DNA of 64,000 bases, from positions 1-64,000 of the forward strand of contig JAGWVU010000003.1 in the NCBI GenBank assembly GCA_018970725.1. Direction: 5' to 3'. Under the pieces are notes generated by a model. It worked only from the letters and a program-made list of their open reading frames with translations, did no database searches and was not told where the DNA came from. A program made the position numbers and the translations under genes. Within the stretch, counting starts at the first letter, position 1; every line of letters begins with the position of its first letter. Shown piece after piece: positions 1 through 64,000 of the stretch. This stretch comes from Verrucomicrobiota bacterium. GTDB lineage: Bacteria > Verrucomicrobiota > Verrucomicrobiia > Verrucomicrobiales > DEV007.

Positions 1-136
1 GGGACAGGCTTCCGCCAAGGGGGACAGGCTTCCGCCAAGGGGGACAGGCTTCCGCCAAGGGGGACAGGCTTCCGCCAAGGGGGACAGGCTTCCGCCAAGG
101 GGGACAGGCTTCCGCCAAGGGGGACAGGCTTCCGCC
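1..136. repeat. 20-bp tandem repeat, about 6.8 perfect copies, cut by window edge
   Basis: The unit gggacaggcttccgccaagg is repeated six times without a mismatch, followed by a 16-base partial copy ending at 136. The array runs off the left edge, so the true copy number is unknown. The unit is not a multiple of three, contains no spacer and shows no strong internal palindrome, so it is a VNTR-type array and not a CRISPR. No gene is seen over it. Confidence 0.97.
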
Positions 137-285
137 GGGCGCCGCTCGACGGAAGCCGATCCATAAACCCGTGCGAATGGACTTCAGCCGGAGCCCGGTC
201 CCCGGTCGACAGAGACCGGCCCAGCGAGTCTTTTGGACATACTCCCCGGACATCACCCGCCCTGCCCCCATCCGCATTCTCTCGC

Positions 286-312
286 AAAAAAACCAGCCCT
301 CCGCGGCGGAGC
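286..312 (-). terminator. Rho-independent terminator of the coaX-ROK-trmB operon
   Basis: Read on the minus strand, a short GC-rich hairpin (CTCCG, loop CCG, CGGAG) is followed after a few bases by seven T residues. It starts 9 bases past the trmB stop codon. The stem is only 5 bp, but its position and T-tract fit an intrinsic terminator. The remainder of 137-285 shows one further small inverted repeat (CCGGTC/GACCGG, 202-219) and no gene. Confidence 0.6.
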
Positions 313-320
313 GGCGTTTT

Positions 321-932
321 TCAACCGTCTCTTAACCTGAGTCGCAAGCCTTGGATCCGCTTCCCCTCCTTCTTCCAGCGGCGTTCAAAGTCCGTCTCAA
401 AGTAGGCAAATGAATCTTCCCGCCAATCGAGTTCCGCGAAGGCCGGCTCGGCGCGGAGAATGGCGGCCGCTTCCGCGAAATAAGGCGGGTGATCGGATTT
501 GAAGAGAAACTCGCCCCCGGGCACCAGAAGGCCGGAGGCGGCGCGGGCGAATCCGGGCGTCACGAGCCTTCGCTCCTCGTGCTTCTTTTTCGGCCACGGA
601 TCCGGGAAGAGCAGATGGATGCGGGAAAATCCACCCTGCGGCAGGAGCCAGTCCACCGTGTAGCGGCTCTCCAGCCTGATGAGGCGCACGTTCGCCACCC
701 CGCCGCGCCATGCCTTGCGGCAGACTTTGCGGACCCGGCCCAGCAGCCGTTCCACGCCGAGGAAGTTCCGGTCCGGATGGTGACGCGCCATGGCCAGGAG
801 AAACGCACCATCGCCACAACCGAGATCGAGTTCCACCGGAGCCTCCGGGCGTTCGGGGAAGATCTCCCGGAGACTTGCCCGGCAAAAAAAATCCACCGGG
901 ACGAACTCAAACGGTTCCACCCGGTCAAGCAT
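321..932 (-). CDS. trmB: tRNA (guanine-N7-)-methyltransferase TrmB
   Basis: Makes m7G46 in the variable loop of tRNAs, using S-adenosylmethionine, in the cytoplasm. The 203-residue protein has the SAM-binding motif I DLGCGDG (about 36-42) and the family hallmark FPDPWPKKKH (about 109-118). The ATG at 932 is chosen because it overlaps the 3' end of the upstream ROK gene by 8 bases and opens with a family-like N-terminus. An upstream in-frame start at 1013 would lie deep inside the ROK gene. It is the last gene of a three-gene minus-strand operon and is followed by a terminator. Length and motifs are normal for the family. Confidence 0.95.
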   Translation of the reverse strand: MLDRVEPFEFVPVDFFCRASLREIFPERPEAPVELDLGCGDGAFLLAMARHHPDRNFLGVERLLGRVRKVCRKAWRGGVANVRLIRLESRYTVDWLLPQGGFSRIHLLFPDPWPKKKHEERRLVTPGFARAASGLLVPGGEFLFKSDHPPYFAEAAAILRAEPAFAELDWREDSFAYFETDFERRWKKEGKRIQGLRLRLRDG

Positions 933-1893
933 GGCGTCGTTCACGGTCTTCTTGCAAGGAGAGGGCCGCGCAGCCGATGATCCCAGCCTCATTTCCGAAC
1001 CGCGCCGGCACAAGGTGCAGTCTCTCCCAAAACACCGGGTTCAGGGTGGACCGGAGGCGACGGCGCAACGGCCCGAAAAGGACTTCCCCGGCTTTGGAAA
1101 CCCCGCCCCCGATGATGACTCCGTCCGGATTGAGCAACCAGATGATGCTCGCGAGGGCTGTCCCCAACCAATCGGCGACATCGTCCCAGACCTGCAAAGC
1201 GATCGGGTCGGACCGCAGGGCGGACTCGGCGAGTTTTTGCGGGGTGCAGTCACCGCGACGGCAGAGCCGACCGGACCGTGTGGAAAGCGCCAGTGCGTGC
1301 TCCTCGATCTGCTGGTTGCCCACGTATTTCTCGAGAGCCCCGAAATTGCCGTAATTTCCCGCCGTGCCCCGGGCGTCGATGCTCATTTGACCGATCTCGC
1401 CGGCACCGTAAGCGGTTCCACGGAAGAGCCCGCCGTTCAGAATCAACCCGCCACCCACTCCGGTTCCGAGGGTGAGGCAAACGGCGTGCTCCATGCCACG
1501 GGCCGCCCCGTGCATCCATTCGGCATAGGCCATGGCGTTGGCGTCGTTTTCCACGCTGACCGGAAGACCGACCCTCGCTTGAAGGATATCCCGGAACGGG
1601 ATCTCCTGCCAACCCGGCACATTCGTGAGGTGATGGATGAAACCCGTGGCGTGGTTGACAAAACCCGGCACCCCGGCACCAATCGCCCGGATCCCCGGAT
1701 GAACCGCGCGCAATCGATCGATTTCGCTGACCATGACATCGACCAGTGCTTCCACTGACTCGTGACCGACCGTGGGGATTGGCTGGCTGCGCTCCACCAC
1801 TTCGGGGCCGCGGCAGACGCCGATCTTGATTGAGGTTCCTCCGAAATCGAGGCCAATGGCCAAAGGGGAATCCGCTTCCATAGCTTCTCTCAT
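925..1893 (-). CDS. ROK-family sugar kinase lacking the usual zinc ligands
   Basis: A 322-residue ROK (repressor/ORF/kinase) protein, probably a glucokinase or similar sugar kinase. The phosphate-binding loop DFGGT lies at 16-20, the catalytic END triad at 115-117, and the glycine-rich ROK signature around 141-169. There is no N-terminal winged helix, so it is a kinase and not a repressor. Unusually, the family's zinc site is gone. The expected His after GEIG is Gln169, and the CxCGxxGC motif reads GNYGNFGALE (about 179-188) with no cysteine. The start overlaps the coaX stop as ATGA, which suggests translational coupling; Met5 is an alternative start. The exact sugar cannot be told. Confidence 0.88.
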   Translation of the reverse strand: MREAMEADSPLAIGLDFGGTSIKIGVCRGPEVVERSQPIPTVGHESVEALVDVMVSEIDRLRAVHPGIRAIGAGVPGFVNHATGFIHHLTNVPGWQEIPFRDILQARVGLPVSVENDANAMAYAEWMHGAARGMEHAVCLTLGTGVGGGLILNGGLFRGTAYGAGEIGQMSIDARGTAGNYGNFGALEKYVGNQQIEEHALALSTRSGRLCRRGDCTPQKLAESALRSDPIALQVWDDVADWLGTALASIIWLLNPDGVIIGGGVSKAGEVLFGPLRRRLRSTLNPVFWERLHLVPARFGNEAGIIGCAALSLQEDRERRHA

Positions 1894-2642
1894 CGCGGAT
1901 TCAGGTTCGCGATGATCCGGATTCCGTCCAGCGTGAGATCGGGAAAAACAGCATCGATCCCCGGAAGGTGGACCGCCAACAGCTCCGCATGGCCACCGGT
2001 CGCGACGGTGTGGACGTGGCGGCGGCCGCCGGTGAGTTCCCGTTCCAGCTGGAACAGAAGTTCCTTCACGAGGCCGCGATAGCCATGCACCACACCCGAC
2101 AACATGGCGCTCCGGGTTGATTTGCCGATCACCTCGGGTGGTTCCTCGAGTTCGATTCTGGGCAGCAAGGCGGTGCGCTCGTGGAGGTAATCCGTCATCA
2201 TGCCGAGGCCCGGGGCGATGATTCCCCCGAGATAGACTTTTTCCGCGGAAACCACGTTGAAGGTGGCCGCGGTGCCGAAATCAATGACAATGCAGGGCAG
2301 TTCCTCCCCGAGACCGACCACCGCGGCGGCATTGGCCAAACGATCGGGGCCCAAGCGGGCGGGATCCGGAAGATCGAGCGTCACGCCCAGCTGCAAACGG
2401 TGGTGAACCTCCAGCACCGGGTGCCCGGACCAGAACTCCCGGATCATCCGCGCTTTGTCCGGCACGACGGAGGCCAGGACGACCCGTTCGAACTCCCAGT
2501 TCCCCGTGATGGCGGCCAGCGCGGCAGCATCCAAGGAGGCGGTTTCAATCACCGCCCGTTCCGGCCGCAAGCGATCCAAATCGGCCAGCGCAAATTTTGT
2601 CCGGGAATTGTTGTTGTTGATCAGCAGGTAGGGCGCGCCCAT
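1890..2642 (-). CDS. coaX: Type III pantothenate kinase (CoaX) with variant nucleotide-binding loops
   Basis: Phosphorylates pantothenate in the first step of coenzyme A synthesis. The 250-residue length is typical. Recognisable blocks are the N-terminal loop, GPDR at 98-101, DFGTAAT at 121-127 and GGIIAPG near 139-145. Two normally acidic positions are Asn. The N-terminal loop, usually DxGNTxxK, reads NNNNSRTK (9-16). The acid that usually closes the GTAxTxD block is Asn129. These are noncanonical for the enzyme's ATP/metal site, but the rest of the fold is intact and the gene is not broken. First gene of the coaX-ROK-trmB operon and divergent from fabV, with only 54 bases between the two starts. 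Confidence 0.87.
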   Translation of the reverse strand: MGAPYLLINNNNSRTKFALADLDRLRPERAVIETASLDAAALAAITGNWEFERVVLASVVPDKARMIREFWSGHPVLEVHHRLQLGVTLDLPDPARLGPDRLANAAAVVGLGEELPCIVIDFGTAATFNVVSAEKVYLGGIIAPGLGMMTDYLHERTALLPRIELEEPPEVIGKSTRSAMLSGVVHGYRGLVKELLFQLERELTGGRRHVHTVATGGHAELLAVHLPGIDAVFPDLTLDGIRIIANLNPR

Positions 2643-2696
2643 GGTGAAAGATCTGGCCGCTTGTTTCGGGCCAGACTCCTGCTAACAGAGAACACC

Positions 2697-3884
2697 ATGT
2701 TGATCCAACCGAAGATTCGCGGCTTCATCTGCACAACCGCCCACCCCGAGGGTTGCGCCGCCCACGTGCAGCAGCAAATCGATTTCGTGAAGTCGCGCCC
2801 GCCGCTTGCCCACCCTCCCGAAAACGTGCTGGTGATCGGCGCTTCAACCGGTTACGGACTCGCCTCCCGCATCGTGCCGGCATTCGGCGGCCGCGCCCGC
2901 ACCATCGGGGTCTTTTTCGAAAAACCCGGCACCGAAAACAAAACCGGGAGCGCCGGATGGTATAACACGGTCGCGTTCGAGGCGGCCGCCGCCCGGGAAG
3001 GGCTTTACGCCCGCAGTTTCAACGGCGACGCCTTCTCCGCCGAAATCAAGCAGACGGTCATCGAGGCCATCGCCCGGGATCTCGGCAAGGTCGATCTCGT
3101 GGTCTACAGTCTGGCTTCCCCTCGCCGCACCGACCCCGCGGACGGGCAAACCTACCAGTCCTGCCTCAAACCGATCGGGGCCGCTTACACCCAGAAAACG
3201 CTGAACACCGACAAGGCCGAGGTCTACCCGATCACCATCGAAGCGGCTTCCGAGGAGGAGATCCGCCACACTGTCAAGGTCATGGGCGGAGAAGACTGGG
3301 AGCTGTGGATGGACGCGCTGGCCTCCGCGGGCGTCCTTGCCCCCGCAGCCCGCACCATCGCTTACTCTTACATCGGGCCCGAACTCACGTTCCCGATCTA
3401 CACCAACGGCACCATCGGCCGCGCCAAGGAACATTTGGAAGAGTCCGCCGCCCGCCTCAACCAGCGCTTTGGCAGCGGCAGCGCCTTCGTCTCCGTGAAC
3501 AAGGCGCTCGTCACCCAAGCCAGCTCCGCCATCCCGGTCGTTCCGCTTTACATCTCCCTTCTCTACAAAGAAATGAAGCGCCATGGCCTTCACGAGGGAT
3601 GCATCGAACAGATCGAACGCCTCTTCGCCTCCCATCTCGCCACCGGCAACCCGCCGCTGCTCGATGCCAAGGGCCGGATCCGAATCGATGACTGGGAAAT
3701 GCGCCCGGAAATCCAGGCAGCGGTGCAAACGGCTTGGGACGAGGTCAACAGCGGCAACCTCCGCGAGATCTCCGATTTCGAAGGCTACCAGACGGAATTC
3801 CTCAAGCTCTTCGGCTTTGGCCTCCCCGGCGTGGATTACGCCGCGGAGACCGAGCCGGTCCGCCCTTGCTCGGCGGGAGCCTGA
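2697..3884 (+). CDS. fabV: Trans-2-enoyl-ACP/CoA reductase FabV
   Basis: NADH-dependent reductase for the last step of the fatty-acid elongation cycle; FabV is the triclosan-resistant isozyme of FabI. The 395 residues match the family length. The N-terminus (IQPKIRGFICTTAHPEGC) is diagnostic. The catalytic Tyr-X8-Lys pair is Tyr235 and Lys244, the same numbering as in characterised FabV. The dinucleotide fold is seen at VLVIGASTGYG. The ATG at 2697 is the first that gives the family N-terminus; the frame is open further upstream but lies antisense to coaX. No other fatty-acid gene is adjacent. Confidence 0.96.
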   Translation: MLIQPKIRGFICTTAHPEGCAAHVQQQIDFVKSRPPLAHPPENVLVIGASTGYGLASRIVPAFGGRARTIGVFFEKPGTENKTGSAGWYNTVAFEAAAAREGLYARSFNGDAFSAEIKQTVIEAIARDLGKVDLVVYSLASPRRTDPADGQTYQSCLKPIGAAYTQKTLNTDKAEVYPITIEAASEEEIRHTVKVMGGEDWELWMDALASAGVLAPAARTIAYSYIGPELTFPIYTNGTIGRAKEHLEESAARLNQRFGSGSAFVSVNKALVTQASSAIPVVPLYISLLYKEMKRHGLHEGCIEQIERLFASHLATGNPPLLDAKGRIRIDDWEMRPEIQAAVQTAWDEVNSGNLREISDFEGYQTEFLKLFGFGLPGVDYAAETEPVRPCSAGA

Positions 3885-3902
3885 ACCTTGCCCCCGCTGC
3901 TT

Positions 3903-4382
3903 TCAGGGAACACCCTGCGTCCGGGCCAGCCGCTTGGACAAAATCTCCCGGATCTCCCCGGCGTCCCCCGCCGCGGCGAGCCGCTGCCGCACCTCTCCAT
4001 CGGCAAAAACCTTGGCGATGGCCCCAAGCATCCGCAAGTGCAGCTGATACTCCGCCTCCGGCACCACGAAGAGCACCACGAAGTGGACCGGAGCGTCGTC
4101 GTGGGCCCCGAAGTCAATCCCCTCACGGGAACGGCCGAAGACCGTGAGCACCCGATCCAAGCCGGGCACAAAGGTGTGGGGTATGGCCACCCCGGAACCC
4201 ACCCCGGTACTCACAAGTTCCTCACGCCGCAGGAACTGCTCTACCAACGTATCCTTGGTAATGGAGCCGGGCCGCTGTTCGGAGGCAAGGTGCTCGACCA
4301 GCTCGGTGATGGCTCCGCGAAACTCCGTGCTCTTCATTTCTGGAACGATCCGGTCGATCGCAAGCAAGTGCGCCAAATTCAT
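3903..4382 (-). CDS. PTS EIIA-type (fructose/nitrogen, PtsN-like) phosphocarrier domain protein
   Basis: A 159-residue single-domain EIIA of the fructose/mannitol/Ntr type. The phosphorylated histidine is His69 in GVAIPHT, in the usual context of SGVGSGVAIPH. No EIIB or EIIC gene is adjacent, so a regulatory PtsN-like role is more likely than sugar transport; this is inference. The ATG at 4382 gives the standard N-terminus. An upstream extension to 4457 would be Arg-rich and unlike the family. Convergent with fabV, 18 bases apart. Confidence 0.85.
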   Translation of the reverse strand: MNLAHLLAIDRIVPEMKSTEFRGAITELVEHLASEQRPGSITKDTLVEQFLRREELVSTGVGSGVAIPHTFVPGLDRVLTVFGRSREGIDFGAHDDAPVHFVVLFVVPEAEYQLHLRMLGAIAKVFADGEVRQRLAAAGDAGEIREILSKRLARTQGVP

Positions 4383-4557
4383 ACGGGGGACGGGAAAAGC
4401 CCGGAAAAGGCCGCCTCTGCGCCGCCTCCGGCACCAACCCTCCTTTCCCTCCGGCAAAGCACGGCGGACTTTGAAGCGCCCGCCAAAAACGCTTTGTGTT
4501 TTTTACAATTTTCTGCAATCTTTTCCCGCGATCCTTTAAAAAGAAATTCACCTTCCC

Positions 4558-4586
4558 TTGACGCCGGGGCATGGGGATTGCTAAAC
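4558..4586 (+). promoter_or_regulatory. Possible sigma70-type promoter of the small secreted protein gene
   Basis: TTGACG at 4558-4563 followed 17 bases later by CTAAAC at 4581-4586. The -35 hexamer is close to consensus and the -10 is weak. It lies 55 bases before the ATG at 4641, in a relatively AT-rich patch of the 258-base gap with the PTS gene. Confidence 0.35.
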
Positions 4587-4640
4587 CCCGGGCATCGCGA
4601 AAACGCCACAAGCTCCCACTCCTCCGCCATCCACCCAACC

Positions 4641-4976
4641 ATGAAGCCGCTCGCACGCACTCCACTCGCCTTGGCTCTCTCCGCCCTGGCCCTCCTTGCT
4701 TCCGCCTCCGCCGCGGACAAACAAGGCGCCACCTATGATTTCACTCCCAACGGTGCCAAGCTCCGCCGCGTCCCGCTTGAGGAACGGCGCGTCCCCGCTT
4801 TCCGGCGCATCGAAACCCAGCTGACCCCCCTGTTTTACGAAGGTCGTCCGCTCGTCCGGACGGACGAAGTTGCCAGCCGCGTTCTCAGCGTCCACGTGTT
4901 TGCGAGCGGTGGCAAGCCGCAACTCCGCGCCGGGCACGCCCTGGCTCCGGACGTGGCCCGCAGCGCCAGGCCCTGA
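4641..4976 (+). CDS. Small secreted protein of unknown function
   Basis: A 111-residue protein with a clear signal peptide: MKPL start, hydrophobic run LALALSALALLASASA, and cleavage probably after ASA near residue 24. The mature part is short and basic, with no motif I recognise. The ATG is chosen because it starts the signal peptide; the frame is open much further upstream but without such a feature. A possible promoter precedes it. A GC-rich inverted repeat (CCCGGCC/GGCCGGG, 4987-5011) without a T-tract follows and could act as a terminator. Confidence 0.6.
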   Translation: MKPLARTPLALALSALALLASASAADKQGATYDFTPNGAKLRRVPLEERRVPAFRRIETQLTPLFYEGRPLVRTDEVASRVLSVHVFASGGKPQLRAGHALAPDVARSARP

Positions 4977-5149
4977 TCCGGTCGCCCCCGGCCTTGCAAA
5001 AAGGGGCCGGGATTGTAGTCGCCCCGCCCTCGTCTTCGGGGCATGCTCCAGAAAGTTTTTTCAAACCTGGCGTCTGACGGTTTGCCTTGAAGACAAATCG
5101 TCATCGCCCCGTCCCTGAAAACAAGTTTCTGCATTCCCTGAAGACGACC

Positions 5150-6166
5150 ATGAAATCCGCTTGGACCTCCCTGGCTGTTTGTGCCATCGCCTCGGCCTCC
5201 TTGGCCCTGACCTCCGTCCTGCCCGCCCAATCGGGAACCTCCGCCCCCGCGGCCACTCCGCTTGCCGATTCCATCCGCTACGTCGATCGCCCGGACGGCC
5301 GCGCCGAGTTACAGACCTCGGTCATCTCCCTGCGGAACAGCGGCGGGAGCCAGGTGGATCTGGTCTCCGCCGTGCACATCGGGGATGCAACCTACTTCGA
5401 GGCGCTCAATCAGGTTTTGGGCGGCTATGACGTGGTGCTTTACGAATTGGTCGGCGGGCCGGTGGAAAAGCGGGCGGAGCAACCGTCCGGTGCGGACTTG
5501 AGCGGCACCCGCCTGCTCCAAAGCGTGGTCAAATCAATGCTCGGCCTTCGCTACCAGCTCGACGGAATCGATTACCAACGGCCCAATTTCGTGCACGCCG
5601 ATGCCACCTGGGAGGATTGGGAGCGCCTCAACGCCGAGCGGGAGCAAAACCTCACCACCCTCTTCGCCCGGGCGATGGAGATGCAAAATGATCCCGAACT
5701 CCAGAAAGAGATGGAAAAGATGCAGGGCGAGGAGGTCTTCACCCAGATTCTCTCCGCAGTCCAGGAGTTCAATCCGGACAAGTTCAAGCGCAGTCTGGCT
5801 CCCATGCTCAGCGAAGCCGAGGGCTTCGTGACCAAGCTGGAAGGCAAGGACGGGACGGTCGTCATCACGGAACGCAACAAGATCGTCATGGAGCGGGTGC
5901 GCGAACAAGTGGCCAAAGGCCACCGCAAGATTGCCGTCTTTTACGGGGCCGGACACATGCCGGATCTCCAGAAGCGCCTCGAAAGCGACGGCTTCTCCGA
6001 ATCCGGAACCACTTGGATGACCGCTTGGAACATCGGGAACTCCGCCTCTTCCGTCACCGGTCTGGACCTGCTCGAAAACGTCCTCAAAGACGACGCGGTG
6101 GTCGAAAACGTGATTTCCATCTTCCGGGCCTTCGCGGGAGAAAGCGCCTCCGAGCCTTCGAACTGA
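5150..6166 (+). CDS. Secreted TraB/PrgY/GumN-like (Tiki superfamily) protein
   Basis: A 338-residue exported protein. A signal peptide (MKSAWTSLAVC..., hydrophobic to about residue 24) is followed by an acidic mature domain. The blocks VSAVHIGDATYFEAL and VLYELVGG, and a late AVFYGAGHMPDL, match the pattern of the TraB/GumN/Tiki superfamily, in which conserved Gly-His and Glu residues form a probable metalloprotease-like site. The activity is not proven here. The ATG at 5150 is preferred over upstream in-frame starts (5087) because it begins the signal peptide. Convergent with the flavodoxin gene. Confidence 0.75.
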   Translation: MKSAWTSLAVCAIASASLALTSVLPAQSGTSAPAATPLADSIRYVDRPDGRAELQTSVISLRNSGGSQVDLVSAVHIGDATYFEALNQVLGGYDVVLYELVGGPVEKRAEQPSGADLSGTRLLQSVVKSMLGLRYQLDGIDYQRPNFVHADATWEDWERLNAEREQNLTTLFARAMEMQNDPELQKEMEKMQGEEVFTQILSAVQEFNPDKFKRSLAPMLSEAEGFVTKLEGKDGTVVITERNKIVMERVREQVAKGHRKIAVFYGAGHMPDLQKRLESDGFSESGTTWMTAWNIGNSASSVTGLDLLENVLKDDAVVENVISIFRAFAGESASEPSN

Positions 6167-6181
6167 CCCGTCGGCCGGGCC

Positions 6182-6754
6182 TCACTCCGGAGCAAAATCC
6201 CCCGGAGCGAGTCGCTTGATGGTTTTCCGCAAGGGATGTTCCTCGCGACGCCCGTGGATGAAACAGGCGCACCATTCCGCCAGGCGCCGCCCGAGGATGC
6301 GGCAGGCTTCCTGCACGTCGGGATCCCGCGGCGCCTTGGCGCTCACGGCGCCATAGTGAAGTGTCAGGTCACGGCTGCTGTATTCGGTGACTCCGAAGAC
6401 GAGAAACCCGAAATTCATCAGCACCGTCAGGATGGATTGACAGGCCATCTCCATCCCTCCGCCCCAACCGCCGGCACTGGCGAAGGCACAGGCGATCTTC
6501 CCGTCCACCTCGATCCACTTGTCCAGCATCACGTCATCCCAGAAGCGCTTCATCTTCCAGGAAAGAATCCCCATGTTTGTCGGGCTGCCCACCGCCAAAC
6601 CGTCGCACCAAAGCACGTCCTCGGCGCTCGCCTCGTCCACATGACGCACCCGCACCTCGGTATCCGGCACCTGCGCCGCTCCTTCGGCCACAAACGCGGC
6701 CATTTGGGCCACGTTGCCGGACTTCGAATCAAAGAGAACGAGAATTTTGTTCAT
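6182..6754 (-). CDS. Flavodoxin/WrbA-like NAD(P)H-dependent FMN protein
   Basis: A 190-residue flavodoxin-fold protein. The N-terminal phosphate-binding loop DSKSGNVAQMA follows strand one (KILVLF). SPTNMGILSWKMKRF and FASAGGWGGGMEM are the FMN-ring loops seen in the WrbA/NAD(P)H:quinone oxidoreductase group. A redox role with quinones is likely; the substrate is not known. The ATG at 6754 starts the first beta strand; longer versions read into the tRNA-proximal spacer. It lies downstream of tRNA-Gln on the same strand. Confidence 0.82.
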   Translation of the reverse strand: MNKILVLFDSKSGNVAQMAAFVAEGAAQVPDTEVRVRHVDEASAEDVLWCDGLAVGSPTNMGILSWKMKRFWDDVMLDKWIEVDGKIACAFASAGGWGGGMEMACQSILTVLMNFGFLVFGVTEYSSRDLTLHYGAVSAKAPRDPDVQEACRILGRRLAEWCACFIHGRREEHPLRKTIKRLAPGDFAPE

Positions 6755-6801
6755 GACGGAACGCTGAGCCGCAGACGAAAACAAGGCCCCGGGCGAAAGG
6801 C

Positions 6802-6815
6802 ACCCCGAAAGGGGT
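6802..6815 (-). terminator. Small hairpin after tRNA-Gln, possible terminator
   Basis: Perfect inverted repeat ACCCC-TTTC-GGGGT on the minus strand, starting 25 bases beyond the tRNA 3' end. It lacks a strong T-tract, so its role as a terminator or processing signal is uncertain. Confidence 0.35.
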
Positions 6816-6839
6816 AACCTATTGAAAAGCCGAGAGAAG

Positions 6840-6910
6840 CAACCCCGCAAGGATTCGAACCTTGAATAACGGAACCAAAATCCGCTGTGTTACCGTTACA
6901 CCACGGAGTT
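6840..6910 (-). tRNA. tRNA-Gln (anticodon TTG)
   Basis: A full cloverleaf can be folded by eye. The acceptor stem is AACTCCG/CGGGGTT with discriminator G. The D arm is GGTGTAACGGTAACAC. The anticodon stem is GCGGA/TCCGT around loop TTTTGGT, with anticodon TTG at 6876-6878. The T arm contains GGTTCGAATCC. CCA is not encoded. The 71-base length is usual for tRNA-Gln. One acceptor pair is T-G and one anticodon-stem pair is G-T. Confidence 0.96.
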
Positions 6911-6943
6911 GTCGACTTGGCGCCCGCAACGACGCCGGAAGAC

Positions 6944-6973
6944 ATTCTTCGTCCATCACAAAAACGTTTGCAA
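6944..6973 (-). promoter_or_regulatory. Possible promoter of tRNA-Gln
   Basis: On the minus strand, TTGCAA (6973-6968) and AAGAAT (6949-6944) are separated by 18 bases. The -10 box ends about 34 bases before the tRNA 5' end. Both boxes match consensus at four of six positions. Confidence 0.35.
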
Positions 6974-7172
6974 GGGGAAATCCAGACGGCGGTATGGGAG
7001 TCCGCTGAAATCCTTCGCGACACCGCGACGGGCTTGGGTCCCGCGAGGCGGAGAAACGGGAAACCGTCATTTGGTGGTGCGCGAGGCCAACGGAATTCCG
7101 AAGTTTGCGGGGATTCATCTTTGCCAAGCCCGGAAAGACGGTATGTTCGCCTAGAGGTCTCCCCCGCTCCGC

Positions 7173-7919
7173 ATGCCTTACTCTCCGAAAGTGTTTCCAA
7201 CCACCCGCTGGACCTTGGTTGACCGGGTCCGGAACCCGGACGCCGTGGTCCGGCAGGCGGCGCTGGAGGAACTGTGCCAAGCCTACTGGCTGCCCCTCTA
7301 TTCCTTCGCGCGCCGCAGCGGAAGGGACCCCCACGCCTCGGAGGACGCTGTGCAGGATTTTTTCATGGGAGCGCTCCGTCGGGATCTCATCTCCAACGCC
7401 AACGAGGCGTCCGGCAAACTGCGCAACCTCCTTTGCATCGCCTTCAGACGGCACCTTTTTCATCAAACCCGCCGTGAGCAGACCCTCCGCCGGGGCGGCG
7501 GCGTGGAACACGTGCCGATCCTCCCCGGAAACGCGGAGGATCTCTACCAGAAATCCGTCGGGGATTCGCCAGAATCACCCGATCGGATTTTCCAACGCCA
7601 GTGGGCCCGACACCTCGTCGAGCGCGCCCAACGGGCCCTTCGGGACCAATACGAGCAGGAGGGAAAAGCGGCCCTCTTCGACCTGTTGGCCCCGTTCCTT
7701 CCCTTCGACCCGAGCGAAACCAGTGAATCCAGCGACGCCGAAGAGCCCGACGATTCCTCGGAAGCCATGAACCGAAGCGCATTTCGCGCGGCGCGTTTCC
7801 GGATGCGCAAGCGCTTGCAGGAATGCATCCGCGAGGAAGTGCGGGAAACGACGCAATGCACGGACCCGGCAATGATCGAGGCGGAGATCCACGCCCTGTT
7901 GGAGGCCTTGAGCAGCTGA
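7173..7919 (+). CDS. ECF-type RNA polymerase sigma factor (kinase-associated group)
   Basis: A 248-residue sigma factor. The N-terminus FPTTRWTLVDRV and the region-2-like segment (about 25-75, including SEDAVQDFF) match the ECF sigma factors of Planctomycetes and Verrucomicrobia that sit beside Ser/Thr kinases. The C-terminal half, with an acidic Ser/Asp/Glu-rich linker (about 180-200), ends in IHALLEAL, typical of this group. The kinase gene starts 6 bases past its stop, so the two are almost surely co-transcribed and probably act in one pathway. No anti-sigma factor gene is seen, which fits control by phosphorylation; that last point is inference. Confidence 0.87.
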   Translation: MPYSPKVFPTTRWTLVDRVRNPDAVVRQAALEELCQAYWLPLYSFARRSGRDPHASEDAVQDFFMGALRRDLISNANEASGKLRNLLCIAFRRHLFHQTRREQTLRRGGGVEHVPILPGNAEDLYQKSVGDSPESPDRIFQRQWARHLVERAQRALRDQYEQEGKAALFDLLAPFLPFDPSETSESSDAEEPDDSSEAMNRSAFRAARFRMRKRLQECIREEVRETTQCTDPAMIEAEIHALLEALSS

Positions 7920-7925
7920 TGCGGA

Positions 7926-10900
7926 ATGAACCCCGGGCCTCCAACCCCTGACAAGGACAAGGCGAGGGACGCGAATCTGGCCGCGTTGTTGCAACTGGGG
8001 CTGGAGTGGGAAACGGAGGAAACCACCTCCCAGGCCTCTGCGGAAGGCCTCCCGCCGGATGACCTCCTCGGTTTGAAACGGTATCGGTTTGCCGGCAAGA
8101 TCGGGGAAGGCGGTTTCGGCGAGGTCTGGGGCGCCGAACAGATCGCCCCTGTCCGGCGCCAGGTGGCCATCAAGGTCCTCAAACCGGGGATGGACACCCG
8201 CCAAGTGATCCGGCGGTTCGAACGCGAGCGCCAGACCCTGGCGATCATGGATCACCCGGGGATCGCCGGGATTTTCGACGGCGGTTCCACCTCCGCGGGA
8301 CGGCCCTACTTTGTCATGGAGCGGGTGGACGGCCTGCCGCTCACGGCCTATTGCGACCAACAGGCCCTGTCCATCCGGGCAAGGCTGGAGTTGTTCCTGC
8401 GCATCTGCCAGAGCGTCCATCACGCGCACCAGAAGGGCGTGCTCCACCGGGACCTCAAGCCTTCGAACATCCTCGTGTCCACCGTCGACGGCCAGCCGCT
8501 GGCCAAGGTGATCGATTTCGGCATCGCCAAGATCCTCGACGGGGAAACCGATGGCGATCCCCTGATGCGGACCCGGGACGGTTGGATCCTTGGCACCCCG
8601 GCCTACATCAGTCCGGAGCAGATGATGCTGGGCGGCCTTGATCTCGACACCCGCGCGGACATCTACTCGCTCGGGGTCCTGCTCTACGAACTCCTGACCG
8701 GCCATACCCCTTTCGAGGCGTTGGGAATGACCTCCACGCCCCTTGACGAATGGGCCCATCTTCTCCGCCACGTGCAGGCCGGGAGCCCGAGTTCCCTGGT
8801 GGCCACCGCCTCCCCGGAAGTGGCGGCCGCCCGGGGTGTGGCCAACCCGCGGGCGCTGGTCCGGCAAGTCCGCGGGGATCTGGACTGGATTACCCTCAAG
8901 GCCTTGGAAAAGGACAGGGAGAAGCGTTACGAATCGGCGGCAGCCCTCGCGGAGGATCTGCGGCGATTCCTCGCGGACGAACCCGTTTCCGCCTCTCCCC
9001 CCTCGACCGTAGAGGTGGTCTGGAAATTCGCGAAACGCAAGCGCGCGCTGGTGGGAGCGGTGCTCTTCTCGGTGTTGGTCCTCCTCGCTTCAGCGGTTTT
9101 CTCGACCGCCGCTTTCCTCCGGGAATCCCGGATGCGCACGCACGCCGAAGCCGCCCAGCGGGAAGCAAAAGCACAACGGGACCTTGCCATCACCAGTGCC
9201 AGTGAAGCGCGGGCTCAAGAGCAACGCGCGACGAAGACCTTGGAATACCTCGATACCCTGCTCTCCCGGGCGGCGGACTTCGCCACACGCGGAGCCAACC
9301 CGGAGGCCTTGCGGCTGGCGCTGGACGATGTCACGGTCACGATCCCCGACTTCACCGCGGACCCGATCCTCCGGGAGACCATTCTGGGCCGCAGCGCCAT
9401 CATCTACCGGGCCATCGGTCGGGAAGAGAGCGCCATCCCGCTGGTCAAGGCCCAACTCGAAATCACCGAGGCCAAGTCCGGGCTCACCGCTCCCGCCACC
9501 CTTGAGGCGCTGGCCCTCTACGCCCGCTCGCTCTCCACGCGCGACCATCACGAAGAAGCCGTCGCCCAGGCCAACGAGTTGGTCCGGCGCTGGAGTTCCC
9601 TGCCCCAAGACCCTGAGACCGCCCGGAAATGCTTCGTCGCCCGTCGCGACCGGGCGGACATCCTCCGCAAGGCCGGACGCAACGCCGATGCCATCGCGGC
9701 GGGCGCTTCCCTTCTGGCATCGGCCAGCCCGGAAACAAAAGCATGGAGTGGATGGAAATTGTTCATCCGCGCTCACTCCGGCCTGCTTCGCGAAGCGGGC
9801 CGGACCGGGGAAGCGGAGCGGCTTTTGGACGAGGCCATCGCCGCCGAACGGCAAAGCCCCGACCAACACAGCCTTGCCTCGCTCTTGCAGGAGAAGTCCC
9901 GTCTGCAGAGAGACCTCGGAGATCTGGAAGGCTGCGCACGGAGCCTGCTGGAGAGCATCGCGACGCGGAACCGCACGAGAGGTCCGGCCGACCGGAACCT
10001 CCCCGCGCTCCACGTCGAGGTGTCCCGATCGTTCGACGTGCGCAACCTGAACGAAACGGCGGTGGAACACTGCCGGAAAGCGATGGAAATCGCCCGGCAG
10101 ATCGATGACCGTCCGAAGCTCCTCGCTTCCACGCGCGCCCTGGCCGAAAATCTGGAGAACGCCTGCCGGTATGCGGAAGCCGCCAAGGCTTGCCGGGAGG
10201 CCGCCGACTTGGACCGGGAACTTGGCAAGCCTCTTGGCGACCGATTGATTGACCTCGCTTTCGCGGCGCGCAATCTGGCCCGGGCGGAGCGCGGCGGGGA
10301 AGCGACGGCGCTGGTCGGGGAAATCCGCCCGGAACTGTCCGAGCTGCCCCAAGATTCCGAGTTGGCGCACAACCGGAAGGTCATCGGCACGGTGATGGCC
10401 TTCGTGGAGAAACGGTCCCGGGCCGCCCCTCAGGATCCGCGCCCCGAAGAGCATCGGCTCCTCGTCTCCCAATTGGCCGAAGCGGAGCTCCTCGGGTTCG
10501 AATCGGCCCCCAAATTCCAAGCCTTGTCCCCGCGCGCGCGGCAAATTCTCGCCGGACGCCACGCCAACCCGGGCAAGGTCGGGCCCGATCTGGAACCGGG
10601 AGCGGCGGACCTGCTGGCCTTCGACCGTGCCCTCCACGACCGGTGGATCGATTATGATCCGACTGGCCCACTCTTCCATCTGGCCGCCTGTCTCCGCCTC
10701 GCCAGACGGCCCGACCTGGCTTGCGCGGTCTACCAGGAGGTCATTGACCTGCCGGCTGAGAAGGTCCGCGTCCCGGGGCGCCAAACCATGGCGAAACTTC
10801 ATCAGGCCCAGTGTCTCCTGACCCTCGACCACCTCGGAGAGGCCGCGGCCCGGTTGGACGAATTCAATCGACAGATCCAACTCACCGCTCATACCTCCAT

Positions 10901-10979
10901 CAGCCCGGCGGCGGTGGAATGCTTCATCGATTTGCAATCGCACCTCTCCCCTCTGGCGCAAAATTCTCGCGGGAATTGA
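7926..10979 (+). CDS. Transmembrane Ser/Thr protein kinase with a TPR-like extracytoplasmic part
   Basis: A 1017-residue kinase. The PknB-type catalytic domain (about 53-345) has glycine loop GEGGFGEVW, ATP-binding Lys83 (AIK), catalytic HRD at 174-176, DFG at 197-199 and a GTPAYISPEQ activation segment, so it should be active. One membrane helix follows (about 373-397, LVGAVLFSVLVLLASAVFS). A short helical, charged segment leads into a long alpha-helical C-terminal region (about 430-1010). That region has repeated Ala/Leu-rich helix pairs resembling TPRs and may sense a ligand. It follows the sigma factor gene directly, pointing to a kinase/ECF signalling pair. Confidence 0.92.
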   Translation: MNPGPPTPDKDKARDANLAALLQLGLEWETEETTSQASAEGLPPDDLLGLKRYRFAGKIGEGGFGEVWGAEQIAPVRRQVAIKVLKPGMDTRQVIRRFERERQTLAIMDHPGIAGIFDGGSTSAGRPYFVMERVDGLPLTAYCDQQALSIRARLELFLRICQSVHHAHQKGVLHRDLKPSNILVSTVDGQPLAKVIDFGIAKILDGETDGDPLMRTRDGWILGTPAYISPEQMMLGGLDLDTRADIYSLGVLLYELLTGHTPFEALGMTSTPLDEWAHLLRHVQAGSPSSLVATASPEVAAARGVANPRALVRQVRGDLDWITLKALEKDREKRYESAAALAEDLRRFLADEPVSASPPSTVEVVWKFAKRKRALVGAVLFSVLVLLASAVFSTAAFLRESRMRTHAEAAQREAKAQRDLAITSASEARAQEQRATKTLEYLDTLLSRAADFATRGANPEALRLALDDVTVTIPDFTADPILRETILGRSAIIYRAIGREESAIPLVKAQLEITEAKSGLTAPATLEALALYARSLSTRDHHEEAVAQANELVRRWSSLPQDPETARKCFVARRDRADILRKAGRNADAIAAGASLLASASPETKAWSGWKLFIRAHSGLLREAGRTGEAERLLDEAIAAERQSPDQHSLASLLQEKSRLQRDLGDLEGCARSLLESIATRNRTRGPADRNLPALHVEVSRSFDVRNLNETAVEHCRKAMEIARQIDDRPKLLASTRALAENLENACRYAEAAKACREAADLDRELGKPLGDRLIDLAFAARNLARAERGGEATALVGEIRPELSELPQDSELAHNRKVIGTVMAFVEKRSRAAPQDPRPEEHRLLVSQLAEAELLGFESAPKFQALSPRARQILAGRHANPGKVGPDLEPGAADLLAFDRALHDRWIDYDPTGPLFHLAACLRLARRPDLACAVYQEVIDLPAEKVRVPGRQTMAKLHQAQCLLTLDHLGEAAARLDEFNRQIQLTAHTSISPAAVECFIDLQSHLSPLAQNSRGN

Positions 10980-11014
10980 ACGAAAGTTCGTAACGCTTGA
11001 GCCCCCGACCGGCA

Positions 11015-11512
11015 ATGGAAGGGTTGAAAGGAGCGATTGGCCCATTGAATGACGATTTCCGACATTTGCCTTGGCAAATGAGTCCGTCCGAACGGCGGGC
11101 GAGCGATACCAGCCTGCCGATGCCCGAGGTTCTGGAATCCCTCGACTGGTTGCGGTGCCTCGACCCCGGGGCCCTGCGGGATCTCATGCACCGGGGAAAA
11201 CCTGCACCCGTCGGGACGGAAGACCATGCGGTCCTTTTCCTCGTTGATCTTCTCGACTTTGCCGGTCTCCGGAGGGATGCCAGCGGCCATCTGGCGGTGA
11301 ACTGGGGCGATGGCAGCCCCGTGGAATGTTTCGGGCCCGACCGGGAACCGTTTGATCCCGGCCATCTGCATTGTTTCACCTCGAGCGGCCAGTTCAAGGT
11401 TCTCCTCGGCGTCTGTTCACCCTGCTCCCCGCCCGTTCTGATTCGCCTCCTGGCCCTCGTCCACCATGGCTCGGGCGAGGCCACCGTGATCCATCCGACC
11501 GGGCTGGAGTGA
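11015..11512 (+). CDS. Hypothetical protein
   Basis: A 165-residue frame of unknown function between the kinase and the glucan gene. The base composition at third codon positions is GC-rich like its neighbours, and the sequence is not low complexity, so it may be real. I recognise no domain. The start is uncertain: a TTG at 10997, ATG 11015 or ATG 11080 are possible, and none has a convincing ribosome site. The only competing frame is a long antisense one that shadows the next gene. Confidence 0.45.
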   Translation: MEGLKGAIGPLNDDFRHLPWQMSPSERRASDTSLPMPEVLESLDWLRCLDPGALRDLMHRGKPAPVGTEDHAVLFLVDLLDFAGLRRDASGHLAVNWGDGSPVECFGPDREPFDPGHLHCFTSSGQFKVLLGVCSPCSPPVLIRLLALVHHGSGEATVIHPTGLE

Positions 11513-11601
11513 GCGGCGGGCCAGCGGTGTCGGCCCCTCATCCGCAGAACAGGGTTGCCAGAGCGTTCTTTCCTGTCTACAGCAACCTCTGGCACCCTGT
11601 G

Positions 11602-13152
11602 ATGAAACGCTTTTTCCACTCCGCCGTCTCCTTCGCCCTCCTCGCCTCCATCTGCCCCGCGGCGGAAACCTCTCCCAAGGCCCCCATTCTCGGCCCGGCC
11701 CAGCCCTTCACCTTCGAGCTGCTGGTGGAGCGCGCCAAACGAATGGCCGCCGCCCCCTGCACGGACGGAGCCGAACCTCGCGCCGCGGAAATCCTTGAGC
11801 AGATTGACTACGACGCCTTCGGCAAGATCACCTTCCGTCCCGAGCGCACGCTCCGGGTCGGAAAATCGGGCATCCGGCTCTTCCATCTGCAACGATACGC
11901 CAAGAAACCCGTCGGCATCCATCTGGTCGCGGACGGAGCTTCCCGGGAAGTGCTTTTCTCCCCGGAATTCTTCGACCTGCCAGCCGACAGCCCGGCGAGG
12001 GATTTGCCCGCGGACATCGGTTTCGCCGGATTCCGGGTTCTCGAGTTCGGCAAGGAAGCCGACTGGATGGCTTTCATGGGAGCGGCCTATTTCCGGACCT
12101 CGGGAGAAATGAACCAATTCGGTCTCTCCGCCCGCGCCCTGGCGGTGGGGACGGCCATGCCCGCTCCGGAGGAGTTTCCCCGGTTCACGCACTTCTTTTT
12201 CGCGCCCTCGGAAAAAGGGGAGTTGGTCGTGCACGCCTTGATGGACAGCCCGAGCGTGACGGGTGCGGTGCGCTTCGATGTCAGCCGCCCCGCGGGAGTG
12301 GTCATGATGATCAACGCCCGGTTCTTCGCTCGCCGGGAGATGCCACGGATGGGTCTGGCCCCGCTTACCTCCATGTTCTGGTTCTCCGAATACAGCCGGC
12401 GCAAAGCCACCGACTGGCGACCGGAAATCCACGACTCCGACGGGCTGGCGATCTGGACGGGGACCGGGGAACGCCTGTGGCGGCCGCTCAACAATCCGCC
12501 CCGGGTCATGACCTCCAGCTTTCTGGACCGGAACGTCAAGGGTTTCGGTCTGTCCCAACGGGACCGCGCGTTTGATCATTATCAGGACGACGGCGTGTTT
12601 TACGAACGCCGTTCCACCTGCTGGGTGGAGCCGGTGGGTGATTGGGGGCCCGGCATGGTGCAACTGGTGGAAATCCCGACGGATGACGAAATCTACGACA
12701 ACATCGTGGCCTATTGGCTCGGTGAAAAACCGGTCGCCCCGGGGCAGGAAGTGCGGCTGGATTACCGGCTCCACTGGGTCAAGGACGAGCCCTACCCCGC
12801 CGTCACCGGACGCGTTTTCTCCTCCCGAACCGGCGCGGGCGGTGTTCCGGGCCAACCAAGACCGCCCGGCGTCGTGAAATTCGTGATTGACTTCGAGAGC
12901 GGCCAACTCGGCACCTTGGGGCGTGAGGACGGGGTCGAGGCCGAGGTCTCCGCCTCCTCGGGCAAAATTTCCGGGGTTTACGCCCTCCCCGTCGTCGGCA
13001 CAAAACGGTGGCGCGCCGTCTTCGACCTCGCCCCGACCGCTTTGGATCCAGTGGAATTGCGTCTCTTTTTGCGGCGCAAAGGCGTGGCCCTCACGGAAAC
13101 CTGGCTCTCGCAATACCACCCGGAAAAGCCCGCCGCGCCGGGGAAGAAATGA
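11602..13152 (+). CDS. Periplasmic glucan biosynthesis protein (OpgG/OpgD, MdoG family)
   Basis: Periplasmic protein of the type needed to make or modify osmoregulated periplasmic glucans. The 516 residues match OpgG/OpgD. The protein has a signal peptide (MKRFFHSAVSFALLASICPAA), then FTFELLVERAKRMA and IDYDAFGKITFRPE near the N-terminus. It also has the conserved LAPLTSMFWFSEYSR, HDSDGLAIWTGTGERLWRPL and YHDDG-type FDHYQDDGVFYERR blocks. OpgG and OpgD cannot be separated by eye. No glucosyltransferase (OpgH) gene is adjacent. The ATG at 11602 starts the signal peptide. Confidence 0.9.
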   Translation: MKRFFHSAVSFALLASICPAAETSPKAPILGPAQPFTFELLVERAKRMAAAPCTDGAEPRAAEILEQIDYDAFGKITFRPERTLRVGKSGIRLFHLQRYAKKPVGIHLVADGASREVLFSPEFFDLPADSPARDLPADIGFAGFRVLEFGKEADWMAFMGAAYFRTSGEMNQFGLSARALAVGTAMPAPEEFPRFTHFFFAPSEKGELVVHALMDSPSVTGAVRFDVSRPAGVVMMINARFFARREMPRMGLAPLTSMFWFSEYSRRKATDWRPEIHDSDGLAIWTGTGERLWRPLNNPPRVMTSSFLDRNVKGFGLSQRDRAFDHYQDDGVFYERRSTCWVEPVGDWGPGMVQLVEIPTDDEIYDNIVAYWLGEKPVAPGQEVRLDYRLHWVKDEPYPAVTGRVFSSRTGAGGVPGQPRPPGVVKFVIDFESGQLGTLGREDGVEAEVSASSGKISGVYALPVVGTKRWRAVFDLAPTALDPVELRLFLRRKGVALTETWLSQYHPEKPAAPGKK

Positions 13153-13158
13153 CGGAGC

Positions 13159-13614
13159 TCAGGCGGCGGCGGTGAAGTGTTGCAGCAACCGGGGTCCCTC
13201 GACGTGTATCAAATCACTGGGAAGGTTGATCGTCAGCCGTTCCCGGAGGTGCGGCTCAAGCTCGTCCAACACCGCGCCGTTGATCTCCGCCGGAGCCGCG
13301 AAACCCCAGGCCCCGTGATGTTCCGCCAGCCACACGCTCATCTGCGCGGCCAAACGCCGGAAAATCCGCGTTTCCTCCTCCGTTTCCATAGACATCCTCT
13401 CCCCGATCGAGTTGCCCTGTCCCGCCGTCCCACCGGTCGGAAAAGCTCCCGCCTGATCGCTGAACTTGTCCCGATACCGCCCGTGGGCGGCATCGATCCG
13501 CACCGTCTCCAGAAGGTGCACCTTGGGCCCGAAGGAGGGGGTCTCCTCCAGCCGGAAACGTTTCAAAGAGCCGCGATCGGCCACAATCAGGAGGGAAGGG
13601 ATTCGCTTGGACAC
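13159..13614 (-). CDS. Host-attachment-type protein (baeRF-like family)
   Basis: About 151 residues resembling the family annotated as 'protein required for attachment to host cells', which has an eRF1-like fold. It opens with a strand (PSLLIVADRGSLKRFRL) and has the conserved GRYRDKFSDQAGAF stretch. The C-terminal half contains FRRLAAQMSVWLAEH and LRERLTINLPSDLIH. The function is unclear; a stress or translation link has been proposed for the superfamily. The start is chosen as GTG at 13614 because it has a purine-rich ribosome site (GGAGAGAGG) and gives the family length. An ATG at 13767 would add 51 Gly/Pro-rich residues unlike the family. Divergent from ppc. Confidence 0.7.
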   Translation of the reverse strand: MSKRIPSLLIVADRGSLKRFRLEETPSFGPKVHLLETVRIDAAHGRYRDKFSDQAGAFPTGGTAGQGNSIGERMSMETEEETRIFRRLAAQMSVWLAEHHGAWGFAAPAEINGAVLDELEPHLRERLTINLPSDLIHVEGPRLLQHFTAAA

Positions 13615-13772
13615 GCCCTCTCTCCCGTGCAGGACCCATGCCAAGCCGATTCCCCCGAAGCCCGGCCTGGACCCGTGCAATCCGCCCGGGCCTTTTGCAA
13701 GATCAGGCAAGCGGGTCCATGGTGAATCGGGATCCATTCCGGCACCGTTCCTGCTTCCTTCACTCATCGCTT

Positions 13773-16526
13773 ATGTCCGAAGCCCCACCGCCCAATCTCC
13801 GCGAACACGGTTTCCAAATCCTCGAGGAGGATCTCCGCTTTCTCATGAAGGCCTTCGCCACCGTCTTGCAACGGCTCGGTGAACCGGGCTTGGCCGCCGC
13901 CCTGCCATGGGTCGGGGGCGACGAATCGAGAAACCCGGACCGATCCCTCGGTCAGGCCTATTCGATCGCCTTCCAATTGCTCAACATCGTCGAGGAACGC
14001 GCCGCCTCCCAGACCCGACGGCTCCGGGAAAAAATGCACGGGCCCGCCGCGGAAAAAGGGCTCTGGGCCCACAACCTCCGCCGCCTCGGTTCCTCCGGGC
14101 TCGGCGAACACGAGATCCTCGACATCCTCAGGGAGGTCCGGGTCGAACCGGTCGTCACCGCGCACCCCACCGAGGCCAAGCGCGAAACCGTCCGGGAACT
14201 GCACCGGGAAATCTACAGCCTCATGAACCGGCACGAGAATCCCGCCTACACGCCGCGGGAACTCGACCGCATCGAAAGCCAGTTGCAGACCCAACTGGAA
14301 AACCTGTGGCGCACCGGGGAAATCCAAGTCACCCGGCCCACCATCGAAGCGGAGCTACAAAACGCCTTGTATTATCTCCGCGAAGTTTTCCCGGAAGCCC
14401 TAACCCGCGCCCACGCCCATTTGCGCGAGGCCTGGATCGCCGCGGGCTACAACCCGGCTTCCCTCGATTCCCTCCCTCCCCTCCTCCGCTTCGGTTCCTG
14501 GATCGGCGGAGACCGCGACGGCCATCCCTTCGTCACCGCCGAGGTCACACACCATGCCCTGCTGGCGATGCGCGGCAACGCCCTCCGCGTCCAACGCCGC
14601 GGGCTGGAATCGCTCGCCCGTCACCTTCCCCTCAGCTCCCTGTTCCAAGCCACGCCGGCCCGGCTCGTCGCCCTCACCGAATCCCTCGCTGCGTCGCTCC
14701 AAGTGGAGCCCCACACCGACCTCGCCTACATCCTGCAACGGAACCGGGAGGAGCCGTGGCGCGCCGCCGTCTTCCTCATGCGGGCCAAGGTCGTCCTTGC
14801 CCTCGAAAAACCGGACTCTCCGGCCGCCTACGTTCATCCCGAAGAACTCGGGGAACACCTCGGAGCGCTTTCGGAAACCCTCCTCGAGGTCGGGGCCAAG
14901 GCCATCGTGGACGAACAAATCATCCCCCTCCGGCGCACCCTCGCGGCCTTCGGATTCCACTCCGCCGCGCTCGATGTCCGCCAGAACTCCGCCTTCCACG
15001 AACGCGCCCTGGACCAGCTCCTCCGCGCCGCCGGCTTGCTCACGACCGGATCCTTCGCGGACTGGAGCCCGGCCGAAAAACGCGCCTTGCTCGACCGGGA
15101 ACTCGCCTCCCCGCGCCCATTCCTCGCTCCCGGAATGTCCGCCGGCGCGGATGCGGACACCGTGATCGCCTGCCATCAGGTCCTCGCGGAGCACCGCAAA
15201 CGATTCGGCAGCGCCGGGCTCGGATCACTCATCGTCTCCATGACCCGGAGCGTCGAGGACCTCCTCGTGGTCTACGTCCTCGCCCGGGAAGCCGGCCTCA
15301 TGGAATGGGGGCCGGAAGGCTTGGTCTGTCCCCTTCCCGTCGTGCCCCTCTTTGAAACCATGGCGGATCTCGAGGCCGGCCCGGCCATCGTCGATGCCTT
15401 TCTTTCCCACCCCATCACCCGGCGCAGCCTGCCCGCCTGCGCCGGAGGGGATCGGCCAGGCTTCCAAGTCATGGTCGGCTACTCGGACTCCAACAAGGAT
15501 TGCGGCATCGTCGCCAGCCAATGCGCCCTGCACCGCGGCCAGATCGAACTCGCCGCCACCATCGGCAAGCACGGGGCCCGGCCCATCTTCTTCCACGGGC
15601 GGGGCGGCACGGTGGGACGGGGCGCGGGTCCGACGCACTGGTTCATGGAAGCGCTTCCCCAAGGCTCGCTCCACGGGGCCATGCGGATGACGGAACAGGG
15701 TGAAACGATCGCCCAAAAATACGCCCACATCGGCTCGGCGGTCTACAACGCCGAACTGCTCATGGCCTCCGCCACGGCGGCCACCGCCTCGCACCGCAAG
15801 GCCCGGCCCATGGAACAGCCGGACCCCGGGGATTTGCTGGAGCGGTTGGCCAACACCAGCCGGGACGCCTATCGCTCCCTGCTTCATTCCGAGGGATTCA
15901 TCAGCTTCTACCGCGAGGCCACACCCATCGATGCCCTCGAGAACGCCCGCATCGGTTCCCGGCCCGCCCGACGCACCGGCCAAGCTTCTCTGGACGACTT
16001 GCGCGCCATTCCCTGGGTCTTTTCCTGGACCCAGTCCCGGTTTTATCTCCCAGGTTGGTATGGAGCGGGTAGCGCGCTGCGGACCCTCAAGGAGAACGAT
16101 GCCGCCGGATTCAAGGCCCTCGTGGCGGCCCTGCCAACCTCACCCTTCCTTCGTTATGTACTAACCAATATCGAGAGTTCTCTCGTCAGCGCCAACGCCG
16201 ACCTCATGCGCACCTATGCCGGTTTGGTCCGGAACGAAGCGGCGCGCGCCCATTTTCTCGGCATCATCCTGACGGAATTCGAAGAAACCCGTTCGCTCAT
16301 CGAGGAACTTTTCCAAGGCACCTTCGCCGAACGCCGCCCGCGCCTCGCCTACACCTTGGAAATCCGCGAGGCTCCGCTCCGGGTCCTTCATCACCAACAA
16401 GTCGCCCTTTTGCGGGACTGGCGAAACCTCCTCGCTACCGGTCAGGGCGAAGCCGCCGAAGCCCTCATCCCCGACCTGCTCATCTCCATCAACGCCATCG
16501 CGTCAGGACTCCGGACCACCGGCTGA
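13773..16526 (+). CDS. ppc: Phosphoenolpyruvate carboxylase
   Basis: Converts PEP and bicarbonate to oxaloacetate, replenishing the TCA cycle. The 917 residues match bacterial PEPC. Catalytic His131 lies in VVTAHPTEAKRE. SWIGGDRDGHPFVT is present in the N-terminal part. Lys575 lies in GYSDSNKD. The flexible loop FHGRGGTVGRG spans 607-617. The protein ends in Thr-Thr-Gly, close to the family's conserved C-terminal NTG. The ATG at 13773 gives the expected start. A single gene, divergent from the host-attachment gene and followed by the transposase region. Confidence 0.97.
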   Translation: MSEAPPPNLREHGFQILEEDLRFLMKAFATVLQRLGEPGLAAALPWVGGDESRNPDRSLGQAYSIAFQLLNIVEERAASQTRRLREKMHGPAAEKGLWAHNLRRLGSSGLGEHEILDILREVRVEPVVTAHPTEAKRETVRELHREIYSLMNRHENPAYTPRELDRIESQLQTQLENLWRTGEIQVTRPTIEAELQNALYYLREVFPEALTRAHAHLREAWIAAGYNPASLDSLPPLLRFGSWIGGDRDGHPFVTAEVTHHALLAMRGNALRVQRRGLESLARHLPLSSLFQATPARLVALTESLAASLQVEPHTDLAYILQRNREEPWRAAVFLMRAKVVLALEKPDSPAAYVHPEELGEHLGALSETLLEVGAKAIVDEQIIPLRRTLAAFGFHSAALDVRQNSAFHERALDQLLRAAGLLTTGSFADWSPAEKRALLDRELASPRPFLAPGMSAGADADTVIACHQVLAEHRKRFGSAGLGSLIVSMTRSVEDLLVVYVLAREAGLMEWGPEGLVCPLPVVPLFETMADLEAGPAIVDAFLSHPITRRSLPACAGGDRPGFQVMVGYSDSNKDCGIVASQCALHRGQIELAATIGKHGARPIFFHGRGGTVGRGAGPTHWFMEALPQGSLHGAMRMTEQGETIAQKYAHIGSAVYNAELLMASATAATASHRKARPMEQPDPGDLLERLANTSRDAYRSLLHSEGFISFYREATPIDALENARIGSRPARRTGQASLDDLRAIPWVFSWTQSRFYLPGWYGAGSALRTLKENDAAGFKALVAALPTSPFLRYVLTNIESSLVSANADLMRTYAGLVRNEAARAHFLGIILTEFEETRSLIEELFQGTFAERRPRLAYTLEIREAPLRVLHHQQVALLRDWRNLLATGQGEAAEALIPDLLISINAIASGLRTTG

Positions 16527-16587
16527 CCGGTTCCGTCAAGCCCGGCGGTCAGGTCCGGCGCTTCGCGAGGTTCACGCCCAGAACAGC

Positions 16588-16604
16588 CATCCCGCTTAAC
16601 TGTT
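16588..16604 (-). repeat. Dispersed repeat, copy C (left outer end of transposase unit)
   Basis: Core CATCCCGCTTAACTGTT. Its reverse complement matches the downstream copy A at 18131-18147 at 16 of 17 bases. It points the opposite way to copies A, B, E and F. Confidence 0.85.
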
Positions 16605-16746
16605 TGCGACCACGAATCAGTCCACCGCAAGATCCACGCCCGCTTGCGCAAAGACGCGATTGCGGTGGTCGATGAATCCCACAAAGATCAAGTAGTCATT
16701 CCACGTTATTGTTATGTTCTCATAAGCATTTGTTACAAAGAACAGT

Positions 16747-16763
16747 TATTCCGCTTGACTGTT
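16747..16763 (-). repeat. Dispersed repeat, copy D (next to transposase start)
   Basis: Core TATTCCGCTTGACTGTT matches copy C at 14 of 17 bases, in the same orientation. It ends 15 bases before the proposed transposase start codon, so it lies in the gene's leader. Confidence 0.75.
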
Positions 16764-16778
16764 CGCTTGCCCCCCTTC

Positions 16779-17876
16779 ATGGTGGTCGTCATCATGATCG
16801 AGACCGCCGACAGACCGTTCCCCACCCACAAGCGTTTTTTGCCCGGAGGCACCTCGTCCTGGGGTGTCATGCATGCCTTCAACCGCACCGCGGGCGGGCT
16901 GTTTTTGTTCGGAGAGGCGGAGAAGGATTACTTCCGCTTCCTCGTTCACGGGGCGGCGCACTTTTGCGGGCTGGAGGTTTTGGCCTGGACCTGCCTCGAC
17001 AACCATTTCCACCTCGTCCTCAACGTCCCGAGCGAGGCCGAGGGGGCGCGGCTCCGGGGGGAGGTTTCCGAGGAGGAGATCTTTGCCCGGATGGAGAAAT
17101 GTTACTCCCAGATTTACCTGAAGGACACGAAGCAACGGATCAAGAAGTTCCGTTCGCGCCCGGGCAAGGAGCACTTGGCCGAGGACATCATCCGGCGGCT
17201 GCGGGCCCAGATGTATGATATTTCGACTTACATGCACATCGTGCAACGGCGCTTCAGCGCGTGGTTCAACGACCGCCACGATCGACGCGGCACGCTCTGG
17301 CAAGGGCGCTTCGGCAGCACCTTGGTCGAGTCCAGCGGCGAGGCGCTGCGCAAAACCGCCGCCTACATCGACCTCAACGCGGTGCGCGCCGGCATCGTCG
17401 ACGATCCCAAGGATTACCGTTGGTGCGGTTACGCCGAAGCAGAGGTAGGCCGGGCGGAGGGCGTGGCCGGGGTGGTCGCCACCGTGCGGATGGCGACGGA
17501 TTGCCCCGAGTCCGAGCCAATCTCTGCGGCCGAGGCGATCGCGTGCTATCGCGACTGGCTGGCGGAACTCGGCGCCCCGGTCATCGATGAGCACGGTGGG
17601 GTGGTCCGGCGCGGTTTTGGCGGGGCCGATGCCGCGGGTGAAAGCAAGGGCAACGGCAATCCCGGCCCGGCGGCGCGGCTGGGCACGCGGATCCGCTATT
17701 TCACCGCCAGCTTAGTGATTGGCTCCCGCGCCTTTTGCGAGGAGCATTTCCGCCGCTACCGCCACGCCTTTGGGCCCAACCGCCAAAGCGGTGCCCGCCC
17801 GCTGCGTCACGGCAACTGGGGCGGCCTCTGCGGTCTGCGCGACCTGCGCCGCAACGTGATCGGCACGCCTCGCTGA
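16779..17876 (+). CDS. Y1 (HUH) transposase, REP-associated/IS200-like
   Basis: A 365-residue single-strand transposase. The HUH metal site is His76-Phe-His78 in CLDNHFHLVL. The catalytic tyrosine is probably Tyr151 in ISTYMHIVQRRFSAWFN. The next segment, RRGTLWQGRFGSTLV, and AAYIDLNAVRAGIV are typical of REP-associated tyrosine transposases (RAYTs). These act on short genomic repeats and often exist as single domesticated copies. The C-terminal ~130 residues are Gly/Arg-rich and longer than usual. The start is uncertain: ATG 16779 or ATG 16794, neither with a strong ribosome site. Inverted and direct copies of a short repeat surround it. Confidence 0.85.
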   Translation: MVVVIMIETADRPFPTHKRFLPGGTSSWGVMHAFNRTAGGLFLFGEAEKDYFRFLVHGAAHFCGLEVLAWTCLDNHFHLVLNVPSEAEGARLRGEVSEEEIFARMEKCYSQIYLKDTKQRIKKFRSRPGKEHLAEDIIRRLRAQMYDISTYMHIVQRRFSAWFNDRHDRRGTLWQGRFGSTLVESSGEALRKTAAYIDLNAVRAGIVDDPKDYRWCGYAEAEVGRAEGVAGVVATVRMATDCPESEPISAAEAIACYRDWLAELGAPVIDEHGGVVRRGFGGADAAGESKGNGNPGPAARLGTRIRYFTASLVIGSRAFCEEHFRRYRHAFGPNRQSGARPLRHGNWGGLCGLRDLRRNVIGTPR

Positions 17877-18244
17877 CCGCCGATCCCGCGGCCGGCCGGT
17901 CGGCCAATCCGTGAGGCAGCGGGCCTCCGACAAGACACCGCCGGCAAATTCACAAGAACCGCAGGCTTCCCTCACGCCTCGGGTGAAGTGACGCGCAGAG
18001 GCATGTCACTTCCTGACGCTTTGCCGCGCCATGGCGCCCGCTTACGGTCGATGCATCCCGAGCTGAGGGCACCAGAGGCTTTGCAGCCCTTCTTCGCTTA
18101 CCGCTCAAGTGCTGCTGAGGCGCTGGTTCCAATAGTTAAGCGGGATGATTATGCCTTCCTCCCGGTCGCGTTGAGTCAGCAGTGATCGACTCAGTCCGAA
18201 CGGTGGGGGGACTGGGAGACGGTTCCAACAGTAAAGCGGGATGA
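17877..18244. other. Gene-free spacer holding two repeat copies
   Basis: 368 bases between the transposase and the sulfatase relic. Apart from repeat copies A and B, I see no coding frame with family features, no RNA gene and no clear promoter. Confidence 0.7.
18125..18158 (+). repeat. Dispersed repeat, copy A (34 bp)
   Basis: Begins GGTTCCAATAGTTAAGCGGG and ends ATTATGCCTTC. It matches copy B, 96 bases further on, at 32 of 34 positions. Confidence 0.9.
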
Positions 18245-18254
18245 TTATGCCTTC
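18221..18254 (+). repeat. Dispersed repeat, copy B, at the broken end of the sulfatase gene
   Basis: Begins GGTTCCAACAGTAAAGCGGG. The sulfatase reading frame runs straight into it, and its stop codon (TAA, minus strand) comes from the ATTATGCC part of the repeat. The repeat therefore appears to cut off the sulfatase 3' end. Confidence 0.9.
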
Positions 18255-19203
18255 TTTGCGCTTTGCGCGGGCCAGCGGACGATCCTGGGCACGCGCACGC
18301 TGCCTTCATAGACCGTGTGCTTGCCGCCCCGCAAGTTTCCGGCGAAGCCCATCGCGTCGAGCCGGGCGAATTCTGCGGCCGTGTCCGCCGGTTTCGGCTC
18401 CTTGCCGCGTAGACGGCGCGCTTCCGGATCCATGGCCGGATCGACATCGATCGGGGCGGGGCCCTGGTCGCCGGATAAGACCACGATGGTGTGGTCGCTC
18501 AGCCCGAGAGCGTCCAGCCGGTCGAGGAGGCGGCCGATATCCTCGTCCATTGAATGAAGGTCCGCGAGATAGCGGCGCAGGTGGAGATTGACGTCCCCTC
18601 CGCGCGCCTTGCAGGCGGCCAACTTCGCGCGCATCGGAGGGGCGAATTTCGATTCGTCCACGGCGAGGTCGTGGAACTTCGGCACATAACTTTTTGGAGG
18701 CGCGATCCGGTGATGCGAGATATGGCTCCAGACATTCACATAAAACGGCCTGTCCTTGTGTTGTTCGATAAACCGCATGGCCTCGTCGTAAATCCGCGCG
18801 TCCCGACCCCTCATGGTCCCGGTCATCTTGCGTCCCGGTTCGTCCACGGAGCGGACCACATCGAACCCGTAGACTCCGGCTTTTTCCTCGGGACCGATGT
18901 GTCACTTGCCGAAATGGCCGGTGGCATAGCCGCCGGCCAACGGCTGGTCATGAGTCCGGTCCGGGCCGGGCAACAGGTCACGCCGGTTGCATGGAAGCGG
19001 GTGCAGCGGGTGCCCGCCCGCGCCAGGGAATCGACGTACGGCGTCCGTGCATAAGGATGACCCTGGCAACCGAAGTCGGCGAAGCCGGAATCGTCGGCGA
19101 GAATGAAGACAAAGTTGGGGTGGGGCGCGGGACTGGAATTGCCGCCGGCGGCAAGGATCCCCGGAAGGAGGAGACCGAAGAGGAAAAGCGTCTTCGTGGC
19201 GAT
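18245..19203 (-). pseudogene. Sulfatase pseudogene (internal deletion, nonsense mutation, 3' truncation)
   Basis: Remnant of a secreted arylsulfatase-type enzyme that would have desulfated polysaccharides. The 5' part encodes a signal-like hydrophobic stretch, then NFVFILADDSGFADFG and the formylglycine motif CCPART (Cys-x-Pro-x-Arg). After TSRWPA (near 18935) the frame changes and tens of expected residues are missing. The next frame resumes at GYATGHFGK, where the expected Trp codon of the FGKWH motif is TGA (18904-18902). The rest (HIGPEEKAGVYGFD to IVRWPAQ) is in frame but is cut at 18245 by repeat copy B. No in-frame ATG/GTG exists at the 5' end; the nearest likely codon is ATC at 19203. 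It starts just past the glycoside hydrolase stop, so the two were once an operon. Confidence 0.88.
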
Positions 19204-19218
19204 GGCACCGGTCCCGCC

Positions 19219-21057
19219 TCAGGGATGCAACAGGATGGCCGCCTCGCCGTCCCGCAGTTGGATCGAGTTCACGGTCGCTTCGGTGCGGCCGTCGGCGCGC
19301 AACCGCTTCATCGGGGACGGCAGGATCAAGCGCATCCCCGGCACGGCGGAAAGGTCCGGGCCGGCCGGCGGGCGCACCAAGACCAGTCCTCTCGTGAACT
19401 CACGGGCAAAAACCGGAGTCACCGGAGCGGGGGCTCCCTCGGTGAGCCGCAGGTCATCGATCCAAGCGGTGCCGAGCGCTTCGCTGAGGCGGAAGCTGAT
19501 GCGTCCCGCCTCGTCATCCGCGGTGGTGAACGACATCTCGTGCCGGGTCCAGTCCGTGGTCCCGGTGACGGTCAGCATGGCCGCCGGCGAAGTGGTGGCT
19601 CCGGCGAAATCGTAGGGATAGACCTGGGCGCCGATCCCGCCGCGCACCGCCTCGGTCTTGATCCAGGCGCTCAAGGTGAAGGCGGTGTTCGGCTTGAGCA
19701 AAAGATGCTGGCTGTGGATCCGGATCGGTTTCGGATCCGCGCTCTCGATCCGGACGCTCGCCACTCCCTCGCGTTTGACGGCGGTGTCGAGCACGATGCC
19801 TTCCGCGACCCGCCAGTCATCGAACGAATCGAGCGAGCCGTTGCGGAGCAGGTTGGGGCCGGTGTCGGTGCCAGACCGGTCTTCCGCCTGCCAGGGGCGC
19901 ATCTCGCCCGCCGGTTGGCCGAGATCGACCCGGATGGCGTCGAACCAAAGTTCAGTGACGCGGGTGTAAGGATGCAGACCGAACCCGAAATAGGTTCCCG
20001 CCCCGTGCGCCATCAGATAGGAGGCGAGTCCATAAATCTGGTCCCGCCCGCGGTCGACCCCGGGAAGCCGGGTCCCGAAGGGAACCAACGCCGGGTCGTG
20101 GACCGGATTGTATTGCAAGAGTTGCACGTGGCCCTTGCGGTCGTGGTCCCGGGCGCGGTCGATCCGGCGCCGCCACTCGTGGGCCGGGGTGGCGAGACCG
20201 AGCCAGTTCTCGAGTTGGAACCCGTCCACCACGAGCGGATCGGCTTGCCAACCGTTGGCAACGAAGAGTTTCTCCGGTTGCCGCGCCTTGACCTTGGCAA
20301 ACAGGGACTGGAGATCGCGCGCCCAGCGGTCCGACTCCGGTCCGACCCGCGGGTATTCAGCCACGGCCGCGGTGCGTCCCGGACCGGCCACTTCGTCCGG
20401 CACGGTGTCGAAGAAGATGCCGTCCCAACCGGCCGCAACTTCCGGAGCGTGCCGGGCCGCGAGAAAATCCTGGTATCCGGCGAACCCGACATGCATCACG
20501 AAATCATCGGCCGGAGGCCCCCAATAATAGATCGGCACGCGCGCCGTCCGCCGCTCCCTGGCGCTGGCTTTGGGGTTCGCCCGGGAGCTAAATTCCGCGT
20601 CACTGAGCCGGCCGTCGCCATCGCGATCGTTCCGCGGGTCCCAACCGGGGATGGTGCGCGTCTCCCTCGGGTTCGCGGCTTCCTCCGCGCCGACGTGCAA
20701 GGTGACGGGGGTGTCGGCGGCGAAGTGGATGAAGCAGTCTTCGTAGTCGAGTTTCCTGTCGCGGCACCAGGCGCGCAGGGCCTCCGCTTTTTCCGAGGGT
20801 TCCAACAGGGTGCAGACGAGAGCGTATCGGATCGCGAGGTGTGAGGGACGCGCCTCTTTGGCCTGGAGCCGGAAGCCGAGATCGATCTTGTCCGACATCC
20901 ACGCCGCGTCCCCGCCGAAGTTCATGAAGGTGCGGACGGAGGGCAGGACGTGAGGCCGGTCGGCCGCCGCGAGTGGCGGCGAAGTCAGGGCGAGAAGCCC
21001 GAGGACCCCGCCGAGGCGGGAGAGAAAAGCAGGGAGGCGGGCCGGAATCGATCTCAT
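19219..21057 (-). CDS. Secreted putative glycoside hydrolase (GHL15-like) with EF-hand loop and C-terminal carbohydrate-binding domain
   Basis: A 612-residue exported protein. The signal peptide is followed by a TIM-barrel-like region with GFAGYQDFLAARH, GWDGIFFDTV, LFVANGW and DGFQLENWLG, the pattern of the 'putative glycoside hydrolase' GHL15-type family. A perfect calcium-binding loop, DRDGDGRLSDAE, lies at 144-155. The stretch from about 385 to 540 looks like a CBM4/9-type beta sandwich (NLLRNGSLDSFDDW, LSAWIKTEA, WTRHEMSFTT). The substrate is unknown. It was co-transcribed with the sulfatase that is now a relic. Repeat copy E lies only 13 bases upstream of its ATG and no good ribosome site remains, so expression may be impaired. 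Confidence 0.78.
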   Translation of the reverse strand: MRSIPARLPAFLSRLGGVLGLLALTSPPLAAADRPHVLPSVRTFMNFGGDAAWMSDKIDLGFRLQAKEARPSHLAIRYALVCTLLEPSEKAEALRAWCRDRKLDYEDCFIHFAADTPVTLHVGAEEAANPRETRTIPGWDPRNDRDGDGRLSDAEFSSRANPKASARERRTARVPIYYWGPPADDFVMHVGFAGYQDFLAARHAPEVAAGWDGIFFDTVPDEVAGPGRTAAVAEYPRVGPESDRWARDLQSLFAKVKARQPEKLFVANGWQADPLVVDGFQLENWLGLATPAHEWRRRIDRARDHDRKGHVQLLQYNPVHDPALVPFGTRLPGVDRGRDQIYGLASYLMAHGAGTYFGFGLHPYTRVTELWFDAIRVDLGQPAGEMRPWQAEDRSGTDTGPNLLRNGSLDSFDDWRVAEGIVLDTAVKREGVASVRIESADPKPIRIHSQHLLLKPNTAFTLSAWIKTEAVRGGIGAQVYPYDFAGATTSPAAMLTVTGTTDWTRHEMSFTTADDEAGRISFRLSEALGTAWIDDLRLTEGAPAPVTPVFAREFTRGLVLVRPPAGPDLSAVPGMRLILPSPMKRLRADGRTEATVNSIQLRDGEAAILLHP

Positions 21058-21070
21058 CGGGATTACAGTT

Positions 21071-21090
21071 CAGTTAAGCGGGATGATTAT
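21071..21090 (+). repeat. Dispersed repeat, copy E
   Basis: CAGTTAAGCGGGATGATTAT, identical to the shared core of copy A over AGTTAAGCGGGATGATTAT. Same orientation as A and B. It lies immediately upstream of the glycoside hydrolase start. Confidence 0.9.
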
Positions 21091-21123
21091 TTCGGCCTTG
21101 CGGAGGGGCTCCGCCTTTAACCT

Positions 21124-21142
21124 TCAAGCGGGTGCATTATTG
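21124..21142 (+). repeat. Dispersed repeat, degenerate copy F
   Basis: TCAAGCGGGTGCATTATTG keeps the AAGCGGG core and ATTATT tail with several mismatches. It lies about 50 bases past copy E in the same orientation. Confidence 0.5.
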
Positions 21143-21347
21143 GGGGCAGCCAAAACAGCCGGGAGCGGTTTGGGGATGACGAGATTGATCCAGCTGTAGG
21201 CAGGAGGCACGCGATCCGTCATAGCCGGGACGACTGTGTTACGAAGAGGTGAAACGAGGCGTCTTGGGCACGCAAATCTGTTGCGACGGCGCCTTTACAT
21301 CCTTTCTGGTCTGGAGTCAATGAGTTCTGCCTTTGGGTGGAGGTCGC

Positions 21348-21377
21348 GAGAGCGCGAAGCGGTCGATAGGCGCTCTC
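21348..21377 (-). terminator. Hairpin at the end of the kdsB-pyrG-oxidoreductase operon
   Basis: Inverted repeat with perfect 8-bp arms (GAGAGCGC/GCGCTCTC) and a 14-base loop. One arm overlaps the oxidoreductase stop codon. There is no T-tract on the minus strand, so termination is possible but not certain. Confidence 0.4.
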
Positions 21378-22479
21378 AGGAAACGGGCACCGGGGTTCCG
21401 TTGTTTCTCGCGGAGGCGAGGCAGGCATCCATGACCTTTTGGGTCTTTAGAGCGATCTCGGGCCAGTGTGGATCTGGAGAACCGCCGGCGACGAGCGTGT
21501 TGAATGTGCGGAAGAGGTTGGTCTCCTGGGCGGTGGGATGGTTGTTGGAATACTCGGCGCAGGAGATTTCCCGACGGCCCGGAGCCATGTTGAAGCGGCA
21601 GCCATCGACATCGAAGGAGGAATTGGTCACGGTGAACCGGGTCTCACTGCCGTGGAACGGGAGGACGAAGTCGTCCAGTTTGAGATAACCCGACGTGCCG
21701 CTGGCGATGAAGATCTGCTGGTGTTCGGTCTGGAACGAGTTGTAAAACGACGCGGACAGACCGCCCGGGAAAAAGAGTTCCGCGGAGAATTCCATGGGGA
21801 CGGCGCCGGGGCTGTCGGAACGGCCTTGGGCGGCCAGGATGCGGCCGGAGACGCGCTCGGGCATGAGGTAGCCGAGGGTCCAGAGGGTCATGCGGATGGT
21901 ATACCAACCGAGGTCTCCGAGGCATCCCTGAGGTTCCAGATGGCTGCTCATCCGGATATTTCCGGCGAGGAACTCGGCCGGGGCGTTGAAGCTGAACTGG
22001 GAATGGATCCGGCGGAGGGTGCCGAGTTCCGCGGCATCGAGAACATTCCGGATGGCCGCGAGGCGCCGAGTATGCATGAACATGACGCCGTCCATGAACT
22101 GCACGTTGGCCGCGCGGCAAGCGTCGATCATCTCTGCAAGATCCTTGGCATCGAGCGCGCAGGGCTTCTCGCAAAGGACATGCTTGCCCGCCCGGGCGGC
22201 GCGAAGGACCCATTCCTTCCGCAGACCGGTGGGCAACGGGATGTAAACGGCTTGGATGGAGGGATCCGCGAGCAACTCCTCGTAAGAGCCGCAGGCGCGG
22301 GGCACGGTGGGAAACGCGGCCTCCCGCTGGCACTCCGCGATGAAAGCGGCGGCCTTGGCCTGATCCCGGCTGGCTACGGCGGCGACAGATCCGGTTCCGG
22401 AGAAGAGCAGGGCCTGCCAGTTTTTTCTGGCGATTCCGGCGGTGCTGAGGAAGCCCCAGCGGATGGGTGTGGAAGTCAT
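21376..22479 (-). CDS. Gfo/Idh/MocA-family oxidoreductase
   Basis: A 367-residue NAD(P)-dependent sugar or polyol dehydrogenase. The Rossmann start is IRWGFLSTAGIARKNW. The EKP motif lies in GKHVLCEKPCALDA, and the second-domain block is GCLGDLGWYTIRMTLW. The substrate is unknown. The ATG at 22479 overlaps the pyrG stop as ATGA, so it is the third gene of the kdsB-pyrG operon. That context gives no clear clue to its pathway; a sugar-nucleotide or cell-surface sugar link is only a guess. Confidence 0.88.
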   Translation of the reverse strand: MTSTPIRWGFLSTAGIARKNWQALLFSGTGSVAAVASRDQAKAAAFIAECQREAAFPTVPRACGSYEELLADPSIQAVYIPLPTGLRKEWVLRAARAGKHVLCEKPCALDAKDLAEMIDACRAANVQFMDGVMFMHTRRLAAIRNVLDAAELGTLRRIHSQFSFNAPAEFLAGNIRMSSHLEPQGCLGDLGWYTIRMTLWTLGYLMPERVSGRILAAQGRSDSPGAVPMEFSAELFFPGGLSASFYNSFQTEHQQIFIASGTSGYLKLDDFVLPFHGSETRFTVTNSSFDVDGCRFNMAPGRREISCAEYSNNHPTAQETNLFRTFNTLVAGGSPDPHWPEIALKTQKVMDACLASARNNGTPVPVS

Positions 22480-24143
22480 GGGTTGGATGGGCTGGGCTTG
22501 GTGGTCTTGGCTTTTTTGCGCGTGGCAGTGGATGGGGCGCTGCCGAGATCCTGCTGGTGCAGGCAAGCTTGGATGAAGCCGGAGAAGAGAGGATGGGGCA
22601 CGTTGGGGCGGGAGAGGAACTCCGGGTGGAACTGGCAGGCGACGTAAAAGGGATGGGCGGTGATTTCGATGATTTCAGCGAGGTCATTGTCCGAATGGAC
22701 GGCGCTGATGGTCAGTCCGGCGTTTTCGAGTGTCTCGCGATAGGCCGGATTGAACTCGTAACGATGGCGGTGGCGTTCGCGGATTTTTAGCTGGCCGTAG
22801 AGTTGGTGGGTGCGGGTCCCTTCCTTGATGAGGGCGTCGTGGCCGCCGAGGCGCATTGAGCCGCCGAGATCGACGACCTTGGACTGTTCCTCCATCAAGC
22901 AGATCACGGGATGGGGCGGGTGGGTCTCGAATTCGGTGCTCTGCGCCCCGGTGAGGCCGCAGACGTTGCGGGCGTATTCGATGACGGCGATCTGCATCCC
23001 GAGACAAAGACCAAGGAAGGGAAGCCCGTGTTCGCGGGCGTATTGGGCGGCAATGACCTTGCCCTCGATTCCACGGTCCCCGAAACCGCCGGGGATGAGG
23101 ATGCCATCGACGCCCTTAAGCGCCTCGTCGGCACCGCCCTTCTCGAGTTCACCGGAATCGACATATTCGCATTCGACCTTGCATCGGAAGTGGGCGGCGG
23201 CGTGGTCGAGGGATTCGTAGACGCTCTTGTAGGCATCCTGAAGATGGTATTTGCCGACGAGACCGATCTTGATGGTCCGGGACGGGTGTTTGACGAGATC
23301 GACGAAATGTTCCCAGGCATCCATGGAAGGCGGCCCGCTCTGAAGACCGAGGCGTTCGCAGACGATGCGGTCGAATCCTTCCTCGCGGAGCCAGAGTGGG
23401 ACCTCGTAAATGGTGTCCTTGACGTCGAGTCCCTGGATGACGGAGGAGCGGGGGATGTTGCAGAAGAGAGCGATCTTGTTGCGGACATCCTCAGTGAGGG
23501 GGTGCTCGCAGCGGGCGACGATCACCTGGGGCATGATCCCGATTTCGCGCAATTTGGCGACGCTTTGCTGGGTGGGCTTGGTTTTGAGTTCTCCGGCGGC
23601 CTTGATGTAGGGGACCAAGGTGACGTGGACGAAGAGGACGTTTTCCGGGCCGACATCATGGGCGAACTGGCGGATGGCCTCGAGGAAGGGGAGTCCCTCG
23701 ATATCCCCAACGGTGCCCCCGATCTCGGTGATGATGATGTCCCCGCCCATTTTTTTCGCGACCTCATGGATGCGGGCCTTGATCTCTGTGGTGATGTGAG
23801 GAATCACTTGAACGGTTTTGCCTTGGTATTCCCCGCGCCGTTCCTTGCGGATGACGCGATAGTATACCTGACCGCTGGTGAGGTTGTTCAGCTTGGAAAG
23901 AACGCAGGTGGTGAACCGCTCGTAGTGCCCGAGGTCGAGGTCGGTCTCCGCCCCATCGTCGAGGACGTAGACCTCGCCGTGCTGGAACGGGCTCATCGTG
24001 CCGGGATCGACGTTCAGATAGGGATCGAACTTCTGCAGGATCACCTTGAATCCCCGGTGTTCCAGAAGCGTCCCGAGGGATGCGGCCGCCAAACCTTTGC
24101 CGAGGGAGCTGACGACGCCTCCCGTGAAGAAAATGTATTTCAT
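22476..24143 (-). CDS. pyrG: CTP synthase
   Basis: Makes CTP from UTP, ATP and glutamine. The 555 residues fit the family. The N-terminal synthase domain starts with [16 protein letters not shown] and contains [14 protein letters not shown] and [10 protein letters not shown]. The C-terminal class I glutaminase domain has the nucleophile Cys in GLCLGMQ and GGFGDRG just before it. It overlaps kdsB upstream and the oxidoreductase downstream by four bases each. Pairing with kdsB is sensible because CTP is the co-substrate of CMP-KDO formation. Confidence 0.98.
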
Positions 24144-24877
24144 GCCGCGTTGATGAGTTGGGCGACTATCCGTGCTTGTTCCGGAGTGTCAACGCCAGGG
24201 GCGTCGTCATCGGTCAGCAAGACCCGGATCCGGGCCCCGTTTTCGAGGGCGCGGAGCTGTTCGAGACTCTCGGTTTGCTCGAGAATCCCCGGTGGCCAGG
24301 CGACGAAGCGAAGGAGAAAGTCCCGGCGGTAACCGTAGATCCCCTTGTGCCGCAGCGTCCGGAGACCCGGCACGTCCCGGGTGCGGGGAAACGGGATCCG
24401 GCTGCGCGAGAAGTAAAGGGCATCACCCGCCAGGGTAAGCACGGTCTTGACCACGTTCGGGTCGTCGAGCAGGAACTCGTCCTCGATCGGATTGGCGGCC
24501 GTGACCATGGGCAGGTCGGGCTGCTCGTGCAAGGTCAGGGCGAGTCGATCGATGAGGGCCGGGCTGACGAGGGGTTCGTCCCCTTGAACATTGATGATGC
24601 GGTCGTGCGACGGGTAAAGGGCGGCGACCTCGGCGATGCGATCGGTTCCGCTGGGATGATCGGGGCGGGTCATTCTGGCGTCCGCACCAAAAGCGAGGGC
24701 GGCATCGCGGATCCGCACGTCATCGGTGGCGATGACGATGTCGTCGAGTCGGGAACACTCGCGGCAGCGCTCCCACACATGTTGGACCAGGGGTTTGCCG
24801 GCGATGAGTTCGAGGGGTTTGCCTGGGAACCGGGAGGAACTCCATCGGGCGGGAATGACGGCAAGGCAGGAGGACAT
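24140..24877 (-). CDS. kdsB: 3-deoxy-manno-octulosonate cytidylyltransferase (CMP-KDO synthetase)
   Basis: Activates KDO with CTP for LPS inner-core synthesis; its presence implies a Gram-negative outer membrane. 245 residues. Motifs are IPARWSSSRFPGKPL at the N-terminus, the GTDRIAE block, NVQGDEPL (metal-binding Asp) and HKGIYGYRR. The ATG at 24877 follows an AGGAGG-like ribosome site on the minus strand (near 24885) and begins the first beta strand. First gene of the operon with pyrG. Confidence 0.96.
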   Translation of the reverse strand: MSSCLAVIPARWSSSRFPGKPLELIAGKPLVQHVWERCRECSRLDDIVIATDDVRIRDAALAFGADARMTRPDHPSGTDRIAEVAALYPSHDRIINVQGDEPLVSPALIDRLALTLHEQPDLPMVTAANPIEDEFLLDDPNVVKTVLTLAGDALYFSRSRIPFPRTRDVPGLRTLRHKGIYGYRRDFLLRFVAWPPGILEQTESLEQLRALENGARIRVLLTDDDAPGVDTPEQARIVAQLINAA

Positions 24878-24984
24878 GGAGGGGAACTTTCGCGACTTGT
24901 GAAGCTTTTTGGGTTGTGATTGGCCGGGCTTCTGCTGAGATAGAGGGGCGGCGTGGCGCCGCAAGGGGAAAAGGAAACGCCGTG

Positions 24985-25821
24985 ATGGATCTGAGTTGGA
25001 CGGATTGGGGGAACCGGGTGTGCCGGGCCTTTTGGCTCATGGCGTTGCCGGTTATGACGGTGCGGGCCCAAACGCCGCCGGGCGCGGTGGCTCCGTTGGA
25101 TTTGGCAAGCTTCCCGGGGTCGATGATCGAGGAGGTGATCGTTCCGGACCCGGGCGAATTGTTTTCGTTGATGGACAAACTTCCGGGGCAGCCGAATTGG
25201 GATGGATGGGTGCGGAGTGACTTTGGGAAAGGCACGTTGACGGACCGGACGCGTTTGGCGTTGTGGTTCGGGACCTTGATCGCGGATGGGTTCATCGCGG
25301 TGCAGGCGGAAAACGTGGAGGGAGTGACCAAGGCGGGGCGCCGGATTCTCGAGCTGGCGGAGTCCCTGAGTTTGCGGGACGCGGTGCTGCCCCACAGCCG
25401 GGCCATCATCGAGGCTTGCGAAGCGAAGGACTGGCCCCGGGTGCGTCAAGAGTTGGACCGGACGCACAAGACGGTGCGGGAGCAGATGGAAATGATGCGG
25501 GATGAGGATCTGGCGCAGTATGTGAGTGTGGCCGGTTGGTTGCGCGGGACGGAGGTGCTGACGAGCCTGATCGTGGAATCCTATTCCCAGGACAAGGCGG
25601 AGATCCTGAACCAACCGGATTTGGCGGAGCACTTCATCAAGCAGCTTTCCGGGTTGGAGGGAGAGGGCAGGGCGAGTGAACCGGTCCGGGCGGTGATCAC
25701 CGGGTTGAAAGCGGTGCGTCAGGTGATGGGGAGTTCGACGACCACTTCGTTGAGTTCGGAATCGGTTGAGCAAATTCACGGGATTTGCGCGGGGATCGTG
25801 AACCAGATCGTGCCCAAGTGA
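24985..25821 (+). CDS. Secreted protein of unknown function
   Basis: 278 residues with an N-terminal signal-like segment (VCRAFWLMALPVMTVRAQ, cleavage near residue 23). The mature part is mostly helical (FGTLIADGFIAVQAENVEGV, QELDRTHKTVREQMEMM) and acidic. I do not recognise the family. The ATG at 24985 is preferred, with a purine-rich AAAAGGAAA upstream; GTG 24982 is possible. The next gene starts inside its stop codon, so the two secreted proteins are probably made together and may work together. Confidence 0.65.
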   Translation: MDLSWTDWGNRVCRAFWLMALPVMTVRAQTPPGAVAPLDLASFPGSMIEEVIVPDPGELFSLMDKLPGQPNWDGWVRSDFGKGTLTDRTRLALWFGTLIADGFIAVQAENVEGVTKAGRRILELAESLSLRDAVLPHSRAIIEACEAKDWPRVRQELDRTHKTVREQMEMMRDEDLAQYVSVAGWLRGTEVLTSLIVESYSQDKAEILNQPDLAEHFIKQLSGLEGEGRASEPVRAVITGLKAVRQVMGSSTTTSLSSESVEQIHGICAGIVNQIVPK

Positions 25822-26285
25822 TCACGGGAAGAACTCTGGCCCTCACGGGCATGATGATCTTTGGCGCCTTACTTGGGGGACCGGCGGCCCGCGGAGCGGA
25901 CGAGGAAGCCCACGCGGCGATCATGGCGGCGGTGGCCGGGCATGTGGAGGACGGGTTCACCATCCGGGAGGAGTATTGGAAGGGGGAATTAGAGTCGGGC
26001 GGCAAAAAGCTGATCCGGCACCAGTTGTTCCGGGGGAACGAGTATTGGTTCTGGGCGGCCACCAGTCTTCCGGGGTGCGACATCAAGCTGGAGGTCTATG
26101 ATGCCAACGGCGTTCCGGTGACCTTGGAACGCTCGGAGAAAGGCACGGTCCGGGGCGTGCGGGTCACCCCGGCCCAGACTTCCTCTTTTTACATTCTCGT
26201 GCAGATTTCGCGGGCTCCGGGCGAACAATCCGCGCCCCCGGCAGTCCAATTGATCGACTGGGCGTTGGTTTACGGCTACCGCTGA
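25818..26285 (+). CDS. Small secreted protein of unknown function
   Basis: 155 residues. The GTG start at 25818 overlaps the upstream stop as GTGA and begins a signal peptide (ITGRTLALTGMMIFGALLGGPAARGA). The mature part looks like an all-beta domain (EYWFWAATSLPGCDIKLEVYD, FYILVQISRAPG), the pattern seen in secreted pre-peptidase-type or sensor domains, but no family can be named. It lies 18 bases before phoH. An ATG at 25785 would overlap the neighbour by 37 bases and lacks a reason. Confidence 0.6.
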   Translation: MITGRTLALTGMMIFGALLGGPAARGADEEAHAAIMAAVAGHVEDGFTIREEYWKGELESGGKKLIRHQLFRGNEYWFWAATSLPGCDIKLEVYDANGVPVTLERSEKGTVRGVRVTPAQTSSFYILVQISRAPGEQSAPPAVQLIDWALVYGYR

Positions 26286-26303
26286 GTCACCATCCCGAGG
26301 GGC

Positions 26304-27296
26304 ATGCCTACCAAGACACTCCAATTCGAGAACCCGCGGTTTTTGCAGTCGCTCTTTGCGAACGATGTGGGGTTGCTCAAGCGGTTGCAGGAGGTGGTCG
26401 ATGTCAAGCTGACGACCCGTGACGGTTGGGTCCGGCTGGAGGGGGAGGCGGAAGCGGTGCGGCGGGCGGAGCAAGTGTTCCGGCACTTGGAAAACGCTCG
26501 GCGCAAGGGGCTCGACATCAGTCCGCAGACCTTTCATTACGTGGTGGAAAGTTCCGCCGGGGCGGAGGAGGAGCCGAGTTTGGCGGACCTCGCGGAAGTG
26601 CAGATTCTGGCTCCGCCCTCGCGGCGACCGGTGGTGCCGAAGACGGCGGGTCAGTTGCGTTACGTGGAGGCCATGCTAAAGCATGAGGTCGTTTTCGGGA
26701 TCGGTCCTGCGGGAACCGGGAAAACATTTTTGGCGGTGGCCAGCGCCTTGCAGGCGTTGAAAAACAAGCGGGTGGAACGGATCGTCCTCGCGCGCCCGGC
26801 GGTGGAAGCGGGGGAGGCCTTGGGATTCCTCCCTGGAGATTTGAAGGACAAGGTCTTCCCCTACTTGCGTCCGCTCTACGACGCCATTTCCGAGATGGTC
26901 TCCCCGGCCGAGGTGGAGCGTTGGATGGAACGGGAGATCATCGAGATCGCGCCGTTGGCCTACATGCGGGGACGGACTTTGAACCGGGCCTTCATCATCC
27001 TGGACGAAGCGCAGAACACGACGCGCGAGCAAATGTTCATGTTTCTCACCCGGATGGGCGAGCACTCGCGCTGCGTGGTGACGGGGGACCCGACCCAAAC
27101 GGATTTGCGCCGCGGTGTGTCCTCCGGGCTGCGGGAGGCGATGCAAGTGCTGGGCGGGGTGGAGGGGGTCGAGTTCTGTCATCTGGAGCAGCGGGACGTG
27201 GTGCGGCATCCGGTGGTGCAGCGCATCATCAGGGCCTATGAGACGCACCGTCGCGAACCGGGCGAGCCGGTGGCCGGTGCGGAGGTCGCGCGTTAA
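26304..27296 (+). CDS. phoH: PhoH-like ATPase
   Basis: A 330-residue PhoH/YbeZ-type ATPase linked to RNA metabolism and ribosome maturation. A short KH-like N-terminal part (about 1-100) precedes the ATPase with Walker A GPAGTGKT at 134-141 and Walker B-type FIILDEAQN. The run phoH, HD membrane protein, ybeY is a conserved gene order in many bacteria, which supports the call. Confidence 0.95.
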   Translation: MPTKTLQFENPRFLQSLFANDVGLLKRLQEVVDVKLTTRDGWVRLEGEAEAVRRAEQVFRHLENARRKGLDISPQTFHYVVESSAGAEEEPSLADLAEVQILAPPSRRPVVPKTAGQLRYVEAMLKHEVVFGIGPAGTGKTFLAVASALQALKNKRVERIVLARPAVEAGEALGFLPGDLKDKVFPYLRPLYDAISEMVSPAEVERWMEREIIEIAPLAYMRGRTLNRAFIILDEAQNTTREQMFMFLTRMGEHSRCVVTGDPTQTDLRRGVSSGLREAMQVLGGVEGVEFCHLEQRDVVRHPVVQRIIRAYETHRREPGEPVAGAEVAR

Positions 27297-27358
27297 ATCC
27301 GGGGAGGGGTAGGTCCCGGGGGGCGACGGGAACTTTTGCATTCCCGCCGGAATCGGCT

Positions 27359-29065
27359 ATGATGAGCCATTTCGAACACGAGGTGAACATCTTCGATCTC
27401 TACTCCCGGCTCAAGCTGGAGCGTCAGGGCCTTTCCAGCGGCAAGCGAAGGCGCAAGGTGCGGGACAGTGGATTCCTCGTGGATCTGGAGGACGCGCTTT
27501 GGGCGAAGGTCGCGTTGTTCGGGCTGTTTGCGGTGGGCAGCATTCTCTTCCTGTTTTTGGCGAGGGCGGAGGACGCGTTGTTTCACGACCGGGCTCTGGA
27601 ATCGGTGTTGTTGATTGGAAGTTTGATGGTGACGCTGGCGATCCAGTTTTCGGTAAGTCATTCGGTGGCGTTCGCCAGCAACCGGAGCGTCCTGCTGACG
27701 CTGGCTGCGATTTTCCTGCACTTGGTGTTGCTGAAGGTTTCGTTCGCGCCGGTCCGCTCGGAGGCCTTGCCCGAGGCTTTCCGGTTCGTGTTGCCGACCT
27801 ATGCGGTGGCGCCGATGGCGATCTCGCTTTTGTTGGGGCGGAGCCACGGGGCCTTTGTGGCCTTGTATGTCAGCTTGTTGGGCGCCTTGTTGGTGAGTGC
27901 GGACAAGGCGTATGAGTTCACCGTGCTGAGCTTGGTGTCGGGATTCGTCGCGGTGTATCTGACCCATCAGTTGCGGAGACGGGGCAGTCTCATTGCGGCG
28001 GGCTTGTTCGTGGGGTTGGCCACCGGGTTCATGGCTTTGGCCACGGGGCAGATCGTGATTGAACCGGAGGGTTGGCGGGCGGGCCTGCTCCAACTCACGA
28101 CGGCGGTTCTGGTGGGGCTGGGGACGGCGATGGTGGTGAGCGGAGGCTTGCCTTTTCTGGAGGGATGGTTCCGGATCACGACGGAGTTTTCCTGGTTGGA
28201 GTTGTCGGATTTGAACCATCCTCTGCTGCGCCGGATGAATTATGAGGCGCCCGGGACCCATCACCACAGCATGATGGTGGCGCAACTGGCCGAACGTGCG
28301 GCGGAGGCGGTGGGAGCCAACCCGACCATGTGCCGGGCTTGCGCCTACTTCCATGATATCGGGAAACTGAACAAGCCTCAGTATTTCATCGAGAACACCA
28401 GTTCCCATGCGAATCCGCACGATGACTTGACGCCGACGATGAGCGCCCTCGTGATTCTGGCCCACGTCAAAGACGGAGTGGACTTGGCCTTGAAACACGG
28501 GCTCAACAAGGAGATCATCAACGTGATCCGGGAGCATCACGGCACCTCGGTGATTCATTATTTTTACCATCGGGCGATGGAGCAGAAGGCCCGGATCGAG
28601 GAGCTCGTCGCGCAGGGCAAGGCGGCGGAGGAGGATATCCCGGCGGTGAACGAGTCCGATTTTCGCTACCCCGGACCGAGGCCGAGCAGCCGGGAGAGCG
28701 CGATCATCTCGTTGGCGGATGCGGTGGAAAGCACCTCCCGCTCCCTGGCAAAGCCGACCCCGGCGAAGATCAATCAGATGATCAACGAGATCACGGAGAG
28801 GAAGTTGGGAGACGGCCAATTCGACGACTGTGACCTGACCCTTGGCGATCTCAGCAAGATCCGCAAAAGCTTTTACGCCACGCTGTGCGGGGTCATGCAC
28901 AACCGCATTCCTTATCCAGGGGAGCCGATGATCAAGAAAAAGAGAATCGATCCGGAAAAGGCCCGTGAGAGATCATCGAGCGGTGCCAAGTCCGCAGGAG
29001 CCGCCGTCCCGGCCTTGGAGCCGGCAGCCCGTTTGTCCACCTCCTCTTCTCCGGTCGAATCGTGA
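27359..29065 (+). CDS. PgpH-like HD-domain membrane phosphohydrolase (probable c-di-AMP phosphodiesterase), short form
   Basis: 568 residues. A basic cytosolic N-terminus (~45) is followed by about eight membrane helices (about 48-270) and a cytosolic HD domain with the HDIGK motif at 332-336 and the second conserved block IREHHGTSVIHYFYHRA. In other phyla the gene between phoH and ybeY encodes the 7TM-HD protein PgpH, which degrades c-di-AMP. This copy lacks the large extracytoplasmic domain of PgpH. The substrate is inferred from family and context. The last ~30 residues are Ser/Ala-rich and look disordered. Its stop overlaps the ybeY start (GTGA). Confidence 0.87.
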   Translation: MMSHFEHEVNIFDLYSRLKLERQGLSSGKRRRKVRDSGFLVDLEDALWAKVALFGLFAVGSILFLFLARAEDALFHDRALESVLLIGSLMVTLAIQFSVSHSVAFASNRSVLLTLAAIFLHLVLLKVSFAPVRSEALPEAFRFVLPTYAVAPMAISLLLGRSHGAFVALYVSLLGALLVSADKAYEFTVLSLVSGFVAVYLTHQLRRRGSLIAAGLFVGLATGFMALATGQIVIEPEGWRAGLLQLTTAVLVGLGTAMVVSGGLPFLEGWFRITTEFSWLELSDLNHPLLRRMNYEAPGTHHHSMMVAQLAERAAEAVGANPTMCRACAYFHDIGKLNKPQYFIENTSSHANPHDDLTPTMSALVILAHVKDGVDLALKHGLNKEIINVIREHHGTSVIHYFYHRAMEQKARIEELVAQGKAAEEDIPAVNESDFRYPGPRPSSRESAIISLADAVESTSRSLAKPTPAKINQMINEITERKLGDGQFDDCDLTLGDLSKIRKSFYATLCGVMHNRIPYPGEPMIKKKRIDPEKARERSSSGAKSAGAAVPALEPAARLSTSSSPVES

Positions 29066-29520
29066 GCGCTCCTCCGTTACCCGGCCTCTGGATTGAGAAC
29101 TGTCAGGAGGATCGCCCGGTTGATTTGTCCCGCCTCGAGGCGGTCGCGGGCCCGGCCTTGCGGGAAGTGTGGAGTCGGACCGGAGCGATGGCTGCCCCGG
29201 GGGCCATGCCAATGGAGGAGTTGGAGGTTTCCTTGGTGGGAGAGGAGGAAATTTGCAGGCTCCACGAAGAGTTTCTCAACGATTCCTCCCCGACGGATGT
29301 GATCACCTTTGAGCACGGGGAGCTGATCATCGGGGTGGAGGCAGCGGTGATTGAGGCGGCGGCACGGAATTGGCCGCTGGAGCGGGAGCTTTTGCTCTAT
29401 GTGATCCACGGGCTGTTGCACCTCCGGGGATGGAACGATGAGGAGCCCGGGGAGGCGGAGCGGATGCGGCGGCTTCAGGAGGAGATTCTTGATTCCGTGT
29501 GGCCTCATGGAGGGGGCTAA
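29062..29520 (+). CDS. ybeY: Endoribonuclease YbeY (16S rRNA maturation factor)
   Basis: 152 residues. Metal-dependent RNase for 16S rRNA 3'-end maturation. It has the PTDVITFEHGELIIG block and the zinc motif HGLLHLRGWND. The first two ligands are His116 and His120. The third position of the usual HGxLHLxGYDH motif is Asp126 and not His. Similar replacements occur in some Bacteroidetes YbeY proteins, so it is not necessarily inactive. The GTG start overlaps the upstream stop by four bases. It lies downstream of phoH and the HD gene, the standard order. Confidence 0.92.
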   Translation: MSAPPLPGLWIENCQEDRPVDLSRLEAVAGPALREVWSRTGAMAAPGAMPMEELEVSLVGEEEICRLHEEFLNDSSPTDVITFEHGELIIGVEAAVIEAAARNWPLERELLLYVIHGLLHLRGWNDEEPGEAERMRRLQEEILDSVWPHGGG

Positions 29521-29529
29521 GACGAGAGG

Positions 29530-30153
29530 ATGCGCGTTTATCGACCAGAACCGGAACCCGGGGACGAGCCGGCGATTTATCTGGCCAGGGAGGATTTGCC
29601 CGGCGAGATCTGGCGGGGAGTGGAAATCGCCCTTTCGGGCTTCGTGCCGACGGAGCGGCTCTTTTTCGAGGGGGGCGAGGGCGAGTGGGAAGGTTGGTGT
29701 GCCCGGGATTTCGGCGGGGGAATGGCTCCGAAGATCATTGCGGCGCGCGAGATGGCGACGCGCGGGGTGAAAGAGTGGGCGTTGGTGGACGGGGAGTTCG
29801 GTGCAGGCCGGGGCGGGCTGGAGGCCGCGTCGCGGAGTTTGCGGGCGGGGCGGGCGCTGGCGCAACGGCACAATGGAGCCCGGCAGTTTCAAATGCAGGA
29901 GAGGTTGCGCCGGAGTCTGGAGGGTGACCCTGTGGCGGGGCACGCGGCCACGGTGGTGGCGTTTCTTTCCGCCCAGTTCAACGTGGCCACCACGGCGTGC
30001 CTCGTGGCTTGTCTGTTTCTGGAGTGGCGGGCCGCCTTTCCCCGGAGACCGGAACAAGCCTTCGGCCTGATGACCCCGAGGCTCGGGGAACTGCTGCCGA
30101 TATGGCTTGGATCCCGCGTCTTTCCCGCTTTGCAATCGCCCCCGGAAGATTAA
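29530..30153 (+). CDS. Unrecognised protein between ybeY and clpS
   Basis: 207 residues, starting 9 bases after ybeY. I recognise no domain. The N-terminal part is acidic with two Gly-rich stretches (FEGGEGEWEGW, RDFGGGMAPKII). The C-terminal half is rich in Ala and Leu, with a hydrophobic helix (VVAFLSAQFNVATTACLVACLFL) that could be buried or cross a membrane. Composition and reading frame fit a real gene. Its place in a cluster for ribosome maturation and protein turnover is the only functional hint. It does not carry the conserved leucyl/phenylalanyl-tRNA-protein transferase (Aat) motifs that a gene next to clpS might suggest. Confidence 0.65.
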   Translation: MRVYRPEPEPGDEPAIYLAREDLPGEIWRGVEIALSGFVPTERLFFEGGEGEWEGWCARDFGGGMAPKIIAAREMATRGVKEWALVDGEFGAGRGGLEAASRSLRAGRALAQRHNGARQFQMQERLRRSLEGDPVAGHAATVVAFLSAQFNVATTACLVACLFLEWRAAFPRRPEQAFGLMTPRLGELLPIWLGSRVFPALQSPPED

Positions 30154-30168
30154 ACTAAAAGGACTGCG

Positions 30169-30462
30169 ATGCCGCTGACTACCGACGATCCGGACGTAAA
30201 GATGGAGGAGAAGGAGGGGACCGATCTCGACTCTCCGTGGAACGTGGTGCTTTACGATGACCCGGTCAACTTCATGGGATTCGTGACCATAGTGCTGCGT
30301 CGCGTCTTCGGATATTCGGAGGCCAAGGCGGAAGAGCTCATGTTGCAGGTGCATCATGAGGGCAAATCCGTGGTGTGGACGGGGGTGCGGGAGCAAGCGG
30401 AGCTTTACGCGCAGCAGTTGCAAGCCCACCGGCTGTTGGCCTCGATGCAACGGGCGAATTGA
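30169..30462 (+). CDS. clpS: ATP-dependent Clp protease adaptor ClpS
   Basis: 97 residues. Delivers N-degron substrates to ClpA/ClpC. The core WNVVLYDDPVNFMGFVTIVL contains the conserved Asp/Asn substrate-pocket residues. VHHEGKSVVWTG and AELYAQQL complete the fold. No clpA or clpC gene is in view. The next gene encodes a DUF2017-like protein, a pairing also known from Actinobacteria. Confidence 0.95.
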   Translation: MPLTTDDPDVKMEEKEGTDLDSPWNVVLYDDPVNFMGFVTIVLRRVFGYSEAKAEELMLQVHHEGKSVVWTGVREQAELYAQQLQAHRLLASMQRAN

Positions 30463-30482
30463 GGCGGGCGGCCAGTCAGGCG

Positions 30483-30995
30483 ATGCGAGTGGAACTGGAA
30501 AAAAAGGCTTGGATCCTCGACGAGATCGGGGAGGTGGAGTGGTTCATGCTGTCCCAGCTGCCGGAGTCCGCCGATTTCAACCGTTCGGAAAAGGCACGCC
30601 GTCGGATCCTGCCCGAGGTTTGCGATGACGAGGACGTGGCCGCGGACTGGCGGGACTACGCCCGGCCGGAATTGGAAGCGCGGTTCCGGGATGAAATCAG
30701 AGTGGTGGCCTCGGACTTGCGTCGGGTGGAGGAACTCTTGAAGAAAGGGAAGTCGGGGAGTCAGTTCCGGCTCAAGGTTCCGGTCGAGCATGCGGAAACA
30801 TGGTATGGCGTGCTCAACCAGGCCCGGCTGATTCTCAACGAGGAGCACGAGGTGGTCGAAACCGAGGTTAGCCTGATGTCAGGGGAGCTGGTTCCGACCG
30901 CGATCGAAGAGCAGCAATGGCTGATCATGGTGCAGTACCGGATCTACGGAGCCCTACAGGAGTTTTTGTTGACTCACCTGATGGAATCGCCCTGA
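30483..30995 (+). CDS. DUF2017-like protein, ClpS neighbour
   Basis: 170 residues, all-alpha in appearance, with conserved-looking segments RVVASDLRRVEELL, YGVLNQARLIL and RIYGALQEFLLTHLM. The layout resembles the DUF2017 family found directly after clpS in Actinobacteria; no function is known. The ATG at 30483 is the first start outside clpS. It ends three bases before the convergent barrel gene. Confidence 0.65.
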   Translation: MRVELEKKAWILDEIGEVEWFMLSQLPESADFNRSEKARRRILPEVCDDEDVAADWRDYARPELEARFRDEIRVVASDLRRVEELLKKGKSGSQFRLKVPVEHAETWYGVLNQARLILNEEHEVVETEVSLMSGELVPTAIEEQQWLIMVQYRIYGALQEFLLTHLMESP

Positions 30996-30998
30996 AGG

Positions 30999-32186
30999 TC
31001 ACTCGAAGGTAAAGCCGAAGCCGGCACGGCCTTCCCAGGACGAGGCGTCGATCTCCACGTTGGCCATGCCGGCGGAAACGGTTACGGGGTCCACCCAGCG
31101 GTAGGAGCCTCTGGTTTCAAGAAAGACGCGGCCGTCCGGTGTCAGGGGGAGACGGGCGGCCAACCCGGTGAAAAGACCCAGTTTGAAAGGCGTGCCGGAG
31201 TCTTGCCAGCTGTGTTGGAAAGCAGGTGCGGTCCGACCTGTCTCATACCACGCGAGTTGGGATTTCAGGTTGTATTGGAGAATGTTGAAGGTGAGGCCGC
31301 CTTCCCAGGAGAGATCGACCGGGCCCGCCTCGCGGGTGAAGCGCAGCCCGAAAGGAATCTCGTTCAAACTCACCTCCAAATCCGCCCGGCCCACCGCATA
31401 AAAACTGGGTGAGGACGCCCGGGTGGTGTCCGTCAGGGTCTTGGGGGAGCGATAGCCGGTTCCGAAAAAGGCGGGAACGGCGGTCGGGTTGTAGACGATG
31501 AATTGTTCGAATCCGTCGATGGTGCCGGGAATCGCGAGAGGCAGTGACGGGTCGGCCACATAGTCGTAAAGAAAGGTGTATTCCGTCCTCGCCTCGAACA
31601 CCTCCGCGACGCGAACGTGTCCGGTGTTGGTTCCGCTCTTGAGAAAGGTCCAACCGCTCACGAAGTCCACCCGGATGTCCGTGCCTTCTAAAGAGCCGAG
31701 ATGGTAGCCCAGTTCCAAGCTCGGGTTTGCCGTGGTGGCGGGTGACATCTGGCTGACGCCGACATTAGACGGGTAGCTGTAGCCGGTGCTTGAGAAGGAG
31801 AGCGTCCGGGCCAGATTTCCGTTGGCGTCCGCGCCGGGGGCGAGCGGGCGGATCTGGCCGGGGTCGTCGACGCGCCCTTCGGCCCCGAATCCGGTGAAGT
31901 TCGGGTTGTCGCCCCCGACCGCGCCGTTTCGGTAGACGCGGGGTTTGCCGGTGCCGTCGAAAGTGGTCAGGCTGCCGACGTTGGGGCGGCGGGGGAAGAG
32001 ATCGCCCCAATCGAGAGACTCGTGGTGGCTGTAGCCGAGTTTGAAACTCGGGGTAAGGGCGCGCACGCTGACGCCGGAGGAAAAAAACCAACGGGGTTCC
32101 TCGGGAGCCGCCGAGACCGAAGAGACGGTCAGAACCACGGCGAGCGTGGCGACCGTGAGAACGAAACGGAGGCGGTCGACCTTCAT
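30999..32186 (-). CDS. Possible outer-membrane beta-barrel protein
   Basis: 395 residues with a signal peptide (LRFVLTVATLAVVLTVSSVSAA). Alternating aromatic/hydrophobic strands end in a terminal phenylalanine (EGRAGFGFTFE), a pattern of outer-membrane barrels, although the last residue is Glu. Repeated strand-like units such as PSLELGYHLGSLEGTDIRVDF and FLETRGSYRWVDPV support a barrel. The role is unknown. It is last on the minus strand after the Bat operon and the PQQ-type protein, 54 bases downstream of the latter. Confidence 0.65.
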   Translation of the reverse strand: MKVDRLRFVLTVATLAVVLTVSSVSAAPEEPRWFFSSGVSVRALTPSFKLGYSHHESLDWGDLFPRRPNVGSLTTFDGTGKPRVYRNGAVGGDNPNFTGFGAEGRVDDPGQIRPLAPGADANGNLARTLSFSSTGYSYPSNVGVSQMSPATTANPSLELGYHLGSLEGTDIRVDFVSGWTFLKSGTNTGHVRVAEVFEARTEYTFLYDYVADPSLPLAIPGTIDGFEQFIVYNPTAVPAFFGTGYRSPKTLTDTTRASSPSFYAVGRADLEVSLNEIPFGLRFTREAGPVDLSWEGGLTFNILQYNLKSQLAWYETGRTAPAFQHSWQDSGTPFKLGLFTGLAARLPLTPDGRVFLETRGSYRWVDPVTVSAGMANVEIDASSWEGRAGFGFTFE

Positions 32187-32240
32187 GGGAGAGTCATCCA
32201 ATCAGGCCTCCCGGGCTGCGTCAATCTCTTCTTGCGCGAC

Positions 32241-33578
32241 TCAGCTTTTGCCGATGCGGTAAAGCGCGTGTTCGGTGCGCAGGTAGAGGGACTTTCCGAC
32301 CGGGACCGGCGAGGCCATGAGAGCGCCCTCGAGTTGGTTTTCCGCGAGCACCTCGCAGCTTTTGCCGGGCTTCAGAACATGGGTCTTGCCCTCTTGGGTC
32401 ACGACGTAGATCTTTCCGTCCGCGGCGACGGGTGAGGCGGACACATTGCCCCCGCCTCCCAGCCTCTCCTGCCAGTGCACCTGACCGGTGCGGGCGTCCA
32501 CGCAGGTGGCCACGGCCCGATCGTCGACGAGGTAGATTTCCTCATCGATGAGCAACGGGGAAGGTTGGTTCGGCATGGACCGGGTCAGTTCCCAAACCTG
32601 CTTGGGGGCCTGTCTGCCGTCATAGGTGAAAGCGAGCAACTTGCTCTTCATGAAGCAGGTGGGGACAAAGAGCATCCCATGACCGGTCACCGGTCTGGAG
32701 ACGTTGGAAAAGCCGAGGTGCCCGTAGCTGACCTTCCAGCGTTCCCGTCCGCTCGCCGGATCATAGGCGTAAAGCCAGTCGGCGGCCGGAGAAATCAGTT
32801 CGGTCGATCCGTCCGGCAACGGAAAGAAAAGCGGCGTGGCGTAGCTTTTGCGCAGTTGGGGATTGTCCGAAAGCTTGCCGGTGCGCGCCGTTTTCCAGAC
32901 GATATGGCCGTCAGCTGTATCCAAGGCGGCGATGAACTGGCGGTCGCTTCCATCGAGGTGAAAGATCAGTTTGTCCTTCCAGACGACCGGTGAACTTCCG
33001 GGGCCGTTCTCGTGCATGACGACAAGCCCGGGGTCGAGGTTGGTCCAGAGAACCTTGCCCGAAGCGGCATCGAGTGCGGCGGTTCCATAAGCGCCGAAGT
33101 GGGCGAAGACCTTTCCGTCGGCGATGACCGGGGTGGGAGATGCATAGCTGTTGAGCTTGTGAACCCACTGGGGCTTCTCTTGTTTGATGAGGGGAACGTC
33201 GTGGATGATCGTCCCGGTGTTCCGGTCCAGGCAGAGGGCGTGGAGCCAGACCTTCTCGAGAAGTGTCAGTGGTTGGCCGCCGGTGTTCTCAGCAAGGCGC
33301 GCCTTGGCATCCTCCGGTGCGGCGGGGGTTTCCAAGGCGGTGGTCAGCCAGATGCGGTCGCCCTCGATCACCGGGGTGGAATGGCCCCGGCCGGGGAGGG
33401 GCGTCTTCCAAGCGACGTTTTCGGTCTCCGACCAAGTCAAGGGCAGCCCGGAAGCGGCGGGGGCCTGTCCCTGCTGGCCCGGACCACGCCATTCCGGCCA
33501 ATCGGCCGCGCGCGCCGTGCCGGAGGTCAGCAACAAGAGAAAGGCAAGCGAGTGGCGGAGGTTGATGCAAAGGTTCAT
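32241..33578 (-). CDS. Secreted PQQ-type beta-propeller protein
   Basis: 445 residues: signal peptide (SLAFLLLLTSGTARA) followed directly by ADWPEWRGPGQQG, the usual start of Verrucomicrobial/Planctomycete PQQ-like propellers. Blade repeats follow, such as STPVIEGDRIWLTT, SPTPVIADGKVFAHFG, SSPVVWKDKLIFHLDG and SASPVAADGKIYVVT. There is no quinoprotein dehydrogenase catalytic signature, so it is probably a scaffold or binding propeller, not an enzyme. The ATG at 33578 starts the signal peptide; the frame is open far upstream but lies in other genes. Confidence 0.85.
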   Translation of the reverse strand: MNLCINLRHSLAFLLLLTSGTARAADWPEWRGPGQQGQAPAASGLPLTWSETENVAWKTPLPGRGHSTPVIEGDRIWLTTALETPAAPEDAKARLAENTGGQPLTLLEKVWLHALCLDRNTGTIIHDVPLIKQEKPQWVHKLNSYASPTPVIADGKVFAHFGAYGTAALDAASGKVLWTNLDPGLVVMHENGPGSSPVVWKDKLIFHLDGSDRQFIAALDTADGHIVWKTARTGKLSDNPQLRKSYATPLFFPLPDGSTELISPAADWLYAYDPASGRERWKVSYGHLGFSNVSRPVTGHGMLFVPTCFMKSKLLAFTYDGRQAPKQVWELTRSMPNQPSPLLIDEEIYLVDDRAVATCVDARTGQVHWQERLGGGGNVSASPVAADGKIYVVTQEGKTHVLKPGKSCEVLAENQLEGALMASPVPVGKSLYLRTEHALYRIGKS

Positions 33579-33637
33579 TAGGGGGGGTGCAGGGGCAAAT
33601 CCTTCTGGGATCAATAGGCCCCAACGCGCGGGGAAGG

Positions 33638-34048
33638 TCAACCCCGAGTGGGGACCGGGCCGAAGATGATCTCTGGGGCAACATCTGCTTCGCGGCCCAG
33701 TTTGGCTTCTGGAGGGAGAGCCCCGGCGAGGTGCCGCTCCTGCAAGCTGCCGAAATCCAGTTGCACCGGGGGCAGCCCGCCGCCGCGGTGCAGCGTCCAG
33801 GGTATTGTGGTGAATCGGGCGGGAATGGTCTGGCAACCGGGCGCGTCGCGCCACACCGGGGTATCCGGGGCGATCCGGTCGGTGAGCACGGCGGCCCGGA
33901 GGTCCGCGGCCGTGGCGAACTCGAAGAGGCCGCAGGCCGGATTGACCCAGGTCCACAAGGGACCGGCGGTGGATGAAGGGGAAGCCGGGGACATGGGGCC
34001 GTGACGGGTTGGTGCGGGGAGGTTGCCGATCGGATCGACCAAAGTCAA
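33638..34048 (-). CDS. GYF_2-like (DUF4339) domain protein
   Basis: 136 residues. The central part (PLWTWVNPACGLFEF, then LRAAVLTDRIAPDTPVWRD) resembles the GYF_2 domain that often binds proline-rich partners. It starts 7 bases after the BatE-like gene, so it belongs to the Bat operon. Proline-rich stretches in the BatB-BatC protein could be a partner; this is inference. Met19 is an alternative start. Confidence 0.55.
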   Translation of the reverse strand: MTLVDPIGNLPAPTRHGPMSPASPSSTAGPLWTWVNPACGLFEFATAADLRAAVLTDRIAPDTPVWRDAPGCQTIPARFTTIPWTLHRGGGLPPVQLDFGSLQERHLAGALPPEAKLGREADVAPEIIFGPVPTRG

Positions 34049-34054
34049 GGAGGC

Positions 34055-34831
34055 TCAGGGGGCGAAACGGTAAGGCCAGAGCGCCTCCACTGTTTCTCTT
34101 CCGATCCAGCCGGCGCGGGTGCCGGGGATATGAACGAAGAGCCAAGGGCCCCGCTCGGCGACCACCCGCACCTCCGAGCCGGCCGGAAGGCCGATAATCT
34201 CCTTGGCGTCCGGGAACGGACCTGCCGTGGCTACGACGTTGTTCGTAGTGACGATGAAAAGGCTGGCCGGATCGAGCCGACCCCGGTGGATGAATCCCCC
34301 CGCCGAGGCGAGTCCCGCCAGCAACCCCCCGCCAATCGTGGTGGCGAGGAGGATGCCGCTCCAAGGCTGGCCGGGACGATAGAGGAGGAGAGTGACTCCC
34401 CCGATGAGGATCAACCAGAGCCCCGCGCAGGTCAGGGTGATCCATTGGCTGGCACTCAAGCGCCCCGCGGCGCGCTCCACACCGGTGTCGGAGAACTCGA
34501 GGAACTCCAGTTTGCGCTGGATCAGGCGCAAGTTCTGCGAGGCCTCGGCCATGCCCGGATCGAGCAACTCGGCCCTGCGATAGGCGAGGCACGCCTCGCC
34601 GAGCCTGCCGAGGCGGAAGTTCGTGTTCCCCAGGTTGAAAAGGACTTCGCGCGAGAGAGCGGTCTTGAGCATTGCCTCGTAAGCTTCGCGCGCCTTTTCG
34701 AACTCCTCCGCTTCGTAGAGCGCGTTCGCCGAATCGAAGGACGATTCCGGCTCGGCGAGGGCCGCTCCGTGGGGCAGGAGGGCGCACGCGGCGGTGACGG
34801 CGGCGATGGAAAAAAGGGCGGAGTGGCGCAT
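34055..34831 (-). CDS. BatE-like TPR and SH3-domain membrane protein
   Basis: 258 residues. After a signal peptide come TPR units (NALYEAEEFEKAREAYEAML, LFNLGNTNFRLGRLGEACLAYRRAELL). One or two membrane helices follow (about 128-180, LTCAGLWLILIGGVTLLLY and GILLATTIGGGLLAGLASAGG). A C-terminal bacterial SH3 domain (VVATAGPFPDAKEIIGLPAGSEVRVV) closes the protein. This layout is BatE. It follows batD by one base. Confidence 0.83.
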   Translation of the reverse strand: MRHSALFSIAAVTAACALLPHGAALAEPESSFDSANALYEAEEFEKAREAYEAMLKTALSREVLFNLGNTNFRLGRLGEACLAYRRAELLDPGMAEASQNLRLIQRKLEFLEFSDTGVERAAGRLSASQWITLTCAGLWLILIGGVTLLLYRPGQPWSGILLATTIGGGLLAGLASAGGFIHRGRLDPASLFIVTTNNVVATAGPFPDAKEIIGLPAGSEVRVVAERGPWLFVHIPGTRAGWIGRETVEALWPYRFAP

Positions 34832-34832
34832 G

Positions 34833-36554
34833 TCAGGCGATCGGGGCGAGCGATTCCAATTCAGCCAGCGCGGAGAGGACCTCCTGCTTTTCCTCATTGG
34901 AGACCGGTTCGGAGCTGTCGGAGGCACCGGCGTAGAGGATCGAGTTTCCAGCCCGCCACATGTCCTCCAGTGCGGTTGTGGACCGGGGGGTGAGTTTGGC
35001 GGGGAGTTGCGTATGTTTGACCCGCCAGCGTTCGAAGTATTCCAAAACCATGGCGTAGAATTGGGCCCGGCTGAGGTGTTGAGAGGAGCGCGCCCGGACT
35101 TTCTCAAGCGTCATCTCGAAACGGCGCCGGCGTTCGGCCTGCCAGTTGCGCCAGCGTTGCAAGGACCAACCGCCGACGAGACCGGCCAGAACGGAGAACG
35201 GAAGCAGTTGCCACAGCCAGAAGGACGGGCGGGTGACGAGGCTGCCGTTCAGCGGTCGCCAGCTGGGGCTGTTGGTGTGGATGAAGAGGATGTCGTCCAG
35301 CTGCTCCCCCTGGAACCCGATCTGGTTGAGGATGGCATGGCCCGAGGCTGGGTCCGCGGTGGGATCAGGGATGATGTTCAGCGGGATGGCCGGTGAACGC
35401 AGGGTTACATACCGCTCGGCGGCGGGGTCGAAGAAGGCGAGTTCCAGCGGGGGGAGCGAAGGGTGTTTCCTCAGGGGAATGACCACTTGGGCGTAGCTCA
35501 CCGTTTGGCTGTCCGAGCCCCCGGGATTCTCCACCTTGGCGACCGGATAGACCCTCCATCCTTCGGTTTCAGGAAGTTGCGGGGGTTGCAGGCTGTCGAG
35601 GTTTCCGTTGCCGCGCACGCGGACATCGATGGAGAGCGGATCCCCGGCACGGAGTTCCGCAGGGTGGGCCTTGACCTCCAGTTCAAAGGAGCCAACGGCC
35701 CCGCTGAACGAGGGCGGCCGGCCGGCTTCGGGGAGCGGTTTGATGGTGAAGGTGAGTTCGTTGCTGGAAATGGTGCGGCTTTCCGAGAGCCTCATCATGG
35801 CTTTGGGGAAAAGGCTGCTGCCGGGCTTGGCGATATCCGTTTCCACCGATGCCGGGCCGAGCGAGAGGGTTCCGGGGGCAAGGGCGGCGACTTGGGTGGG
35901 AAAGCGGACGTTGCTGAAGGGAATGCCGTCGATCTGTTCGGGATTGAGACGATAGGTAGTGGGGAACGGCTTGATCACGAACTTGCCGGAGTTCTCGAAC
36001 TTGGGCCGGCCGGGGCGGGCGATGCTGTTGTTTCCCCGCACGTAAAGACCGAGTTCGATCGGAATGAGTTCGTTGACGTAGGCCTCGGTTTTGCTTGCCT
36101 GAAAGGTGAGGAAGTAGGGTTGGCTCGAGTTGAACTGGGGGCGGTTGCCGGAGAGTTTGACGATCTCGATGCTCAACGGGGAGGTGGCGACCTCCTTGCC
36201 ACGAACCCGCAATTTAATGGCCGGGATGGTGAAGGTTCCGGGTGCCTGCCCGATCACCGGGTAGAGGTATTTGTTCTGAACGGTGAGGACGCCGTTGACC
36301 GTGGAGTGGGCGTAGTTGGAAACGGGGGGGCGCGAGGGATCGCCGACACTCAATCCCGGAGCGGCGATTACGTTCGGGATTTCCTCCGGTTGGCCGCCTT
36401 GGACGATCAGTTGGAGGTAGGAGGTGATGCCCACGGCGACCTGGGTTTCCTCCAGAACGGCTTCGACCGAAATCTCATTCTGCGCCGGAGCGATTTGCCC
36501 GGAGACGAGCCAGCACGCGAGCCACGCGGCGACGAAGCAAGGCGAAAGGCGCAT
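34833..36554 (-). CDS. batD: BatD protein
   Basis: 573 residues. A signal peptide (residues 1 to about 24) is followed by a long beta-rich extracytoplasmic region with repeats typical of BatD (EETQVAVGITSYLQLIV, VTVQNKYLYPVIGQAPGTFTIP-like). One membrane helix (about 440-460, FWLWQLLPFSVLAGLVGGW) and a cytosolic helical tail complete it. Sits between the BatB-BatC and BatE genes, as in Bacteroidetes and Leptospira. The complex has been linked to aerotolerance or stress, but its mechanism is unknown. Confidence 0.88.
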   Translation of the reverse strand: MRLSPCFVAAWLACWLVSGQIAPAQNEISVEAVLEETQVAVGITSYLQLIVQGGQPEEIPNVIAAPGLSVGDPSRPPVSNYAHSTVNGVLTVQNKYLYPVIGQAPGTFTIPAIKLRVRGKEVATSPLSIEIVKLSGNRPQFNSSQPYFLTFQASKTEAYVNELIPIELGLYVRGNNSIARPGRPKFENSGKFVIKPFPTTYRLNPEQIDGIPFSNVRFPTQVAALAPGTLSLGPASVETDIAKPGSSLFPKAMMRLSESRTISSNELTFTIKPLPEAGRPPSFSGAVGSFELEVKAHPAELRAGDPLSIDVRVRGNGNLDSLQPPQLPETEGWRVYPVAKVENPGGSDSQTVSYAQVVIPLRKHPSLPPLELAFFDPAAERYVTLRSPAIPLNIIPDPTADPASGHAILNQIGFQGEQLDDILFIHTNSPSWRPLNGSLVTRPSFWLWQLLPFSVLAGLVGGWSLQRWRNWQAERRRRFEMTLEKVRARSSQHLSRAQFYAMVLEYFERWRVKHTQLPAKLTPRSTTALEDMWRAGNSILYAGASDSSEPVSNEEKQEVLSALAELESLAPIA

Positions 36555-36559
36555 CTCGG

Positions 36560-38401
36560 TTACCAGTTTTTAAAGGGTTGTGAGGAAGATGGTAAAGGCA
36601 TCGCCGGCTTGGCCTTGAGATCCTCGCCGGCGTTCTGCTCGAGAATCTGCCGTGCCTGCTCCGGATTCCAAGGAAGTTTCCGCGGTGGCGTGTCCGGTGC
36701 GTCACGAGGGTCGGGGGGCGGATTCTTGTCATCCTGCGGCTTTTCGGGCGGTTCCGGTGCTTCGGAGCCGGGGGGCTCTTCGCCGGGTGGGGGTGATTGC
36801 TTGTCCTTGTCGTTTCCGGGATTGTCCTTCTCCGGTTCGGGTTCCGGCTCCGGCTTCTCCTCCTTTTTCTCCTCTGGTGGAGGTTCCTTCTCCAACTGCT
36901 TGAGCAATTCCTCGACGAACTTCCGGTTCTGCAGGGCCGACTCGTTCTTCCGATTGAGATTGAGCACCAGATCGTAGTGCCGGACCGCCGCTTCCCAATC
37001 CGCCTTGGCTTGCGGTCGCTTCGAAGCGTCAAAGCTGGCGCGGCCGGTGGCAAAAAGGGCGCCCGCCAGATTGTAGTGGGCTCTCTCCCGGAGCGATCGA
37101 TCCCGGGTCAGGAGGGCGAGGCTGAAGGCCTCCTTTGCGGTCGCGAAATCGCCCGAACGGCAGGCGGCGGCTCCGATCCCGAACTGGCAGTGTTCCCGGG
37201 TCAAGGCGAGGGGGGCCCCGGCGGAACTGGCAGTGAACAGTTCCTGGGCCTCCGCGTATGCACCCTCTTTGTAGGCTCGCAAGGCGTCTCCCGGGGAAGC
37301 GGCCCGGGCGGTTCCGCCGTCGATGATCCATCCCAGCGCTCCGGCAAGGGGAAGGAAGACGGCGGAGGCGGCTTCGCCGCGCCATCGGGAAGGGGAAGCC
37401 AGGCCGGTGAACATCGGCCAGAGATGGGAAAGCAGGAGAAGGATCATGCCGGCGGTGAGGGGAATGGCGTAGCGCTCGTGCGGGATCCGCACATCCTCGG
37501 CGCGGAGCTTCGCCGATTCAAGCTTGCGGAGCGCTTGTTGGACGATGGCGTTCACGGAGGATTCGGAGCCGAGCTGCACGTAGACACCGCCGGAGCCTTC
37601 GGCCAATTCACGCAAGGCGGGTGCACTGAGCCTGCTGCGCACGATCTGGCCGGATTCGTCCCTTAGGAATTGCCCGGGATTCTCCGGGTCCGGAATGATG
37701 CTGCCTTCGGAAGTGCCGGTTCCGATGGAGAGAATGAGGAGTTTGGCTTCGTTGATTTGCGTGAGGGCTTGGGAGCGTTCCCTCCCGCCCTCGAGATCCT
37801 CGCCGTCGCTGAAAAGAATCAGGGCGGCCAAGCTGTTCTCCGTGTTCCGCAGGCTTTCGATGGCCAAGCGGGGCGGCTCGCTCAGGTTGGTCCCGCCACG
37901 CGGAATCACCTCGACGTCAAGTTGCGAGATCGTCTCGATCACGGCGGCGTGGTCGATCGTCAAGGGGGCTTGGATGAAGGCCTTGCCGGCGAAGGCGATG
38001 ACTCCCAGCCGGTCGGCCGGAAGGTTGCGCACCAAGTCTTGGGCGAGGAGTTTGGCGCGCTCCAACCGGTTGGGCTGCACGTCGGTGGCGAGCATGCTTC
38101 GGGAGGTGTCGATGGCGAGGAAGATGTTGCGTTGCGAGGTGGAGGTCTCGATCTGCTGGAATCCCCACTGGGGCCGGGCCAGGGCGGTGATGAAGGCGAG
38201 CAGCGCGAGACCTTGCAGACCAAATCCGGTCCAGTCGGCCCAACACGGGCGCCGCTTCACGAGCCGGGGTTGCAAGCGTTTCGCGACGATTCCGTCCACG
38301 GCCGCGGCGGCGCGGGAACGGGACCACCATTTGAGGCCTGCGAGGAACGGCAGGAACAAGGTGAGGATGAACCACTGGGGGACGGCGAAATCGATCGTCA
38401 T
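36560..38401 (-). CDS. BatB-BatC fusion: VWA domain membrane protein with TPR and Pro/Glu-rich tail
   Basis: 613 residues. N-terminal membrane helices flank a VWA domain whose MIDAS motif is DTSRSM, with FSDGEDLEGG later. After another helix (about 317-335 and 355-370) comes a TPR section (ALRAYKEGAYAEAQELF, REHCQFGIGAAACRSGDFATAKEAF, AHYNLAGALF). The long tail (about 490-580) is dominated by Pro, Glu and Lys and must be disordered. In other genomes BatB (VWA) and BatC (TPR) are separate genes; here they are one frame. It lies 9 bases after BatA. Confidence 0.9.
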   Translation of the reverse strand: MTIDFAVPQWFILTLFLPFLAGLKWWSRSRAAAAVDGIVAKRLQPRLVKRRPCWADWTGFGLQGLALLAFITALARPQWGFQQIETSTSQRNIFLAIDTSRSMLATDVQPNRLERAKLLAQDLVRNLPADRLGVIAFAGKAFIQAPLTIDHAAVIETISQLDVEVIPRGGTNLSEPPRLAIESLRNTENSLAALILFSDGEDLEGGRERSQALTQINEAKLLILSIGTGTSEGSIIPDPENPGQFLRDESGQIVRSRLSAPALRELAEGSGGVYVQLGSESSVNAIVQQALRKLESAKLRAEDVRIPHERYAIPLTAGMILLLLSHLWPMFTGLASPSRWRGEAASAVFLPLAGALGWIIDGGTARAASPGDALRAYKEGAYAEAQELFTASSAGAPLALTREHCQFGIGAAACRSGDFATAKEAFSLALLTRDRSLRERAHYNLAGALFATGRASFDASKRPQAKADWEAAVRHYDLVLNLNRKNESALQNRKFVEELLKQLEKEPPPEEKKEEKPEPEPEPEKDNPGNDKDKQSPPPGEEPPGSEAPEPPEKPQDDKNPPPDPRDAPDTPPRKLPWNPEQARQILEQNAGEDLKAKPAMPLPSSSQPFKNW

Positions 38402-38410
38402 GGGACAGGG

Positions 38411-39415
38411 TCAGGGGGAGCGGCGCCACCAGGTTTCCTGACCGATGGCTCGAAGCAGGGCGAGGGCGAACATGAGCACCACCAAGGGCGCGAACAGGTC
38501 GGTCGGATCGACCCGGGTCCGGGCCGTACGTTCGGTGGTTTCGAGGGAATCGATGTAGCCGAAGATCCGTTCGAGATTCTCCAGGTCCTGGGCCATGAAG
38601 GACTCGCCCCCGGCGGCCTTGGCGATGCCTTGGAGGGTTTCGAGATCGAACTCCTGGTTGAGGGAGAGCGGTCCGCTGCTGGTGGGGATGGTGTGCCGGC
38701 CGGGAGTGCCGACGGCAATGGTGTGGATCTTGATGCCGAGTTGGTTGGCCAGTTCTGCAGCGGTGACCGGCGCCAGATTCCCGGAATTGTTGGCTCCGTC
38801 CGTGAGGAGGACGATGACCTTGCTTCTGGCGTCTCGTTTGTCGAGCCGTTTGGCGGAAGCGGCGATGACGGAGCCGATGGCGGTGCCGTCCTCCACGAGA
38901 CCGATGGTGATGCGGCTGAGGCTGTCCTGAAGCCATTCGTGGTCGAGGGTGATGGGGCTGACGAGGTAGGGGCGGCCGGCGAACGCGACGAGCCCGATTC
39001 GGTCCATGGGCCGGCGTTTGAGGAAATTGCGGATAACGGCGCGGGAAGCGGTCAGGCGGTTCACCATCTTGCCCTCGTAGGGAATATCTTCGACGAGCAT
39101 GGAGCGGGAGACATCGATGGCCACAATGAGTTCGACGCCGCTCTCCTTGACCACCTTGTAGGTATTGAGGTGCTGGGGGCGGGCGAGGGCGAAGATGCCA
39201 AGGGCCAGCAGGAGGCCGAGGATCACCGGATAGGAAAAACCGCCCCAGCGCGGCCGCGGTTGTCTTCCGAGCCGGTTGAGGAGGTGCAGCGAGGAAAAGG
39301 TCACGGCTGAGTCCGCCCCGGCGCGACCGCCTAGCATGCCAAGCAGGGGGAGGACGGCCAGCAACACCAGCACCCACGGATATTGAAAGCCGAAACTCTG
39401 TTCAGGGGGATTCAT
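38411..39415 (-). CDS. batA: BatA: VWA-domain membrane protein
   Basis: 334 residues: N-terminal membrane helix (YPWVLVLLAVLPLLGML), second helix (PVILGLLLALGIFALA), then a VWA domain with MIDAS DVSRSM and LTDGANNSG, and a C-terminal helix (LFAPLVVLMFALALL). Arrangement and neighbours match BatA. The ATG at 39415 overlaps the upstream gene by 14 bases. Confidence 0.9.
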   Translation of the reverse strand: MNPPEQSFGFQYPWVLVLLAVLPLLGMLGGRAGADSAVTFSSLHLLNRLGRQPRPRWGGFSYPVILGLLLALGIFALARPQHLNTYKVVKESGVELIVAIDVSRSMLVEDIPYEGKMVNRLTASRAVIRNFLKRRPMDRIGLVAFAGRPYLVSPITLDHEWLQDSLSRITIGLVEDGTAIGSVIAASAKRLDKRDARSKVIVLLTDGANNSGNLAPVTAAELANQLGIKIHTIAVGTPGRHTIPTSSGPLSLNQEFDLETLQGIAKAAGGESFMAQDLENLERIFGYIDSLETTERTARTRVDPTDLFAPLVVLMFALALLRAIGQETWWRRSP

Positions 39416-39995
39416 CCGGCTTGACGGGTTCGGGGGCCTTTTGCACCAGGAGGCTCGCCTGGTTCCAAAGTTGTTCCTTGAATTCCCCGTGGCGGGTCCC
39501 GGGCTGGAATTTCGCTTGGTCGCAGGCCTGGAGAAAGGCGTCCAATCCGGACGCGAACCCCGCGGGAAGCGCATCGGGAAACGCGACGAGCAGGGCGCGG
39601 AATTCTTCCTGGGTGCGGGTCGTCAACCCGATCCCATATTTCCTTTCCGCAAAACGCCGGACCGTGGAGCCGAGGAGAATGGCCAGATCGCGCAACGGCA
39701 GGTCCGGAGAAGATTTCAGCTTGGCCAGCATGGCTCGGGCCTCATCGGCCGGTGGGGGTAAGGAAGCCGCTGCGGGGCGGGGGCGGGCCTTCAGGATTAG
39801 GGCGCCAAGCCAACGGAGGAGCAAAATCAGGAGAAGCACTTCGGCCAGATAAATGGCAACCACCGCCCAGCCCGGGAGTCCGAACAGATCCGGACGGAGC
39901 GCGAGCCACGCCGGGGGAGGCAGGGGCATGGGATCCGCCCAGTCCGAAGGCAAATCCGGAATTTTGCCGGGTTGCAACGTCAGTTCCTCTCCCAT
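39402..39995 (-). CDS. DUF4381-like membrane protein of the Bat operon
   Basis: 197 residues with one strong membrane helix (about 43-68, WAVVAIYLAEVLLLILLLRWLGALIL), Pro-rich on both sides, and a cytosolic helical domain containing RDLAILLGSTVRRFAERKYG and TRTQEEFRALL. This matches the DUF4381 pattern seen between DUF58 and BatA genes. A role in the Bat complex is inferred from position. Confidence 0.78.
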   Translation of the reverse strand: MGEELTLQPGKIPDLPSDWADPMPLPPPAWLALRPDLFGLPGWAVVAIYLAEVLLLILLLRWLGALILKARPRPAAASLPPPADEARAMLAKLKSSPDLPLRDLAILLGSTVRRFAERKYGIGLTTRTQEEFRALLVAFPDALPAGFASGLDAFLQACDQAKFQPGTRHGEFKEQLWNQASLLVQKAPEPVKPDESP

Positions 39996-40017
39996 GTCAC
40001 CGGTTCCCGTGGGCTGA

Positions 40018-40914
40018 TCAGTTCCGGGTGGCTACCCGCCGCCGGAAAAACGATTGCAATGCCGGAAGATACTCCGCCTCCGTCCCCGCCTTGATCAGGT
40101 CCACCGAGTGCTTGCGGAAGAAGACATCGACCTCCTCCTGCCAGCGCCGCCGTTCGGTGGCATAGGCGTGGCGCAACGCGCGGTCGGAGGTGTTGACCTC
40201 ACGGGATTTCCCGGTCTCGGGGTCCCGAAAGCACATGCGGCCGACGGGCGGGAGTTCGCGTTCCGCCGGATCACTCACCTGAACGGCCACCAGATCATGC
40301 CGAGCCCCGGCGGAACGAATGCTTTCACTGCGGAGTTCGAAGAGGAAATCACTGATCAGGATGACGAGAGAGCGGCGCCGGGCCAGATTGGTCAAACTGC
40401 GGAGGGCATGGCTCGCGGTGGTCACGGCACCGGAGGCGCGTTGGTGGAGGATCTCGCGGATGATGCGCAAGCCCTGGCCAGCCCCGCGGCGGGGAGGAAG
40501 GCACAGGTTGACGTCCCCGCTGAAAAGGATCAACCCCACCTTGTCCCGGTTTTGAATGGCAGTGAAGGCAAAGACGGCGGCGATTTCTGCGGCCAGTTCC
40601 CGTTTGCTCAGATGAACGCTGCCGAAGTCCATGGAGCCGCTGACATCGACCAGGAGGAACACGCTCATGTCCCGCTCCTCGGCGAAGTTCTTGATGAACG
40701 GGGTTCCGATTCGCGCGGTGACGTTCCAGTCGATGGATCGAACCTCGTCTCCGTGTTGATACTCCCGGAGGTCCTCGAAATCGAGGCCCTCCCCCTTGAA
40801 AGAGGAATGATAACGGCCCGCGATTCCACCGGTCACCAAGCCCCTCGTTTTCAGCTCGATGCGGCGCACCTTCTTGATGATGGCTTGGATTTCGGCCTCT
40901 TCGTCCGGATTCAT
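40018..40914 (-). CDS. DUF58 protein (VWA-like, Bat operon)
   Basis: 298 residues. The family signature GEGLDFEDLREYQHGDEVRSIDW-type block is complete, and is followed by VFLLVDVSGSMDFG, a MIDAS-like site. It normally works with a MoxR AAA+ ATPase, yet no moxR gene lies upstream here; the next gene is divergent pdhA. First gene of the minus-strand Bat operon. The ATG at 40914 gives a normal N-terminus. Confidence 0.92.
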   Translation of the reverse strand: MNPDEEAEIQAIIKKVRRIELKTRGLVTGGIAGRYHSSFKGEGLDFEDLREYQHGDEVRSIDWNVTARIGTPFIKNFAEERDMSVFLLVDVSGSMDFGSVHLSKRELAAEIAAVFAFTAIQNRDKVGLILFSGDVNLCLPPRRGAGQGLRIIREILHQRASGAVTTASHALRSLTNLARRRSLVILISDFLFELRSESIRSAGARHDLVAVQVSDPAERELPPVGRMCFRDPETGKSREVNTSDRALRHAYATERRRWQEEVDVFFRKHSVDLIKAGTEAEYLPALQSFFRRRVATRN

Positions 40915-41059
40915 CGGCGTCGGGACTGTGGGCCAGTTGGACGGGGGCCGCAAACTGGAATTCGGATCCGGAGTCCGCGAGGGGCCGGAGGCCGATTTCC
41001 GGGGTCTGTCTGGTGAAATCGGTTGCACGGGGCGAAAGCCGTTCTTTAGAGTAACCCGC

Positions 41060-42118
41060 GTGTCCGCCGCGAAGACTCATCGGTCGCCCTCTGCCCGGGC
41101 CGGCTCGAAGCACCAGACCTCCGCGCCGCACGAACTTCTTTTGTCCACCTACAAGTGGATGCTGCTTGCCCGCACCCTCGAGGACAAGCTGGCCAGCCTT
41201 TACCGGTCTGGCAAGATTGTCGGCGGCGTGTATTTGGGTCGGGGGCAGGAGGCGTTCAGCGCGGCCCTCGCCGCCCATCTCGATCAGGCGGGGGGCGACG
41301 TCTACGCCCCGTTGATCCGGGACATGGCGGGACGGTTGGCCTTCGGGGAGCCGTTGATCGATCCGATGCGGACTTACCTCGGTTCCCCGCTCGGTCCGAT
41401 GCGTGGGCGGGACGGCAACATCCACCGGGGGCGGCCGCGGGAGGGAATGCTGGCCATGATCAGTCACTTGGGCGCCATGGTTTCGGTGGTCAACGGGGTG
41501 TTGTTGTCGCGTCGGCTTCGCGGGATCGGGGGACAGGTGGGCGCGGCCTGCGTCGGGGATGGCGCCACCTCGACGGGCGCCTTTCACGAGGCGCTGAACC
41601 AGGCGGCGGTGGAAAAGCTGCCGTTGGTTGTGGCCGTGGCGAACAATCAATTTGCTTACTCGACGCCGACCTCCCGACAGTTTGCCTGCGCGGATCTGGT
41701 GGATCGGGCACTCGGTTACGGGGTGGCGGGGCATCGGTGTGACGGCACCAACCTCGAGGATTGTCTCCAGACATTCGGCGAAGCGGTGCGGCGGGCCCGT
41801 CAGGGGGAGGGGCCGCAGCTGGTGGTCGGTTCCTTGCTTCGTCTGAGCGGTCACGGGGAGCACGATGATGCCGGCTACGTTCCGGCCGCTGTCCGCAAAA
41901 GCGCACTGGCGGCGGATTGCATCGATCTGGCCGGTGGCCGCCTCATCGAGCGGGGTTGGGCCGCTGAAGTGGATTTGGCGACGTGGAAATCCGAGGCGGT
42001 GAACCGGGTGGAGGAGGTTTTGGAGCAGGTAGCTTCCGAACCGCTGCCGGATCCACTCGGGGAGACGTGGTGTGCGCTTTCGGTGCGGCATCTCTGTGAG
42101 GGGAATCTGGGCGCATGA
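41060..42118 (+). CDS. pdhA: Pyruvate/2-oxoacid dehydrogenase E1 component, alpha subunit
   Basis: 352 residues. Thiamine-diphosphate decarboxylase subunit of the pyruvate (or branched-chain 2-oxoacid) dehydrogenase complex. The TPP motif starts at GDGATSTGAFHEALN and ends in VANNQ. GKIVGGVYLGRGQEAFS and the phosphorylation-loop-like SGHGEHDDAGYV are also present. The GTG at 41060 is used because the conserved helix LLLSTYKWMLLARTLEDK begins before the first ATG (41159). A weak promoter (TTGCAC/TAGAGT, 41023-41052) lies just before it, so the mRNA may be nearly leaderless. Overlaps pdhB as ATGA. Confidence 0.9.
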   Translation: MSAAKTHRSPSARAGSKHQTSAPHELLLSTYKWMLLARTLEDKLASLYRSGKIVGGVYLGRGQEAFSAALAAHLDQAGGDVYAPLIRDMAGRLAFGEPLIDPMRTYLGSPLGPMRGRDGNIHRGRPREGMLAMISHLGAMVSVVNGVLLSRRLRGIGGQVGAACVGDGATSTGAFHEALNQAAVEKLPLVVAVANNQFAYSTPTSRQFACADLVDRALGYGVAGHRCDGTNLEDCLQTFGEAVRRARQGEGPQLVVGSLLRLSGHGEHDDAGYVPAAVRKSALAADCIDLAGGRLIERGWAAEVDLATWKSEAVNRVEEVLEQVASEPLPDPLGETWCALSVRHLCEGNLGA

Positions 42119-43080
42119 ACGTCACGTATCTGGACGCCATCCGCGAGGCGCAGGCCAAGGCATTGGCCCGGGACGACCGGGTTTTTCTTTACGGTCAGGA
42201 TATCGCCGCGTTCGGAGGTGCTTTCAAAGCCACCAAACGGCTGGCCGAGGAATTTCCCGGCCGGGTCTTGGACAGCCCGATCAGCGAGGATGCCATGGTC
42301 GGCCTGGCCATTGGGGCCGCCATCGACGGCATGCGTCCGATCATCGAGATGCAATTCGCGGATTTCTCCTCGATCGCGTTCAATCAGATTGTCAATCAGG
42401 CCGGGACTCACTTCTACCGCACCGGTGTGCCGGTGCCCTTCGTGATTCGTTTGCCGAGCGGGGGGAACAAGGGGTCCGGTCCGTTTCACAGCCAGAGTCT
42501 GGAGTCCCTCTACGCCCATTTCCCCGGCTTGGTGGTTCTCATGCCCGCCACGGTGGAAGACGCCTACACCATGCTGCTCGATGCCGTGGAGTTGGACGAT
42601 CCGGTCATCTTCTGTGAGCACAAGCTTCTCTACTATCATCTCAAGGCGGACAAACTTCCGGCCGAGGGATTGCCGATCGGCAAGGCTCGAATCGCCCGGG
42701 CCGGAACCCATGCCACCGTGGTGACCGCCGGAGCCATGCTCCACGAGGCGCTCAAGGCCGCGAATCAACTCGCCGAGGAGGCATGGGAGATCGAGGTGGT
42801 CGATCTCCGTTCCGCCAAACCGATCGACACCGATACGATCCTCGCTTCCGTGGCCCGGACCGGTCGGATTCTCTGTGTGGCGGAGTCGTTTCCCTGGGGA
42901 GGGCTCAACGCAGAGGTCATCGCACGGGTGGTTGGGGAAGGTTTCCACCTGTTGGATGCGCCTCCCCTCCGCTTGAATTCCCGGGATACGCCGATCCCGT
43001 ATCATCCAAACCTGTGGGCCGCGCATCGTCCCACCGCCGCCTCGATCACCACGGCTCTGAGAAAACTTCTTGGTTTCTGA
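42115..43080 (+). CDS. pdhB: Pyruvate/2-oxoacid dehydrogenase E1 component, beta subunit
   Basis: 321 residues, the usual length. Motifs: YLDAIREAQAKAL, EDAMVGLAIGAAIDGMRPI, MQFADFSSIAFNQIVNQAG, PSGGNKGSGPFHSQSLE and a C-terminal PKPIDTDTI-like AKPIDTDTILASV. Forms the alpha2beta2 E1 with the upstream subunit; the four-base overlap supports balanced synthesis. Confidence 0.95.
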   Translation: MNVTYLDAIREAQAKALARDDRVFLYGQDIAAFGGAFKATKRLAEEFPGRVLDSPISEDAMVGLAIGAAIDGMRPIIEMQFADFSSIAFNQIVNQAGTHFYRTGVPVPFVIRLPSGGNKGSGPFHSQSLESLYAHFPGLVVLMPATVEDAYTMLLDAVELDDPVIFCEHKLLYYHLKADKLPAEGLPIGKARIARAGTHATVVTAGAMLHEALKAANQLAEEAWEIEVVDLRSAKPIDTDTILASVARTGRILCVAESFPWGGLNAEVIARVVGEGFHLLDAPPLRLNSRDTPIPYHPNLWAAHRPTAASITTALRKLLGF

Positions 43081-43111
43081 GCGCTTGAGGTGATTTTGCT
43101 GGTCCCAGACC

Positions 43112-44377
43112 ATGCCGCGAATTCCGATTCTCATGCCGCAGTTGGGCGAAGCCATCGCCGAGGCAGTCGTCAGGTCCATCCGGGTCAAGCCCCTGGACCG
43201 GGTGGACTGTGATCAGGAAGTGATGGAGGTCGAGACCAACAAGACCAACATGGGGGTCACCGTTCCCTGCCGGGGGAAAGTGGTGGAAATCACGGCGGTG
43301 CTCGACGCGAGTTATCCGGTGGGAGCGACGCTCGGCTATCTGGAGGTGACGGCGGCCGATGCGGCGCGGGCGGGATTCAAGGAACCCGGCCCGACCCGGG
43401 GCAAACGGAAACCGGCCAATCGTCAGGCAACGGGCGCGGCCGCGGCCAAGCAAGGAGAGGCCGTGAACGGGGGAATCCACTTCCGGGTTGATGAGGAGGA
43501 TGCCTTCACGGTGGCCGAACCGACCGGTGTCCGGCCCACGGTGGGCTTGCCGGTGCCGGCAAACGCGACCGGCGCCACGTATCTTTCGCCCCGGATGAAG
43601 GCGCGGATGCAAGAACTCGGTTTGAATGCGGCGGACTTGAGCGGCATTGCCGGGACCGGTGCGGGAGGGAGGGTGACCATCGAGGATTTTGAGAAATTCG
43701 TACGGCAACTGGACAGTCACGCGCAATCGGACGCCTCGCCCATGCGGATTGCGGTGGCCGACGCGATGCGGCGGAGTTGTCTGCGCCCGCTGGCGACCGT
43801 GGGGCGTCCGGTTTTGCTGGACCGTTTGCTCATGCACCGCAAGCAGTCCCCGAGCAAGCCGGGGCCCACGCTGTATGTCATCCGCGCCCTGGCCATCGCA
43901 ATTGCGGAAAACACCGCCGTCGGGGGGCGCCTGGTGGGCGGCAAGATCATTCATCCGCGCTCGATCGACATCGGCTTCGCGGTGGAGGTGGACGACGGGG
44001 TTTTGGTTCCGATCATCCGGGAGGTGGACAACCGGCCTTTGCGGGAGATGGTGGAGCCCTATAACCAACTGGTCCGGCAGGCGCAGTCCCGCAAACTTTC
44101 CTTGGAGGCCACCGGGACCGGGATTGCCACGGTGACGAATTTCGGAACCTTTGGCTTGGTTTGGGCCACGCCCATCCCCTTGCCGGAACAGAATCTGGTG
44201 CTCGGGTTGGGGGCGGGTCGCAAAAAGCCGGTCTGGAGCGACGAGGTGGAAGCATTCGTCCCGGCCACCGAGGCCGAGCTGACCTTGAGTTTTGATCACC
44301 GGATCCTCGACGGGGGAGCGGCCGGGCGTTTGCTGAGCCGGGTCGCCGACCTTTTGCAGAAACCGGAAACCTTGTGA
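43112..44377 (+). CDS. pdhC: Dihydrolipoamide acyltransferase (E2) of the 2-oxoacid dehydrogenase complex
   Basis: 421 residues: one lipoyl domain (about 1-80) with the lipoylated Lys44 in VETNKTNM; a linker; a peripheral-subunit-binding domain (YLSPRMKARMQELGL ... GRVTIEDF, about 160-200); and the catalytic core ending in the active-site FDHRILDG (His396, Asp400). The usual lipoyl motif is ETDKA; here it is ETNKT. No E3 gene follows, so E3 must be encoded elsewhere. Confidence 0.93.
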   Translation: MPRIPILMPQLGEAIAEAVVRSIRVKPLDRVDCDQEVMEVETNKTNMGVTVPCRGKVVEITAVLDASYPVGATLGYLEVTAADAARAGFKEPGPTRGKRKPANRQATGAAAAKQGEAVNGGIHFRVDEEDAFTVAEPTGVRPTVGLPVPANATGATYLSPRMKARMQELGLNAADLSGIAGTGAGGRVTIEDFEKFVRQLDSHAQSDASPMRIAVADAMRRSCLRPLATVGRPVLLDRLLMHRKQSPSKPGPTLYVIRALAIAIAENTAVGGRLVGGKIIHPRSIDIGFAVEVDDGVLVPIIREVDNRPLREMVEPYNQLVRQAQSRKLSLEATGTGIATVTNFGTFGLVWATPIPLPEQNLVLGLGAGRKKPVWSDEVEAFVPATEAELTLSFDHRILDGGAAGRLLSRVADLLQKPETL

Positions 44378-44390
44378 CGCAACGGGGCCC

Positions 44391-44762
44391 ATGAAAAAAT
44401 CGCGGATCGCAATGCGCCTCGGATGCGCTTTCGGCTTCACGGGGGTCTTGCTTGGGGCCTTCGGGGCCCATGGGCTCAAGGATCTGCTGGAGGCGGGCGG
44501 TCGGGTCGATACCTGGGAGAAAGCGGTCTTTTACCAGCTGGTGCACGCGGTGGTCCTGGTGGCCATCTCGAAGGAGGGGAGGAATCCTCCCCCGGTGGCT
44601 TGTTGGGGATTGGGAGGCGGCATCCTGCTGTTCAGTGGATCCCTTTACCTGCTTTGCCTCACCGGGCTGAGGGTTTTCGGGGCGGTGACGCCTCTGGGAG
44701 GTCTCGCCTTTTTGGTGGCTTGGGCCGCCCTCGGCTTCAACCGCTCCGATGAAGGGGAATGA
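44391..44762 (+). CDS. DUF423 family membrane protein
   Basis: 123 residues, three to four membrane helices. The family pattern is clear: GFTGVLLGAFGAHGLKD, a YQLVHAVVL block, FSGSLYLLCLTG and FGAVTPLGGLAFLVAW. Function unknown. It follows pdhC by 13 bases and overlaps the next gene by four. Confidence 0.9.
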   Translation: MKKSRIAMRLGCAFGFTGVLLGAFGAHGLKDLLEAGGRVDTWEKAVFYQLVHAVVLVAISKEGRNPPPVACWGLGGGILLFSGSLYLLCLTGLRVFGAVTPLGGLAFLVAWAALGFNRSDEGE

Positions 44763-45955
44763 AGCGCGTTCTCCTCACCCTGTTCAGCTTGGCTTCGGTC
44801 CATGCGGACGAGGCATGGAAACCGGTCGACCCGGTGCCGCAACGCTTTCCGATCGAGCGGGATCCGCTCGGTTATTCGTGGCAGCTGACGGCGGCGGGCT
44901 CGTTTTACTCTTCCGGGGGCAATGTGTTTGAGTCCGCCAATCAGCTGACCGTGAATGGCGAACGTTTTCAGGCGGACCAAGTGGAAGTTCGTCAGGGGCA
45001 TCATGCCTTCACCGGGAGATGCGGGACGGACTGGATCGTGCGGCGCGAGGTGTGGATCGATCCCGACCGATCCGCTGCCTGTCACCTTGAAGAAATTCGC
45101 AACGGCGCGGACCGGATGCTGCCGATGGGGGTGGAACTGTCCACCCGATTCCGCACCCCTTGGCGCTCATGGACCGCGCTGGATGGCAAGGCGAGGATTT
45201 CCAGTGGTTTGCAAGCTTCGGCCGGGGCGTTCCTCACCTTCGCGCCGCGGGAGGGCGAAAGCGATCTCGTCTTGTTGCTCGGCGACGGCATGGCGCTCCA
45301 GCCGTCGGTCAAAACGGACGGCCAGGACTTTATGGTGCGTTTTGAATTCGAACTCGCTCCCGGAGCGGGGCTTCGCCTTTTTCACGCAATGGGGCAGCGA
45401 CGCGCCCCGCCAGGCCTGCCGCCGGAGGCGGATCCGTTTGCTGCATGGTTTTCGGCGGGGCGGCTGGTTCTTGAAGGGGTTTCAGGCGACCTCGGAAATT
45501 TCGGACTACCGGCAGTTGCCGAGTCCGGTGAAGCGGTCTGGACGTTGCGGGACGGAGGGCGGCGGAGGGTGACCGAGGTCGGAGCCGGGGTCGTGATCCT
45601 GCAGGGAGCCTTGGGAACCATCCGTTTGGCCGCCGGGGAGATCGCCGGGTTTGACGGACGGATTTGGACCACGCGGGAGGGTCACCATTTCGCCGCCGTG
45701 GCCATCCCGGGGCAAATCATTTCCGTCACGGCTTCTCCGGAAGGAAGCATCGCGATCCCGGTGGAAGAGTTGGCGGGAATCCGCGTGTCAGGAAGCGCGG
45801 TTGGGGCTCCGGACGGTCTGCGATTAAAAAACGGTGATTTGTGGCCCGGGAAGCCGGTCGGTGCGTCCGCAGGGGCTGCAGACTTCCGCGGTTGGGAGAT
45901 TCAGGGCACGGTCCGCGAGGTTCCGCGCGGCTGGGTCGATGACGATGGGAAATGA
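44759..45955 (+). CDS. Secreted beta-rich protein, paralogue of the next gene
   Basis: 398 residues with a short signal peptide (MKRVLLTLFSLASVHA). The N-terminal half is a beta domain that aligns by eye with the downstream protein: DWIVRREVWIDPDRSAACHLEEIRNGA here versus TRRVRLDRQSGTVRYLEALRNP there, and RFEFELAPGAGLRLFHAMGQR versus RYEVGVPPGETVFLLHGLAQR. The C-terminal part holds Sm-like repeats (VVILQGALGTIRLAAGEIAGF). It lacks the HEAT-like tail. Function unknown. ATGA overlaps on both sides. Confidence 0.72.
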   Translation: MKRVLLTLFSLASVHADEAWKPVDPVPQRFPIERDPLGYSWQLTAAGSFYSSGGNVFESANQLTVNGERFQADQVEVRQGHHAFTGRCGTDWIVRREVWIDPDRSAACHLEEIRNGADRMLPMGVELSTRFRTPWRSWTALDGKARISSGLQASAGAFLTFAPREGESDLVLLLGDGMALQPSVKTDGQDFMVRFEFELAPGAGLRLFHAMGQRRAPPGLPPEADPFAAWFSAGRLVLEGVSGDLGNFGLPAVAESGEAVWTLRDGGRRRVTEVGAGVVILQGALGTIRLAAGEIAGFDGRIWTTREGHHFAAVAIPGQIISVTASPEGSIAIPVEELAGIRVSGSAVGAPDGLRLKNGDLWPGKPVGASAGAADFRGWEIQGTVREVPRGWVDDDGK

Positions 45956-47868
45956 TGAGGAAGACGCTCGCGTGGATTTTGCAGGGGCTCTGGCTGGGAA
46001 CGGTCATGGCGGAGGAGCCGCGTTTGTCCGGCTCGTGGGGGGATTTGCATGGGGAACCCTTGGTGCCGGCGGCACTCGGCCTGTGGACGGACCTGACCGG
46101 GGCGGCGTGGAATGTGCAGGACCACGGGGTTTTGGGCAGGATCGGTGCCGGGATGATGAACGCCGGGGAAGCCCTGGTCATCGGTGAGGAGGCCTTTGTC
46201 TGCGACAGCCCCCTCATGACCCGGGACGGAGACGAGTGGGTTTTCCCGGCCAACCACCTCTTGCAAGGCTTGGCGGTGACCCGGCGGGTCCGGTTGGATC
46301 GCCAGTCTGGAACGGTGCGCTACCTCGAAGCGCTGCGCAATCCCACGGCCCAAGGAGTGACCGTGACGGTGGAATTGCGCACTCAATACAACGGAAACAT
46401 CGGCGAGTGGCGCAGTGATCGCGGCACCTTGTCGCCTCTGAAACTTGGGGACGATGAGGAGGGGATCGTGGTGCAACCGGGTTCGGCCGGGCACGACCGG
46501 CTTCTCGTCTACTCCCTGTGCCAGCGCGGCGGGGTTTCGCGGCCCGCTTTGGCGACCCCGAGCCGGTTCTCCTTCCATGTGCGGTATGAGGTCGGCGTGC
46601 CGCCCGGGGAGACGGTTTTCCTGCTTCACGGGTTGGCGCAGAGACCTCCCGGGAGCCCGCCCCGTCCCGACATGGCGGTGTGGGCCGGGCAACTTCCCGA
46701 CAGCGAGCGGGAGCGGGTGGCGAACCTGCCTTCCCCGCAGTTGGACGATGCCAGATCCCGGCTCATCGCCGCGGTGCGCGCGGAACTGGGGGAGATCCCC
46801 CCGGAAGACACCCTCTTCCTTCCGGGCCGGACGCGTCTTCCGGGAAAGCTCAAGGCTGGGCCTTTCACGTTGGCGACGCTCGCAGGGGAAAGAACCTGGA
46901 AGCCCGGGGAGGCGGTTGCTCTGGAGGTGGGGGCCGATGGCACGGGTCGCATTTTCCTTGGGAACGGCGAGGTTTGGCGGGGTGCTCTCAAAAAGTGCGA
47001 CGCCGTTTTCGTGCCCTCGTCAGGCACCGGGGAGATTGCGCTGAACGGTAGTCGTGAGCTCCGTTGGGTGCGGGGCGGGGGGGCGGAGATGAACCAATGG
47101 CCGGAGGGAATCGAAGGGTATCTGGAAACCCAGGACGGACAGCGCTTCGCCTTGGTCTCGCTCGGTGCAAACAAGGTTTCTTTCAACGGTCGCTGGGGGA
47201 ATTGGAATGGAACGCTCGACCAGGTGGATGAGTTCGTGTGGGTCGACGGAGATCCCTGGCTCAACCGGCGCGACGGTGCGCGGCTCAGGGCCTTTCCTGC
47301 GGACGCATCGTGGACGGTGAACTTGAAAACCGGCGGGTCGGTGAGTCTGCCGTTGAACCGGGTGCGGAGGATGGTTCACCGGATGGCCGGGATCCCTTCC
47401 GGATCGGTCGTGGCCCGGTTGCTGGACGGGGAGCGTCTGGTGGGCGGGTGGACGGACGTGGATCTCGAGGTCCAGGGCGTGTCCATCAAGGCGTCCGCAG
47501 TCCGGCTGTTGCGTCGTGTGGAAGGCGATCGCGTGACCGTCTCGCTTTGGGATGGAGGGGAGATCACCGGTCCATTGGCCGGCGGTGGCGTGTCGCTGGT
47601 TTCGGGGGGCGCCGGGGTGCGGATCGGTCTGCCGGAGCTGGAGCGGGTGGTTTCCAGTGGCCCGGAACTCGGAGCGGAGGAACGCACCCGGATCGTGGAT
47701 GGGATCGCACGGTTGGGTGATCCTCAATGGGAGAAAAGGGAGGAGGCGACCCGTTGGCTGGCGGGGTTGGGAATCCGGGCCCGCGCGGAATTGGCGGCGG
47801 CCTTGGCCGCGGGGAATCATGAGCCGGAGGTCCGGCATCGTTTGCAATGTCTCTTGACCGAACCATGA
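45952..47868 (+). CDS. Secreted beta-repeat protein with HEAT-like tail, paralogue of the previous gene
   Basis: 638 residues: signal peptide (AWILQGLWLGTVMA), the beta domain shared with the upstream protein, then several short beta repeats of the 'L-x-D/G-G-x-x-x-x-G' kind (e.g. VSLWDGGEITGPLAGGGVSL, LDGERLVGGWTDVDLEVQGV). It ends in a HEAT-like helix pair (LGDPQWEKREEATRWLAGLG, AELAAALAAGNHEPEVRHRL) common in secreted Planctomycete/Verrucomicrobial proteins. No enzyme motif is visible. Overlaps the metallophosphoesterase gene as ATGA. Confidence 0.72.
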   Translation: MMRKTLAWILQGLWLGTVMAEEPRLSGSWGDLHGEPLVPAALGLWTDLTGAAWNVQDHGVLGRIGAGMMNAGEALVIGEEAFVCDSPLMTRDGDEWVFPANHLLQGLAVTRRVRLDRQSGTVRYLEALRNPTAQGVTVTVELRTQYNGNIGEWRSDRGTLSPLKLGDDEEGIVVQPGSAGHDRLLVYSLCQRGGVSRPALATPSRFSFHVRYEVGVPPGETVFLLHGLAQRPPGSPPRPDMAVWAGQLPDSERERVANLPSPQLDDARSRLIAAVRAELGEIPPEDTLFLPGRTRLPGKLKAGPFTLATLAGERTWKPGEAVALEVGADGTGRIFLGNGEVWRGALKKCDAVFVPSSGTGEIALNGSRELRWVRGGGAEMNQWPEGIEGYLETQDGQRFALVSLGANKVSFNGRWGNWNGTLDQVDEFVWVDGDPWLNRRDGARLRAFPADASWTVNLKTGGSVSLPLNRVRRMVHRMAGIPSGSVVARLLDGERLVGGWTDVDLEVQGVSIKASAVRLLRRVEGDRVTVSLWDGGEITGPLAGGGVSLVSGGAGVRIGLPELERVVSSGPELGAEERTRIVDGIARLGDPQWEKREEATRWLAGLGIRARAELAAALAAGNHEPEVRHRLQCLLTEP

Positions 47869-48707
47869 AACCTGATGACCCTACCCGGGCGGATCGATGG
47901 GCGTTGCTCTCGGATCCGCACATTGACGCCGATGTATCCGCTGTCTCCCGTTGGGGCGAAAGTTTGGCGTGGAACCTCCGTAAGGTGGTCGGGGAGATTC
48001 TCGCCGAACGGGAGCCCCTGGACGGCGTGATCATCAACGGGGATTGCGCGCACATCAAGGGAAAGCCCGGAGATTACAGGGCCTTGGCGGACCTCTTGGA
48101 ACCTCTTCGCGAGGCGGGCCTGCCGATGCTCCTCACGCTGGGAAATCACGATGGCCGGGCCGCTTTCCGGGACGTGTTTCCCCGGAAGGAGCCCGGTCCT
48201 GTGCCGGACAGACTGGTGACGGTTGTGGAAGGGAGGTGGGTGATCTGGCTGCTTCTCGATTCCCTGCGGGAGGCGGGCCGGGTGGAAGGTGAACTCGGAG
48301 CGTCCCAGTTGGACTGGCTGCAAGGATATCTGGCGGAGAACCGGTCCAAGCCGGTCATCCTTGCGGCCCATCATTATCCCCAAACGTCGCGGGACGATAT
48401 CTTTCCGGGGCCCGCCAAGATCGACATCCCGGGGCTGCTGGACGGGGAGGAGTTCCTCCGGATGGCCAACGCGCATCCTCAGGTGAAAGCGTATGTTTTC
48501 GGCCACAGTCACGACTGGCGGGTCACCGCCGGGGGGGCTGAAATGCATCAGATCAACCTCCCTTCCTCCTCCTACGCCTTCAATCCGTCCCGTCCGGTTG
48601 GATGGGTTCTCGCAGAGGTTGGTCCGTCGGGCATGGTGCTGGAACTCCGTGCCTTGGATCGGGAGCATCCGGAGCACGGGCGGAGGCAGGAACTGAAGTG
48701 GCGGTGA
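47865..48707 (+). CDS. Calcineurin-like metallophosphoesterase
   Basis: 280 residues, cytosolic. All metal-binding motifs are present in order: LLSDPHID, INGDCAH, LGNHD, AAHHYP and FGHSHDW. It resembles the CpdA/Icc cyclic-nucleotide phosphodiesterase group, but the substrate is not assured. The ATG at 47865 overlaps the upstream stop; an ATG at 47847 would overlap by 22 bases. Last gene of the DUF423 chain. Confidence 0.9.
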   Translation: MKPDDPTRADRWALLSDPHIDADVSAVSRWGESLAWNLRKVVGEILAEREPLDGVIINGDCAHIKGKPGDYRALADLLEPLREAGLPMLLTLGNHDGRAAFRDVFPRKEPGPVPDRLVTVVEGRWVIWLLLDSLREAGRVEGELGASQLDWLQGYLAENRSKPVILAAHHYPQTSRDDIFPGPAKIDIPGLLDGEEFLRMANAHPQVKAYVFGHSHDWRVTAGGAEMHQINLPSSSYAFNPSRPVGWVLAEVGPSGMVLELRALDREHPEHGRRQELKWR

Positions 48708-48758
48708 GACGCAGACCGGGGCTTGATCGGGAGCGATGGCAGGAATAGGTTGGCCGGG

Positions 48759-50594
48759 ATGACGGAAGCGGGGCGCGATTTTGAGCCGGTGGCAAGGCGG
48801 GTGGGGAACCGCCTCCTGTGTCGTCACGCCTTGCAGCTGGCCAACCGGACGGTGGTCTGGGTTTCCCTCGCTGCGGCTCTGGGGGTCGTGTTGACCCGAA
48901 AAGCCCTCCCCGGCGAAAGCGGATGGTGGATGGCGGTGCTGCTGTTGGGGCTCTGGGCGCTTGTCTGCGGGGCCATCTCCTGGTGGCGGCGGCCAGATGC
49001 CTACGACTCCCTGGCCCATTGGGATGCGGTCTCCCCGGTGCGGGGGAGTTTGGCGTCCGCTCTTTGGTTTCAAGAACAAAGCGCCCTCGGTCCCGGGGAA
49101 AGCCTGCACCTGCGGGAGGCGGAGCGGATTTTGGCGGAACGTTTGCCGGGGTTGGATGCTGAGGTTCCGACCGGTTCCATGACTCGTTCATGGACCTGGC
49201 TGTTGCTGGTGCCGCTCGCCTTCGGGTCCGGCTTGGGACGGCGGACGCTGGCCTTGGAAGATCGGCCGCTGACGCAGCGGGTGCGCGCGACCGCTGAGGC
49301 GCTGGCGGAGGACTTGGGCAAGCTCCGCCGGAGTTTGGAAGAGGATTCCGGCACCAAAACGGAAGGCGTTTCGCCGGGCCGGCTGGAGGAGATTTTGGCC
49401 GGAGCGCAAGAGCTTCTGGGGAATCCCGGAAAGGCGACACCGGGAGAAATGCTCGGCGCCTTGGAAGACCGCGCCCGGGGGTTGGAAAAATTGGCGGACG
49501 AATTCCGCGGTGAGGACGCTTGGGTTCCTGCCGAAGTGTTGGAGGCCTTGGAACGTCACGCCGATACCGCGCCCTTGGCCGGTGAGTTCCGCGAGAAGCG
49601 TGCCATGGGAGCGGCGGCCGAGTCGGAGCGGCTGGCGGAAGTGGCGGGTGGTCCGTCCGGAGATCGGCTCAAGGAGGCTCTCGCGGCATCCCTCGGAAAG
49701 GCGGCACCGGACCAAGCGGAATCTCCGGTGATGCGTCATCTCCAGTCTGCCGAAACGCATTTGCATTCCGGTAAAGCGGATGAGGCGGCGGTGGATTTTC
49801 AGGAATTGTCCGCCCACTTCCGCGGCCTCGCCCGAAGACAGGAAGCGAGAGAGGAGCTGCAGTCCCTCGCCGAACGGTTGCGGTCGGATGCGGAACAACT
49901 GGCGGAGTCGACCCGGGAGGGCTCGGGGGAACCTTCCCCTTCATCTTCCCCACCACAGGGCGCCGAGGCTCTGGCGGCCCAAGCTCCTTCCGCTCCGCCG
50001 GAGGGCAATGCCGCGAATCCTCCTCCGGTGGCTCCCGGAGAGACCAAGGCTCCAGGTTCCACCGGAAACGCGCCTCCGGTCCCGGCGCCGCCCGGTGCCC
50101 CGGTCCCGGGTGAGGCCACGGCTCCGGCTCCCGTTCCGGGAACGCAGGCGGCCCCGCCCTCCGCGTCCCTCACCCTCTCGGCCCCCGTCCCCGGTCAGGT
50201 CCCTCCCCCCGGCGGAGCGCCGCAAACCTTAAGCGCCCCCGTGCCGGGACAGCCCGCCCCGGGAGCACCGGGGGCCACCGCTGGCCTCCAACCGGGGCTC
50301 AATGCGGGTGAGGGCACGGCTCCGATGGCGTCTTCCCCGGGAAAAACCCTCGAGAGTGCCCGCGATGACAAGGTCCAGGCGAAGATGGGGAACGAGGGAG
50401 ATTCGGAAACCCGCGCCGTCCGCAGCGAACAGGGCCGGGCGGAGACGGTGAACCGGGAAGCCAAGGGGGGCGCGGCGAATTTCAGCGAGACCGAGGAAAG
50501 CGCGATGGACGAGGAGACCCTGCCCCCGGCCCGGCGGGATCAGGTCCGGCGCTACTTCAACGCCTTGAGGCGGAACTCTGAGGCGGAGAAGTAG
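48759..50594 (+). CDS. Membrane protein with helical and Pro/Ala-rich low-complexity region (DUF4175-like?)
   Basis: 611 residues. Two N-terminal helices (VVWVSLAAALGVVLT, WWMAVLLLGLWALVCGAISWW) and a third (about 137-151, WTWLLLVPLAFGSG) precede a charged helical part (about 165-390) with coiled-coil character. Then about 150 residues are mostly Pro, Ala, Gly and Ser, with the octamer LSAPVPGQ twice. The layout recalls DUF4175-type proteins found near VWA genes, but the match is weak. It overlaps the convergent VWA gene by 38 bases at the 3' end. The start ATG 48759 is preferred over an upstream TTG (48723). Confidence 0.68.
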   Translation: MTEAGRDFEPVARRVGNRLLCRHALQLANRTVVWVSLAAALGVVLTRKALPGESGWWMAVLLLGLWALVCGAISWWRRPDAYDSLAHWDAVSPVRGSLASALWFQEQSALGPGESLHLREAERILAERLPGLDAEVPTGSMTRSWTWLLLVPLAFGSGLGRRTLALEDRPLTQRVRATAEALAEDLGKLRRSLEEDSGTKTEGVSPGRLEEILAGAQELLGNPGKATPGEMLGALEDRARGLEKLADEFRGEDAWVPAEVLEALERHADTAPLAGEFREKRAMGAAAESERLAEVAGGPSGDRLKEALAASLGKAAPDQAESPVMRHLQSAETHLHSGKADEAAVDFQELSAHFRGLARRQEAREELQSLAERLRSDAEQLAESTREGSGEPSPSSSPPQGAEALAAQAPSAPPEGNAANPPPVAPGETKAPGSTGNAPPVPAPPGAPVPGEATAPAPVPGTQAAPPSASLTLSAPVPGQVPPPGGAPQTLSAPVPGQPAPGAPGATAGLQPGLNAGEGTAPMASSPGKTLESARDDKVQAKMGNEGDSETRAVRSEQGRAETVNREAKGGAANFSETEESAMDEETLPPARRDQVRRYFNALRRNSEAEK

Positions 50595-53190
50595 TCCCCC
50601 GGCCCAGGGCGAACTCAAGGATGCCCATGGCGTTTTCCCAGCGCCGGACAAGCACATCCGCGAGAAACAACGCGAAGAATGCCGCCAGAAGATGGGGCCA
50701 GAGGTCGGTATGCCGCGCGATGCCGGAGCCGTCGAGTTTCAGGGGGTCTGACGCCGACCGGAGCGTCTGGCCCCCGGTCAACCGGGACGCGCTCTCGAGA
50801 ACCTCACGCACCGCTTGACCCGTGGCTACTTCGGCCGCGGGTTCATGGACATGGCCGGCGGAGACCTGGGAGGCGCCGTGCCGGGCCCGGACCAGATAGA
50901 CGCCCGGTTCATCGGGGCGGAACGTCGCCTCATAGGCTCCGGGGCCCTCCTGCTCGAGGCGCATTCCGGCCAACTTCCGCAAGCCGGTTCCGAGGGAGTT
51001 CGCGGGCACGAAATAAACCTCGGCATCGACCTCGGCGTTGTTCAGCCGGTGCCCCGCATCCGCCAGCAGGTCCACCTTGAATCGCAAATCATTGCCGTCG
51101 GGTTCGAGCCGAAGATCCATGTTGCGGTTCTGCGGCGGGCGCGCCGTTTCCCGGAGGATTTGGGCCCAGAGCCGGGTGTAGCCCTCCCAACCATTGACCC
51201 AGAGCGCGGCCCAGCGCGATTTGCAGTCGCTCGAGAAGGCGGTGACTTTACCCGCCCCAAAACGCCAATGGGCCAGCAGAGGGTCGCCCGATCCGGTGAG
51301 CAGGGGCACCTGGGCTCCCGGTTTCGGATTTGTCCGGACATAGCCCAGCAGCGGCGGGGAGACCTCCGCTTTCCAATTCCGCAACATCGGGTGTTCTTCT
51401 CCCTGCCGGGGTTGGAAGGGTTCCTCGCGGATCAGCCGTCCGGTGTGCCTCAGGGTATCCTCGGTGAAGATGCGGGTGATCGCGGATGGATCCATGGTCA
51501 CATAAGACTTTCCTCCTCCGGCGGCGGCGATGGCTTGAAGCAGGCTGATCTGGGCTCCGGAGCCGATCGCCACGGTGGAAATGGTAATGCCCTCCGCCTG
51601 ACATTCGTTCGCCAGCGTGGTGTAACCCTGGCCGGCTGTCTGGCCGTCAGTCAGCACGATCATGTGTTTGATTTTGGACTTCACTGACGTCAGGGCCTGC
51701 CGGGCCATCACCATGGCGGGGAATGCATTGGTCCCGCCTCCGGAAGACAATCCCGTCAACTGGCCAATCACGTCGCCAGCTCCGCTGACGCGAGTGATCG
51801 GCAGGACCGGATGCGCACTGGAGTCGAAGGCGTAAACCGCGATGTAATCCTCGTCATCGAGCAACTGCGCGGTGGCGATCGCCGCGGACTTGGTCAACTC
51901 CAGCTTGCTGCCCGCCATCGAACCAGAGCGGTCGATGACGAGCGCGAGCGCCGAGCCTTGATGTTCCTCGTGATCGTCCCCCCGCAACTTGACCGGAAGC
52001 ATTTCCTCCACCGGAGTCCGTTGATAGCCTCCCGCTCCAAAGGAATCCGGGCCGCCAATCATGACGAAACCCCCGCCCAGCTTCTCCACGTAATCCCGGA
52101 TGGCGGTCATGCGCGCCTCCCCGATGTCCCGGGCCGGCACCCCGGAAAAGATGATCGCGTCGTATCCGGCGATCTCCAGAGCCTGGGACGGGATCCCGGA
52201 CGCAGCGCGGGTGTCGAGCCGGATTCCCTCCTTGGCCATCGCGCCGACGAGAAAATTGGCTTCATTGCTCTCGCCCTCGACATAAAGCATGAGCGGTTGG
52301 CCCCGGACATCGACCACGGCGAGGGCTTCATTGTTTTCGACCAACGAATCCCCGGGGCCGAAGCCTTCCAAAACCGCGCGGTAATGGTAGATGTTCCGTT
52401 TCTCGGGAGATCGCTGGAAGTGATGCCTTGCGAGGACCCCGGCAGTCACGGTCAGCTCGTGGCGATCCACCTCGATCCCGTTTTCGAAGAGTCGAAGGAG
52501 GCCCTTGCCTCCGAACGAGGATTGGACCGTCGCCTCCAATCCAACCGTCGCTCCTTCACTGATGGAAGGTTGGGAAGGGCTGAGGCGGGTGAGGCGCACG
52601 TCCGATTTCAGGTCTCCGGCCAATGGCAGCGTGTGCAAACGGATGCCCTGCACCGCGGCTTCCCGCGCCGCCTCCTCGAGACTTCCTTCCGTCTCCTCGC
52701 CGTCGCTGATCAGGACGATGTGGCGCGATCTCCCCGACGGAAAGACCGCGGACGCCAGGGCAATCCCCTTGGCCAAATTCGTGCCGGAAGGGTCCGCGGC
52801 CGGGCCAATGCGCCCGAGGTCCACCGCCTTGCCGGGGCCCGGTGCGGCCACCAGCGCGCTATCCCGCGCCGTCACCACGACCCCGGTCTCCACTTCGCTC
52901 CCGACCTGCCTCCTGATGGAGTCGGCGGCCGTGCGAACCCGGCTCCAGCCCTGCTCTCCAAGGCTTTGCGAATGGTCCAGAACGAAGACGAGGCTCTGGC
53001 GCCCGCTGCGATCCACCCGGGCCGGGGAAGCCAGGGCGAGTATCAGCAGGGAGGCCAGCACACAACGCAAGCCAAGAAGAAGGCGGGCGCGGCGCGGTCC
53101 CATCGAAGGCAAACTCCGACGCCCGGCCCAGAAAAGGGTTGCGAGGGCGGGAACGATCAGGAAAAGCAAATAGGGGCGCTGCCAGTCCAT
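50557..53190 (-). CDS. Large membrane protein with two VWA-like domains and a glutamine-amidotransferase-like segment
   Basis: 877 residues. Two N-terminal helices lead to a first VWA-like domain (VFVLDHSQSLGEQG, LISDGEETEGSLEEA). Next comes a Ig-like beta region, then a GATase-1-like part (YDAIIFSGVPARDIGEARM, VEKLGGGFVMIGGPDSFGAGGY). A full VWA domain follows with MIDAS DRSGSMAGSK and LTDGQTAGQGY. A long beta region and a C-terminal helix (HLLAAFFALFLADVLV) end the protein. This is the family annotated as VWA/DUF1355 in Planctomycetes and Verrucomicrobia. Function unknown; it may pair with the convergent Pro/Ala-rich protein. Confidence 0.88.
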   Translation of the reverse strand: MDWQRPYLLFLIVPALATLFWAGRRSLPSMGPRRARLLLGLRCVLASLLILALASPARVDRSGRQSLVFVLDHSQSLGEQGWSRVRTAADSIRRQVGSEVETGVVVTARDSALVAAPGPGKAVDLGRIGPAADPSGTNLAKGIALASAVFPSGRSRHIVLISDGEETEGSLEEAAREAAVQGIRLHTLPLAGDLKSDVRLTRLSPSQPSISEGATVGLEATVQSSFGGKGLLRLFENGIEVDRHELTVTAGVLARHHFQRSPEKRNIYHYRAVLEGFGPGDSLVENNEALAVVDVRGQPLMLYVEGESNEANFLVGAMAKEGIRLDTRAASGIPSQALEIAGYDAIIFSGVPARDIGEARMTAIRDYVEKLGGGFVMIGGPDSFGAGGYQRTPVEEMLPVKLRGDDHEEHQGSALALVIDRSGSMAGSKLELTKSAAIATAQLLDDEDYIAVYAFDSSAHPVLPITRVSGAGDVIGQLTGLSSGGGTNAFPAMVMARQALTSVKSKIKHMIVLTDGQTAGQGYTTLANECQAEGITISTVAIGSGAQISLLQAIAAAGGGKSYVTMDPSAITRIFTEDTLRHTGRLIREEPFQPRQGEEHPMLRNWKAEVSPPLLGYVRTNPKPGAQVPLLTGSGDPLLAHWRFGAGKVTAFSSDCKSRWAALWVNGWEGYTRLWAQILRETARPPQNRNMDLRLEPDGNDLRFKVDLLADAGHRLNNAEVDAEVYFVPANSLGTGLRKLAGMRLEQEGPGAYEATFRPDEPGVYLVRARHGASQVSAGHVHEPAAEVATGQAVREVLESASRLTGGQTLRSASDPLKLDGSGIARHTDLWPHLLAAFFALFLADVLVRRWENAMGILEFALGRGTTSPPQSSASRR

Positions 53191-53265
53191 CGGGGAGAAG
53201 AGGATGATGGCACGGACTGGGGACGCCGTCCAATGAGGAGCGTGAATCGATGGCGGTATTTTGAT

Positions 53266-53280
53266 TTAGAATAATTCTTG
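53266..53280 (+). promoter_or_regulatory. PerR/Fur-box-like palindrome upstream of the regulator gene
   Basis: TTAGAATAATTCTTG contains the perfect palindrome AGAAT-A-ATTCT (53268-53278). It agrees with the PerR box TTATAATNATTATAA at 11 of 14 defined positions. It lies 10 bases before the regulator's start codon, in a short AT-rich promoter-like stretch, which suggests autoregulation. Confidence 0.55.
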
Positions 53281-53290
53281 ATTTCGGGCG

Positions 53291-53827
53291 GTGCGGACCC
53301 ATGGTGATTGGGTGGATCACGAGGAGGACGAGCATCAAGCCGCTCACGGGGAATGCGGAGAGCATGGGGAGGGTTCCGCCCAGCCCGGTTTCCGGATGAC
53401 CCGGCAGCGGCGCTTGGTTTACGACGTATTGTTGCACGATCTCAATCACCCGACGGCTTCGGACGTCTTCCTCCGCGCGAAGGACCGGCTCGCCGGGATC
53501 TCGCTGGCCACGGTTTACAACTGTCTGGAGACCCTCACCGAGGCGGGCTTGGTCAAACAGGTGAACCTCGACCGTGAGCCTTCGCGCTACTGCCCGAACC
53601 TCAACGATCATGCGCACTTTTTCTGCATGGCTTGCGGATCCGTCGAGGATGTGGTCCCCGCGCCGCTCGGGGGGGGGCTCCAAGGATGGTGCATCCCGGA
53701 TGGCACCCGCGTTGAAAAGATGGAGGTGGCCATGCGTGGTCGCTGCCGCCGTTGCGCCACCGAAGCGGATTCCTCTGGTGCCGTAGCGCCCCAACAGGCG
53801 TCCGAATCGGCTCGGGCGTCGAACTGA
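53291..53827 (+). CDS. Fur-family transcriptional regulator, PerR-like
   Basis: 178 residues. The winged helix includes [13 protein letters not shown] and the recognition helix [12 protein letters not shown]. The metal site is [11 protein letters not shown]: Asp106, His107 and His109 next to the first structural zinc pair Cys112/Cys115. The second pair is Cys152/Cys155. This spacing matches Bacillus PerR (DHYHAICENCG), so a peroxide sensor is plausible, though an iron-sensing Fur cannot be excluded. The His/Glu-rich N-terminal ~30 residues are extra. The GTG start at 53291 is uncertain; GTG 53312 is also possible. The sufCBD genes follow on the same strand. Confidence 0.82.
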
Positions 53828-53844
53828 ACCTTTTGTGTCTGGGT

Positions 53845-54603
53845 ATGGATTGTCTCGAAATCAAAGATTTAACGGTCGCCATTCAAGGGCAGCGCATCCT
53901 CGATGGATTGTCGCTGGTGGTGCCCAAGGGTGAGGTGCATGCGATCATGGGGCCGAACGGTTCCGGAAAGAGCACCCTGGCCAAGGTGCTTGCCGGTCAC
54001 GAGGATTACGAGGTGTTGTCCGGTCAGGTCTTGATGGATGGTCAGGATCTTCTGCAGATGGAAGTCGATCAACGCTCCCGCGCCGGTTTCTTTCTTGCAT
54101 TCCAGTATCCCTATGAAATTCCCGGGGTGAGCAACGCCAACTTCCTCCGGGAGGCGGTGCGCGCCCGGCTCGGCAGCGGGGAAGACCTTGACGCGGTCGC
54201 CTTTTACAAGCGCCTCTACGGGCTGATGGATGAGTTGGGGATCGACCGCAAATTCACCGCCCGGTCCGTGAACGAGGGATTTTCCGGCGGCGAGAAAAAG
54301 CGGAACGAGATCTTGCAGATGGCGATCCTCGAGCCGTTTTACGCGGTGCTCGACGAGACGGACTCGGGGCTGGATATCGACGCCCTCCGGGTCGTCGCCG
54401 AGGGGGTGAACCGGATGCGTTCCCCGCACCGGGGATTTCTCTTGATCACCCACTACCAGCGCCTCTTGAACTACATTGAGCCGGATTTCATCCATGTCCT
54501 GGCCGGGGGCAAGATTGTCCGGACCGGCGGCAAGGAACTGGCCTTGGAGTTGGAGGAGACCGGTTACGACTGGATCAAGGAGGGGGCCTTGGCCACCGCC
54601 TGA
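53845..54603 (+). CDS. sufC: Fe-S cluster assembly ATPase SufC
   Basis: 252 residues. ABC-type ATPase that works with SufB and SufD to build Fe-S clusters. Walker [10 protein letters not shown] at 36-44, the Suf-type signature [13 protein letters not shown] and Walker [14 protein letters not shown]. The ATG at 53845 starts 17 bases after the regulator gene, so the two may be co-transcribed. Confidence 0.97.
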
Positions 54604-54623
54604 GCAAGGGAGAAAGAACTGCC

Positions 54624-56042
54624 ATGAGTGAAGAATCCGCCACACTGGATGCCGTCCTGATCGATCAGTCCCAGGGCAATTTTGCCTACCCTGAGGATTA
54701 TGAACTTGATGCGGGGCGCGGGCTCGGGCCGTCCACGCTCGATTATATTTCGGAGGTCAAGGGCGAGGATCAGTGGATCAGGGATTTCCGGCATCGCGCC
54801 CTCGAGGTCTTCGAGCGGAAACCGATGCCAACGCACTGGGCAAGCCGGGAACTCGACGAGATCAAATTTCAGGACATCCGTTATTACCTCGCGAAAGGGA
54901 AACGTCCCACGCGGAGTTGGGACGAGGTGCCCGACGACGTGAAGAAGACCTTCGAGCGTCTGGGGATTCCGGAGCGGGAGCGCGGTTTTCTCGCCGGGGT
55001 GGAGGCGCAGTTCGACAGCGAGGCGGCCTATTCAAACATCAAGGAGGAGTTCGACAAGCAGGGGGTGATCTTCGTCAACAGTTCCGAAGGGCTGAGAGAA
55101 CATCCGGAGATTTTCCGTCGCTGGTTCGGCAAGGTGATTCCCACGGGGGATAACAAGTTCTCCGCTTTGAACAGCGCGGTCTTCAGCGGCGGCAGTTTTA
55201 TCTATGTGCCGCCGGGCGTGAAAGTGAAGCACCCGCTTCAGGCCTATTTCCGGATCAACGCGGAGCAGTTCGGTCAGTTTGAGCGGACGTTGATCATTGT
55301 CGATGAGGGAGCCGAGGTGATGTATATGGAAGGGTGTACGGCGCCAAAATTCGAGACCGCCACCCTGCACAGCGCGGTGGTCGAACTCGTTGCCATGCCG
55401 CACGCCAAGATCCAGTACATCACGGTGCAGAACTGGAGCAGCAATGTCTTCAATCTCGTGACCAAGCGGGGCTTGGCCCATGAGGGGGCTGAGATCCGGT
55501 GGATCGATTGCAATATCGGTTCCCGCCTGACCATGAAATATCCCGGTGTCATCATGAAAGGCCGGAAAGCCCGTGGTGAAGTCATCAGCATTGCCCTGGC
55601 CAACACCGGTCAGCATCAGGATACCGGGGCCAAGATGATCCATGCGGCTGACGAGACCACTTCAAACATCGTCTCAAAGAGCATCAGCATGGGTGAGGGC
55701 CGGGCCACCTACCGGGGGCAGGTTCACATTCCGAAGCATCTCAAGGGGTGCAGAAACAACACGGAGTGCGATGCCCTGCTGATCAACAGCCGGAGCCGCA
55801 CGGACACCTACCCGGCCATCACCGTCCGCGGGAACCGCCACGCCACCCAGCATGAAGCGAGTGTCAGTCAGGTGAGCGAGGAGCAGATCTTTTACATGAG
55901 GCAGCGTGGTTTGACCGAGGCCGCCGCCATGAGTCTTTCGGTAAACGGTTTCGTCAACGATTTGGTCCGCGAGTTTCCGATGGAGTACAGCGTGGAACTC
56001 AAGCGTCTCATTGATTTGGAAATGGAGGGTTCCGTAGGATAA
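54624..56042 (+). CDS. sufB: Fe-S cluster assembly scaffold SufB
   Basis: 472 residues, the normal length. Family blocks include FVYVPPGV-type [45 protein letters not shown] and [12 protein letters not shown]. The conserved C-terminal Glu-rich YL/M motif is [21 protein letters not shown] good ribosome site (AAGGGAGAAAG) precedes the ATG. Confidence 0.98.
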
Positions 56043-56065
56043 GTTCCTCTCATTGTCCCCTGACC

Positions 56066-57265
56066 ATGACTTTACCCCCTGTCCTTGACCCGGACTCCCC
56101 CGTGATCCGCAGTTTGCCCGAGTGCCGCGCTGCCGCGGAGGAACGATATAATTTGGCCGCCTGGCCGACACGCAATGATGAGCACTGGCGTTTCGCCGAT
56201 CTGAAACGACATACCGTCGACGGTTATGCGGTCTCCGCGGAGATTGCGTTGGATCGGTCAGGTCCTTGGGAGGCCATCGAGCGGATGGATCTTGATGCGG
56301 CGCTGCAGCGATACGGTGATCTTTTCGGTCCGGTCATCGAGGAGAAGCTCGGGGCGCTCGGGGCCGGTCGTCATCTTGCGTGGGGGCTCAAGTCGGAGCC
56401 TTTCCAGGGCGAGTGCTGGGTGGTCGGTGAGAATCAGGTCATCGCGGAACCACTCCAACGGAGAGTCACTGCGCGGTCCGGTGGACACGCCGCGTGGTTG
56501 AATTTGATTCTGGTCAAGCGCGGAGCTTCGGTCTTCCTTTGGGAGCACATCAGCTCGGTCACCTCCGACCGGGTTTACCTCCTGAACGGCACGATTCTGC
56601 TGGTTGAGGAAGGGGCTGACGTGACCTTGGTGGGCAGTCAGGAACTGTCCCCGGCTGGTAAGTGGGTCAATTGCGTGCACCTCGTTCCCGGGGAGCGCGC
56701 GAAAGTCCGCGATGTGCGCGTCAACCTTGGGGCGGAATGGGTCCGCCAGGAGGTGTCGGCCTCGCTTGGTGGCAGGGGCAGTGAGTGCGAGTTGTTCGGG
56801 CTCAGTCTCGCGGGCGCCGGAGAAGAGTTGGATCAGCGCACCCTGCAGGCGCACGTCGGCGGGGGAGTTCACAGCAACTTGCTCTACAAAAACGCCTTGT
56901 TTGCCGATGCCCGGTCCATCTTCAGCGGTTTGATCCGGGTCGATTCCGGTTCCCATCAGACCGACGCGTTCCAGTCTTGTCGGAATTTGCTGCTGAGCGA
57001 GGAGGCGGAGGCCAATGCGATGCCAGGCCTTGAGATCAACGCGGACCAAGTGCGCTGCAGTCATGGCTCCACGTGCGGGCAGATCGATCCCGAGGAGGTC
57101 TTTTATTTGCGGGCCCGCGGCATTCCGGAGGCCGCAGCGAGGCATCTCGTCACGTTGGGATTCGCGCGTGACATTCTCTCCCGAATTGGGAATGAATCGG
57201 TGGAAGGACAACTCGAGGATCTGGTGGAAGCCCGACTCCTTGCGTTGCGTGATCAGACGCTCTGA
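56066..57265 (+). CDS. sufD: Fe-S cluster assembly protein SufD
   Basis: 399 residues, SufB paralogue that completes the SufBC2D complex. N-terminal block TRNDEHWRFADLKR and the C-terminal RCSHGSTCGQIDPEEVFYLRARGIPEAAARHL are typical. No sufS, sufE or sufU gene follows, so the cysteine desulfurase must be elsewhere. It overlaps the convergent MFS gene by 13 bases. Confidence 0.95.
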   Translation: MTLPPVLDPDSPVIRSLPECRAAAEERYNLAAWPTRNDEHWRFADLKRHTVDGYAVSAEIALDRSGPWEAIERMDLDAALQRYGDLFGPVIEEKLGALGAGRHLAWGLKSEPFQGECWVVGENQVIAEPLQRRVTARSGGHAAWLNLILVKRGASVFLWEHISSVTSDRVYLLNGTILLVEEGADVTLVGSQELSPAGKWVNCVHLVPGERAKVRDVRVNLGAEWVRQEVSASLGGRGSECELFGLSLAGAGEELDQRTLQAHVGGGVHSNLLYKNALFADARSIFSGLIRVDSGSHQTDAFQSCRNLLLSEEAEANAMPGLEINADQVRCSHGSTCGQIDPEEVFYLRARGIPEAAARHLVTLGFARDILSRIGNESVEGQLEDLVEARLLALRDQTL

Positions 57266-58611
57266 TCTTCGGTTTTCGGGGAGGGCGCATCGACAATCGC
57301 ATTGATCGGGAGTCCGTATCGCCACCAACGGAATACCGTGAGGGCGAGGAGGCCTGCGCTGAACCAGATCCACCAGGCCGAGGACGTCTTCCGGATGATC
57401 TCGTTGCCCATGGATTGGTCCCAGAGGGCAGGCGGGTCTTCGGGGGCGGAGGCGAGGACTTGGCCGATCGCCAGAAGGTTGATCAGGGCATAGAACGCCA
57501 TCATGGCCAGTCCCCTGAAGCTCAAAACCGTGGCGCGGTGAGCGGAATCCGTCACCCGGTTGAGGTAGTGTGAGCTTGCGGCATGGATATGGCGCATGCC
57601 CATGCCGAGGGGAATGCTGACAAGAACCCCCCAGATCGGGACCTGCAGGGCCACGAAACATAGGCCGGCAAGGATCAGCAAGGCGGAAAGCCGGTAGTTG
57701 AAACGGGGCGTTCGGTGGGAGACGAGGAAGGTGATCCATGGAGCGGACACCAGACCGACGAGATTGGCGCCGGTTCCGATGAGGCCGAAGTATCGGGGGT
57801 CGATTCCGATGAAGCTGTGATAACTGCTCGCGACGGTATAGAAGAGGCGGACAATGCTGTCGAAAAACACCAACACGAGCACGATGAAAAACGGTGCCGG
57901 ATGTTTCCAGATCCAATGGGCGGCGTGGAGCGTGGTGCGGAAACTGTCCCCAATCGTCTTTTGGTCCATGCCGGTCTCGCGCCGGGGCTCGCGCATCTTC
58001 AAGGTGACGGTGAGTGTGGCCAGTGAGGAGAGCAGACAAAGGAAAATGGGGAGCCGCATGGCGATTTCCCTGTCGAGGTGGAACGGAGCCGACTGAAGTC
58101 CGTAACAAAAGGCACCGACATTGAGGGCAACGATCATGCCGACGCTCTGGAAGGCGATGAGCCGGGACTGGACGCGCGGCCAAGTCTGCAGACGGTCCTC
58201 CGGCGGGATCGAGTCATAGGCTAAAGCTTCGTCCGCGCCGCTGGCCGCCGCCTCCGCGCTTCCCGACAAGATGCGGTTCAAAAGAAAGAGGGCGAAGACA
58301 TGGGGACCGCCACCGCTTGGGGTCAGGCAGAAAACGGACATTTCGACCACCATCAAGACGGCGGCAGCCACCAGGAGGGACTTGCGGCCATAACGATCGG
58401 CAAGGGCCCCCGAGGGAACCTCCAAAAGAATGCTGGCCAAGGTCCAGACGACACCGTTGAGGATGTAAAAGTCGAGCGGGGAGAGTCCGAAATCAAAAAA
58501 GAGGATGGCGAATACCGGGTAATAGAACCGGGCATTGAAGAGGACGCGGAACCAGACGAAGAGACGGAGGTTCCGCTCCAGCGGGGAGGATTGGGAGGTT
58601 TGGGAAGACAC
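57253..58611 (-). CDS. MFS transporter
   Basis: 452 residues, about 12 membrane helices. The MFS loop motif after helix 2 is GALADRYGRKSLL. The cargo cannot be told; resemblance is to the general sugar/drug efflux type. It lies 16 bases after the next MFS gene, so the two are probably one operon. Confidence 0.88.
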   Translation of the reverse strand: MSSQTSQSSPLERNLRLFVWFRVLFNARFYYPVFAILFFDFGLSPLDFYILNGVVWTLASILLEVPSGALADRYGRKSLLVAAAVLMVVEMSVFCLTPSGGGPHVFALFLLNRILSGSAEAAASGADEALAYDSIPPEDRLQTWPRVQSRLIAFQSVGMIVALNVGAFCYGLQSAPFHLDREIAMRLPIFLCLLSSLATLTVTLKMREPRRETGMDQKTIGDSFRTTLHAAHWIWKHPAPFFIVLVLVFFDSIVRLFYTVASSYHSFIGIDPRYFGLIGTGANLVGLVSAPWITFLVSHRTPRFNYRLSALLILAGLCFVALQVPIWGVLVSIPLGMGMRHIHAASSHYLNRVTDSAHRATVLSFRGLAMMAFYALINLLAIGQVLASAPEDPPALWDQSMGNEIIRKTSSAWWIWFSAGLLALTVFRWWRYGLPINAIVDAPSPKTEDQSV

Positions 58612-58627
58612 GGAGGATCCTTGAGGA

Positions 58628-59905
58628 TCAAGAAGTTTTCTCCGTGGAGCGATCCTGGAAGAACACGAAGAAGAGGATGAGCACGCCGGCGGAGAGCAAG
58701 GCGGGGAACTGCCAGATGGCGGGCCAGTTCATGACGCCGTCGAGGGTATGCCGGCCCGACCATTTTCCGGCGAGAATCCCGCCGAGGAACATGCCGACCC
58801 CGAGGGTGACGAAGGCGATGAATCCCTGGGCGCTGGAACGGACATCCGCCGGGGCGCGGCGGTCGACATAGAGCTGGCCGGTGAAGAAGAAGAAATCATA
58901 GCAGATTCCATGGACGATGACGCCGAGGAAGAGAAGGGCATGAAGGCTCGGGGTGGCAGTGGCGAAGAGGAGGTAGCGCAATACCCAGAAACCCATGCCG
59001 ATGAGCAGCATCCATTTGACGCCGATCTTGCGGAAGAGAAACGGGATGGAGAGGAGGAAGAGAATCTCGGAAACCTGCCCGAGGGTCATGACCCCCTCGG
59101 TGTTCGCCACGCCCATGGCATCGAGGAAGCCGTTGGTGAGCTGGAAATAGAAGGAAAGGGGGATGCAGAGAAGCAGGGAGCAGATGATGAAGACGGCGAA
59201 CGACCGGTCCTTCATGAGGGCCAGCGCTTTCAGGCCGAGGATATCTCCGATGGCCACCTGTTGTCCCTTGAGCTTGGGAGGGGTGTTGGGGAGGGTGAAG
59301 CTGTAGAGCCCCAGGATCAGGGAGGCCAAGGCACCGAGATGCAAAGGCGTTTTTGTGAAACCGAGCCCGACCCAACTCTCCGGTGGCTTGGTGCCCCCCA
59401 AAAGTTCGGGCACCCGGAGTTGCAAACCTTCCGGAGTCAGGAAACTGCTGCCGACGAGCAGACCGGAAAAAATCCAGCCGATGGTGCCCAGCGTCCGGAT
59501 CGGTGGGGCGTCCCGTTGCGCGTCCTGCACCGTTTGGAAGAGGACTGAGTTGGCCATGGCCAGGGTCGGCATGTAACAGATCAGGTGCAGGACGAGAAAG
59601 GGATAGAAGTGAGACCAATCGCTCGAGCCGGCGGCGAGATAAAGAAACAGACCGCCCGCCAGGTGGAGCACGCCGAGCACCATCTGGGATGGGAAAAAAC
59701 GGTCCGCGACTAGACCGACGAGAAAGGGCGAAATCATGGCGCCGAGACCGGTGGCGGCATACGCGGTGCCGATCTGCAAGGAATCGATCCCCAATCCGGA
59801 GAGATACTTCCACATGGGGACATACCAAACCCCCCAGATGAAGAACTGGAGAAACATGAGGATGCAGAGGCGCGCTTTGCCGTGGTTGGCGGATGGGGCG
59901 TTCAT
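58628..59905 (-). CDS. Nucleoside:H+ symporter-type MFS transporter (NHS family)
   Basis: 425 residues with about 12 helices. The start MFLQFFIWGVWYVPMW and the block IGTAYAATGLGAMISPFLVGLVADRFF are typical of the NupG/XapB nucleoside symporter family. A nucleoside or related sugar is the likely cargo; experimental identity is unknown. The ATG at 59905 is used; an upstream extension to 60055 is Pro/Gln-rich and unlike the family. Confidence 0.85.
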   Translation of the reverse strand: MNAPSANHGKARLCILMFLQFFIWGVWYVPMWKYLSGLGIDSLQIGTAYAATGLGAMISPFLVGLVADRFFPSQMVLGVLHLAGGLFLYLAAGSSDWSHFYPFLVLHLICYMPTLAMANSVLFQTVQDAQRDAPPIRTLGTIGWIFSGLLVGSSFLTPEGLQLRVPELLGGTKPPESWVGLGFTKTPLHLGALASLILGLYSFTLPNTPPKLKGQQVAIGDILGLKALALMKDRSFAVFIICSLLLCIPLSFYFQLTNGFLDAMGVANTEGVMTLGQVSEILFLLSIPFLFRKIGVKWMLLIGMGFWVLRYLLFATATPSLHALLFLGVIVHGICYDFFFFTGQLYVDRRAPADVRSSAQGFIAFVTLGVGMFLGGILAGKWSGRHTLDGVMNWPAIWQFPALLSAGVLILFFVFFQDRSTEKTS

Positions 59906-59985
59906 GGGTGGTTCTTCTTGGGGGATTTGCGAAGACTGTGGTTTGCGGGCGGTTTTGTGAATCAGAAAAAAGTGTTTGGGGCGGA

Positions 59986-60702
59986 TCAACGACTGTTTCG
60001 AGCTGCCCGGCGGTGGCGGTGGCGCTTGAGAGACCGTTTGCGCAAGGGGGACCAAGACGGGCCGAGGCTGGCCACGGCTTGTTGGGTGTGATGAGGATCC
60101 GCGTCCTCACCGGTCCATCCGGGATCATCGTCAGGGGCGTGTCCCATCCCCAAAATGATGCGGGGGGCCGGGGTGGGGGCTTCCGGCGGGGAGGCCGACC
60201 ACGGCGTGGAGACGGGGTCTTGCAAGGCGAAACATCCGGTGGCGCCCAGAAAAAGCAGGAGCCCGCCACCGAGAAAAACGGTGCCGGGCAGGGCGAGGGA
60301 CGGCCACGGGGCGTCCGGCCACGGCAGGGCATCCGGCCACCATCCGAGCCTGGCTCCGGCCCCGGTGAGAAGGATGGGGAGGGAGAGGAGGAGGGAGACC
60401 GCGGCCCCCCGCCCCCGTCCGAGGGTGAGCGTGAGGGCGATAACGAGGAAGAGGGCCGCCAACGAAGCCTCGACCAACCAGGCGAATCCGAGCACCGGGC
60501 TGGCACCGGATCCGGGGACGTTGGTCAGCGTGGAGGGCCAGCCCTGGCGCCAGCCAAGAGTGGCGAGGATCGCGAAGAACATGGATGCGTGCATGGGAAA
60601 GCGTGCGGCCGGCACAAACTGGGAAGCGAGCGCCAAGAGGGCGAACGAGACCGCCAAAACGGGCCGCAACGGCAGCAGATGCGCGACTTCCAGAAAATCC
60701 AT
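59986..60702 (-). CDS. Multi-pass membrane protein of unknown function
   Basis: 238 residues with about five helices (e.g. PVLAVSFALLALASQFV, FAWLVEASLAALFLVIALTLTL, AAVSLLLSLPILLTGAG, PGTVFLGGGLLLFLGATG). The C-terminal ~60 residues are Pro/His/Arg-rich and probably disordered. No family recognised. It lies 80 bases upstream of the NHS gene on the same strand and may be co-transcribed. Confidence 0.55.
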   Translation of the reverse strand: MDFLEVAHLLPLRPVLAVSFALLALASQFVPAARFPMHASMFFAILATLGWRQGWPSTLTNVPGSGASPVLGFAWLVEASLAALFLVIALTLTLGRGRGAAVSLLLSLPILLTGAGARLGWWPDALPWPDAPWPSLALPGTVFLGGGLLLFLGATGCFALQDPVSTPWSASPPEAPTPAPRIILGMGHAPDDDPGWTGEDADPHHTQQAVASLGPSWSPLRKRSLKRHRHRRAARNSR

Positions 60703-60797
60703 GACAGGGCCATTCTTGCCAGAGTGATCGCCTTGACGCAACCGGAGCGGTGGAAATCATTTGCGGCGCGGGCGGTCAACCGGGAGAATGGCGAGCG

Positions 60798-61817
60798 ATG
60801 CGCAATCTGTTTACCCCCATTTTGGTGGCGCTGGCCCTCGGCGGTCTGTCGCCTGTTTCCGCTCATGAAGTGGCCGACGCCATGGCCGCTGCCGCCCGGG
60901 ATTTCTTGAACAGTCTCGAACCCGGGCAGCAGACGAAGGCGAGTTTCAGCTTTGAAGACGAGGAGCGTTTCAACTGGCATTACATTCCCTTGGAGCGCCG
61001 GGGGCTCTCGATCCGGGAGATGCGTCCCGAGCAGCGGGTGCTGGCCTACGGTTTGCTCAGCACCGGACTGAGCCATTCCGGATTTCTCAAGGCGACGCAA
61101 ATCATGAGCTTGGAACGGATTCTCTGGGAATTGGAGAATCATGCCCCGAAGCGTGATCCCGAATACTATCTGGTCTGGGTTTTCGGCAAGCCGGACAGCA
61201 AGGGAACTTGGGGCTGGCGCTTCGAAGGGCACCATCTTTCGCTCAACTTCACCATCGTCGACGGCCAGCTCATCGCCGAGACCCCGGCCTTTTTCGCCGC
61301 CAATCCCGGCGAAGTGAAGCAAGGGGCTCGCAAGGGACTCCGGGTTCTCGCCGCCGAGGAAGATCTGGCCCGCGCCTTGGTCAAGTCCCTCAACGAGAGC
61401 CAGAAAGCAAAGGCGGTCATCGCTGCTGCCGCACCCGAGGACATCCTGACCAAGGATCTTCCCAAGGTGGATCCCTTCAAAGCCGAGGGAATCGGCTACG
61501 CAGACCTGGAGGAATCCCAGAAGCAGCAACTTTGGAAACTGATCGATGCCTATCTGGAGAAGCATCACCCGGTGCTGGCGGCCGAGGAGCGCAAAAGGGT
61601 GGAGGGCGAGTCCGCCGACATCCGGTTCGCCTGGTCAGGCGGGTTTGAGTTCGGTCAGGGGCACTATTACCGCATCCAGGGCAAGACCTTCGTCCTCGAA
61701 TATTGCAACGTGCAAAACGGTGCCATGCATCCACACGTCTCCTGGCGCAATTACGGTGAGGATTTCGGCCGGGATCTCCTCCGCGAGCACGTCGCCAAGG
61801 AGCACCCGGGTTCCTGA
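60798..61817 (+). CDS. Secreted DUF3500-like protein
   Basis: 339 residues with a signal peptide (LFTPILVALALGGLSPVSA). The mature part carries blocks typical of DUF3500: ERFNWHYIPLERRGLSIREM, GLLSTGLSHSGFLKATQIM, WGWRFEGHHLSLNFTIVDG and FVLEYCNVQNGAMHPHVSWRN. The function is unknown. It is convergent with the FAH-family gene, 3 bases apart. Confidence 0.87.
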   Translation: MRNLFTPILVALALGGLSPVSAHEVADAMAAAARDFLNSLEPGQQTKASFSFEDEERFNWHYIPLERRGLSIREMRPEQRVLAYGLLSTGLSHSGFLKATQIMSLERILWELENHAPKRDPEYYLVWVFGKPDSKGTWGWRFEGHHLSLNFTIVDGQLIAETPAFFAANPGEVKQGARKGLRVLAAEEDLARALVKSLNESQKAKAVIAAAAPEDILTKDLPKVDPFKAEGIGYADLEESQKQQLWKLIDAYLEKHHPVLAAEERKRVEGESADIRFAWSGGFEFGQGHYYRIQGKTFVLEYCNVQNGAMHPHVSWRNYGEDFGRDLLREHVAKEHPGS

Positions 61818-61820
61818 CGG

Positions 61821-62654
61821 CTATTCCACCGTGTTGACCAGCTCACCCAAGCCGTCGATCGAGATCGCGACCCGGTCTCCCGAGCGCAGGCTGAAGCTGT
61901 TGTCCGGGACAATGCCCGTTCCGGTCAGCAGGTAGGCTCCTTCGGGGAATTCGTTGTCCCGGAAAAGGAAACCGGCCAGCTCGTCAAAGCCGCGTTTGAT
62001 CTGGGAAACGCTTGTTTCGCCGCTGAAGGCGAGGGCTTGGTCCCGGAAAATCCGGAGGCGGATCGCGGTTTGCGGCGTGACCGCTTCTCCGACGACCAGG
62101 CCCGGACCGAGCGCACAGGAACCACGGTAGACCTTGGCCTGCGGGAGATAGAGGGGGTTCTCCCCCTCGATCGAGCGGGAACTGACGTCGTTCCCAATGG
62201 TGTAACCGAAAACACGCCCGTGCGAGTTGATCGCCAGGGTCAATTCCGGTTCCGGCACATCCCAGGTCGAATCCGTCCGGATGCGGATCGGGGCGAGGTG
62301 TCCGCGGGTGCGGGCCGGCGTCGCCTTGAAAAAGAGTTCGGGGCGCTCCGCCTCGTAGACCTTGTCGTAAAAGATGTCGCCCCCGGCGGCCTCGGCTTCT
62401 TCCATGCGGGCGGTCCGGCTCCGGAAATAGGTGACCCCGGCCGCCCACACTTCCTGGGAGCCGATGGGAGCGAGCCAGGCGGTCGAACCGGGATCACGGG
62501 GGGCGGCGGGCTGGCAACCGGCGAGCTTGGCGCGGAGCCAGAGCGAAGGATCGGAAGCCGTGAAAAGCTCGTCGAAGGAAAAGTCCGCGGTTTGGTATTG
62601 CTGTCCGTCGACCGCAATGATGAAATCCGTTTGGGTCCGGAAAATGGTGGTCAT
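61821..62654 (-). CDS. Fumarylacetoacetate hydrolase (FAH)-family protein
   Basis: 277 residues. The C-terminal FAH fold has [11 protein letters not shown], the metal-binding [10 protein letters not shown] and [23 protein letters not shown]. Members hydrolyse or dehydrate 2-keto acids; one subgroup dehydrates 2-keto-3-deoxy sugar acids (KdxD type). The substrate here is not known. The ATG at 62654 gives a standard N-terminus. Confidence 0.87.
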
Positions 62655-62724
62655 GGGCGCAGCCTAGGAGTTCCTTGCCGGGTTGCAAGTTTGGTGATCC
62701 TCCGTTTGCCGTGTCACGCCATCG

Positions 62725-63405
62725 ATGAACCGAATCCTTCTGTTGATTGTCTTTTGCTGGGGACCTGCCGTGCCGGCGGAAGCGGAGGATGCGATGGTGA
62801 GCAGTCTGCGGCCCGGGGAACTCCGGGAATTCGAGCAGCAGTCACCGGAGATTCAGGAGTTACTGAGCTATGCGTTGGGGCTTACGGAGCGGGGCTTGGC
62901 CTATCGCTTCGGTTCCGGTGATCCCCGTCTTGGGGGCATGGATTGCTCTGGGACCGTGTGGCATATTTTGCGGCACTTGGGCTACGCTGCGCCCCGGTCG
63001 TCCAATGAGATTTTCCTGTGGCTGGAGAACGCCGGAAATTTGCGGCGGGTTCGGGATCCGCGCAAGGTGGATGACCCGGTGTTCGCCTCGTTGCGGCCCG
63101 GGGATCTCCTGTTTTGGGAGGGGACCTATGCGGTGGGCAAGCGGAACCCGCCGACCTCACACGTCATGATCTACCTCGGTCGCCTCAAGGAGGACGGACG
63201 CCCGGTCATGGTCGGGGCGAGCAGCGGACGGCGCTTTGCGGGAAAAGTGAGGCACGGGGTGAGCGTCTTCGATTTCGTGTTGCCCGGACCGGGTGCGGAC
63301 TCCTCCTTCGTCGGTTTTGGTTCCGTGCCGGGCTTGGAGGAACGTCCCGAACCGGGCGGGTTGAGGCGGTTGGAGGCGATCCTTTCCCGATGGAAAACTC
63401 CCTGA
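62725..63405 (+). CDS. Secreted NlpC/P60-type peptidase
   Basis: 226 residues: signal peptide (RILLLIVFCWGPAVPAEA) and a NlpC/P60 domain with the nucleophile Cys74 in GGMDCSGTVWHIL and the catalytic His146 in PTSHVMIYLG. It may cut peptidoglycan stem peptides or modify cell-wall links. Divergent from the FAH gene, with 70 bases between starts. Confidence 0.88.
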   Translation: MNRILLLIVFCWGPAVPAEAEDAMVSSLRPGELREFEQQSPEIQELLSYALGLTERGLAYRFGSGDPRLGGMDCSGTVWHILRHLGYAAPRSSNEIFLWLENAGNLRRVRDPRKVDDPVFASLRPGDLLFWEGTYAVGKRNPPTSHVMIYLGRLKEDGRPVMVGASSGRRFAGKVRHGVSVFDFVLPGPGADSSFVGFGSVPGLEERPEPGGLRRLEAILSRWKTP

Positions 63406-63507
63406 GGAGGCGGTGAAATCGATTGGAGTCCCGGTGAAAATGGGCTAAGAACGGAAGTTGATGGTCCGGAGCCCCACCATGGGACCTTGTTTCCCCAGCC
63501 CATTTCC

Positions 63508-63756
63508 ATGAAATTGCGTGTTCTGTTCTTTGCCGCCCTGCGCGAAATTACCGGGACCGCGGAACTGGATTGGCCATGGGAGGAGCCGGGCGCGCCGGTG
63601 TCCCTGTTGTTGGAGCAACTTTACGGCCGGTTCCCGGGGTTGCGTGATTGGGACGCGGCTCTTTTGGTCGCGGCCGACTGCGAATACGTCGGAAGGGAGG
63701 ACCTTCTGCGACCGGGGCAGGAAGTGGCCGTGATGCCGCCGGTGCAGGGGGGGTGA
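63508..63756 (+). CDS. moaD: Molybdopterin synthase small subunit / MoaD-type ubiquitin-like sulfur carrier
   Basis: 82 residues with a beta-grasp fold pattern: KLRVLFFAALREITGTAEL, VSLLLEQLYGRFPGL and the terminal VMPPVQGG. The C-terminal Gly-Gly is the site of thiocarboxylation. The ATG at 63508 is preferred over 63487. No MoaE gene follows; the next frame is a different protein. The leader (63406-63507) contains two overlapping short inverted repeats (ATGGT/ACCAT and GGTCC/GGACC near 63460-63485) of unknown meaning. Confidence 0.87.
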   Translation: MKLRVLFFAALREITGTAELDWPWEEPGAPVSLLLEQLYGRFPGLRDWDAALLVAADCEYVGREDLLRPGQEVAVMPPVQGG

Positions 63757-63761
63757 GATCG

Positions 63762-64000
63762 ATGGACGAGGAGGAAGAAAGCCTGGTGCCGTGGATCGAT
63801 ACCCGGATCGAGTTGGGGAGAGAGTCGGTATCGATCCCGGATGATCTCCGGGAGAATCCGATCAGCCGCAGCGTTGGTGGGTTGCAGGAGCGGGCGTTCG
63901 GTCCGGTGATCGCGGGGTGTGGGCGCCGCCTTCTGGCCAAGGCGATCGACGGTCTGCTCATCGGACTGCTCTTTTTCGCGGGCACGGTTTGGGGTGCCGC
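63762..64000 (+). CDS. Probable RDD-family membrane protein, 5' part only
   Basis: An ATG 5 bases after moaD opens a frame that stays open to the window edge (79 residues seen). The N-terminus is acidic (MDEEEESLVPW). The last stretch, RRLLAKAIDGLLIGLLFF, has the Arg...Asp pattern that begins the first helix of RDD-family proteins. The call is tentative because the protein is cut. Confidence 0.55.
   Translation, partial: MDEEEESLVPWIDTRIELGRESVSIPDDLRENPISRSVGGLQERAFGPVIAGCGRRLLAKAIDGLLIGLLFFAGTVWGA

What the first reader, a model, noticed from the sequence alone, without database searches (positions are those of the whole stretch)
16588..21142. Short repeat family around a single Y1 transposase
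At least five copies (one degenerate copy more) of a 17-34-bp sequence lie within 4.5 kb of one HUH transposase gene. Copies C and D, left of the gene, point one way; A, B, E and F, right of it, point the other. C and A make inverted ends with 16 of 17 matches. This resembles a RAYT/REP system, but the unit shows no obvious internal hairpin, which REP elements usually have. It could be a distinct repeat family that this enzyme recognises.
Basis: partly seen in the sequence, partly recalled or inferred. Interest (0 to 1): 0.65.

Follow-up and report, generated by a model that had tools for sequence, protein, structure and literature searches.

The report
Transposon ends scattered as extragenic hairpins
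A small single-strand-DNA transposase gene in a Verrucomicrobiales bacterium is bounded by short inverted hairpin sequences, and dozens of loose copies of that end sequence are scattered between genes only in its genus, which looks like a selfish element turning its own ends into a genome-wide repeat family.

Summary
Five good copies and one degenerate copy lie at 16580-21143, left copies on the minus strand and right copies on the plus strand. The copies that act as ends are D (16740-16764) and A (18129-18155), which bound a 1.4-kb element. C, B, E and F are extra copies. In a sister genome the same element is multi-copy (94-97% identical 5' ends), bounded by this repeat with unrelated flanks. 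The repeat occurs 61, 44 and 15 times in the three genomes of the genus (reversed-pattern control 0) and 0-3 times in 54 other relatives. An exact 15-mer is absent from 286 other genomes of the order. Copies avoid genes. The enzyme is a Y1 HUH transposase whose best structural match is TnpA-REP. Best filing: a TIR-associated tyrosine transposase (TIRYT/TIRtron) with a REP-like dispersed family that lacks GTAG. By architecture it resembles TnpAY1 subclass 2.3, for which no REP-like sequences had been reported. New variant of a known kind.

The parts
16740..16764 (-).
   Evidence: Fold z -4.0; same position as the left end of 9 copies in sister genome G001; matrix 32.0 bits
16779..17876 (+). Y1 HUH transposase gene (open frame from 16644; conserved start probably ATG at 16794); H81-F-H83 and Y201 numbered from a frame beginning at 16764
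   Evidence: NF047646 REP_Tyr_transpos 47.3 bits, below its cut-off of 80; PF01797 22.3, cut-off 23; catalytic residues invariant in 28 aligned sequences; best PDB match 4er8 TnpA-REP
18129..18155 (+). Right end of the element (copy A), about 260 bp after the stop codon
   Evidence: counterpart of the right end in G001 copies
18225..18251 (+). Second right-end copy (B), in tandem 96 bp further out
   Evidence: tandem right ends also in G001 copies
16580..16606 (-). Second left-side copy (C), about 160 bp outside the left end
   Evidence: strings of left-end copies upstream of the gene also at C5 and in G002
21067..21093 (+). Solo copy (E), just upstream of the start codon of the GHL15-family gene 19219-21057(-)
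   Evidence: gene
21117..21143 (+). Degenerate solo copy (F)
   Evidence: Matrix 9.8 bits against at most 6 in shuffled windows
46609..46635 (-).
   Evidence: Matrix 14.7 bits

Best explanation
The unit 16740-18155 is a small mobile element: a Y1 (HUH, single-tyrosine) transposase gene between two inverted ends, each end an imperfect palindrome with loop AAGC[G/A]GGAT. SHOWN: the anatomy; multi-copy spread of the same element with unrelated flanks in a sister genome; a dispersed extragenic family of the end sequence limited to genomes with this transposase lineage; a predicted fold closest to TnpA-REP. INFERRED: the enzyme recognises the end hairpin on single-stranded DNA (probably the lagging-strand template), cuts through a Y201 phosphotyrosine link and rejoins; by acting in trans on one end alone it seeds solo ends between genes, as TnpA-REP is thought to do for REPs. 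Tandem ends and the 38/39-bp and 73/74-bp arrays then arise by repeated insertion or slippage, and solo copies decay by losing stem pairing.
For: Boundaries: nine left ends in G001 share CAACAATCATCCCGCTTGACTGTTC (minor variants) up to the gene and diverge at once outside; right ends share CAACAGTCAAGCGGGATGATTGTTGTTT (minor variants) and then diverge. 5' ends of G001 copies are mostly 94-97% identical, i.e. recent spread. Genome counts 61/44/15 in the genus with reversed-pattern controls 0, 0-3 elsewhere; exact 15-mer 9/31/1 and 0 in 286 others. G002 has three contig-edge transposase fragments at 71-72% identity, each next to the repeat. Extragenic: 3/53, 1/20, 3/44 copies in predicted coding sequence against 87/79/83% of random positions. 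Most G000 copies are solo: 49 solo, 18 in arrays, 6 with element context. Co-divergence: the 67% relative at C36 has its own variant AAGCAGGTTGATTGTT, 24 matches within 2 mismatches, control 0. HUH and Tyr invariant; 4er8 E 1.3e-5. Hairpins: z -2.6, -4.0, -4.0 for sequences from G001, window and G002.
Against: No compensatory base changes beyond column shuffles, so the palindrome could be a double-strand binding site. No exact empty site was recovered: in three orthologous neighbourhoods the sister genomes lack the repeat, but intergenic DNA does not align. Both sequence profiles score below their cut-offs. Many copies sit at contig edges, so full copy numbers are unknown.
Confidence: 0.8

Rival explanations
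1. The solo copies are not mobilised by themselves: they are the last recognisable ends of full elements that decayed or were deleted.
For: In G001 26 of 45 copies still have element-internal sequence next to them; a left end with only about 17 bp of element-internal sequence beside it lies at C2.
Against: In G000 49 copies have no similarity to element-internal sequence while full elements are few; solo copies keep the core sharply while flanks are unrelated.
Confidence: 0.3
2. A canonical RAYT/REP system.
For: Same fold, extragenic dispersed palindromes flanking the gene.
Against: No GT[AG]G tetranucleotide at the foot of the hairpin in the copies listed; a canonical GTAG-REP system is present separately in the same genome (C94); the enzyme is 360-370 aa with 118 residues between HUH and Tyr rather than the short RAYT form.
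Confidence: 0.08
3. An IS200/IS605-type insertion sequence with ordinary subterminal hairpins.
For: Y1 catalytic core, weak matches to IS608/ISDra2 structures, multi-copy elements.
Against: Ends are inverted rather than same-strand hairpins; PF01797 below cut-off; dozens of solo ends; best fold match is TnpA-REP.
Confidence: 0.07
4. The repeat is a host regulatory or terminator site that the transposon happens to carry.
For: Extragenic location; copy E sits directly upstream of a gene; the left end lies at the transposase start.
Against: Limited to one genus with this lineage, clear element boundaries, sister variant for sister enzyme; no promoter- or terminator-like consensus found around the element; position not conserved next to orthologous genes.
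Confidence: 0.05

Closest known systems
TIRYT / TIRtron (TIR-associated tyrosine transposases, Di Nocera et al. 2013, PMC3733652)
   Same: Tyrosine transposase gene flanked by terminal inverted repeats instead of GTAG REPs; in some genomes TIRs form dispersed families, single, paired or grouped; some TIRs self-complementary
   Different: TIR sequence unrelated to the GGGGWSAS consensus (which this genome also has, at C68 and probably in the window array 1-136); conserved loop; tandem arrays of the end; this Verrucomicrobiales genus was not among the examples read
TnpAY1 subclass 2.3 (Quentin et al. 2018, PMC6006769)
   Same: Length (median 325 aa), long HUH-Tyr distance (median 110), insertion between beta3 and alphaC, long C-terminal tail
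   Different: The paper found no REP-like structures flanking 2.3 genes and no high identity between copies in a genome; here both are present. Their profiles could not be run here
RAYT / TnpA-REP with REP and REPIN
   Same: Fold, extragenic dispersed palindromes flanking the gene in inverted orientation, family specific to its enzyme
   Different: No GT[AG]G foot; enzyme about twice as long; element copied as a whole in the sister genome
TnpAY1 subclass 2.6 (Bacteroidetes)
   Same: Flanked by atypical secondary structures with copies elsewhere in the genome
   Different: Other phylum; shorter HUH-Tyr distance (median 82)

Membership tests
Y1 HUH transposase superfamily | HUH and a single catalytic tyrosine | tested here: met
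   N80 H81 H83 and Y201 invariant in 28 aligned sequences
Y1 HUH transposase superfamily | TnpA fold | tested here: met
   AlphaFold2 pLDDT 81; 4er8 E 1.3e-5, prob 1.00; ISDra2 and IS608 follow
TIRYT/TIRtron | Gene flanked by terminal inverted repeats, not GTAG REPs | tested here: met
   Inverted pair of score 21.5 spanning the G001 gene, control maximum 16.5; window pair D/A
TIRYT/TIRtron | GGGGWSAS motif in the TIR (many members, not all) | tested here: not met
   End is AAGCGGGATGATTGTT; related genes carry AGGGACAGGC instead
TIRYT/TIRtron | Dispersed family of the TIR in the genome (some members) | tested here: met
   61/44/15 copies
RAYT/REP | GT[AG]G at the foot of the hairpin | tested here: not met
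   No shared GTAG/GTGG upstream of the stem in the listed copies
RAYT/REP | Extragenic location | tested here: met
   3/53, 1/20, 3/44 in predicted coding sequence against 79-87% of random positions
RAYT/REP | Hairpin-forming unit | tested here: inconclusive
   Intact ends fold; pairing 0.73 against 0.24-0.57 for slid versions but no covariation
RAYT/REP | NCBIfam REP_Tyr_transpos cut-off | tested here: not met
   47.3 bits against 80
IS200/IS605 | Same-strand subterminal hairpins, non-inverted ends | tested here: not met
   Ends are inverted copies
TnpAY1 subclass 2.3 | HUH-Tyr spacing, beta3-alphaC insertion, long C-terminus | tested here: met
   118 residues; helices 91-148 between strand 81-89 and helix 153-172; about 150 further residues
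TnpAY1 subclass 2.3 | Match to the published subclass profile / tree position | not testable with these tools
All above | Hairpin binding, cleavage and joining | not testable with these tools
   Needs biochemistry

The most novel reading that the evidence does not exclude
This genus shows the birth of a REP-like family from a transposon: in G001 the element is young and multi-copy with most repeats still attached to it, while in G000 few full elements remain and about 50 detached ends persist between genes. It would be a second, GTAG-independent route to REP families, run by subclass-2.3-type enzymes that recognise a conserved loop, with each enzyme lineage carrying its own end variant.
Probability: 0.4. 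Interest if true: 0.6.

Novelty: new variant of a known kind. Interest (0 to 1): 0.42.

Why it matters
How REP families start is open: from general knowledge, RAYTs are mostly single-copy and immobile, so the transposon-to-repeat step is rarely visible. Here whole, recently copied elements, loose ends and tandem arrays of the same end coexist in three sister genomes, and a 67%-identical enzyme has its own end variant. That makes the order of events testable. It would also give a REP-like repeat to an enzyme class (2.3-like) for which none was reported.

Tried and rejected
Covariation of the stem: pairing exceeds slid versions, but not column shuffles, so no claim that the hairpin is maintained by selection. 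Generic search for inverted ends around 46 related genes: only a shared AGGGACAGG-type motif in some, otherwise noise. Promoter and terminator consensus around the element: none; the TTGACT inside the left end is therefore only a remark. Single-sequence PDB search: no hit; the profile found ISDra2 weakly. Shared insertion positions between species: none among the loci compared. Exact empty sites: not obtained because intergenic DNA does not align and most full copies are cut by contig ends. A GAGAA-like target left of the G001 ends looks frequent by eye but there are too few cases to claim it.

Full report
OBSERVATION. The repeat is real and not chance. C (16580-16606) and D (16739-16765) lie left of the transposase on the minus strand; A (18129-18155), B (18225-18251), E (21067-21093) and F (21117-21143, weak) lie right of it on the plus strand. 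A seventh, diverged copy is at 46609-46635.

GENOME DISTRIBUTION. The core AAGCRGGATRAYNRT occurs 61 times in the window's genome (4.9 Mb), 44 and 15 times in the two other genomes of the genus, with 0 matches for the reversed control in all three. It occurs 0-3 times in each of 54 other relatives, many of which carry distant relatives (about 33-44% identity) of the transposase. The exact 15-mer AGTCAAGCGGGATGA is found in those three genomes (9, 31, 1) and in none of 286 others of the order. All three carry the transposase lineage: G001 with many copies at about 75-87% identity, G002 with three contig-edge fragments of 71-72% identity, each within about 45 bp of a copy of the repeat.

ELEMENT BOUNDARIES. 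In G001, nine copies with a left end share CAACAATCATCCCGCTTGACTGTTC (with minor variants), a short spacer and the gene, and are unrelated immediately outside. Right ends mostly share about 220-290 bp after the stop codon, finish in CAACAGTCAAGCGGGATGATTGTTGTTT or a close variant, and are then unrelated; one copy (L079) is truncated inside this stretch. Their 5' ends are mostly 94-97% identical. The window element fits this layout with D as left end and A as right end (1.4 kb). Extra end copies beside an end recur in all three genomes: tandem right ends at G001 C86 and C107, tandem left ends at C63 and C107, strings of left ends at G000 C5 and in G002. Longer arrays are C13/C99 (38/39-bp unit, at least 19 copies, cut by contig ends) and C12 and C28 (73/74-bp unit).

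HAIRPIN. The matrix consensus is CGAACAGTC AAGCGGGAT GATTGTTGT. As single-stranded DNA the G001 right end (-4.5 kcal/mol, z -2.6), the window left end D (-3.9, z -4.0) and a G002 copy (-6.5, z -4.0) fold into one stem-loop. Copy C folds weakly (z -0.8); copy A and a G000 solo copy do not. Across 108 distinct copies the seven stem pairs are formed in 73% of cases against 24-57% for slid registers, 90% in G001, but not more often than column shuffles predict. The palindrome is thus a property of the consensus and of several element ends; conservation by compensation is not shown.

LOCATION. With a codon-usage gene caller trained on the window, 3 of 53 (G000), 1 of 20 (G002) and 3 of 44 (G001) copies fall in predicted coding sequence, against 87, 79 and 83% of random positions in the same loci. 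In G000 49 copies have no element-internal sequence next to them, 18 are in the C13/C99 arrays and 6 have such context; in G001 26 of 45 do. In three orthologous neighbourhoods the sister genomes lack the repeat; in a fourth both have one at different positions.

ENZYME. Numbered from 16764 the frame is 370 residues (probable start ATG 16794). H81-F-H83 and Y201 are invariant among 28 aligned sequences. Profile scores are below both cut-offs, but the AlphaFold2 model (pLDDT 81) matches TnpA-REP bound to a REP hairpin (4er8, E 1.3e-5) ahead of ISDra2 and IS608. The 118-residue HUH-Tyr spacing, the helical insertion between beta3 and alphaC and the long C-terminus fit TnpAY1 subclass 2.3 of Quentin et al. 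2018 (PMC6006769), which reported no REP-like structure beside 2.3 genes.

CO-DIVERGENCE. The 67% relative at C36 has tandem left ends with AAGCAGGTTGATTGTT; 24 matches within 2 mismatches exist in the genome, control 0, though a few of them belong to the main family. The 39% relative at C68 lies beside an array of GGACGGGGACAGGGTTT units containing GGGGACAG, which fits the TIRYT consensus GGGGWSAS. Related genes elsewhere have AGGGACAGG outward-reading motifs enriched in their flanks.

FILING. By what it works like, and by the defining feature of inverted ends without GTAG, this is a TIRtron (Di Nocera et al. 2013, PMC3733652). It is not a REPtron. It differs from described TIRtrons in end sequence, in the probable enzyme subclass, and in showing young multi-copy elements, loose ends and arrays together. 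Activity of the window copy is not shown; its gene and ends are intact in sequence.

Noticed in passing
window 1-136: Perfect tandem array of GGGACAGGCTTCCGCCAAGG (6.8 copies) at the contig edge; contains the GGGACAGGC motif seen beside related tyrosine transposases, so probably an end array of another TIRYT lineage.
   Followed up: partly
window 18245-19216 (-): Sulfatase pseudogene: frameshifted and with a stop in the GKWHxG-like motif (GK*HIG); element copies B and A lie just beyond its 3' end.
   Followed up: partly
L040 1-432 and L063 end (G000 C13 start, C99 end): 38/39-bp tandem array of the repeat, at least 19 copies; the two contig ends may join through it.
   Followed up: partly
L196 1450-2500 (G000 C94:8750-9800): Canonical GTAG-REP RAYT gene flanked by GTAGGTTAGGCATTCCTGCC-type REPs, with the AAGCGGGATGA motif just outside them.
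   Followed up: partly
L043 516-640, L044 525-635, L053 558-670: About 125-bp MITE-like unit with the motif at both ends facing inward, around the palindromes ACAGCCGTCCCGGCTGT and GCGGGCGTCCCGC; next to GTAG REPs in at least two loci.
   Followed up: no
L222 130-180 (G001 C119): Head-to-head pair of the repeat separated by a few bases, like a very short REPIN.
   Followed up: no
L074-L080 (records CAMCXS01): The sister genome is labelled Akkermansia muciniphila in its record title, which does not fit a genome of about 6.5 Mb placed in the window's genus.
   Followed up: no
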